Shown here: one piece after another, positions 1-27,454 of the stretch
Layout of the letters: each line of letters starts with the position of its first letter
Position numbering within the stretch: position 1 is the first letter of the stretch
IMG/VR virus record: IMGVR_UViG_3300035681_000105
Coordinates: 1 to 27,454 of that record
DNA: 27,454 nt
Strand: one strand, 5' to 3'
Source: a virus
The notes under the pieces: generated by a model
Seen by the model: the letters and a program-made list of their open reading frames with translations, nothing else
Told to the model about the DNA's origin: nothing
Databases searched by the model: none
Translations under genes and position numbers: made by a program

Positions 1-152
1 AGGGGCATTGCCTGAACCTCGAGGGTCAGGATGTCGTCGTCGTCGTGGATGTGCTCAGCTATCCGGCTGTAGACATCAGCCGGCAGGTCTTCGGGGTCAG
101 CGTCGGAGCGGACCACGACGGTGGCGGTGACTTCAACGATGAAGGCCCGCAT
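1..152 (-). CDS. Small protein of unknown function, 3' end outside window
   Basis: Starting at ATG 152 the minus strand encodes MRAFIVEVTATVVVRSDADP, then EDLPADVYSRIAEHIHDDDD and ILTLEVQAMP, open to the left edge. An amphipathic strand (FIVEVTATVVVR), a PEDLPADVYSRIAEHI helix and a second strand (ILTLEVQ) give a clear beta-alpha-beta pattern. The DDDD run produces the GTC repeat seen on the plus strand. Function unknown. It is divergently oriented to the two small plus-strand ORFs, so bases 153-289 could hold promoters for both sides, though none is clear. Confidence 0.55.
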   Translation of the reverse strand, partial: MRAFIVEVTATVVVRSDADPEDLPADVYSRIAEHIHDDDDILTLEVQAMP

Positions 153-289
153 TGGATCGCCGCCGCTTGCCCCAACGGTAGCGGGCGCGACTGGATCGCC
201 CGATGTGTGACAGATTGTGAACGGGCCGCCCTGATCGCGCACTATGCGCTGCCGGTGGTGTATTGTTAGTTCATCAACGCACCGGACCG

Positions 290-463
290 ATGCTCGCCAC
301 CTTCACCGCCAAGCTCGCCACCCTCTCCACCGCTGACCTGCTTGAGCTGATCCGCCAGCTGATCGCTGATGAAGTGTTCAACGCCTGCTTTGACGCCGCC
401 CTCGACGAAGCCTGCAACCGCGACGCCGACCTGGCATTCACGATTGAGGCCATGATGGCCTGA
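290..463 (+). CDS. Small helical protein of unknown function, plus strand (57 aa)
   Basis: A 57-codon ORF starting at ATG 290 with a weak GGA six to eight bases upstream. The peptide is two amphipathic helices (LATLSTADLLELIRQLIADE and FNACFDAALDEACNRDADL) ending AFTIEAMMA. The hydrophobic periodicity and acidic character look like a real protein. A TTG start 27 bases upstream is possible. With the next ORF it forms a short plus-strand pair facing the late operon. Confidence 0.55.
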   Translation: MLATFTAKLATLSTADLLELIRQLIADEVFNACFDAALDEACNRDADLAFTIEAMMA

Positions 464-486
464 TCCGCCGGCCACGCCTCCCACCC

Positions 487-660
487 ATGACCTACATCCT
501 CCACACCGGCCCGTGGCACATCGGGCCATTCCCGACCCACATCGCGGCGCAGCACTTCGCTGAGAGCCACGGCATCGACGACTACCGCATGATTCCGCTG
601 GATGATCCAGCCGAAGCGCCGGGCCGGATCGCGCGGTTCAATACTCCCAGCGCACCCTAG
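487..660 (+). CDS. Small protein of unknown function, plus strand (57 aa)
   Basis: A 57-codon ORF, ATG to TAG, reading towards the endolysin and overlapping its 3' end by 23 bases. The peptide (MTYILHTGPWHIGPFPTHI, then AAQHFAESHGIDDYRMIPLDD) has a normal amino-acid mix with one clear helix and the HxGPWxIGPF motif, unlike the arginine-rich shadow ORFs nearby. It follows another small plus-strand ORF by 23 bases. No clear Shine-Dalgarno is present, so the call rests on protein-like composition. Confidence 0.5.
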   Translation: MTYILHTGPWHIGPFPTHIAAQHFAESHGIDDYRMIPLDDPAEAPGRIARFNTPSAP

Positions 661-1708
661 GCCGGCCCTTGCGGATGCCGAGATGTGTAAATCCCTTGGC
701 AGCGCCGTAGCCGACGCTATAGGGCCAGTTCTTATCGCACCAGTCCTGCACCGCGTAGATGTCCGCGCCATGCACGAAGAAGTCAACCGCACCCACACCA
801 TGCGCGTCGTAGAGGTGCTCGCTGCCTGACGCCCCGCCCACCTGCCGGTTGACTGCTGGCGGCCTGAATCCAGATGTGATCACGATCGGCTTACCACCGA
901 ACGCACCCCGCACCCGCTCAAGGAACGCCGCCAGCTCGGCGGCTGTGTCAATCTGATGCTGGTGGTCGAACCTGCGCGCCTCCTGATCGAGCGCAAACTC
1001 GCCCAGCCGTATGTGCGGCGTGATGTGCGCTGAGAACGGGCTGGCGGGCGTCAGCTTGGCCGGTTGCCGGTCCTGCTCAGGCAGGCCCCACAGGCGACCC
1101 TCGGCCTCTCTGCGGCGCTTCAGGCCGGCCTCGACGTTGGTGCCAGGGTTGCGGTACAGCAGCAACGCTTCGGGCACCTGCGGCCACTCCTTGCCCTTCA
1201 GCCGCTTGCTGATGGTCTCGAACCCGGCGGCGCCGTAGAAGCCCGAGCCAAGGTTGTAGGCGAACGAGATCAGCGCGCACTTCTGTTGATCGCTCATCGC
1301 CACCCAGAACGGCACGGTCGCGCGCAGCTTCTCAGCAATGCGGTCTACCTCGCTGCGCAGCAGCATGTCGGCCTCGACCCGGTTGATCTTGTCACCCTTC
1401 TGCACCTTGCGGCCGTCGCTGTATCTGGTGGTGCCATAGCCAATGGTCCACGGGTCGCCGCCGCTCAGTGGGTCGGGGTAAGCATCAAGGTGACAGCCCT
1501 CGAACTGCTGGATCAACTTGAGCGCTGCGCCCAGGTCAGCCTGTTTGCCGTCTTGGCTCCATGTCTGAAACCACGCCTGATCTCTATTAAACAGATCCGG
1601 CGCAACCTTTAACAGCTCCGCTTCCAATTCAGAAATGGCCGCCATCTGATGCGGCAGCCCTTTCCAGTAACGGAACAGGTCGCTTGGTTTGATCGGTGCT
1701 TTAGCCAC
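638..1708 (-). CDS. Two-domain endolysin: GH24 muramidase plus M15 D,D-peptidase
   Basis: A 356-residue cell-wall hydrolase. Residues about 60-210 are a T4-type lysozyme domain with Glu70 (QQFEG), Asp79 (AYPD) and Thr88 (WTIGYG), at the spacing of the E-8-D-5-T triad, followed by FAYNLGSG and GLKRRREAE. Residues about 225-350 are a M15A-type peptidase domain: ITSGFRPPAVNRQVGGASGSEH, an AVDFF strand (Asp309) and HLGI (His342); the usual SxHxxGxAxD is stretched to SEH-LYDAHG-VGAVD. The first 55 residues are a helical extension. No signal peptide, so export needs a holin. Start GTG at 1708, overlapping the previous gene; no ATG is near. Confidence 0.93.
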   Translation of the reverse strand: MAKAPIKPSDLFRYWKGLPHQMAAISELEAELLKVAPDLFNRDQAWFQTWSQDGKQADLGAALKLIQQFEGCHLDAYPDPLSGGDPWTIGYGTTRYSDGRKVQKGDKINRVEADMLLRSEVDRIAEKLRATVPFWVAMSDQQKCALISFAYNLGSGFYGAAGFETISKRLKGKEWPQVPEALLLYRNPGTNVEAGLKRRREAEGRLWGLPEQDRQPAKLTPASPFSAHITPHIRLGEFALDQEARRFDHQHQIDTAAELAAFLERVRGAFGGKPIVITSGFRPPAVNRQVGGASGSEHLYDAHGVGAVDFFVHGADIYAVQDWCDKNWPYSVGYGAAKGFTHLGIRKGRPRVRWEY

Positions 1709-1841
1709 GCTTGGGGAACATCAGACGCAGTGCCTGCAGCAGCAGTTGTATCCAGCTATTCGACTTGAGCGGGGTCAACGCGATAACCTCGCTACCAGCG
1801 GCGAGGATGATGGCGATGACGGCGACGGTTTGCGCGTCCAT
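1701..1841 (-). CDS. Very small hydrophobic protein (46 aa), possible holin-like peptide
   Basis: A 46-codon gene starting two bases after the preceding TGA and overlapping the endolysin GTG by eight bases. The peptide has a hydrophobic stretch (VAVIAIILAAG, residues 6-16), then SEVIALTPLKSNSWIQLLLQAL and a basic end FPKRG. A single membrane segment with a basic tail, next to an endolysin, fits a holin or membrane accessory peptide. Short phage proteins with the SEVIAL-xPxKxNSWIQL pattern are familiar to me from cyanobacterial phages, but no function is known. Confidence 0.7.
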   Translation of the reverse strand: MDAQTVAVIAIILAAGSEVIALTPLKSNSWIQLLLQALRLMFPKRG

Positions 1842-1843
1842 GA

Positions 1844-2092
1844 TCAGCGGTGTGGGCGTGCCTCCAGCGTAGCCACGCGTTGCTCAACGCCATTCAACCG
1901 CTTGAAGGTCTCCTGTCGATCCGCGCGGATGTCACCATGGAGCACCTCGAGCTGAGTGGCGATATGCTCGACGGCCGCAGTCAAACGGATCACGGCATCA
2001 CGCGCTTCATCGTTGCGCTTGCTGAAGCCCATCGCGCCCATCGCAGCCACGCTGATGGATGCCCCAGCAACAGCAGCGATCAGCTCGATCAT
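1844..2092 (-). CDS. Small membrane protein with coiled coil, lysis cassette
   Basis: An 82-residue protein with one N-terminal hydrophobic segment (ELIAAVAGASISVAAMGAMGF, residues about 3-23), a basic SKR junction, and a long charged amphipathic helix (AVIRLTAAVEHIATQLEVLHGDI, then ETFKRLNGVEQRVATLEAR) predicted to form a coiled coil. Its place immediately before a hydrophobic peptide and the endolysin suggests a lysis role such as a holin partner. The layout is like hemolysin XhlA in reverse order. No enzyme motif is present. Confidence 0.75.
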   Translation of the reverse strand: MIELIAAVAGASISVAAMGAMGFSKRNDEARDAVIRLTAAVEHIATQLEVLHGDIRADRQETFKRLNGVEQRVATLEARPHR

Positions 2093-2101
2093 GCACCTAG
2101 G

Positions 2102-2239
2102 TTAGCGCCCCTGCCCGCGGCGAGGTTTCTTGCCGCGGCGGCGGGGCCGGCTGTTCTGGCCGTGGCCGATGCTGGTGGTCTTGGGTGGCCCGGGTTGGTG
2201 GTCAATCCGGGCGGCGCCAGTCTTGGCTTTGACGGCCAT
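2102..2239 (-). CDS. Very small basic phage protein (45 aa), function unknown
   Basis: A 45-codon gene starting at the ATG that overlaps the preceding TGA (TGATG) and ending TAA. It begins MAVKAKTGAARIDHQPGPPK and continues TTSIGHGQNSRPRRRGKKP with a final RGQGR. Strongly basic, no hydrophobic core, probably disordered. The arrangement K-x-G...PGPPKxTxxGxGxxxRP...KKxxRGQG recurs in small ORFs of aquatic phages, as I recall, so it is likely a real conserved gene rather than noise. A nucleic-acid-binding or virion-packaged role is possible but unproven. Confidence 0.7.
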   Translation of the reverse strand: MAVKAKTGAARIDHQPGPPKTTSIGHGQNSRPRRRGKKPRRGQGR

Positions 2240-2691
2240 CAGGGTTCATCAGGCCATTGCACATCCCATGGGAAACCCGCTTGAGTGGTTACATCCCGCA
2301 GGGCTTGGCGGTAAGCTGCCCAGACCTGATGATCGACAGGAGCATCGGGCAGCTGCGTCCAGTCGCAGTCGGCCAGACGCTTGTTGCGGTCGGATCGGAC
2401 ATCAGCAGCCTTGGCGTTCGTGCGTTCAGTAATTTGTTCGGGCGTGGCGTCAGTGACTTGCCAAGTTTGCAGCCATTCACCATCGACCAGCATCGGGTTC
2501 AGCTGGTTGAGGTTTTGATTGGCTGGATTGTAGGTCGGCGGTGATTGCTCAACCACTGGGAACACATTCCAATCTGTCAGCACCGCATCCGATGGATTGC
2601 GAGGGAAGCTGGTATTGGGATTGTCGCGTCTCAGAGCGCCGATTGAGTAGGGGAAAATCTCGACGGTCTGATTGGGGGCGAGGACGTACAT
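2239..2691 (-). CDS. Tail fibre assembly chaperone (Phage_tail_APC-like C-terminus)
   Basis: A 150-residue protein after the spike. Residues about 95-150 (VRSDRNKRLADCDWTQLPDA, then VWAAYRQALRDVTTQAGFPWDV) match the phage tail assembly chaperone pattern in which a helix with R-N-x-x-L-x-x-x-D-W-T is followed by W-x-x-Y-R-Q-A-L-R-D and a final WP. The N-terminal part is proline- and asparagine-rich and likely specific to the fibre it folds. Position directly after the fibre/spike genes supports a fibre folding role. The stop shares a base with the next ATG. Confidence 0.85.
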   Translation of the reverse strand: MYVLAPNQTVEIFPYSIGALRRDNPNTSFPRNPSDAVLTDWNVFPVVEQSPPTYNPANQNLNQLNPMLVDGEWLQTWQVTDATPEQITERTNAKAADVRSDRNKRLADCDWTQLPDAPVDHQVWAAYRQALRDVTTQAGFPWDVQWPDEP

Positions 2692-2717
2692 GGTTTTAGC
2701 TCGGATTAAGGTGAATC

Positions 2718-3740
2718 CTATGCAAATGCTGCATAAATATATGTTGCAGCATTTTCATTTAAGCCGGTATCAGTGTTCTTAATTTGAAAACCATCTGATT
2801 GAAAATCAATATCCTCTCCGGCTGTATCCTCAGCTGCACTTGAGTTTGCCTTAAGTTTGTCGGTGCGTGGGTTTGAGATAGATCGTATTGCATCATACAT
2901 AAACCAATCGCCCGTCCTGCTGGATGCTTTAATCATCACAAAATAAGGCTCAAACCCTAGGCCAGAAATGACGGGCCCCGTTGCACTTCCATTGCCGGTG
3001 TAGCTGCCAAAACTAGAGTACCCGACTACTGGGGCGAAGGCGTACACAACAAACGTGCCACCATTTGCATTGATTTGCGAGTCTGAACCGATTGAAAATA
3101 CTGTCGATGTTGGGTTAGTGCTGTTCCAAAAACTGGTACCAACTGTTGCCGCTGATGTTTCGTTTAACTGCAGTCTAGTAAGATCACCGAGCGTTCTATG
3201 GTAAACGTACCAAGCACCACTAGAATCTCTACGTTTTGCAATAAGGATGTCAGGGGCAACACCTAAGCCATGACCAACCGTGCAATTTGTAGCTGTGCCC
3301 GTATATGTCACCACGCTGAACCCCGCCGTGGCGTTGGCACGAACACTGACCGTAGAAGTGATGGAGCCTTGTGTGTTCGTGACGGTGGAGCTTCCGGCGT
3401 CCCAGGCCCAAGCGACAAAGGTGCTGCTGCTTTGGTTATAGGCAGTGCTGCTGCCAAGAGTAAAGCCGTCGGAATTAAAAGCAGTCAGACCAGTTGAGTC
3501 GGTTCCCTCTGCATTTGTCAAATCAGAGTAAAGAACCTTTGTGGCTGTTCTGATTTTGTCAAGTATTCGATGACTTTCCGCAAAGCTGCGACTTTTAATC
3601 CACACCAAGTCCGGGCTAAAACCTAACCCCGAAATCGTCTGCGTGCTGCCATTGCCCGTATACAGCTTCACGTCAAAAAAATCGCGCGGATTCACTACGC
3701 TGCGTCCAGCAACAGCTCGTAAACCATGTGGAATCCTCAT
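2718..3740 (-). CDS. Tail spike / receptor-binding protein with three internal repeats
   Basis: I place the start at ATG 3740 because it gives an ATGA overlap with the upstream gene and has a GGGAGG ribosome site; an in-frame upstream start 16 codons earlier lies inside the neighbour. The 340-residue protein contains three similar units, each opening with YTG and a G-L-G-x-x-P strand: YTGNGSTQTISGLGFSPDLVWIK, YTGTATNCTVGHGLGVAPDILIAK and YTGNGSATGPVISGLGFEPYFVMIK (each quoted only at its start: YTGNGSTQ, YTGTATNC, YTGNGSAT). Such units occur in distal fibre or spike proteins of aquatic phages. The gene is visibly more AT-rich than its neighbours, as expected for a recently exchanged receptor-binding module. 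Confidence 0.8.
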   Translation of the reverse strand: MRIPHGLRAVAGRSVVNPRDFFDVKLYTGNGSTQTISGLGFSPDLVWIKSRSFAESHRILDKIRTATKVLYSDLTNAEGTDSTGLTAFNSDGFTLGSSTAYNQSSSTFVAWAWDAGSSTVTNTQGSITSTVSVRANATAGFSVVTYTGTATNCTVGHGLGVAPDILIAKRRDSSGAWYVYHRTLGDLTRLQLNETSAATVGTSFWNSTNPTSTVFSIGSDSQINANGGTFVVYAFAPVVGYSSFGSYTGNGSATGPVISGLGFEPYFVMIKASSRTGDWFMYDAIRSISNPRTDKLKANSSAAEDTAGEDIDFQSDGFQIKNTDTGLNENAATYIYAAFA

Positions 3741-4336
3741 GCCACACCTCCCACCAATGCGCCATAAATGGTACTGCTGACCTTCCAAAACTGAATAACG
3801 GTGTATCCGCTGGTTTCAAGCGTTGGTGCGCTTCCACCAACCCATGTGACGCCACCGCTCCCCCAGGTAGCATCGGTCCAAGTCAACGTATAAGCCGTGC
3901 CATCATTTACCATCAACGTCACCGCTTCGCCCGCAGCGAAGTTGGTTGCTTTGGGGGTGCGGTTGGCACCAAGCGTGATGAGCTGCACACTGCCGTTGCC
4001 GGGGTCAACCTCAAACGCAGCGCCATCGGTGATGGTGTATACGTCCTCAACGATCGTACCGATGATGGCAGGATCGGTCAGCGTCTGCACCGCTGTGAAC
4101 GTCTGTGCCACGTCTGTCTTGGCCGTGTCGGCGTCGTAGCCCTGCACGCTGACGCCGATGTCTGCGGAGTCAAGGAACGCCAGCTCAGTGAGCGCACCGC
4201 CCTCGATGACGTAGACCTTGTTCTGATCCGTGGCGTAGCAGATCTCGCCTTCCAGCAGGTCAGCGATGCTGCTGTTCAGGTTGCTGTAAGTGCCGCGGGC
4301 GATGCGGACCGGCGTGCGCGTTGCAGGTGTTGGCAT
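3737..4336 (-). CDS. Short tail fibre-like protein
   Basis: A 199-residue protein. Residues about 12-50 (IARGTYSNLNSSIADLLEGEICYATDQNKVYVIE) repeat the attachment-module pattern of the preceding fibre in shorter form. Residues about 75-199 form a beta-rich domain (VQLITLGANRTPKATNFAAGEAVTL, LTWTDATWGSGGVTWVGG, VIQFWKVSSTIYGALVG), common at the ends of marine and freshwater phage fibres. Likely a distal fibre or fibre-tip component. Its TGA overlaps the next ATG (ATGA). Confidence 0.78.
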   Translation of the reverse strand: MPTPATRTPVRIARGTYSNLNSSIADLLEGEICYATDQNKVYVIEGGALTELAFLDSADIGVSVQGYDADTAKTDVAQTFTAVQTLTDPAIIGTIVEDVYTITDGAAFEVDPGNGSVQLITLGANRTPKATNFAAGEAVTLMVNDGTAYTLTWTDATWGSGGVTWVGGSAPTLETSGYTVIQFWKVSSTIYGALVGGVA

Positions 4337-5718
4337 TAGGTGAAGTCTCCGCCGTCAAAGGTCGCCGCCGTGGATACTGTTGACGATCCATTGGCGAAGT
4401 TTCCACCATCTACGATAATCGCGCCAGTGTCCGAAGCCCAGCTCAATGTGCCGCTGCCGTTGGTGCTGAGCAGCTGACCGCTGGTGCCATCGGCAGCAGG
4501 CAGTGTCCATGTGACATTTGCCGCGATCGTGGCCGCCCCTTGAAATGCAACCCAGTTGCCGCCGTGGCCTGTCGCCTCACCGAACCGCAGATCAGACTGA
4601 TTGTCGAGCAGCACATCACCAGTGATGGTGCCGCCAGCCTTGGGCAGCGCAGCATTAGCTAGGTCGTAGGCGCTCTTAACCGCGTTCGGCGTGGCCGCCT
4701 TGGTGGTGCTGGTGCTGCTGGTTGAGTCCTCAAGCTGAACGGCGCCCTTCTGGGCTGTAGTGCCGTCTTGGATGCTGATGTCCGGCGTTGTGCCACCGCT
4801 GCTGGCCAATGGGCTGCTGGCGGTGACGGCTGTGACCGTGCCACCGGTGCCGGCGATCGAGATGCTGCCGTTGCCGTTTGTGATCGTGATGCCGGTGCCG
4901 GCTGTCAGCGTGGCCTTTGTCAGCGTGTTGCCGGTGCTGTTGCCGATTAGCAGCTGGCCGTCGGTGTAGGTGGTCTGACCGGTGCCGCCGTAGCCGGTGC
5001 CGATTGTGCTGCCCTGCCATGTGCCAGTGCCGATGGTGCCGACGCTGGTCAGGCTGCTGCCGGTGACGCCGCTGCCAAGGCTGGTGGCATCGAGCACCTT
5101 GGCGCCAGCAATGCGGTATTCCTTGGTGCTGGCGATGTTGACGTGCTCGCTGAATGTCCACGCATCAGTGGCGTCAACCCAGTTGATTGTCTTGTCGGTG
5201 CTGCCCTTGAGCGTGATGCCGCCACCGTCGGCGGTTACATCGGTCGGCGTTGTGACCTGACCAATGACGACGTTCTTGTCTTCAACGATCAGGTGCTGCG
5301 TGTCGATCGTGGTCGTGGTGCCGTTGACCGTCAGGTCGCCCTGAATCGTGACGCCGTTGTCGAACGTCGCCGCACCGGTTACGTCAAGCGTGCCGGGGAC
5401 ATCAATGTTGCTGGCCCACTCGACACCGGTCCCGGCTGCATCGGTCTGCAGCAGCTGCCGGGGTGTGCCATCAGCCAGCTTGCTGACGGCGATCTCGGCG
5501 TTGCTGGCGATGTCAGCATTGACCAGCGGATAAGCGCTGATCGACAGGCCGGGGATGTACCCAAGGCTGGCCCATGCCGTTGTGCCATCGCCAACCTTCC
5601 ACTTGTTGGTGTCTGACTCAATGCCGATCTCACCGGCCAGCAGCGTCGGGTTAACTGATGTCCAGTTGGCGGCGGTGTCGCGGCGTTGCTTCTGAAACGC
5701 CAGCAGCGTTGTGGTCAT
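4336..5718 (-). CDS. Tail fibre protein
   Basis: A 460-residue, Gly/Thr/Ser-rich fibre. The N-terminus (RRDTAANWTSVNPTLLAGEIG, then TNKWKVGDGTTAW) is the attachment module of many phage fibres, similar to the Mtd N-terminal domain. The shaft contains DVTGAATFDNGVTIQGDLTV and YGGTGQTTYTDGQLLIGNST, and a classic fibre repeat KGAVQLEDSTSSTS...ATPNAVKSAYDLA near residues 325-355, followed by LPKAGGTITGDVLL. It ends in VDGGNFANGSSTVS...FDGGDFT. It presumably forms a trimeric fibre or a shaft for the following proteins. The stop overlaps the next ATG as TAATG. Confidence 0.85.
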   Translation of the reverse strand: MTTTLLAFQKQRRDTAANWTSVNPTLLAGEIGIESDTNKWKVGDGTTAWASLGYIPGLSISAYPLVNADIASNAEIAVSKLADGTPRQLLQTDAAGTGVEWASNIDVPGTLDVTGAATFDNGVTIQGDLTVNGTTTTIDTQHLIVEDKNVVIGQVTTPTDVTADGGGITLKGSTDKTINWVDATDAWTFSEHVNIASTKEYRIAGAKVLDATSLGSGVTGSSLTSVGTIGTGTWQGSTIGTGYGGTGQTTYTDGQLLIGNSTGNTLTKATLTAGTGITITNGNGSISIAGTGGTVTAVTASSPLASSGGTTPDISIQDGTTAQKGAVQLEDSTSSTSTTKAATPNAVKSAYDLANAALPKAGGTITGDVLLDNQSDLRFGEATGHGGNWVAFQGAATIAANVTWTLPAADGTSGQLLSTNGSGTLSWASDTGAIIVDGGNFANGSSTVSTAATFDGGDFT

Positions 5719-6221
5719 GCGGCACCTCCTGCCTCGATGATAAGCGACCTGGCCGGGGCGGCCGCAGCCGTCAATGCGTCGACGATGTAAAGCCGCGCCG
5801 GGGTAACAGGATCAGCGACGCTGCCGTCGAACACAAGATCGCCAAGATCGACCGGCTCGGTGATCAGTTCAACCTCGACGTTGTATCGGCCGCATGACGC
5901 ATGACTGACGAGCATCGGTGATGCATAGCGCCAGGTGTAATCACTGACCAATGGCACCGGCGGCGTGGCCAGCCCAGACCACACCTCGCCCGACAGAAAG
6001 AACCGATCGAAACTGCCCTGCACGGCGATGTAGTGCTGCGTCAGCAGGTTCAGGTCCGCCTCTTGCAGGTTGGTGAACGTCAAGTTCAGCGCTTGCCCGA
6101 TGCGGCGGTTGCCGCGCCTGAAGCTGGCATCAACGCCGCTGAGTGACTGCATCCGCGACTGCGGCAAATCACCCGGCACATAAAGGCGAGTCGATGGCAC
6201 CAGCGACGGGAACAGATTCAT
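5715..6221 (-). CDS. Tail-tip protein B of a tandem paralogous pair, with C-terminal extension
   Basis: A 168-residue paralogue of its upstream neighbour. Shared landmarks are FPxLxPxTR, GDLPQ, LSGVDASF, a LNLLTQHYIA helix, VWSGLATPPVP, YTWRYA and YNVEVEL. It has an extra 45 residues at the C-terminus (DLGDLVFDGSVADPVTPARL, then AAAAPARSLIIEAGGAA), possibly a connector to the following fibre. Like protein A it could be a gpM-like tip component or a fibre-attachment adaptor. ATGA overlaps join it to protein A and to the fibre gene. Confidence 0.7.
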   Translation of the reverse strand: MNLFPSLVPSTRLYVPGDLPQSRMQSLSGVDASFRRGNRRIGQALNLTFTNLQEADLNLLTQHYIAVQGSFDRFFLSGEVWSGLATPPVPLVSDYTWRYASPMLVSHASCGRYNVEVELITEPVDLGDLVFDGSVADPVTPARLYIVDALTAAAAPARSLIIEAGGAA

Positions 6222-6592
6222 GGTGCCAACAGCACGGACACGAGCTGCACACCCACATTGTAGGAAAGTGGTGCAGCCTGCTCAACGTCCACTTGATCGG
6301 CGTAACGCCATTCATACTCAACGCCGATTGGCGGTGTGGTGAATCCTGACCAGATGATGGCCGGCAGATCAAAGGACAGCATGGTGCCCTCTTGCCCGAT
6401 GTAGTGATTGAGGATCTGATACATCTGCGACTCGCTCAGGTAAAGCCATCGAAGGCTGAGCACCTGCGCCACGCGATCGGTGCCCTGTAGGAACCTGACA
6501 CCCACGCCACTGACGCCATCATGATTCAGCTGCGGATAATCACCGAAGCTGATCTGGCGGGTTGCTGGTTCAATGGCGGGGAATGTGGTCAT
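6218..6592 (-). CDS. Tail-tip protein A of a tandem paralogous pair
   Basis: A 124-residue protein with RQISFGDYPQLNHDGVSGV near the start, a central LSLRWLYLSESQMYQILNHYIG, and IIWSGFTTPP...YEWRYAD...YNVGVQLV at the end. The same landmarks in the same order recur in the next gene, showing a duplication. The opening RxxxxFGDxxQ, the size and the L-S-E/x-(A/S) helix resemble lambda gpM-type minor tail proteins, which connect the hub to the tube; this is a weak, pattern-level similarity. Both junctions are ATGA. Confidence 0.7.
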   Translation of the reverse strand: MTTFPAIEPATRQISFGDYPQLNHDGVSGVGVRFLQGTDRVAQVLSLRWLYLSESQMYQILNHYIGQEGTMLSFDLPAIIWSGFTTPPIGVEYEWRYADQVDVEQAAPLSYNVGVQLVSVLLAP

Positions 6593-8778
6593 GACAACAC
6601 CCGGAACGATCCATTCAACACTTCATCACTGATCACTGCAATGTCGCTGTTGTCGACGGGGAAGTGCTCAGCGTTGATCTCGCTGGTGCCATCGCTGACG
6701 TAGCTGATGCTGGTGATCTGATACCACTCAACCTCTGCGCGGTTGTCGCCTTTGCTGCTGATCCGTTGCCGCTCGAGCTTGATCACGTCGGTCGGCTTTA
6801 GGTCCGTCACAACCAGCGAAGTCTGGAAGCTGACTGTATGGGTTGAATGCTTGCGCCGGGCAAGTTCATACTTGCCGTACATGGCGGCGTGATTAGGGTC
6901 GCAGCAGAAGTCTGTTAGGTCAAACTGTTGCACCGGTGCGTCGCGTGATGTGGTTGTGTATGCCACCTGCACGGTGCGCTGAATCCCGACCTGGCTTGGG
7001 TTGCTTTCGCGCCAAAGCATCACGGCGATGAAGTCCTGCCGATCCGCGACGGGCTTGTATGCCTTGCCGAAACTGCCCGGCAGAATGTTCGATTCATCGA
7101 ACGTCTCGGCAGGTGTCAGCGCTGTCACGTCAATCTGATCGCTGTTGTTCAACGGCAGGATCGGTTCGAAGCGATACTGGCCACCAACAGACAGGAAGGA
7201 CAGCAGGAAGAACGGCGCAATGGCTGACGCGAACTCGATCAGATTGACTGACTCATCGAGGATGCCGTTGTAGTGCAGGTTGTATTCATCGCAGAATGCA
7301 GCGATGTCGGTCATGTTGCCGGTGTAGATCGGCGCAGCGATCGCTGCGGTTGCAGCGCCGGCAGCGCGCTTGTAGATCGTGAACAGGTACATCACTAGAT
7401 CAATGACCTGATTGCTGGCGCCAGTTGGGTAGACGCCGCCTACCAGGCCGCCGCTGTAGAGATCGACCTCGACGCCTTCGTCGTAGAAGATGAACAGCTG
7501 CTTTGTCGTGGTCGGGAAAGATCCCTCGCTAGGCGGGTCGTAGATGTCGCCGTCAACGCGTAAGAATGTGATGTCCGCATAGGCTGAGTTATCAGCGGTT
7601 GGCGTGATAGCAGGGTCAGCGTATGGGGTCTGAATGATCTCGTATTGAGTGCCTATCAGGGTGCCGGTGCTGGCCGGCAGTGATGGGTTGTATTGAGTAT
7701 TGACTGTTGCAACTGTGCTTTGAAAGATTGGCCGTGCTCCTGCTGGTATGCCAAGCGCCGCGCCAATGCCGCTAGCACCAAGTTCAATGTATCCAAACAA
7801 TGCAATGCCATCAAGAATTGTTCCGACCGTTCGTCCGCCACCGGTTGATGAGTTGTAATTCTCCAGAAAAATAAGACCTGGAGAATAGCCAGTAAAAGCA
7901 AGCCATGCAGCAGTGACATCAGCGCCGCTATCTGAATTGAATACCTGAATGTCTGCGGCGGTGTAACTGAAGACGGTGTTGCTTGTGTCCCCTGTGCCTC
8001 TTGTGATGATTCGGAACCCTGAATAGACGCCCGAATCAATAGCGTTGGAATCAGTGCGAACGAACCCTACCTCTGCCTTAAACAGCTGCTGTAGATAAGA
8101 AAATGTTTCAATCCCGCAATACAGCGTGCTGCCACCGATTGGGCACACATCAGGAGCCGATGCAAGCGTGGCCGCGCTGGCGTAGTCATGCGCCAGGGTG
8201 ATCGTTTGATCTGGCAGGAACGCCACGTTGCGCAGGCCGACAAAGGTCCGATGCTTTTCAGGGCTGGCGACAATCTCGCCCTGGCTGATTGTGTAGAGGA
8301 AACTGCCGACGAACTGTTCAGTTCCAGCCTTGACCATGGGCGGCTGTAGCCACACGCCACCGACATCGCTTACCCGTTTGCCGAATACAATCGGAATCGT
8401 TTCGCCTGGCGTTGCGATCCGCTGCGCTTTGTCTAGGTCAGATGATGGTTTTTTGCTGGTGAGCAATGAATCATCGAGCTTTGACCCAGCACGCGCTGGC
8501 CGCGCCTTGGGCTGCGGCGGCGCCTGAAATGTGGTGATGCCTTCAGGCGCCAGCGTGGCCGGCATCGGCGCTGGTGGCGGCGGCAGGGGTGCAACCGGAG
8601 GAGATGGGGCTGGCGCCAGCAGTGCTTCTTTCTGCTTTTGCGTCTCGGCCAGATTGCGCCTGATCTGACCCCAGACCTGTTCATCCTGCCACTTAGAAAT
8701 CTGCGCCTGATGATCGGCTAGGGCTTTGAAGTAGCCCGGTTCATTCCATTGAATGTGCCTGATGATCTCTTCGCTCAT
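6589..8778 (-). CDS. Central tail hub / host-specificity protein (gpJ-like)
   Basis: A 729-residue protein. The core begins near residue 120 with TPGETIPIVFGKRVSDVGGVWLQPP, the signature opening of gpJ-type hub proteins, followed by YTISQGEI and HRTFVGLRNVAFLPD. Later blocks include DIAAFCDEYNLHYNGILDES (hub domain) and DLKPTDVIKLERQRISSKGD near the end. The first 120 residues are atypical: a helical, Trp-rich segment, then a proline-rich linker near 55-80 and a basic Ser/Lys segment. At 729 residues it is much shorter than lambda J (1132), lacking the fibronectin-type C-terminal part; separate fibre genes follow instead. ATGA overlaps at both ends. Confidence 0.82.
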   Translation of the reverse strand: MSEEIIRHIQWNEPGYFKALADHQAQISKWQDEQVWGQIRRNLAETQKQKEALLAPAPSPPVAPLPPPPAPMPATLAPEGITTFQAPPQPKARPARAGSKLDDSLLTSKKPSSDLDKAQRIATPGETIPIVFGKRVSDVGGVWLQPPMVKAGTEQFVGSFLYTISQGEIVASPEKHRTFVGLRNVAFLPDQTITLAHDYASAATLASAPDVCPIGGSTLYCGIETFSYLQQLFKAEVGFVRTDSNAIDSGVYSGFRIITRGTGDTSNTVFSYTAADIQVFNSDSGADVTAAWLAFTGYSPGLIFLENYNSSTGGGRTVGTILDGIALFGYIELGASGIGAALGIPAGARPIFQSTVATVNTQYNPSLPASTGTLIGTQYEIIQTPYADPAITPTADNSAYADITFLRVDGDIYDPPSEGSFPTTTKQLFIFYDEGVEVDLYSGGLVGGVYPTGASNQVIDLVMYLFTIYKRAAGAATAAIAAPIYTGNMTDIAAFCDEYNLHYNGILDESVNLIEFASAIAPFFLLSFLSVGGQYRFEPILPLNNSDQIDVTALTPAETFDESNILPGSFGKAYKPVADRQDFIAVMLWRESNPSQVGIQRTVQVAYTTTSRDAPVQQFDLTDFCCDPNHAAMYGKYELARRKHSTHTVSFQTSLVVTDLKPTDVIKLERQRISSKGDNRAEVEWYQITSISYVSDGTSEINAEHFPVDNSDIAVISDEVLNGSFRVLS

Positions 8779-8990
8779 GGCTCCTCCATCGGGCAGTAGC
8801 AGGTGACCATCGTTGCCTCAATGGCTGAGACCAGAAAGACGCCGCCATCGACCTTGTCGACGCATAGTTTCTCACCGCTTGGCAGTTCATAGACGCGCTT
8901 GCCATCGCGCAGGGTCAACGTCACGCCAGAATGCGTGCTACCGTCCCCGCAGGTGACGGTGAGATTCATGGCGATCAACCGATCCTTCAT
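8775..8990 (-). CDS. Small cysteine-containing protein in tail-tip cluster, function unknown
   Basis: A 71-residue protein with two beta-rich halves (NLTVTCGDGSTHSGVTLTLRDG, then GVFLVSAIEATMVTCYCP) and four cysteines, two in a CYC pair near the end. It is wedged by ATGA overlaps between the gpL-position protein and the gpJ-like hub, the place of gpK/gpI-type tip genes in lambda, but none of the catalytic motifs of gpK (NlpC/P60) are present. Coding is supported by overlaps at both ends. Confidence 0.7.
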   Translation of the reverse strand: MKDRLIAMNLTVTCGDGSTHSGVTLTLRDGKRVYELPSGEKLCVDKVDGGVFLVSAIEATMVTCYCPMEEP

Positions 8991-9487
8991 CGCCCCGTGA
9001 ACCTACCGATCAAATCCGATGAGACCTTGCGGCTCGGGATCTGCGCTTTGAGTTTGTCGATCGCAGGGTTGACCGTCCACGAGACTGTCGTGTCGTTCAG
9101 GCTTGCCGATTGAATGCTGCCGATGTATCGGCTGACGATCTGCGCGCTTGTGGCATCGAAAGAATCTTCGCCTGGATCTTGAATCACCAGCGATGCGATC
9201 ACAAGCGTGTCACCATTGATGGCCGCATCAGTCAGATCGACCACATCACCCACCGCTGCCAACACGATCGACAGGTCGTTGACCGATCCGGCATCGGTTG
9301 ACCCAAAACCGCTCACGTCGAACGCCAGATAGCTGTAGGTTCCCGCCACGTCGGTGTCGATCGTCAACGGCTGCGCTACTTGATAGAAGTTCTGCCATTG
9401 CCGTGTCGGTGCTCGCAGGCCGCCAGACATGACGTTGGCCCGATCGGCGTAATACTCAAGAAAGCACATGATGTCGTAGTAGCCCAT
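8987..9487 (-). CDS. Minor tail / tail-tip protein (DUF1833-like, gpL position)
   Basis: A 166-residue protein directly after the tape measure. Strands such as YSYLAFDVSGFG, DTLVIASLVIQDPGEDS and IGSIQSASLNDTTVSWTVNP and the terminal IPSRKV segment resemble DUF1833-type tail-tip proteins, which occupy this slot in many siphoviruses. The first 20 residues (MGYYDIMCFLEYYADRANVM) may be an extension; an internal Met at residue 20 would give a shorter start, but the TGATG overlap with the tape measure favours the upstream ATG. Confidence 0.6.
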   Translation of the reverse strand: MGYYDIMCFLEYYADRANVMSGGLRAPTRQWQNFYQVAQPLTIDTDVAGTYSYLAFDVSGFGSTDAGSVNDLSIVLAAVGDVVDLTDAAINGDTLVIASLVIQDPGEDSFDATSAQIVSRYIGSIQSASLNDTTVSWTVNPAIDKLKAQIPSRKVSSDLIGRFTGR

Positions 9488-11235
9488 CAGGCCAGCCCCA
9501 CTGCTCGACGTGTGCCCATGTCGTTGCGCAGCATGGCAAGCGTCTGATTCACGCCGGCCTGCACAGCGCGGCTCATGTCTTGTGTGGTGACGTAGTTGGT
9601 GCCATTCATCTGTGTGACCGGGCCGGTTTGAATGCTGACCCGAGCCGAGCTGGGCATCACCACGCCGCCCTCTGCAAACCGCGGGATAGCAGAAGCGCCA
9701 CGACGGCCAGCCATCCAGTTGGCTGCAAAGCCGCCGGCTTTCGACTGCGGCACGATGTACTCAGGCTCTCCGCCTTCGCCCACGAGCGCCATCGTCGGGC
9801 CGTTCACCACGCCACCATCAGCAAACCGCGGCAAGCTCACGCCAGGAAAGAATGGGATCTGTGGCAGCTGCAACACGGCCAGCGCGCGGTTGGCTGCAGC
9901 GATCAGCTGGTTGATGCCGCCGATGGCGCCGTTAATCGCGTTTTCAATGCCGCCGATGACGCCGTTCACAATGCCACGGATAACGCCAGCAGCTGCCTCG
10001 AATGGCCGCGACAGCATCCCGCCAAGCGTCTGGAACAGCTGGCCGATGCCTTGGGCCATGGCGCTCAGGCTGCGGGTGATTGGATCAATGAAGATCGACT
10101 TAAAGCCCTGCGCCGCTGATTGAAGAATCTCGCCAATCACCCTGAATGCCGCGCCGATCTGATCACGGAAGGCATAGATCGCCACGCCTGCGGCCACTAG
10201 CAGGGCAATCCAGCCAACCGGGCCGGTGAACACAGCCGCAAGAATTGGCAGCAGGCCGCTGAGCGCACCGCCGATAGCAGTGATCACAGGAATCACCGCG
10301 CCGATTGCGGATCCGATCGTCGTGAAAATGGCACCACCTGCAAACACACCGGCCAAGGCACCACCGATCGAGATGATCGCGCTGATCGCTGGTGCCAACA
10401 ACACGAACGCTGCAGTCAGCGCGCCAACCGCGAAGATGATGCCTTGAAGCGGAGCCGGCAAACCGCTGAACCATTGCGCAAGACCCGCGATGCCTTGGGC
10501 CAGTTGTGTGATGAATGGCAGCAGAGCGGTAATCGCTTGATTGAATGGGCCGGCCACTGATCGAGCGATGCCGTTCAGCGCATCATTGAACTTGTCAGCC
10601 GCCTGCGCCATCTCGGTGTCGATCGTTGACGCGTATTGCCCGAGAGCGCCGCGGCCCTGGTTGAGCATGGGAATCAGGTTGGCCCCAGATCTGCCGAATA
10701 GTTCCATGGCCAGCGCTGTCTTCTGCGCGCCATCGGGCATCTTTGAGAACTTGTCTGCAACATCGAGCATGATCGCGTCCATGCTTCGCACCTTGCCCGC
10801 CGCATCAGTTGAACTGATGCCAATCGAACGCAGTGCTTCGTTCGCCTTCGACGCTGGGTCGACGATGCCTTTGGCCAGTTTGCCCATCGCTTTGGCGACT
10901 TCTTCAATACTGCTGCCACTGTCCTTCGCCGCTGCGCCAAACTTGCTCAGGATCGGCACCGCGACGCCCGTGCGTTGGCTGAGATCGTTCAGGTTGTCGG
11001 CCGCATCAATCGCGCGCTTGCCTAGCGCCGCGATGCCTGCAATGCCTGCTGCAGGCACCAGCGCACCTAACGCGTTAGTCAGTCCGCCGGCCACGCCCTT
11101 GATCCGCCCTAGCGCACCGCCTGTTTCATTGGCTTGCCGTTCAGTGTTGCCAAGCGCTTTGTTCAGGCTGTTGATCTCGCCCAGTCCGTCAACGCTGGCC
11201 TTGACCCGGACGGCCGCATCCATGTTCAGCGCCAT
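9487..11235 (-). CDS. Tape measure protein
   Basis: A 582-residue protein. The N-terminal region (VKASVDGLGEINSLNKALGNTERQANE, then SQRTGVAVPILSKFG and LRSIGISSTDAAGKVRSMDAIM) is typical of phage tape measures (lambda gpH / TP901 type). Residues about 235-370 hold several hydrophobic segments (GIIFAVGALTAAFVLLAPAI, AIGGALSGLLPILAAVF, WIALLVAAGVAIYAF), used for inner-membrane passage of DNA. The C-terminal part carries the repeated FADGGVV/FAEGGVV motif with ALVGEGGEPEYIVP, found in many tape measures. At the usual 0.15 nm per residue the tail would be near 90 nm. The TGA shares one base with the next ATG. Confidence 0.93.
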   Translation of the reverse strand: MALNMDAAVRVKASVDGLGEINSLNKALGNTERQANETGGALGRIKGVAGGLTNALGALVPAAGIAGIAALGKRAIDAADNLNDLSQRTGVAVPILSKFGAAAKDSGSSIEEVAKAMGKLAKGIVDPASKANEALRSIGISSTDAAGKVRSMDAIMLDVADKFSKMPDGAQKTALAMELFGRSGANLIPMLNQGRGALGQYASTIDTEMAQAADKFNDALNGIARSVAGPFNQAITALLPFITQLAQGIAGLAQWFSGLPAPLQGIIFAVGALTAAFVLLAPAISAIISIGGALAGVFAGGAIFTTIGSAIGAVIPVITAIGGALSGLLPILAAVFTGPVGWIALLVAAGVAIYAFRDQIGAAFRVIGEILQSAAQGFKSIFIDPITRSLSAMAQGIGQLFQTLGGMLSRPFEAAAGVIRGIVNGVIGGIENAINGAIGGINQLIAAANRALAVLQLPQIPFFPGVSLPRFADGGVVNGPTMALVGEGGEPEYIVPQSKAGGFAANWMAGRRGASAIPRFAEGGVVMPSSARVSIQTGPVTQMNGTNYVTTQDMSRAVQAGVNQTLAMLRNDMGTRRAVGLA

Positions 11236-11936
11236 TTATTTGGCCCCCTTCTGCGCAGCCATCAGCACCTCGCCCTCAATCACCTGGATGTCCTCCAGCA
11301 TGGCGGCGGGGTCCTCTGCTCCATACAGTCTAAACGCTAGATCCAGCGCAAGGTAATCAAGCCCGATCACCCCGGTCGGCCCGCTTCGCCATTGCGTCTG
11401 GCACCTCAGGAACATCTGCACAGCAGGCCATGCCTCCGGTTCAACCTCAAAGTGCTCCGGCTCTGGTGGCAGATTGAGATCAATGCCGAAGGCTGCAGCG
11501 TCGTCAGCGGTGTTGTCAATGACGCCACCCTTGATCCAGTATCGCGCAGCCTCGGTCAGTTTTTTAGTTTCTTGCCGGCGACGCTTTCAAAGTACGCCTC
11601 AATGATCGAACCGGCCAGGCCGGGGATGTTGAGCAGCTGAGCTTTGCTGGTGGCGCTGAATGGCACCTCCTCACCCTCGTCATCAACGACCCCGGTCCAG
11701 CCGGCTAGGACTTCATCAGCAATCGAGATGTCTGAGATGTCGCTCTCGAATGCTTCGCCCTTTTGCGCCGCCCTCAGTCGGTCCTGCACCTCTGTCTGGA
11801 TCTCGTTGATCCTTGACTGCGGCAGCCGCTTGAACTCCGCATCAAAGGTCTGCTTCTCGTATTTGCCGCCATCGGTCGGCACCTTGAAAGGCACCGGCCA
11901 TGAGTAGGTGGCGGATTGCTTGAGAACGAATGCCAT
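11236..11936 (-). CDS. Tail assembly chaperone, predicted -1 frameshift fusion (gpGT-like)
   Basis: A -1 slip at 11559-11565 joins the 126-residue chaperone to 107 further residues beginning LTEAARYWIKGGVID and ending at TAA 11236, one base before the tape measure ATG; predicted total 233 residues. The second part is open throughout and carries the AWPAVQMFLRCQTQWRSGPTG and GLDYLALDLAFRLYG segments typical of DUF1799-type phage proteins found in this slot. It lacks its own well-placed start; the first ATG would remove half of the domain. By analogy with lambda gpG/gpGT, the ratio of the two products controls tail assembly. Confidence 0.85.
11556..11936 (-). CDS. Tail assembly chaperone (gpG-like, unshifted product)
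   Basis: A 126-residue protein between tail tube and tape measure. The pattern FKVPTDGGKYEKQTFDAEFKRLPQS and VLAGWTGVVDDEGEEVPFS is the common form of phage tail chaperones that coat the tape measure before tube polymerisation. It ends in the lysine-rich VAGKKLKN just before TGA, and the last codons contain a slippery heptamer that produces the longer GT form. Confidence 0.85.
   Translation of the reverse strand: MAFVLKQSATYSWPVPFKVPTDGGKYEKQTFDAEFKRLPQSRINEIQTEVQDRLRAAQKGEAFESDISDISIADEVLAGWTGVVDDEGEEVPFSATSKAQLLNIPGLAGSIIEAYFESVAGKKLKN
11559..11565 (-). promoter_or_regulatory. Programmed -1 ribosomal frameshift site A AAA AAC
   Basis: On the minus strand the zero-frame codons are CTA AAA AAC TGA, so the canonical X XXY YYZ heptamer A AAA AAC lies immediately before the stop of the short chaperone. 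A -1 slip places ribosomes on CTG ACC GAG and opens the downstream 107-codon frame. No downstream pseudoknot was assigned. Confidence 0.85.
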
Positions 11937-11943
11937 GCAGCGA

Positions 11944-13107
11944 TCAGGTGAAGACCAGAATCATCTCATCATTGCCGGTGCTGCCCGGAACTGCAACCAC
12001 TGGGATCGACAGCATGTGGATGCCGTCCTGATCTTCGTAGCTCACATCACCGATGTCGATCGTCGAACTGGTGAGCGTGACGATGTTGCCGGCCGTCTGG
12101 CCATGCTTCAGCGTGAGATTGCCAAGCGATGAATCAGACAGCGCGGCCGTGAAGTAATCCTTGCTGGCGATCGTAGGCGCCTCGAGCACGACAGTGCCGG
12201 TGACGGCGCGGTTGGTGATCAGCACCTCTTTGGAGCAGCCCACCAGTTCGCGATAGGTCACCTCGTTGCCCATGTCAAGTTCGACCGACTGCAGGCAGCC
12301 GGCGTAGCTCAGCAGCTGGAAGTTGGTTGTGTTGCCGTTCTTGAAGATGACCGGTACCGCCTGGTTGCTGTAGGTAGCAGCAGGGGCGGCCGTATCGGTG
12401 GGAGCGTTGTAGATCCCGGTCATCGTGAACTCGAGAGTCGGGATCTCGCCAACTTGACCATTGATCGTGAAGGTGCCGCGGCAGCCGGTGACCTTGTGCA
12501 GCACACCGTCGATGTTGTAGTAGATGCTCACGCTGCTGAACGTGTCACTGACTGGCTTGTAAGCCACGTTGGCGGCGATGCTGTAGACGCTGGTGTTGTC
12601 GGGCGTGAATGTAGCAGTGGTCTTCTGAACGGTTGCAACCTTGGTGCTGCCGACATAATCGGTGATGATGCCGCTCGATCCGCTGCCAGTGCCGCTGGTG
12701 ATCGAAATCACCATGCCGTTGTAGATGTCGTCCGTTGCGCTTGCGCCAGCAGCGAGCGTGATGCTGCCAGCCGAGCCGGCCTGTGCAGTGCCGGTGACTG
12801 CTGCGGCTGTCGTGGTCGCGCTGAATCCGCAGGCCTGGATCACCCGACCGAATGCGGGCGCCGTGCCAGCGCTGCCGCTGCCCGCCATCTCAACCTGGAA
12901 CGTGACCTCGACGCGGGTGTTGGCCAGCAGCTGTTGCGATGCGCCAAGGTACGGGCGGATCAGCTCGCGATCAACGGTATCGCTCTGAAGTGGCGTGATC
13001 TCAAGCTCACGCACCAGGATCGCATCAGTGCCGGCCGGGCTGCTGTCGGTTCCGTAGGAAGCCTCAGTTTTGGCCAGGATCAGGCGCTTACGGCTCAGAA
13101 GCGGCAT
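11944..13107 (-). CDS. Major tail tube protein
   Basis: A 387-residue protein following the tail terminator. The start (LLSRKRLILAKTEASYGTDSSPAGTDAILV) is typical of siphovirus tail tube proteins, as is the ITPLQSDTVDRELIRPYLG segment and the long beta strands of the tube fold. Residues about 115-190 (GSITLAAGASATDDIYNGMV, GIITDYVGSTKVATV) form a Gly/Ser/Thr-rich inserted beta domain, possibly displayed on the tail surface. Larger than lambda gpV (246) because of this insertion and a longer second half. A 35-base gap with an AGGT-type ribosome site precedes the ATG, and the tube gene is therefore not overlapped with its neighbour, which suits high expression. Confidence 0.85.
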   Translation of the reverse strand: MPLLSRKRLILAKTEASYGTDSSPAGTDAILVRELEITPLQSDTVDRELIRPYLGASQQLLANTRVEVTFQVEMAGSGSAGTAPAFGRVIQACGFSATTTAAAVTGTAQAGSAGSITLAAGASATDDIYNGMVISITSGTGSGSSGIITDYVGSTKVATVQKTTATFTPDNTSVYSIAANVAYKPVSDTFSSVSIYYNIDGVLHKVTGCRGTFTINGQVGEIPTLEFTMTGIYNAPTDTAAPAATYSNQAVPVIFKNGNTTNFQLLSYAGCLQSVELDMGNEVTYRELVGCSKEVLITNRAVTGTVVLEAPTIASKDYFTAALSDSSLGNLTLKHGQTAGNIVTLTSSTIDIGDVSYEDQDGIHMLSIPVVAVPGSTGNDEMILVFT

Positions 13108-13142
13108 CGGTCAATACCTGATAATCAACACCATCCTAGCCA

Positions 13143-13571
13143 CTATGCCGTGGCTAGATTCGTGACGCTGGTGCGATAGCGAACCAGGTAGTCGCAGCCG
13201 ATCACGCCAGCAGGTTGATCAGCCTCTACCAGTTCAAAGTTGACGCCCTGCGGTTGCACGTCGATCGCATAGCCGCCCAGCGTTAGGTCAGCCATCAGCT
13301 TGGCGTGCAGGCTTTCAACGATCGGATCAGCGATCTGATCCGGCACATTGCCACGCACGATCACCGCGATGCGCACCGTCATTGACCAGTCCAGCGTCGG
13401 CAGGCTGGTGTTCTGTTCGGCCGTGTCATTGATCGGCTCGATCACCAGCGCCGGGCTTTCACCCCTGCTGAGCGGTTCCACCCTGCTGCGATAGATGCGC
13501 GTGCTGACGCCGGTGGTGCCAACCAGCGCCGAAGCAATAGCGGCCAGGATTGACTCGCGACGGGTGGTCAT
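13143..13571 (-). CDS. Tail terminator (lambda gpU-like minor tail protein)
   Basis: A 142-residue protein with the typical opening of gpU-type proteins: an N-terminal helix TTRRESILAAIASALVG, a strand with a RSRVEPL turn, then PALVIEPINDTAEQ and a central strand MTVRIAVIVRG, followed by a helix ADPIVESLHAKLMADLTLGG and a C-terminal YLVRYRTS strand. The family caps the tail tube at its correct length and joins it to the head. Size matches gpU (131). It precedes the tail tube gene as in lambda. Confidence 0.75.
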   Translation of the reverse strand: MTTRRESILAAIASALVGTTGVSTRIYRSRVEPLSRGESPALVIEPINDTAEQNTSLPTLDWSMTVRIAVIVRGNVPDQIADPIVESLHAKLMADLTLGGYAIDVQPQGVNFELVEADQPAGVIGCDYLVRYRTSVTNLATA

Positions 13572-13897
13572 GTGTCGCAGCAGACGGTCATCGTGATGCT
13601 ACGACCGGCGCCGCTGGCGGTCACATCCAACCGCAGATAACGCACCGCGTAACCGTGAAAGGTGTGAATGTAGTTGCCCGCATCCTTTGTCTTTGCCTCG
13701 TCCATGTTGGCCCAGTCAGTGCCATTCATGGAACCCTGCAGGTGGTAGGTGATCTGGCCGCCGGTGATCTTGTCGAACGTCGTGATCACGGTGCCATCAC
13801 ACTCGATCGAAGCGCTCGAGCCAGTCGTGCCGGTGATCGCGGCAAACGTGTGGATGTTCTGCGGACGATCCGCGTTGCCGCCGACGATGGTGCTCAT
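13568..13897 (-). CDS. Small beta-sandwich-like structural protein, function unknown
   Basis: A 109-residue protein predicted to be mostly beta, with ITYHLQGSMNGTDWANMDEA near residues 49-68 and GYAVRYLRLDVTASG near 82-96. The combination of xxLxGSxDGxxW and YLRLxV resembles discoidin- or carbohydrate-binding-like phage beta-sandwich modules. It occupies the slot where lambda has gpZ, between the connector and tail terminator. A minor structural or virion-surface role is inferred. Both junctions are ATGA overlaps. Confidence 0.65.
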   Translation of the reverse strand: MSTIVGGNADRPQNIHTFAAITGTTGSSASIECDGTVITTFDKITGGQITYHLQGSMNGTDWANMDEAKTKDAGNYIHTFHGYAVRYLRLDVTASGAGRSITMTVCCDT

Positions 13898-14172
13898 GTC
13901 TTTTGAAGCCCGAGTTGAACGATCTTGCCGTCATCCATCAGCATGACCTCGCGCACGGTGTAGGCCACAGCATCAACTGTGATTGAGCTGCCGCGGGTCA
14001 GCGTACCGAAGTCAGAAGCCTTGGCGGTCAATGTGTAGTCGGTGCTGAGCACCATGCCATTAGCCAGCACTTGGCTCGGCATGTCCAGGATGCCAAGGGC
14101 AGTAACGGCGCCAGCTGTGCAACTGACGCCGAAGTCTGCCAGGAAGATTCCGAGATCCTCCGTCAGCGCCAT
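13894..14172 (-). CDS. Putative head-tail connector (lambda gpFII-like)
   Basis: A 92-residue protein rich in beta strands, ending in a TRGSSITVDAVAYTVREVMLMDDGKIVQLGL pattern (shown in part: SITVDAVAYTVREV). A terminal strand pair of the form G-x-x-I/V-x-V-x-x-x-x-Y-x-V-x-x-V-x-x-D-D-G is characteristic of gpFII-like joining proteins, which form the tail-attachment surface below the portal. Size (lambda FII is 117 residues) and position before the tail terminator fit. It overlaps its upstream neighbour by one base and its downstream neighbour by ATGA. Confidence 0.65.
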   Translation of the reverse strand: MALTEDLGIFLADFGVSCTAGAVTALGILDMPSQVLANGMVLSTDYTLTAKASDFGTLTRGSSITVDAVAYTVREVMLMDDGKIVQLGLQKT

Positions 14173-14561
14173 CAGCTGTACTTCTTAGAGCCGAGAGCAA
14201 CCACCGAAACAGCGCCGGTGCCGGTGCCGCCGGTGACGGTGAAGAGCACGCGAACATAACGACGCAGGTCGTTGCTGTTCAGGTAGATCTTCTCCTGGAA
14301 GGCGGTGTTAGCAGCAGCAGCGGTGAAGCCGCCGCCAGTCACGTCAACGAAGTCACCGCTGGTGGTCGTGTTGCTGTGCTGAATCTTGGCGGTCAGGGTG
14401 ACGCCAGAACCGGCAGCAGCGGCGTCGATGATGAAGGCAACGTCGCCTTCATAATCCAGCAGATCAACGTTGGCGGGGGTGCCAGCGCCGGTCGATCCGA
14501 CAACTGCGTTGTTGTGAACTTCGAGCAGATCCGTTTTGGACCCGAGATTGTGGATGGTCAT
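14172..14561 (-). CDS. Putative capsid-associated beta-rich structural protein
   Basis: A 129-residue, Gly/Thr/Ala-rich protein with alternating beta strands (VTLTAKIQHSNTTTSGDFVDV, KIYLNSNDLRRYVRVLFTVTG). It lies between the capsid and the connector genes, where lambda has its head-stabilising and FI genes. The IQHSNTTTSGDFVDV strand followed by an LRRYVRV strand is common in phage proteins of this genomic position. A head decoration or structural role is inferred from place and composition, not from a recognised domain. TGATG overlap with the next gene suggests co-translation. Confidence 0.7.
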   Translation of the reverse strand: MTIHNLGSKTDLLEVHNNAVVGSTGAGTPANVDLLDYEGDVAFIIDAAAAGSGVTLTAKIQHSNTTTSGDFVDVTGGGFTAAAANTAFQEKIYLNSNDLRRYVRVLFTVTGGTGTGAVSVVALGSKKYS

Positions 14562-14764
14562 GACTTAGCCCTCCGTCTGGGGGTTGTTGGTTTACGGGTC
14601 GGTTCAGGCAAATCCTGAACCACATCGGCCACCTCTGCGATGGCCTCCACAGCTTTGCCAATACCGATCAGGAACTTGGCGTCAGAGGGGGATGCCTCAA
14701 GGACATCCCCGATTCTGGCCACCTGCCCTGCCAGCATTGTTTGCCGTAGGACCTTGATCAACAT
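14558..14764 (-). CDS. Small head-associated protein, function unknown
   Basis: A 68-residue protein starting two bases after the capsid stop. Residues 1-42 (MLIKVLRQTMLAGQ, then GDVLEASPSDAKFLIGIGKAVEA) match a recurring phage pattern of a short beta-hairpin followed by a D-A-x-x-L-I-x-x-G-K-A-V helix, seen in small proteins directly downstream of capsid genes. The C-terminal 20 residues are basic and proline-rich (RKPTTPRRRAK). It could be a minor head or completion factor; no molecular function is established. The ATG of the next gene overlaps its TGA (ATGA). Confidence 0.75.
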   Translation of the reverse strand: MLIKVLRQTMLAGQVARIGDVLEASPSDAKFLIGIGKAVEAIAEVADVVQDLPEPTRKPTTPRRRAKS

Positions 14765-14766
14765 GA

Positions 14767-17391
14767 TCAGAGGGTGTCGTTGCCGCGGCTGAAGGATTCA
14801 GGATGGCGAACGGCGATGTCCACGTCCTGCATGGCGACCACGCGCACAGTGCCGGAAGTGCTGTGGGTGTAGGGGTCAACCATCAGATCCAGGCCGGAGA
14901 AGTAGCCGATGATCAGGTCAGCGAAGTTGCCGAACCACAGATCGCCGGACTCAACCTGATTGGAGAGCACGCCGCGGTAGCCATTGACCTCGTTGCCTTC
15001 CATCACGAACAGGCCGGAGCCGGTGTCTTTGGCCTTGGTCTTCAGACCGCCGCGCATGGCAGCGTTCATCAGGTAGACAGGGCTGCCGAGCAGTGCGTTA
15101 GCAGTTGCCACGTCGCTCTCGAGCGCCACAACCTCAGCGAAGGTGGGGATTGCAGCGGCGAAGTTCTCGGTGCCGATGCCGGTGGTCAGCTTCAGGCCGA
15201 GGGGTTCGCTGTTGCTGCCGGTGCCATAAAGGCCAGCAGCGTCGATCTTGAGCGCAAGCACGCGAGCCAGGTCGTTGCGGACCATGTTCTCCACGTCGAT
15301 GCTGGACTGCAGCATCAGGCGGCGGCTGTAGTCGGTGTAGGCAGCAACCGTTTTGGGGGTCAGGCTGACCTGATCCACGGTCTGCTGGCTCTCGGTGGGC
15401 GAGCCGCTCTCAGCCACCCAATAAGCGGTGGCGGCACCGGACTGGCGGGGAATGGCAACGTTGCCGGTCAGGCCGGTCAGCACGGTGGCGCCAGCTTGAT
15501 CGAGAGCGGAAGCATTGCGCAGCAGGTCGATGAAGCTGCCGGCGTCCAGTTCGGTGGCGACGAGGTTACCGCCAGCGGTGGCAGCGCCCACGTTCAGGTC
15601 ACGGCGCAGCACATCCTGGGGGATGGTGATGCCGCGTGACTGACGGCCGAGTTTGGCCGCAGCAGCCTCGGAGGCTTCGATCTCGAAGGCAGCAGCCTCG
15701 CGGGCCGAGCGATCGGTTGGGTTAGCAAGGAAGTTGATGGCGCGCAGGAAAGAGAAGCTGCGGCTCTCCTTCTCGCTAAGGCCAAGGTCGGCGGCCTGCA
15801 TGGTCACGGTCTCCTGGTGAATGTTGAGCTTGTCGAGCACAGCAGCGCGAGCCTCGTCGATTGAACGACCAGACTCAACCAGCTGCCGGCCCAGGTCTGC
15901 CATGCCGTGCTTGTCGCACAGGGCAGTGATGTCCGAGATGCGGGCGCGTTCGGCCTGAGCGGCCTCGGCCTGCACCACGGCCAGATCGGGGGTGGCGGTT
16001 TCCATTAGAGGAATAGGATCGGGGGATGGTGCTGCCGAAGCAGCAGGGGTGTCAGCCTCAAAAGATCGGCCGATCCCGACGCCGGGGTCAGCCGGCACCG
16101 AGACAACGCTGATCTCATAAGGAGACCAGGCAGTTGCAACATAGTCACCACTGCCACGCTCCTCCATTTTGTCAATGGAGTAGCCGAAGGAAACATTCCG
16201 TAGAACGCCATCCTTCACATCACTCAGGATCTCCTGAGCAAAGGCGTTGCGGCTAAACCGCACGCGTGCATAGCCGCGGCGGCGTTTGCCGTCGATGTAT
16301 GCCCGCTCAACCACGCCGATCACCCTGTCAGGGTTGTGGTTGAACAGCAGCGGTGCGCCATCGTTCAGGCGGCTTAGGTTGGCTGCTTCTTCATCGTGGC
16401 TCAGGATCTCATTGCCGAAGTAACGGGCAACCGGAAACTCAGAGCTGAACGGGAACTCATAGGTGCGGTCCTGCACCTCATCGAAGGTGGTCAGCTCAGC
16501 GCGCTGATACTTGCCGGTGAGGCTGCGCAGTGCCGAGATCTTGGTCAGGGTTGAGAACTTGTGGCCGACCATCGTCTCAGTTGCCTCCCATCCTTCATCG
16601 CCTTCGCGGTAGATGCGGATCAGCGCGGCTGGGTCTTCAGGTGTGGCCTCGATGCTGAACTCAGTGTCGGGCACGCCCAGGGTGCCTTCGCGCATGACGT
16701 GCTCTATGCGGCCCTGAGCGGTGCCGCCGCTGCTGTTCCACCGCACGAAGTCGCCCTCGGACAGATCGCCGGGTTCGGCCCGCTCGCCATCGCCGGTGGC
16801 CTCCTCAAACATGATCGCACTGAAGTCGTGCTCAGCCAGCCAGTCGCGCGCCTCGGCCGGGCTGTACTGCGAACTATTGAACCGGATCGCTTGAATCTCG
16901 CTTTCGCCTTCCTTAATGCCGTAGATGAAGTCGATGCCAGGGCCGCCCGCATCATTCTCACGACGAAGCGAATCATACTGATCCGGATCGGTCAGCCTCG
17001 CGGCGTGTTCATTTGGATAGGGACGCGCTAATTCCACGGCGCTTCGATCTTCTAGTGCTTTGATTCTATCGGCCTTGGCCGTGGCCCAACTTTGACCCGC
17101 ATCGCCGCCCCATGCGGCCCATGCGACACGTCCCGGTGATGGGTAGCCATCTTCATCAGGGCTGAATCCTTCGCCTTGCTTGTCCACCTCATGCCGCGCA
17201 AACCACGCCGCCATGGTGATCACGGTGTCGGGGCTCAGCTCATCACCGCTCAAGATCTGCCGCGCTCTGGCCGCGGCCACCTCAGTGCCGCCTGCCCGAC
17301 CCTCGTCCTTCCAGTCGCGATAGCGTTGCGCCTCGGTCTTCATGCCATCCGTTGGCATCAGATCAATGTCCTGCCCGTTGACGGTTGCCAT
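14767..17391 (-). CDS. Prohead protease - HK97-fold major capsid protein fusion with N-terminal accessory and Tudor-like domains
   Basis: One uninterrupted 874-codon ORF. Residues 20-110 form a phage-specific module (DTVITMAAWFARHEVD, PGRVAWAAWGGDAG). Residues 150-200 include IQAIRFNSSQYSPAEARDWL. Residues 205-290 (EGDFVRWNSSGGTAQGRIEHV...HKFSTLTKI) match the DUF2945/HVA1 Tudor-like pattern. Residues 300-445 are a HK97-type U35 prohead protease with His about 352 (FNHNPDRVIG), Ser about 401 (LRNVSFGYS) and the YEISVVSVPADP strand. A proline/alanine linker and a helical delta-like region follow. Residues 590-874 are the HK97-fold major capsid protein (AYWVAESG, VAAYTDYSRRL, NDLARVLALKIDAAGLYG). 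The protease presumably cleaves itself off during maturation. ATG 17391 has GAGG upstream and overlaps the portal TGA; an earlier in-frame TTG is less likely. Confidence 0.92.
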   Translation of the reverse strand: MATVNGQDIDLMPTDGMKTEAQRYRDWKDEGRAGGTEVAAARARQILSGDELSPDTVITMAAWFARHEVDKQGEGFSPDEDGYPSPGRVAWAAWGGDAGQSWATAKADRIKALEDRSAVELARPYPNEHAARLTDPDQYDSLRRENDAGGPGIDFIYGIKEGESEIQAIRFNSSQYSPAEARDWLAEHDFSAIMFEEATGDGERAEPGDLSEGDFVRWNSSGGTAQGRIEHVMREGTLGVPDTEFSIEATPEDPAALIRIYREGDEGWEATETMVGHKFSTLTKISALRSLTGKYQRAELTTFDEVQDRTYEFPFSSEFPVARYFGNEILSHDEEAANLSRLNDGAPLLFNHNPDRVIGVVERAYIDGKRRRGYARVRFSRNAFAQEILSDVKDGVLRNVSFGYSIDKMEERGSGDYVATAWSPYEISVVSVPADPGVGIGRSFEADTPAASAAPSPDPIPLMETATPDLAVVQAEAAQAERARISDITALCDKHGMADLGRQLVESGRSIDEARAAVLDKLNIHQETVTMQAADLGLSEKESRSFSFLRAINFLANPTDRSAREAAAFEIEASEAAAAKLGRQSRGITIPQDVLRRDLNVGAATAGGNLVATELDAGSFIDLLRNASALDQAGATVLTGLTGNVAIPRQSGAATAYWVAESGSPTESQQTVDQVSLTPKTVAAYTDYSRRLMLQSSIDVENMVRNDLARVLALKIDAAGLYGTGSNSEPLGLKLTTGIGTENFAAAIPTFAEVVALESDVATANALLGSPVYLMNAAMRGGLKTKAKDTGSGLFVMEGNEVNGYRGVLSNQVESGDLWFGNFADLIIGYFSGLDLMVDPYTHSTSGTVRVVAMQDVDIAVRHPESFSRGNDTL

Positions 17392-18971
17392 CAATCCTCA
17401 GGCGCCTCGGTCGGGTCCTCGAGCACAGACTCCTCCTCGTATTCATCCTCCTCCATCGGTGGCTCGGTTTCCTCAAATGCCGGCATCGCGCCCATGCCCA
17501 GCGGGGATTGCACCGCGCCGCTATCGCTCACCTCACTCGGGTCGGTGTCCGTAACGATGTCCATCTCATCGAGCATCGCCAGCTCAGCCTGACGTGCAAC
17601 CAGGACATCCTCAAGATCGCCGCCCTGCTCCGCGATCACCTGGCCCAGCGTCTTGAATCCACACCTGACAGCTGCCTTATAGGCGTTCACCTCGCGTTGA
17701 GGGTCAACCCACTCCCAGCTGCGCGGCACCCACCGGCTGGCGCGATAGCGCTCTGGATTGGTCTCATACCCAGGCAGGCTCAGCGCGCCGCTGAGCACCG
17801 CCATCTCAAGCCACTGCTCAAACACCTGTTGATGGAAGTTCTCCACCATGCACCGCTGCAGCACCCGGTAGGTGTCGCGCTCCTCCAGCAGGCTCAGCCG
17901 GCTGCTGCTGTAGTTGCTCTCTGAAAAGTTCTTGCTGATGCTCTCGAACGAAACACCTACGCCAGCAGCCACGGCCCGCAGCATCGACCGCGTGAACGGC
18001 TCAAGCTGCCCGTCAGGGCTGTTCAGGTCCGGCACCGTGACGCTCTCGCCCGGTTGCAGATACTTGAACACACCCGGCTGAAACTCACTGACCCGCTCGC
18101 CCTCATACACCTCATCACCCACCAGCTCGCCCTCGGGGCTGGTGATGAATCCCATCAGCGCGCTACTCGCACGAGCACGCACCACCTCGGCCTCCTCATA
18201 GCCCTGCAGCATGTGAAGCCGCATCAGCGCAGACGCGAACCACGTCACGCCCCGCGTCTGCCCTGGCCGCTCAGGCAGGAACAGGTGGATCACCTCATTA
18301 GCTGGCACACGGATGCGGCGGCCGTTGGTGCGCGCGTTGCCCGCATAAGTGTCGCCTGGATGATTCGCGTAGAAGTGATACGCCTGCGGCCGCAGGTACT
18401 GATCCACCTCGATGCCCATCCGCACCGTGTTGCCCTCGGCCGCCTGCGGCACGTCATCGTCGATCAGGTAGTCAGCCTCGAGCACCTGCAGCGCAAACGG
18501 CACACGGCTATCACCGAAAGGCCGCTTGATCATCCGCACGAACACCTCGCCCGACTCGGCCATGCTGCGCACCAGCAGGCGCTCGATGTCGTGGAAGCCA
18601 AGAATCCCGCTCACATCGCAGCGGTTCTTATGCATCCACTTCTCCCACTGCTCATGAATGCGGCCGTTGATCGCCTCATCAAGCTTGCCGCCGCGCAGCA
18701 TCCGTACCTGCCCCTGATGCCGGATGCCGTGCCCGATCACGTTGTTCTGGATCGCGCGCAGCGCCTGCTTTGCGTAGTCATTGTCACGGCACAATTGCCG
18801 CGCACGGTTGCGCAAAGCCTTGAAACTCGACTTGATCTCGGCGTCAGCGCTGGTGCCGCTTGTCACCCAGTCCGCTGTCAGTCGGCTAACCCGCGCGCCC
18901 TGATACGCCCGCGCCCGCGGCCGCACCGGCTCAAAACCCATCGCCCGAAACAGTCGCGTCCTCAGTCCCAT
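17391..18971 (-). CDS. Portal protein (lambda gpB family)
   Basis: A 526-residue portal protein, forming the dodecameric ring at one capsid vertex. The N-terminal segment with SFKALRNRARQLCRDNDYAKQALRAIQNNVIGHGI is the hallmark of the lambda-type portal family. Further support comes from EQWEKWM, a FVRMIKRP strand, HLFLPERPGQTRGVTW near residues 230-246 and the SFESISKNFSESNYSSSR segment near 345-362, which corresponds to the conserved wing/stem region. The tail end is acidic (EETEPPMEEDEYEEES). Length is close to lambda gpB (533). The ATG lies one base after the joining-protein stop, and its TGA shares a base with the ATG of the protease-capsid ORF (TGATG). Confidence 0.93.
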   Translation of the reverse strand: MGLRTRLFRAMGFEPVRPRARAYQGARVSRLTADWVTSGTSADAEIKSSFKALRNRARQLCRDNDYAKQALRAIQNNVIGHGIRHQGQVRMLRGGKLDEAINGRIHEQWEKWMHKNRCDVSGILGFHDIERLLVRSMAESGEVFVRMIKRPFGDSRVPFALQVLEADYLIDDDVPQAAEGNTVRMGIEVDQYLRPQAYHFYANHPGDTYAGNARTNGRRIRVPANEVIHLFLPERPGQTRGVTWFASALMRLHMLQGYEEAEVVRARASSALMGFITSPEGELVGDEVYEGERVSEFQPGVFKYLQPGESVTVPDLNSPDGQLEPFTRSMLRAVAAGVGVSFESISKNFSESNYSSSRLSLLEERDTYRVLQRCMVENFHQQVFEQWLEMAVLSGALSLPGYETNPERYRASRWVPRSWEWVDPQREVNAYKAAVRCGFKTLGQVIAEQGGDLEDVLVARQAELAMLDEMDIVTDTDPSEVSDSGAVQSPLGMGAMPAFEETEPPMEEDEYEEESVLEDPTEAPED

Positions 18972-18972
18972 G

Positions 18973-19542
18973 TCAGAACCTCACAAACAGATTGTGAGGG
19001 TTGCCCAGCCCGTTGGCCATAAGCTCCGCCATCTGCTCACGTTTCACGTCCGCCTTCAGCTTGCTCTCAAGCGTCATCAGATCTTCAATCCGCATCTTGG
19101 TGAGGCTTCTGCTGCCGATGCTGTACTGCTGCACCGCGCCACCAGATACCAGCGCACGGATCGCGGCTTGCACCGCATCCAGATCCTGCTGCGCCTGCGA
19201 CCGGCCATCAACAGCAGCAGGGGATCCGGTGTAGCTGAGCGATCGCAGCACGGTCAGCTGGCCGCTGCCCATCGTGACGGTGCTGCCAGTCTTGGTCGCG
19301 ACCGCCTGCCAGAACCACGTCCCAGCATCAAAGCCCGTGCTGGTGGCCGCGGCGATCGTGAACTGCCATCCGGTCCCGTAAGCGCTGCCGACAACTGTCG
19401 CGCCTTCGCTTGCCGTGTTAGTCCGCAGGTAGTAGGTCAGCACATAGTCGGCGCTGCTGATCGCGTTGCCCAGGTTGTCAACGCCTTCCACGTCGCGCCA
19501 CTGGATCGTGTCGCCCGCTCTGATCTGGCTAGGGATGCGCAC
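18973..19542 (-). CDS. gpW-like head-tail joining protein with N-terminal beta-rich domain
   Basis: A 189-residue protein between terminase and portal, the position of gpW in lambda. Residues about 115-175 (LDAVQAAIRALVSGGAVQQ, then SLTKMRIEDLMTLESKLKADV) follow the gpW pattern of helix, beta-hairpin and helix, including the G-A-V-x-x-Y/V strand and the long terminal helix. gpW seals the portal vertex after DNA filling. Residues about 1-100 are a separate beta-rich region (YVLTYYLRTNTA, GWQFTIAAA, AGTWFWQAVATK) resembling an immunoglobulin-like sandwich that lambda gpW (68 residues) lacks. The GTG start follows the terminase TAA by two bases; one base separates its TGA from the portal ATG. 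Confidence 0.65.
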   Translation of the reverse strand: MRIPSQIRAGDTIQWRDVEGVDNLGNAISSADYVLTYYLRTNTASEGATVVGSAYGTGWQFTIAAATSTGFDAGTWFWQAVATKTGSTVTMGSGQLTVLRSLSYTGSPAAVDGRSQAQQDLDAVQAAIRALVSGGAVQQYSIGSRSLTKMRIEDLMTLESKLKADVKREQMAELMANGLGNPHNLFVRF

Positions 19543-19544
19543 GG

Positions 19545-21398
19545 TTACCAGTTGCCAACGAAGCCACTAGCAGGCCCAGGGGCGGCCTGCTGCTTTGATC
19601 TTAGCGCTGGTCGCTTTGCACCTTCCAACTGATCACGCAGCTGCTGCCACATCGTCGCCTTATTCATCCGTCGGCTGAAGATCAACATCGCCGCATAGCC
19701 ATAGACCGCGCAATCGAGCGCCTCGTTACGGTCGCCTGCTTTCTTGACCCACTCCCGTATCGGGAACCCGCGGTGATACCGCAGCGCCTGCCGTTCGCTG
19801 GTCAGTTGACGGAAGTATTCCGCATCAGCCGCCTGCCCGAAATACAATCCACCCGCGCCTTCGTTGTGCCGCAGCCGCCCGAACAGCGTTGTCTTGATGG
19901 TGTCGGTGCCCAGCTGAAACAGCGTGACGCCTCGCTTGATCACACGGCCGCGCCAGTTCACATCGACCTTGTTGCCCTTGCCGACCGCCGGGCTGTTGCG
20001 TCTGCTGCTGCCCTTGATCGCGACTACACCCTGCCGCACCCGATCGCGCACATAGGCATAGACCTCATGCGTGCAGTGGCCGCCACTGTCAACCGCCGTC
20101 TGGCTCACCTTCAGCACACGCCCGCCCGTCGCGTCCCATTCAGTCGCAAGCACCTGATCAAGCTGCCCCCACACCTCCGTCTGCGTCGGGTCGCCCATCA
20201 GCTCCTGATGCCAAACCAGCCAGCCCGTCTCAGCCTCGCCCCAGCCCCACACGCTCACCGCCAGCCGGTTGTCCTGCACGTCAACGCCGCAGGTCAGCAG
20301 CACCACGCCATCAGGACACTTGCCCGCCGCATAGTCAAGCCGCTTGGCCAGCAACCCATCAGCGCTCACCGCCGCCGCATAGTCCTCCTCCCACGTCTCC
20401 GCCAGCCTTGTGTTCACGAACGCCTTCAACGCCGGCGCGTCAGCCTTGGCCCGCAGGAAGTCATCCACCAGCTGCTCCCAGCTGCACCAACCCAGCGGGC
20501 TGTAAAGGCCCGACAGATGGAAACCCGCAGTCCGGCCGTCAGCCGGTGCCGTCGCGCGCCACTCGCCGCCACGCAGCATCGCCGGTTTGTGCAGTTCCTC
20601 GAACCGCTCGCCGCAATGCTCGCACTCATAGCGCACATCACCCGGCCGCTTTGCGTCCCACTTCAACCGCGGCCACTGCAACCACTGCATCCCGCCACAG
20701 CTAGGGCACGGCACATAGAACCGCCGCTGATCGCTGCGCAGATACTCCGACTCAATCCGGCTGAAGTCCTTCACGGTTGGTGTGCTAGTCAGCAAGATCT
20801 TGCGCCGCGCAAACGTCGTGGTCCGCCGCTCCGCCAGCGCGACCGGATCGCCCTCGCCGTCCACGTCACTGGGGAACGCATCCACCTCATCAGCGAACAG
20901 GTATCGGCACGGCGCCGACCTGAGCCCCGTCGCGCTGTTGGCCCCCGTAAGCAGCATGATCCCGCCGGGGAACTCCTTGCTGAACATCGTGTTGCCCGAA
21001 TCCCGCGCCCTAGCCGGCGCGATCTTCTCCGCCAACACCGGCGTCTCGGTGATCATCGACTCCAGCCGTTGCTTGCTAAGCCGCTTGGCCATCTCAACCG
21101 TCGGTTGCACGCACAGCATCGGCCCCGGTGCATGGTCGATCACATAGCCGAGCCAGTTGCTGCCCGCCTCCGTCTTGCCCGTCTGCGCCGCAAACATCAT
21201 CACCACCCGCTGCACAAGGCTGCTGCTGCTCAGGCAATCCATCGGCTCGCGCAGATAAGGCGTCCGGCTAGTGCGCCACGGGCCCGGCTCCGCTGATGCT
21301 TTGCTGCTCAGCCGCCGGTGCGCATCGGCCCATTCGCTCACCGTCAACGGTTGCTCAGGTCGCAGCCCGTCCATGAAGCCCGCGCGCCAGACGCTCAC
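19545..21398 (-). CDS. Terminase large subunit (lambda gpA family, GpA)
   Basis: A 617-residue packaging motor that translocates DNA into proheads and cuts it. The ATPase half shows AAQTGKTE (P-loop, near residues 70-77) and LFADEVD (Walker B, near 167-173), followed by LLTSTPT (coupling motif, near 202-208). A CPSC...CEHC cluster near 231-262 is the zinc-binding insertion typical of the GpA family. The nuclease half starts with LLTCGVDVQDNRL (Asp near 373), then AVDSGGH and a late EALDCAVYGYAAM, giving the acidic RNase H-like set. Length matches lambda gpA (641). Start is GTG, overlapping the small-subunit TGA as GTGA. Confidence 0.95.
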   Translation of the reverse strand: MSVWRAGFMDGLRPEQPLTVSEWADAHRRLSSKASAEPGPWRTSRTPYLREPMDCLSSSSLVQRVVMMFAAQTGKTEAGSNWLGYVIDHAPGPMLCVQPTVEMAKRLSKQRLESMITETPVLAEKIAPARARDSGNTMFSKEFPGGIMLLTGANSATGLRSAPCRYLFADEVDAFPSDVDGEGDPVALAERRTTTFARRKILLTSTPTVKDFSRIESEYLRSDQRRFYVPCPSCGGMQWLQWPRLKWDAKRPGDVRYECEHCGERFEELHKPAMLRGGEWRATAPADGRTAGFHLSGLYSPLGWCSWEQLVDDFLRAKADAPALKAFVNTRLAETWEEDYAAAVSADGLLAKRLDYAAGKCPDGVVLLTCGVDVQDNRLAVSVWGWGEAETGWLVWHQELMGDPTQTEVWGQLDQVLATEWDATGGRVLKVSQTAVDSGGHCTHEVYAYVRDRVRQGVVAIKGSSRRNSPAVGKGNKVDVNWRGRVIKRGVTLFQLGTDTIKTTLFGRLRHNEGAGGLYFGQAADAEYFRQLTSERQALRYHRGFPIREWVKKAGDRNEALDCAVYGYAAMLIFSRRMNKATMWQQLRDQLEGAKRPALRSKQQAAPGPASGFVGNW

Positions 21399-21919
21399 TT
21401 CTCCACCTCCACCAGCGCCAGCAGCGCATCCCGGTGCTCACGCGTCAGCACCTCATGGATCACCGTCGGGTCCGTCTCGCCCGCCAACTGGTGGCTCAAC
21501 CGATCGGCCAGGTTCGCCAGCGCCTCGCGGATGCTGCGGCCCACCTGAAACGCGTCTTTCTTCACCTCATCAGCAGGCACCAGATCGCCCCGCTGCTGCG
21601 TCACCTGCAGCTTCGCCAGCTCGGCCTGGTAGTGCTCGCGTCTCGCGCGACTCTCATTGAGATCCGGGATCGCATCATCAGGCAGCTTGTCGATCTGCTG
21701 CCGCAGTTCTTGCGGATCAACCGGGTCGGCCTGACTCACCTTTGAAGTCGGCGTCGCACGCGTGTTCTTGTTCCACAGCTCCAGCGCCAGATCACGGTCC
21801 AGCCATCGCTTGCCGTCTTTCTCAACCACCGCCGCCGCGATCCGGCTTTTGCTGGCATGAGTCACTGCCGCTTTCGTGCATCCACGAATCGCAGCAAACT
21901 CAGCAAAAGTAACCAGCAC
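21395..21919 (-). CDS. Terminase small subunit (Nu1-like)
   Basis: A 174-residue protein in the position and with the layout of lambda Nu1-type small terminases, which recognise the packaging site and recruit the large subunit. Residues about 1-50 form a winged helix-turn-helix (FAEFAAIRGCTKAAVTHASK, then RWLDRDLALELW). Residues about 85-174 are a helical oligomerisation and large-subunit-binding region (REHYQAELAKLQ, REALANLADRLSHQL). The start codon is GTG at 21919; an in-frame TAA four codons upstream and the lack of a nearby ATG support it, though no good Shine-Dalgarno is seen. The 3' end overlaps the large subunit gene by GTGA. Confidence 0.85.
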   Translation of the reverse strand: MLVTFAEFAAIRGCTKAAVTHASKSRIAAAVVEKDGKRWLDRDLALELWNKNTRATPTSKVSQADPVDPQELRQQIDKLPDDAIPDLNESRARREHYQAELAKLQVTQQRGDLVPADEVKKDAFQVGRSIREALANLADRLSHQLAGETDPTVIHEVLTREHRDALLALVEVEK

Positions 21920-22012
21920 TGAGAAGAGTTAAAAACCACTAGGCTTAACTTAACTGATCCTAAACCCCGCTTAACGGTCTAGCCCTGAGTCCAATTTGAC
22001 GCGACGTGAGAT

Positions 22013-22029
22013 CCCTTGCGGCGCAAGGG
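22013..22029. repeat. Perfect hairpin CCCTTGC-GGC-GCAAGGG
   Basis: A 7-bp perfect stem with a 3-base loop lies in the spacer upstream of the terminase small subunit. It lacks a T-run on either side, so it is a weak terminator candidate. It may be part of a packaging or recombination site. Confidence 0.55.
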
Positions 22030-22112
22030 TTTACGGGCTTTTGGGGCTGACGCTAGATAAAAGACGCGCGTTTGGACGACCCATGCACATTGGCCCCGGA
22101 GGGACCCGCGAT

Positions 22113-22138
22113 GCGGCCGGCAAGCGGCCTGAAGGCCG
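22113..22138. repeat. GCGGCC direct repeat with overlapping CGGCCT/AGGCCG hairpin
   Basis: GCGGCC occurs at 22113-22118 and 22124-22129; the second copy runs into a short inverted repeat CGGCCT-GA-AGGCCG (22125-22138). The cluster sits mid-spacer upstream of the terminase genes. Short GC-rich repeats are common by chance in such DNA, so significance is modest. Confidence 0.4.
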
Positions 22139-22199
22139 ACGATTGCGTGTTCATGATCCAAACCACGCGAAGCATGGCCCATGCCCATTGCAGCGCCTT

Positions 22200-22880
22200 C
22201 TAGCGCGCTGTCGCGATCGCACGCTCTAACGCTGTCTTGAAGTAGCTCGCATAGCGCCTCTGATAGACCTTGCCAACCACATCAAGCATCGGGAAGCGCG
22301 GCTGATACTGCGCTGCCTGATCAATGGCGATGAAGTATGGGAACAGCTGACCCTTGCTGCGTCTGTAGATACCAGCAGGGCGGTCGCCCCCCTTAGGGGT
22401 ACCCACGAAGAAGCCACCCTGAGGGTTGCTACCCAGGCCCTGCTTAATGCGCTTGAGGGTGGCGAGGCTCACGTTGCCGGAGGCATTGAGCTTGACCAGG
22501 GAGGTGGGTATGAACTGACTGTCACGGGGGATCTGCGCTGACGCTGTGATCTGCGCAAGGAACAACCGCTCAAAGCCTTTCTGGCTACGTGCGCCACCTG
22601 TGATCTGTGTGCGCAGGTAGCGGGCGCGCTTGGCCTCTGCGCCAACGACCACCTCTAGATCACGCTTGGTGCTCTTCTCGACGCCGAAGCCTTTCTGGGT
22701 GAATGACGTGGGCCGGTCGAAGTATTGGCGTGTGGCACCAGAGAGGGACGTGCGCGCATCGAAGGCGGTGTCGTTGAGCGCCTTGCTGGTGGCGAATGGC
22801 AGCTGCTTAAGCAGCGCAGCCGACCATGCCTCGGCCTTGCCAAGGTCGCTGGTGAGGTCGATGGAGATGCCGCCTGCCAT
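22200..22880 (-). CDS. Putative tail-completion / minor tail protein (gpZ-like)
   Basis: A 226-residue protein. The start (MAGGISIDLTSDLGKAEAW) is followed by a helix LPFATSKALNDTAFDARTSL near residues 26-45, then FDRPTSFTQKGF near 54-65, a YLRTQITGGARSQKGFERLFL segment near 88-108, and a C-terminal FKTALERAIATAR helix. This pattern (ALNxTAxxAR, then PTxFTxKxF, then GGxRxxKxxE) resembles phage minor tail protein Z-type tail-completion proteins, which cap the tail before head joining. The assignment is from pattern only. Its place is unusual: upstream of the terminase rather than between the head-tail connector and tail terminator as in lambda. ATG 22880 is preceded by an in-frame TGA two codons upstream and no good ribosome site directly before it. 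Confidence 0.5.
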   Translation of the reverse strand: MAGGISIDLTSDLGKAEAWSAALLKQLPFATSKALNDTAFDARTSLSGATRQYFDRPTSFTQKGFGVEKSTKRDLEVVVGAEAKRARYLRTQITGGARSQKGFERLFLAQITASAQIPRDSQFIPTSLVKLNASGNVSLATLKRIKQGLGSNPQGGFFVGTPKGGDRPAGIYRRSKGQLFPYFIAIDQAAQYQPRFPMLDVVGKVYQRRYASYFKTALERAIATAR

Positions 22881-22937
22881 GGGTCAAGGGTAGGCGGAGC
22901 CGGTGAGACTGACTTTGTTCCCAGTTCCCACCGTTCC

Positions 22938-22947
22938 CACCTCCTTA
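22938..22947 (-). promoter_or_regulatory. Near-perfect Shine-Dalgarno sequence TAAGGAGGTG
   Basis: On the minus strand TAAGGAGGTG matches the 16S rRNA tail very closely. It stands seven bases before a GTG at 22931-22929 that opens a 15-codon reading frame ending in TGA at 22886-22884. That TGA lies in the same frame as the next gene, whose ATG follows one codon later at 22880. The site may drive a leader peptide coupled to the downstream gene, or serve a longer protein now interrupted by a stop. Confidence 0.6.
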
Positions 22948-23061
22948 GAAGAGTTTCCCCACGCCCCCCTGTACCCCCCTTCTCCCCTATTCCATATAGG
23001 TCTTTTATATAGGTAGGAACAGTAGGAACATAGGAACAAGGTAGTAGCAGACAGGGTTTCG

Positions 23062-23095
23062 GTGTTCCCACCTACTCCCCAGCAGGTAGGAACAC
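23062..23095. repeat. 12-bp inverted repeat (hairpin) built from two GTTCCYACC sites
   Basis: The arms GTGTTCCCACCT (23062-23073) and AGGTAGGAACAC (23084-23095) pair with a single mismatch that becomes a U-G wobble in the minus-strand transcript, around a 10-base loop. It lies about 40 bases downstream of the primase-helicase stop. No T-run follows, so it is not a typical intrinsic terminator, but it could stabilise the mRNA end or be a protein-binding palindrome. Confidence 0.6.
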
Positions 23096-23134
23096 AAGCC
23101 TGTCTCACTTTGAGACTCACAAGACTCGACTGTC

Positions 23135-25243
23135 TCAAAAGTAGACCCATTTGAGAATGCCATCGACTCGGGTCTTCTTTCGTTGGTACCCGAGGTCGCG
23201 CAGGATGCTGGCCACCTGCATCTGATCGGACCGGGTTTGACGCTCCACCGGCTTGGCCACGGCCTCGGCCAAGAGCACGTCGGTCGTGATGTCCTTGGAC
23301 TTGTTATGGGGTGCCAGAAGCCACGCTTCGATCGGTGCGCGCCATGGCGACTCGACCAGGTAGTCCTCGTTCTGTTGAGCCACCATCGCCTCTTGTTCGG
23401 CTGTGAGCACGCTGGGCTCGCCGTTGCGGTAGGCGGCCACCGCTGCCGACCAAATGGCGTCGCGCTCCTTGAGCAGCGATGACACGTCGATCGGTTTGGC
23501 AAGCGTGCAGGTGACGGGGATGACCCAGAACCGGCGGTTGCCTGTCTCGTCAACAAGCAGGCCGGTGTCGCGGTTGGTTGAACCAACGATGATGCAGCGG
23601 CGCGGGAATGCTTCGGTGGCTTTGCCGTAGGGGATGCGGAAGAGGTCGGTTGATTGGCTCAGGAATGCCTTGACCTGACCGGCGTGTTTCTTGCTGGTGA
23701 TGTGATCCAGCTCGGCCCATTCCATGATCCAGCTGCGATGCAGGACCATCAGGTCGTCTTTTGATCCGATGTCTTTGAGCGCATCGGAAAAGAACTCGCC
23801 ACCGATCGCGGCCCAGAAGGATGACTTGCGTGCGCCCTGTTCACCCATAAGGACCGTTGCGTTGTCGTGCTTGGCACCGGGTTCGTAGATGCGGCGCACC
23901 GCACCGATGAGGGTGCAGCGGATCATGTGGTCATAGAGGGTGGGTTCTGGTGTGGTTGAGTCTTCAGGCCGTAGGTAGGTGGATGCGAGCCGGTCGATGT
24001 AGGTGGGCTGTTCGTGTGCTGCGACGTGGTTCAGGTAGTTCTTAATCGGGTCGTAGGGGTTCGCCTTGGCGATCTTGACTAGGCAGTCGAGTGCGGTCTC
24101 TTTTGAGATCTTGCCGCCGCGTTCTGCGATCTCGAGGTAGAAATGCTCGGCGCCTTCTAGGACTTTGCCGTTGCGTTCGATCTGCTGGGTGAAGATGTTG
24201 TACCGGAGGTTGCCGGCATCCCGTAGCTGCTGCAGCAGCTCGTTTGCCTCCATGCGCTTGAGCGGCTGCGGGTCGATGGGCGTGATGGCTGTGGGCGGGT
24301 GATCGGCAATGACCTGCGGAATGGTGCGTGGCGGCCGCCAGCCGTGTTCACGCGCGAAATACCAGAACGTGCCGGCGGTGACTGATGCGCAGTTGCTGCG
24401 TGCCACCTGCTGCGCTTCGGCAAAGGCAGGGCTGTGGCGCTGGATCATGGCGACAGCCTGATCGGCGGTGCTGCCGGCTTCCTCGCAGGCGGCGATGAGG
24501 CCCCATAGCAGATTGCGGAAGAATGGGTATTGACCGGATTTGGGGATCGCGGCCGGAATGCAGTCGAGGGCCTGCTGGATGTCTGAGAGAGTGCGGGGTG
24601 TGTGGTCGGTGTATTGCTTGGCGCTGATCAGGCGGGTGTGTGTCTGCTCGTCGGGCAGGCAGGCGTTCAGTTGATCTGGGGTGTAGGTGAGATCTGATTG
24701 ATGGATGATGGCCACCTGCTGGCCTGGGTGGCCGTCTGGGCCGATGTGATAGGTGCCGGGCAGGCGCATGACCCGCGAGGGGTTTTTGAGCGTGCGATCT
24801 GCGTCGGCGTGCTCAAGGAGCCGCTTCTGCAGTGAGCGCCACTGATCGGGTGCAATCGGATCAGCGAGCACCCAGTACGTGTGAATCGACTTGCCGCCGG
24901 TGTCAACCTGCAGCGATGGCTCTGGGAGCTGCAGCTCTTGCCATGCGGTGACCTGCCAGTCTTTTGGCCGGTTGTCCCATTCGCAAAAGATGGCGCGACA
25001 GGCGGTGATTTCTGAGTCGGTGTCACCGCCGTCGTTGATGACGACGTAGACGCCGCGGCCCTCGGCCTGCCATTCGTCGATGATGGCGGCTGATGGCGGT
25101 GCTTTGCGGCCTGAGTCACCGGCCTTGAACTGGTGGCCAGAGGGATAGAACGCGCGGAGTCTGGTGGCTTCTTTGGTCTTGCCGAGGATCTTCAGGAACT
25201 GACGAGCGGCGCTGAAGTCAACGGGTTTTGATAGTCTTGCCAT
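23135..25243 (-). CDS. VapE-type primase-helicase (AEP-like primase domain plus SF3-like ATPase)
   Basis: This 702-residue protein is the likely phage replication initiator. Residues about 60-190 resemble a RepB-like archaeo-eukaryotic primase domain: an acidic FCEWDN strand near 86-91, a histidine strand SIHTYWVL near 119-126, and NPSRVMRLPGTYH near 154-166. Residues about 430-600 are the VapE family ATPase (virulence-associated E): a P-loop near 467-474, an acidic strand IMEWAELD near 506-513, a GSTN sensor strand near 554-557 and TGNRRFW near 567-573. The last 70 residues look like a winged helix. The P-loop reads GEQGARKS, with Arg at the usual last glycine; VapE-family proteins appear to tolerate this. 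The repeat-rich spacer immediately downstream is a plausible origin. Confidence 0.88.
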   Translation of the reverse strand: MARLSKPVDFSAARQFLKILGKTKEATRLRAFYPSGHQFKAGDSGRKAPPSAAIIDEWQAEGRGVYVVINDGGDTDSEITACRAIFCEWDNRPKDWQVTAWQELQLPEPSLQVDTGGKSIHTYWVLADPIAPDQWRSLQKRLLEHADADRTLKNPSRVMRLPGTYHIGPDGHPGQQVAIIHQSDLTYTPDQLNACLPDEQTHTRLISAKQYTDHTPRTLSDIQQALDCIPAAIPKSGQYPFFRNLLWGLIAACEEAGSTADQAVAMIQRHSPAFAEAQQVARSNCASVTAGTFWYFAREHGWRPPRTIPQVIADHPPTAITPIDPQPLKRMEANELLQQLRDAGNLRYNIFTQQIERNGKVLEGAEHFYLEIAERGGKISKETALDCLVKIAKANPYDPIKNYLNHVAAHEQPTYIDRLASTYLRPEDSTTPEPTLYDHMIRCTLIGAVRRIYEPGAKHDNATVLMGEQGARKSSFWAAIGGEFFSDALKDIGSKDDLMVLHRSWIMEWAELDHITSKKHAGQVKAFLSQSTDLFRIPYGKATEAFPRRCIIVGSTNRDTGLLVDETGNRRFWVIPVTCTLAKPIDVSSLLKERDAIWSAAVAAYRNGEPSVLTAEQEAMVAQQNEDYLVESPWRAPIEAWLLAPHNKSKDITTDVLLAEAVAKPVERQTRSDQMQVASILRDLGYQRKKTRVDGILKWVYF

Positions 25244-25300
25244 GCTTGCAGGTAAGGGCTGTGGGCCAGGGCCGGGGTGTGTCGAGCACCGCCGGCCTGT

Positions 25301-25678
25301 TTATTGGCTGACGGATTGAATGATGGCGTGCGCGTCTGACACGGATCGCGCGACGCCGGCGAGGCCACCGGCATCGTTCACGGTAGAGAGCCAAGCCTGC
25401 TGCTCGGGCCTGACCCGCCCGGTGGGTGTCTTGACCTCGATGGATGTGAACACGGCCAGCCGCAGGCCGATGTGTTCTGGGCCGATGGTGACGGTACGCC
25501 AGCCGATGAGGTCTGCTGAGCCACGGGCAAGGCCGAAGGTGACAAGCCGACCGGTGCGCGGGTCGGGCAGCGACCCGACCTGATTGCGAAAGATGCGCAG
25601 GTCAGAGCGGGAGCCGAGCGCTAGGCGGATCTGCTGTTGAAGAGTGGTTTCGGCGTTGGCCACGCGCGCGCAGCACAT
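25301..25678 (-). CDS. VRR-NUC domain nuclease
   Basis: A 125-residue stand-alone VRR-NUC protein of the PD-(D/E)xK nuclease superfamily. The motif series is visible: a helix (TTLQQQIRLALG), RNQVG near residue 32, the catalytic GSADLIGW near 53-60, and EVKTPTGRVRPEQQAWL near 82-98, giving the D...ExK metal-binding set plus the conserved Q. Single-domain VRR-NUC proteins are common in phages beside SF2 helicases and VapE-type proteins, where they are thought to act as structure-specific nucleases. The ATG at 25678 lies inside the 3' end of the helicase gene (77-base overlap), implying translational coupling. A start at the sixth codon (GTG) would shorten the overlap only slightly. Confidence 0.88.
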   Translation of the reverse strand: MCCARVANAETTLQQQIRLALGSRSDLRIFRNQVGSLPDPRTGRLVTFGLARGSADLIGWRTVTIGPEHIGLRLAVFTSIEVKTPTGRVRPEQQAWLSTVNDAGGLAGVARSVSDAHAIIQSVSQ

Positions 25679-27014
25679 GATGGGCCCACGCTACGGGGTT
25701 CCGCATGTTGCGGGCATGACCGATGGCGATGAGTTGCTGGAGGGTTTTGGCCTTGCCTTGCTCGCGGCGGCGCAATTGCACGTCGATGCGCTTAAGTTCC
25801 TTCAACTCGCCGTCGATCTGCTGCATCGGTCGCTGCTTGGGTTCGGGCTGCTCGTGGCCACAGCATGGGCAGATCGGCACCGGCCTGAACGATGCAAAGC
25901 ACTGCGGGCAGGTGCGCACCGATGGCGCTGGCTGGCTGCCACCTGCGCGCCGTGCGCCGTGCTCGAGCGTCCACTGGCGGATGTCATCGGGGAAGCCGTG
26001 ACGGGTGACGTTGCCGACGTGATCAAGGATGATGGCAGCGTCTTTGCCTGGTGCTGGCCGCAGCACACGACCGATCTGCTGCAGGTACAGGCCAAGGCTG
26101 GCGGTGGGTCTGAGCAGGATGGCGCAACCGGCCGCGGGGATGTCGAACCCTTCGGAGACCACGTCAACGGTCACCAGCACGCGGATGGTGCCAGCGGCGA
26201 ACGCGGCGACCACGGCATCGCGATCGGTTGTATTGCCCAAAAGGGTGGCGGTGCTGATACCTGCCGTCTTAAATGCGTCTCGAACTGAGACGGCGTGGGC
26301 CACGTTGCAGCAGAATGCGATCGCCTGCTGTGCCCCCGCGAGGCGTTGGTAGTGATGGATCGCATCGCCGGTGACGGTTGGCCGGGTCATGGCAGCCGCG
26401 GCCTGATTGTTGGCGTAGTCGCCGGCCCTCATGCGCAGGCCGGTGAGATCGGCCACCATTGGCGGCGCAAAGATCCGCGCGGGTGACAGGTAGCCAGCCG
26501 ATGTGAGCATCTGAACTGACGGTCCTTCGACGAGCGCGTCAAAGGTGTCGCGCAGGCCGCGGCCATCAAGGCGGCAAGGTGTGGCGGTGACACCTAGGCG
26601 CAGCGCACCGGGCCAGTGGCTCAGGATCTGCGACCAGGAACCGGCTGCTGCGTGGTGTGCCTCGTCGATGATGATCAGGCACGGCTGCCAGTCGATTGTG
26701 TCGAGCCTGCGAACGAGCGTCTGCACCGATGCAACTTGTACCGGCTGCTGCGATGGCTGGATGCCAGCCGCGATGATGCCGTGCTCGACGCCGGCGGCGG
26801 TGAGTTTGCTGCTGGCCTGATGGATCAGTTCACGCCGATGGACAAGGATGAGCACCTTGCGGCCGCGTTCGGTGGCACTGGCGGTGATGGCGGCCAGGAT
26901 GACTGTCTTGCCTGCACCGGTGGGTGCCACCAGCAGCGGCGCGCGTGCGCCTGAGCGATAGGCATTGCGCAGATCGTCGATCGCGCGGTGTTGGTAGGGG
27001 CGGAGATTGGTCAC
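25602..27014 (-). CDS. DEAH-box superfamily 2 DNA helicase with C-terminal zinc ribbon
   Basis: This 470-residue protein is a superfamily 2 ATP-dependent helicase/translocase. It shows a Q-like motif (LRPYQHRAI) near residue 4, Walker A APTGAGKT near 30-37, DEAH near 117-120, a GVTATP motif III, and motif VI as QQIGRVLRP. Behind the second RecA-like domain comes a four-cysteine ribbon (CPQC...CPCC), probably zinc-binding. I chose the GTG at 27014 because it gives a GTGA overlap with the methyltransferase stop; an in-frame TTG ten codons upstream is less likely. Its last 77 bases overlap the start of the VRR-NUC gene in another frame. With the nuclease and VapE it suggests a phage replication or recombination unit. 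Substrate specificity cannot be read from sequence. Confidence 0.9.
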   Translation of the reverse strand: MTNLRPYQHRAIDDLRNAYRSGARAPLLVAPTGAGKTVILAAITASATERGRKVLILVHRRELIHQASSKLTAAGVEHGIIAAGIQPSQQPVQVASVQTLVRRLDTIDWQPCLIIIDEAHHAAAGSWSQILSHWPGALRLGVTATPCRLDGRGLRDTFDALVEGPSVQMLTSAGYLSPARIFAPPMVADLTGLRMRAGDYANNQAAAAMTRPTVTGDAIHHYQRLAGAQQAIAFCCNVAHAVSVRDAFKTAGISTATLLGNTTDRDAVVAAFAAGTIRVLVTVDVVSEGFDIPAAGCAILLRPTASLGLYLQQIGRVLRPAPGKDAAIILDHVGNVTRHGFPDDIRQWTLEHGARRAGGSQPAPSVRTCPQCFASFRPVPICPCCGHEQPEPKQRPMQQIDGELKELKRIDVQLRRREQGKAKTLQQLIAIGHARNMRNPVAWAHHVLRARGQRRNHSSTADPPSARLPL

Positions 27015-27454
27015 AGCAGCGCTGCCTGCGTGGTGGCCTCGCAATCATTCAGGTTCTTGGCTGCGCAGTTGAAGTAGCTGGGCTTAAGCTCAAAGCCAAC
27101 GAACCGGCGGCCCATCTGCAGGCTCACGTAGCCCTCGCTGCCGATGCCAGCGAATGGGCTCAGCACCAGATCACCTGGGTTACTCCACAACTGCAGGCCG
27201 CGGCGGATCACCTCAAGCTGCAGCGGGCAGATGTGGCGCTCATCGTCATTGGCGCGGGCGCTGCGGTATTGCAGGGTGTCGGATGGGTTGATGTCCATCC
27301 ACACCGGGCTGGCGTAGCGCTGCCAGATGTTGATGCTGTCTTTGATGGCGTCACCAGTCTTAGCTGGCGGGTTCTCGCCGGCAAACTCAGTGAACGGGCC
27401 AGCGCATGGCTCGGGGTTGTCGCCCAGCTTGCGCACCGTGACCAGGTAGTCGGG
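27011..27454 (-). CDS. DNA methyltransferase, beta-class (N4/N6), C-terminal part; 5' end outside window
   Basis: The gene enters the window at its right edge already in frame (first visible residues PDYLVTVRKLG) and ends with TGA. The visible 147 residues hold a SAM-binding motif I of the form SPFAGIGSEG followed by GRRFVGFEL, which is the order seen in beta-class amino-methyltransferases, where the target-recognition part precedes the SAM-binding part. The catalytic DPPY-type motif is not visible and would lie upstream. The expected role is adenine-N6 or cytosine-N4 methylation of phage or host DNA, for example to resist host restriction. No cognate restriction enzyme is visible, so it looks like an orphan methylase. 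Its TGA overlaps the GTG start of the helicase (GTGA). Confidence 0.85.
   Translation of the reverse strand, partial: PDYLVTVRKLGDNPEPCAGPFTEFAGENPPAKTGDAIKDSINIWQRYASPVWMDINPSDTLQYRSARANDDERHICPLQLEVIRRGLQLWSNPGDLVLSPFAGIGSEGYVSLQMGRRFVGFELKPSYFNCAAKNLNDCEATTQAALL

Follow-up and report, generated by a model that had tools for sequence, protein, structure and literature searches.

The window, by which we mean the whole stretch of 27,454 bases of the virus record analysed here, carries on its minus strand a single frame of 874 codons that runs uninterrupted from an ATG at 17391 to a stop at 14767, as had been read from the sequence alone. It follows a portal gene whose stop overlaps the ATG of the long frame by one base. 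The features of the locus, from the portal gene onwards, are:

17391–18971, minus strand: portal gene of the lambda family (PF05136, E 3.6e-108)
14767–17391, minus strand: full-length ORF of 874 amino acids (translated without internal stop; Pfam domains)
17041–17355, minus strand: module A, about residues 13–117, all-helical (alignments and AlphaFold2)
16783–17034, minus strand: module B, about residues 120–203, alpha/beta (predicted strands and helix; phage records)
16522–16776, minus strand: module T, residues 206–290, Hva1_TUDOR-like beta domain (PF11160; modelled strands)
16060–16494, minus strand: prohead protease region, residues 300–444, S78/U35 (PF04586; His352, Ser401 and Glu426)
15976–16050, minus strand: stretch of low synonymous variation, codons 448–472 (lowest windows of the gene; pair-normalised permutations; linker dS)
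16003–16005, minus strand: internal ATG, Met463, putative start of a capsid precursor (conserved Met; synonymous minimum; open mRNA; codon-bias step)
15574–16005, minus strand: putative delta-like region, residues 463–606 (placed before the capsid domain, within the phrog_617 match)
14770–15573, minus strand: HK97-fold capsid, residues 607–874 (PF05065; phmmer match to 8gta)
14767–16005, minus strand: nested ORF of 412 amino acids, putative capsid precursor with delta-like region and HK97 fold (junction tests)

The order of domains given by the sequence-only reading is borne out by Pfam, which places Hva1_TUDOR, Peptidase_S78 and Phage_capsid one after the other with modules A and B in front. 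Module A, the AAWFARH...VAWAAWGGD module, is part of phrog_2859 (function listed as unknown) and no Pfam family was found for it. Modelled alone with AlphaFold2 from 59 sequences, it forms five helices with a pLDDT of 94.2, and its fold has no significant match in the PDB (best Foldseek E 4.5, best second-look Z 5.0). Module B, the IQAIRF...EARDWL module, has no Pfam family and occurs in 8 phage records, all labelled capsid or head protein. A model of residues 1–303 from 35 sequences has a helical A, an alpha/beta B and beta strands at 215–285, with a mean pLDDT of 75.7 (alignment A1 combined the window with 34 of the 38 loci chosen, alignment A4 with 58 of 61). The Tudor-like domain that had been proposed here is matched by Hva1_TUDOR (PF11160) at residues 213–259, above the cut-off (E 9.4e-6, 26.1 bits against 24.1). 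The best second-look structure matches to strands 215–285 are Tudor and KOW barrels, tied, at Z 6–7.1, which is under the tool's safe level; Foldseek found no PDB match to the N-terminal model at E ≤ 0.001, and the module matched no PDB sequence up to E 10. Since Z is at most 7.1 and Foldseek gave no PDB match, the label Tudor-like is fair but not proven; the modelled strands do not contradict the sequence-only reading on this point.

Peptidase_S78 (PF04586) matches residues 344–437 (E 2.6e-9, 37.9 bits against a cut-off of 21), and the protease His and Ser first picked out by inspection, His352 and Ser401, are invariant together with Glu426 across 304 aligned protease domains, that of the window included. 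The frame is predicted to contain an HK97-type prohead protease (S78/U35). Phage_capsid (PF05065) covers residues 607–869 (E 3.7e-43, 148.4 bits against 24.2), the same residues that phmmer aligns with 8gta chain A, the capsid structure of Dinoroseobacter phage R4C, at E 1.8e-51, and a match to phrog_617 spans residues 299–873. The family NF045541, a prohead protease/major capsid fusion, scores 186 bits against a cut-off of 525 bits and over residues 307–552 only; the window protein is related to this family, but is no member under its cut-off.

No stop or frameshift was found between protease and capsid, and the two lie in one ORF in 308 of 337 loci and in separate ORFs in none, in a set that was mostly fetched by likeness to protease–capsid fusions. 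Genes of this kind have been described as fusions (PMC5513430 for Arthrobacter clusters AM, AU and AN; PMC7302621 for small actinophages; PMC11953736), and NCBIfam, like the accessible text of these three papers, treats the frames as such. The members of NF045541, phrog_617 and phrog_4523, and the genes of the Arthrobacter clusters and the small actinophages, resemble the window's gene in joining a protease and a scaffold-like region to a capsid within a single frame; the accessible text of PMC5513430 and PMC7302621 mentions neither an internal start nor such a cassette for the Arthrobacter and actinophage fusions. The papers on the CRP phages and S-LBS1 name the capsid gene, and their main texts, so far as accessible, are without the words ‘protease’ and ‘fusion’ (PMC12629253, PMC6157547), while no word starting with ‘protease’ occurs in the accessible main text on the R4C structure (PMC10276861).

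Such a frame may be read as an obligate fusion, in which every capsid subunit is made at 874 residues and maturation removes the protease and cassette from each of them. The uninterrupted frame of the 308 loci agrees with this, as do the database records, which annotate a single capsid gene (for example S-CBS3, CRP-811 and R4C), and the deposited capsid chain of R4C, whose first residue is number 362 of the 629 in the gene product. This chain start would also fit a putative loss of the modules on maturation, as the sequence-only reading had envisaged. The obligate fusion leaves unexplained, however, the minimum of synonymous variation at the protease–capsid junction, the difference in codon bias across it, the Shine–Dalgarno (SD) sites of the roseophages and the weak mRNA structure, all described below, and we consider it unlikely.

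The modules in front of the protease form a cassette that is shuffled among relatives. A search for the same domain order in other phages found A-B-T-protease-capsid in 71 fetched loci (53 + 18), some of them almost identical to the window. The sequence-only reading, which had called the added Tudor-like module unusual, is thus only partly right, but T does belong to a group of interchangeable modules. These are A, B, T and D (the last DUF5824-like, with a PF19141 score under its cut-off), which precede the protease and capsid in 13 combinations or are absent, and differ even among close relatives. The counts that follow are of fused ORFs from four viral scans, complete frames only, and thus exclude 5′-open frames (window-like 5, CRP-821-like 11, Cronus-like 8, Persinger-like 3) and 12 named phages. 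The window-like set comprises 53 A-B-T, 19 B-T, 2 A-T and 1 A-B frames, the last of which (L095) has a HiPIP-like stretch at the place expected for T. The CRP-821-like set has 18 D, 17 A-D, 12 A-B, 8 A-T, 7 A and 3 without modules, with the rarer orders A-D-B (2), A-T-B (1) and A-B-D (1), and the Cronus-like set 30 without modules, 18 A-B-T, 14 A-T, 6 A-T-T, 2 T, 1 B-T and 1 A-B-T-T. All 53 complete frames of the Persinger-like set are without any module, and S-LBS1 has an intact protease–capsid frame and none of the modules. Synechococcus phages S-CBS1 and S-CBS3 and Roseobacter phages CRP-811, CRP-821 and CRP-406 likewise have a protease–capsid frame behind the portal with a subset of the modules, but differ in which: A-B without T in S-CBS1 and S-CBS3, A-T without B in CRP-811, A-D-B in CRP-821 and A only in CRP-406.

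Module A is cleanly absent from L044, L064, L065, L076 and L077, phages whose best segment matches the window at 95–98% identity. The idea that phages without A in the fusion have it at another place was rejected: among 16 records searched, several of the records being fragments, no copy was found in any of the 8 A-less ones, and the other 8 each had one match, within an open frame of 798–906 residues.

The median dN/dS is 0.076 for A, 0.105 for B and 0.097 for T; the corresponding values for protease and capsid are 0.063 and 0.121. The modules come and go, yet have low dN/dS, and they are therefore optional but seemingly functional; on these sequence comparisons they appear dispensable, under purifying selection and functional. 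That they are passive hitch-hikers of recombination, devoid of function, would agree with this coming and going and with their absence from whole sets such as the Persinger-like one, but is hard to square with their dN/dS values and with the fusion of A to several portal and protease families, and we regard it as very improbable. The sequence-only reading had suggested that the Tudor-like module acts in prohead assembly as an internal scaffold or by recruiting a partner. As a general role for T this has its purifying selection on its side, as well as the occurrence of T with proteases elsewhere (in L360, and in DC31 in the following ORF). Against it, many relatives have an intact protease–capsid frame but no T, L095 has the HiPIP-like stretch in its stead, and an internal start at the junction would leave T off most subunits. 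The scaffold proposal is not supported, the modules being missing in many intact relatives (the 19 B-T and 2 A-T window-like frames, S-LBS1 with none), and a general role of T as scaffold or recruiter has little probability.

Module A is found well beyond this gene. Fusions of A with portals from three Pfam families (PF06381 in HATV-3; PF04860 in L353 and L358; PF05136 in L361 and L362) occur in phage records and in phage-like parts of genome contigs, where it also shares an ORF with an XkdF-type protease in DC31, with S78 proteases in L355 and L360 and with a ClpP-type protease in L352. It is a small separate ORF in PaBG, S-CBS4 and Vibrio 1.123.O. Of 338 relatives detected in species genomes, 80 were retained, and 51 of these were inspected by eye; 49 of the 80 are solo ORFs, many in contigs of Rhizobiales. 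The notion that module A is phage-specific was accordingly rejected, because it is a stand-alone bacterial gene in these 49 loci. The stand-alone copies gave no Pfam match (two tested) and no NCBIfam match (four tested), and it is to this family of bacterial genes that module A links the cassette. In Neorhizobium sp. SOG26 the solo A lies between ORFs that we take, by eye, to resemble ruvC-ruvA-ruvB and ybgC-tolQR.

Directly after the protease there is a Met in all relatives whose junction was inspected, although several escaped the text patterns used. In the window this residue is Met463. In an alignment of 58 sequences of the window's clade the column of the junction Met has a frequency of 1.00. 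Among 306 of the 308 fusions, dereplicated to 121, an in-frame ATG in the linker is present in 119 and missing in 2. The clades are labelled here cyano, roseo, cronus and persinger, which are our own labels, taken from the query of the respective scan, and do not give the hosts of metagenomic contigs.

In three of the four clades the strongest synonymous constraint of the gene lies at this junction. In 63 sequences of the window's clade, from which four broken-frame loci and duplicates of the same protein had been excluded, the gene-wide synonymous minimum lies at codons 460–470 with a ratio of 0.17 (mean of the windows 1.01, SD 0.27), and the constrained stretch is wide, from about codon 448 to 478. 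Because variable linkers can be compared only between close relatives, which may bias such a scan, it was repeated with pair normalisation, using only pairs at least 75% identical and permuting columns. The minimum is again at the junction in cyano (0.22) and roseo (0.32), and in cronus (0.18) a few codons after the junction ATG, with none of 2000 permutations as low in each of the three clades. In persinger, with 47 usable pairs, the minimum is inside the protease (0.37, 72 of 2000 permutations) and the junction comes second (0.39). The median dS of the linker is 0.27 compared with 0.99–1.15 for the modules.

Codon usage changes across the junction. In the window the effective codon number, Nc, falls from 42.7 and 42.5 ahead of Met463 to 31.3 behind it. 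Of the 276 loci that passed the filters, a set that is not dereplicated, 263 have a lower Nc in the capsid part than in the protease part. The switch falls at most 10 codons away from a linker ATG in 36/62 sequences of roseo, 24/40 of persinger, 27/66 of cronus and 18/59 of cyano; it is thus nearer the linker ATGs in roseo and persinger and imprecise in cyano and cronus.

SD-like sequences mark the junction in part of the relatives. At least one linker ATG has an SD match of at least 4 bases in 88 of the 121 fusions and of at least 5 bases in 40; counted by ATG, such matches precede 53% and 23%, respectively, of 176 linker ATGs, but 18% and 4% of 1314 ATGs in the protease and capsid domains. 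In roseophages the anti-SD energy is −6 or lower at 27 of 34 junction ATGs and at 10 of 132 in the protease, and 19 of 22 sites are observed where synonymous recoding leads one to expect 6.6. The excess over recoding is modest in persinger (14/32, 8.5 expected) and absent in cronus (7/21, 6.0 expected). R4C has GGAGG before Met189 at its junction. No SD was found in the window's clade, either in 6 representatives or at 21 junction ATGs, and the energy at Met463 is +0.1 kcal/mol; some other gene starts in the window are likewise without SD. An SD site as the universal signal of the junction was therefore rejected, being clear after synonymous recoding in roseophages only.

The mRNA at the junction is weakly structured. 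The median percentile of openness is 0.91–0.99 at junction ATGs as against 0.49–0.67 at other in-frame ATGs over the four clades. Here and in the comparison with recodings below, the linker ATG examined was whichever had the best SD energy, which is a selection. Of 830 codons, all but 30 lie in stronger structure than Met463. Measured against recodings, junction ATGs are more open than control ATGs in cyano (p 2e-6), cronus (1e-7) and persinger (3.7e-9), and no such excess was found in roseophages (p 0.66). The clade with strong SD sites has no extra openness and the others are open, which may represent two ways to mark a bacterial start.

Herpesvirus UL26/UL26.5 is a nested gene whose short product is made from a shorter internal transcript. 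A promoter upstream of Met463 could give a nested product in the same manner, and the synonymous constraint could mark such a promoter, or another RNA element, instead of a start codon. The width of the constrained stretch and the lack of SD in the window's clade would be in keeping with this, but a promoter needs no SD, and the roseo, several persinger and the R4C junctions have SD-like sites at start-codon spacing. We hold a promoter to be quite improbable.

From the junction as a whole we consider it probable that the ‘fusion’ is a nested gene, which makes a minor long protease form with its cassette and an abundant capsid precursor of 412 residues. This would be a conserved in-frame internal start of the lambda C/Nu3 kind, with signals that depend on the clade. 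We infer two products, their ratio, their co-assembly and their cleavage as follows. Initiation at 17391, where the ATG overlaps the portal stop, would give the minor long protein with A-B-T, protease, delta-like region and capsid, and initiation at Met463 (16005) the abundant precursor, which has its C-terminus in common with the long form. Both forms would co-assemble, the long form bringing protease and cassette into the prohead, and the protease would then cut both ahead of the mature capsid start, near the position at which the R4C chain begins. Should Met463 serve as a start, most capsid subunits would be made without the modules, and the cassette would be an interchangeable extension of the protease and not of the whole shell. 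A Tudor domain placed on a minor protease form also argues against a bulk scaffold role, and a cassette on a low-copy protease form is consistent with the presence of module A on portals and other proteases.

Nested protease and scaffold genes, in which the short form is the scaffold, are known from lambda C/Nu3, Mu I/Z and herpesvirus UL26/UL26.5. Like these, the gene in the window would have a long protease form and a short 3′-coterminal form in one frame; unlike these, its short form would itself be the major capsid protein, delta-like region included, so that the gene would be the protease/capsid counterpart of the classic protease/scaffold genes. In the PubMed Central literature searched, which mostly excludes subscription papers, we recognised no paper that describes an internal start in protease–capsid genes. 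Were the gene nested, many phage annotations would need a second start, and the puzzle of stoichiometry posed by a protease on each subunit of a shell of about 415, the number given for R4C in the accessible text of PMC10276861, would disappear.

The position of the shuffled cassette reveals at which place extra domains are joined to a head protein in these phages. Our best guess is that the modules are host- or DNA-directed domains carried inside the head. Small domains are carried on portals, MuF-like proteins and proteases by the polyvalent proteins and phage-head-fused effectors of various phages; the fusions described here are similar, but no toxin or enzymatic domain was recognised among the modules. 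It is possible, if doubtful, that the cassette serves as a cargo bay, by which the long form would load small domains into the prohead, to be freed by the protease in the head and to enter the next host with the DNA. Some of these domains, such as module A, would be shared with stand-alone bacterial chromosomal genes, the internal start would keep the cargo from filling the shell, and the choice of cargo would be shuffled like a counter-defence arsenal; it is the pattern of fusions that suggests such delivery.

Two further observations were made in passing. In loci L338–L428, 3 of 12 capsid ORFs have no protease in the same ORF, and their N-termini are, by eye, unlike the internal start. In roseophages, SD-bearing ATGs are also in excess between the modules, with 42 of 172 at −6 or lower.

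In-frame ATG codons with a Shine–Dalgarno (SD) sequence are overrepresented in the linkers between modules of the roseophage loci (L258–L337) as well, where 42 of 172 reach an anti-SD energy of ≤ −6, hinting that additional internal starts may lie between the modules. In Roseobacter phage CRP-823 (L428:1480–4408) the frame is interrupted within the alpha/beta module B, by a natural change or a sequence error, leaving modules A and D on one ORF and protease-capsid on another.

The position of the Tudor-like module T is occupied in one relative (L095:4660–5664) by a cysteine-rich, HiPIP-like stretch (PF01355, E = 0.038, under the cut-off), and the protease gene of phiPsal1 has a similar weak match.

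The all-helical module A also occurs away from the protease. The portal protein at L351:458–2440 has module A and then a DUF5824-like module (score just below the cut-off) at its end, a pair also found upstream of the protease in roseophages. On a 582-kb Akkermansiaceae contig, a 218-residue ORF (L359:3965–4621) carries A–T and, after it, the beginning of module B, and is perhaps a broken prophage gene. In bacterial chromosomes module A alone forms a gene of ~99–130 residues (L380:3971–4360, L376:3962–4306 and further loci); Pfam and NCBIfam gave no match for the copies tested. In Neorhizobium this gene adjoins ruv-like and tol-like ORFs, as named by eye.

The window also carries:
23135–25243, VapE-like/primase-helicase gene (PF05272, E = 3.5e-65)

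Follow-up and report, generated by a model that had tools for sequence, protein, structure and literature searches.

The vapE locus and its 3' spacer

The window, i.e. the whole stretch of DNA that was analysed, is a 27,454-bp virus record and possibly a fragment. It carries terS, terL, portal, capsid and tail genes; an 875-aa ORF at 14767-17394 combines a prohead protease (S78), a short TUDOR-like domain and the major capsid protein. A 254-bp spacer separates the vapE gene (stop at 23135) from a minor-tail-protein gene at 22200-22880. The element described here (22903-23108) follows directly 3' of the vapE stop, with the replication module on one side and the structural module on the other, and terS starts approximately 1 kb from it. 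All features are listed in Table 1.

The 702-aa vapE product consists of an AEP domain, a linker, a VapE-type AAA+ helicase and a C-terminal winged helix. In phmmer searches it matched 7pds (SaPI-type Rep, E = 1.9e-26) and also the S-2L PrimPol AEP 6zp9. Foldseek with the whole model gave 7pds (SaPI-type PriRep1 with dsDNA; 3e-15) and cyanophage S-2L PrimPol AEP 6zp9 as best matches. The VapE helicase core is thus homologous to SaPI-type Rep, and the Pfam, phmmer and Foldseek matches identified the gene as PrimPol-VapE, in agreement with a previous reading of the sequence alone (hereafter the sequence-only reading), which had placed a primase-helicase beside the site cluster. The C-terminal 72 residues were modelled by AlphaFold2 as helix-helix-helix-strand-strand (isolated-domain pLDDT 91.8) and are predicted to form a winged helix. 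Foldseek with an isolated 78-residue domain returned weak matches (E at least 0.09), including winged-helix regulators of the PadR and MarR types.

The N-terminal primase module was found in two unrelated-looking types on nearly the same helicase. Between the window and L036 or other type II loci, identity shifts from ~15-20% to ~80% across a junction near VapE residue ~296.

Table 1. Features of the vapE 3' spacer and the adjoining gene (window coordinates).
Feature	Position	Strand	Basis or remarks
Outer boundary word GTGAGACTGACTT	22903..22915	+	inverted partner 23096-23108
Candidate replication origin: AT-rich core surrounded by eight GTTCCYA iterons (two opposed triplets, one facing pair)	22917..23093
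GTTCCYA sites	22917, 22924, 22933; 23014, 23023, 23031; 23064; 23087	+; -; +; -	motif search
Iteron triplet, distal to vapE	22917..22939	+	sites 22917, 22924, 22933
Conserved box GGGGAAACTCTTCTAAGGAGG adjoining the far triplet	22940..22960	-	comparison with relatives
C-run on + (G-run on -), asymmetric core	22957..22989		kept in relatives once oriented
AT-rich core with two ATATAGGT copies (22994, 23007), presumed unwinding segment	22985..23013
Iteron triplet, vapE side	23014..23037	-	sites 23014, 23023, 23031
Facing iteron pair, just 3' of the vapE stop	23062..23095	23064 + / 23087 -	imperfect inverted repeat
Outer boundary word, inverted partner of 22903-22915	23096..23108	-
PrimPol-VapE primase-helicase, 702 aa, predicted origin-binding initiator	23135..25243	-	PF05272, E 3.5e-65
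C-terminal winged-helix domain, residues 631-702, predicted iteron reader	23138..23353	-	AlphaFold2

Architecture of the element

GTTCCYA occurs 11 times in the window against 3.4 expected, and 8 of the 11 sites are inside the vapE 3' spacer. The sequence-only reading had reported eight near-identical sites within 179 bases; all eight were recovered at 22917-23093, and 300 dinucleotide shuffles of the whole window yielded a maximum of 2 per 179 bp. Site coordinates and strands also agreed with its description of two opposed triplets and a facing pair. The pair had been taken for a 12-bp palindrome: a facing inverted repeat does exist and is longer, with 15-nt arms (23062-23076 and 23081-23095) around a 4-nt loop, but it is not perfect (87% complementary). 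A hairpin is predicted from it (z -4.1), with no T-run after it in the window. In the direction of vapE, the facing pair comes first, followed by the forward triplet, the AT-rich core, the G-run, box GGGGAAACTCTTCTAAGGAGG and the reverse triplet, the whole arrangement being bracketed by TGAGAC words.

The two ATATAGGT copies were found 13 bases apart, as described before. The core between the triplets is AT-rich as had been proposed (70% over 30 bp) and ranks among the ~20 most AT-rich 30-mers in the window, in which a few stretches elsewhere are richer. In close relatives, the equivalent core is AT-rich or TATATA. The C-rich run with the conserved box (22940-22989) and the flanking TGAGAC words had been absent from the earlier description; in relatives, the box appears in related forms such as GGAAAGTCT.. 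and GTAGCTCCTAAGG.

TGAGAC words at 22903-22915, 23096-23108 and 23111-23139 account for 4 of the 11 copies in the window, within 234 bp and on both sides of the element, and such words recur next to the element in many relatives. A second conserved box like AAACCCCTTGCGCTGCAAGG was observed between the facing pair and the vapE-side triplet of many relatives (e.g. L059, L070).

Conservation of the element among relatives

Most viral contigs with a VapE at least 60% identical over the full protein keep the arrangement with nearly constant distances, and in the most distant of these relatives the iteron word becomes GTTCCAACC or GTCCAACC. A widened search of related viral contigs yielded 89 distinct vapE 3' spacers. 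A strict two-arm layout test was passed by 50 of them, but by none of 890 shuffles and none of 398 control windows of 300 bp taken elsewhere on these contigs; most of the 39 that failed this automatic test still show the arms by eye. The best site cluster beat all ten shuffles of its own locus in 82/89 spacers. Relatives with the same vapE thus retain the site cluster and its layout; retention of the cluster was a check that the sequence-only reading had named.

Iteron words differ across phages (GTTCCTA, GTTCCAACC, GTCCAACC, TTGCTAACC, TGCCAACC, TGCCCTACC and others). Arm match was 0.37 within and 0.21 between elements (63 loci, permutation p<1e-4), as would be expected if one protein reads all copies of an element, with shared ancestry contributing to the figure. 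In L026 and L027, the facing pair is replaced by direct repeats. S-LBS1-like relatives (L083, L059, L069, L073, L079) carry an inverted iteron pair followed by a T-run within the first 60 bp after the vapE stop, and this pair may double as the vapE terminator.

Phages and elements whose VapE domains are only ~25-35% identical have their own iteron cluster 3' of vapE (0 of 40 shuffles for each). These distant clusters were found in phages of Staphylococcus, Enterococcus, Paenibacillus, Pseudomonas, Marinobacter and S. thermophilus and in a Streptococcus satellite; in Pseudomonas LPPA36, one small gene lies between vapE and the cluster. Shuffle comparison revealed no significant site cluster in the vapE spacers of S-2L and Bacteroides BU2-1.

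A related vapE-origin locus (L243) was present on Cyanobium MAG contig BJHE01000012.1, in a cyanobacterial bin. Its location is consistent with a picocyanobacterial host, although the contig may be phage contamination.

Core orientation and co-inheritance with the C-terminal domain

In 26 of the 89 spacers, the core runs in the opposite direction with respect to vapE, its asymmetric G-run and box included. Orientation was called automatically from the G-run, except for L010, L075 and L176, which were set by eye. Occurrence in both orientations fits an element that acts as DNA better than one that acts as RNA. On the helicase-core tree, at least 10 orientation changes were counted versus one change of N-terminal primase module type, using a quick tree with many weak branches.

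Loci L149 and L112 encode AAA+ domains that are 98% identical, and their vapE DNA is ~85-99% identical (mostly >90%) up to the C-terminal domain. A low-identity block then extends from -229 to +286 around the vapE stop, after which the downstream DNA is back to ~90%. The start of this block coincides with the first residues of the C-terminal domain, and its end lies 24 bp beyond the last L149 iteron; within the block, the two loci differ in iteron type as well as in core orientation. Identity is likewise lost from the C-terminal domain onward in L040/L072 and L103/L150.

Among pairs with AAA+ domains at least 85% identical, orientation differed in 0 of 175 if the C-terminal domain was at least 75% identical and in 59 of 73 if it was below 60%. 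In a separate count, a C-terminal domain at 70% identity or more was shared by 0 opposite-orientation pairs versus 286 same-orientation pairs, while opposite-orientation pairs numbered 860 for the AAA+ and 92 for the N domain. These counts are strong but are not probabilities because pairs are not phylogenetically independent and metagenome assemblies can be chimeric. Pairs sharing the downstream gene still differed in orientation in 23/48 cases, and their iteron distance was 0.19 with a similar C-terminal domain and 0.69 without. Adjacency is therefore insufficient as a cause, since the iteron distance follows the C-terminal domain. The partial Mantel correlation for this domain was modest (r 0.145). 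Across the compared loci, the orientation of the origin and its iteron type go with the winged helix and not with the gene downstream.

The N-terminal PrimPol was tried first as the iteron reader, as close and distant N-modules seemed to track iteron type. It was rejected because GTTCC-like iterons accompany either type of N-module and the partial correlation is in favour of the C-terminal domain.

These data also bear on a reading of the sites as operators for a phage transcription regulator, placed where the replication genes border on the structural genes. The position between the two modules would suit such a regulator, and site clusters in both orientations are known in operators too, but the core is inverted in over a quarter of relatives and the site type tracks the VapE C-terminus instead of the downstream gene. 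Moreover, in Staphylococcus, Enterococcus, Paenibacillus and Streptococcus phages an equivalent cluster lies 3' of vapE with other genes beyond, and the region contains no sigma-70-like promoter, though cyanophage promoters may differ. A role as operators is accordingly considered improbable.

GC skew and scans of the region

The sequence-only reading had proposed GC skew as a check. In the window, as in roughly half of the examined sequences, the cumulative GC-skew minimum comes close to the element, but it is offset by 0.7-1 kb. The first profile was striking; at four-fold sites, however, the skew switches between the minor tail gene and terS (window 21920-22199), and the capsid gene reverses its sign again. 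Relatives mostly agree with this four-fold-site pattern, the skew being patchy and module-linked. GC skew was therefore rejected as proof of an origin and not counted as strong support, being equally compatible with an origin, module boundaries or a packaging site. The switch at 21920-22199 itself is possibly a packaging site or a module border.

That the terminase small subunit binds the element as a packaging (cos/pac) site is less probable still than the operator reading: terS and the skew switch at the tail gene/terS junction are close by, but other phages have the equivalent cluster away from terS, and the block swapped between L149 and L112 takes in the VapE C-terminus while leaving the downstream DNA unchanged.

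Promoter, terminator, tRNA and Rfam scans gave nothing relevant in the region. That the inverted repeats act as RNA, either as a terminator or as a structured 3' end of the vapE message, is the least probable reading, for although the facing pair folds strongly and a T-run follows the equivalent pair in S-LBS1-like relatives, the window has no such run, no Rfam family exceeded its gathering score, direct repeats replace the pair in two relatives, and inversion of the core would destroy any RNA function of the triplets.

Comparison with known replication systems

The alpha protein of satellite P4 is a primase-helicase that is also the origin-binding protein, with two distant sites, ori and crr. 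The same double role is predicted for VapE; in contrast to P4, the sites form one cluster here, on a contig that is possibly incomplete. Foley and colleagues reportedly described, in 1998, a non-coding origin-like element in a Streptococcus thermophilus Sfi phage. Like the present element, it is short, non-coding and phage-borne and has origin features, with a different iteron word. In another phage of that species, CHPC1282, an iteron cluster lies 3' of the gene for the VapE homologue.

In PICI origins, which are located immediately 3' of rep, an AT-rich region is invariably flanked by two sets of iterons, and PICI pri-rep-ori segments, once cloned, behave as replicating plasmids (PMC6092414); the origin is recognised through the Rep C-terminal domain (PMC7581432). 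In the window, the triplets at 22917-22939 and 23014-23037 flank the core at 22985-23013 in this manner. As in the rep-ori segments of SaPIbov1, SaPI1, EfCIV583 and EcCICFT073 (PMC6092414), the candidate origin is immediately 3' of a rep/primase-helicase gene with a homologous helicase (7pds), and iteron words vary between elements. Unlike these satellites, the window is a phage contig with terminase, portal and capsid genes; an S-2L-like PrimPol is fused to the helicase, a G-run and a conserved box are added, and core orientation varies among relatives. The origin would thus be PICI-type but the element is not a PICI, since the window has terS, terL, portal, capsid and tail genes.

The putative origin of SCCmec (Cch2/CCPol-MP) likewise has iterons downstream of a helicase gene; they are bound by the C-terminal domain of the Cch2 helicase, and the primase-polymerase prefers priming at the iteron region (PMC7581432). 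There, however, primase and helicase are separate proteins, three iterons form one set and the element is chromosomal (PMC7581432). The NrS-1 phage PrimPol is also fused to a helicase domain and primes site-specifically at TTTGGTTA, but recognition occurs on a single-stranded template and by the N-terminal part (PMC8718748).

Candidate origin and proposed mechanism

From the layout kept in relatives, the co-inheritance of origin type with the winged helix and the match to satellite-phage origins that have experimental support and lie 3' of homologous Rep genes (PMC6092414, PMC7581432), we regard 22903-23108 as a candidate PICI/SaPI-type replication origin of this freshwater-type phage, bound by the VapE C-terminal winged helix, with a probability of about 0.86. 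The origin proposed by the sequence-only reading is thereby supported.

By analogy with the homologous systems, VapE subunits would bind both opposed iteron triplets via the C-terminal winged helix, and two helicase assemblies would thereby be positioned on either side of the AT-rich core. The core would then melt and the helicases load, and the fused N-terminal PrimPol could prime the exposed strands.

More tentatively, and at somewhat less than even odds, the origin and its winged-helix reader may, in tailed phages whose initiators are of the VapE type, constitute a specificity cassette that can be exchanged. It would have been swapped repeatedly between phages whose replication genes are otherwise nearly identical, in some cases with inversion of the core, switching origin specificity and perhaps allowing escape from competition for the initiator by satellites or co-infecting phages.

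A literature search, incomplete in coverage, returned no paper describing PICI-type origins as widespread outside satellites or a winged-helix/origin exchange. The wide presence of such origins outside satellites appears to be new, as does, judged from the compared loci, the natural exchange of winged helix and origin as one cassette. This origin type was seen across a large group of viral contigs that are related to freshwater cyanophages and have their own structural genes; with the similar clusters 3' of vapE in phages of several other bacteria, this suggests that satellite and phage replicons share one design. The natural swaps supply dozens of domain-origin pairs as a panel and make it directly testable whether one 72-residue domain recognises the origin.
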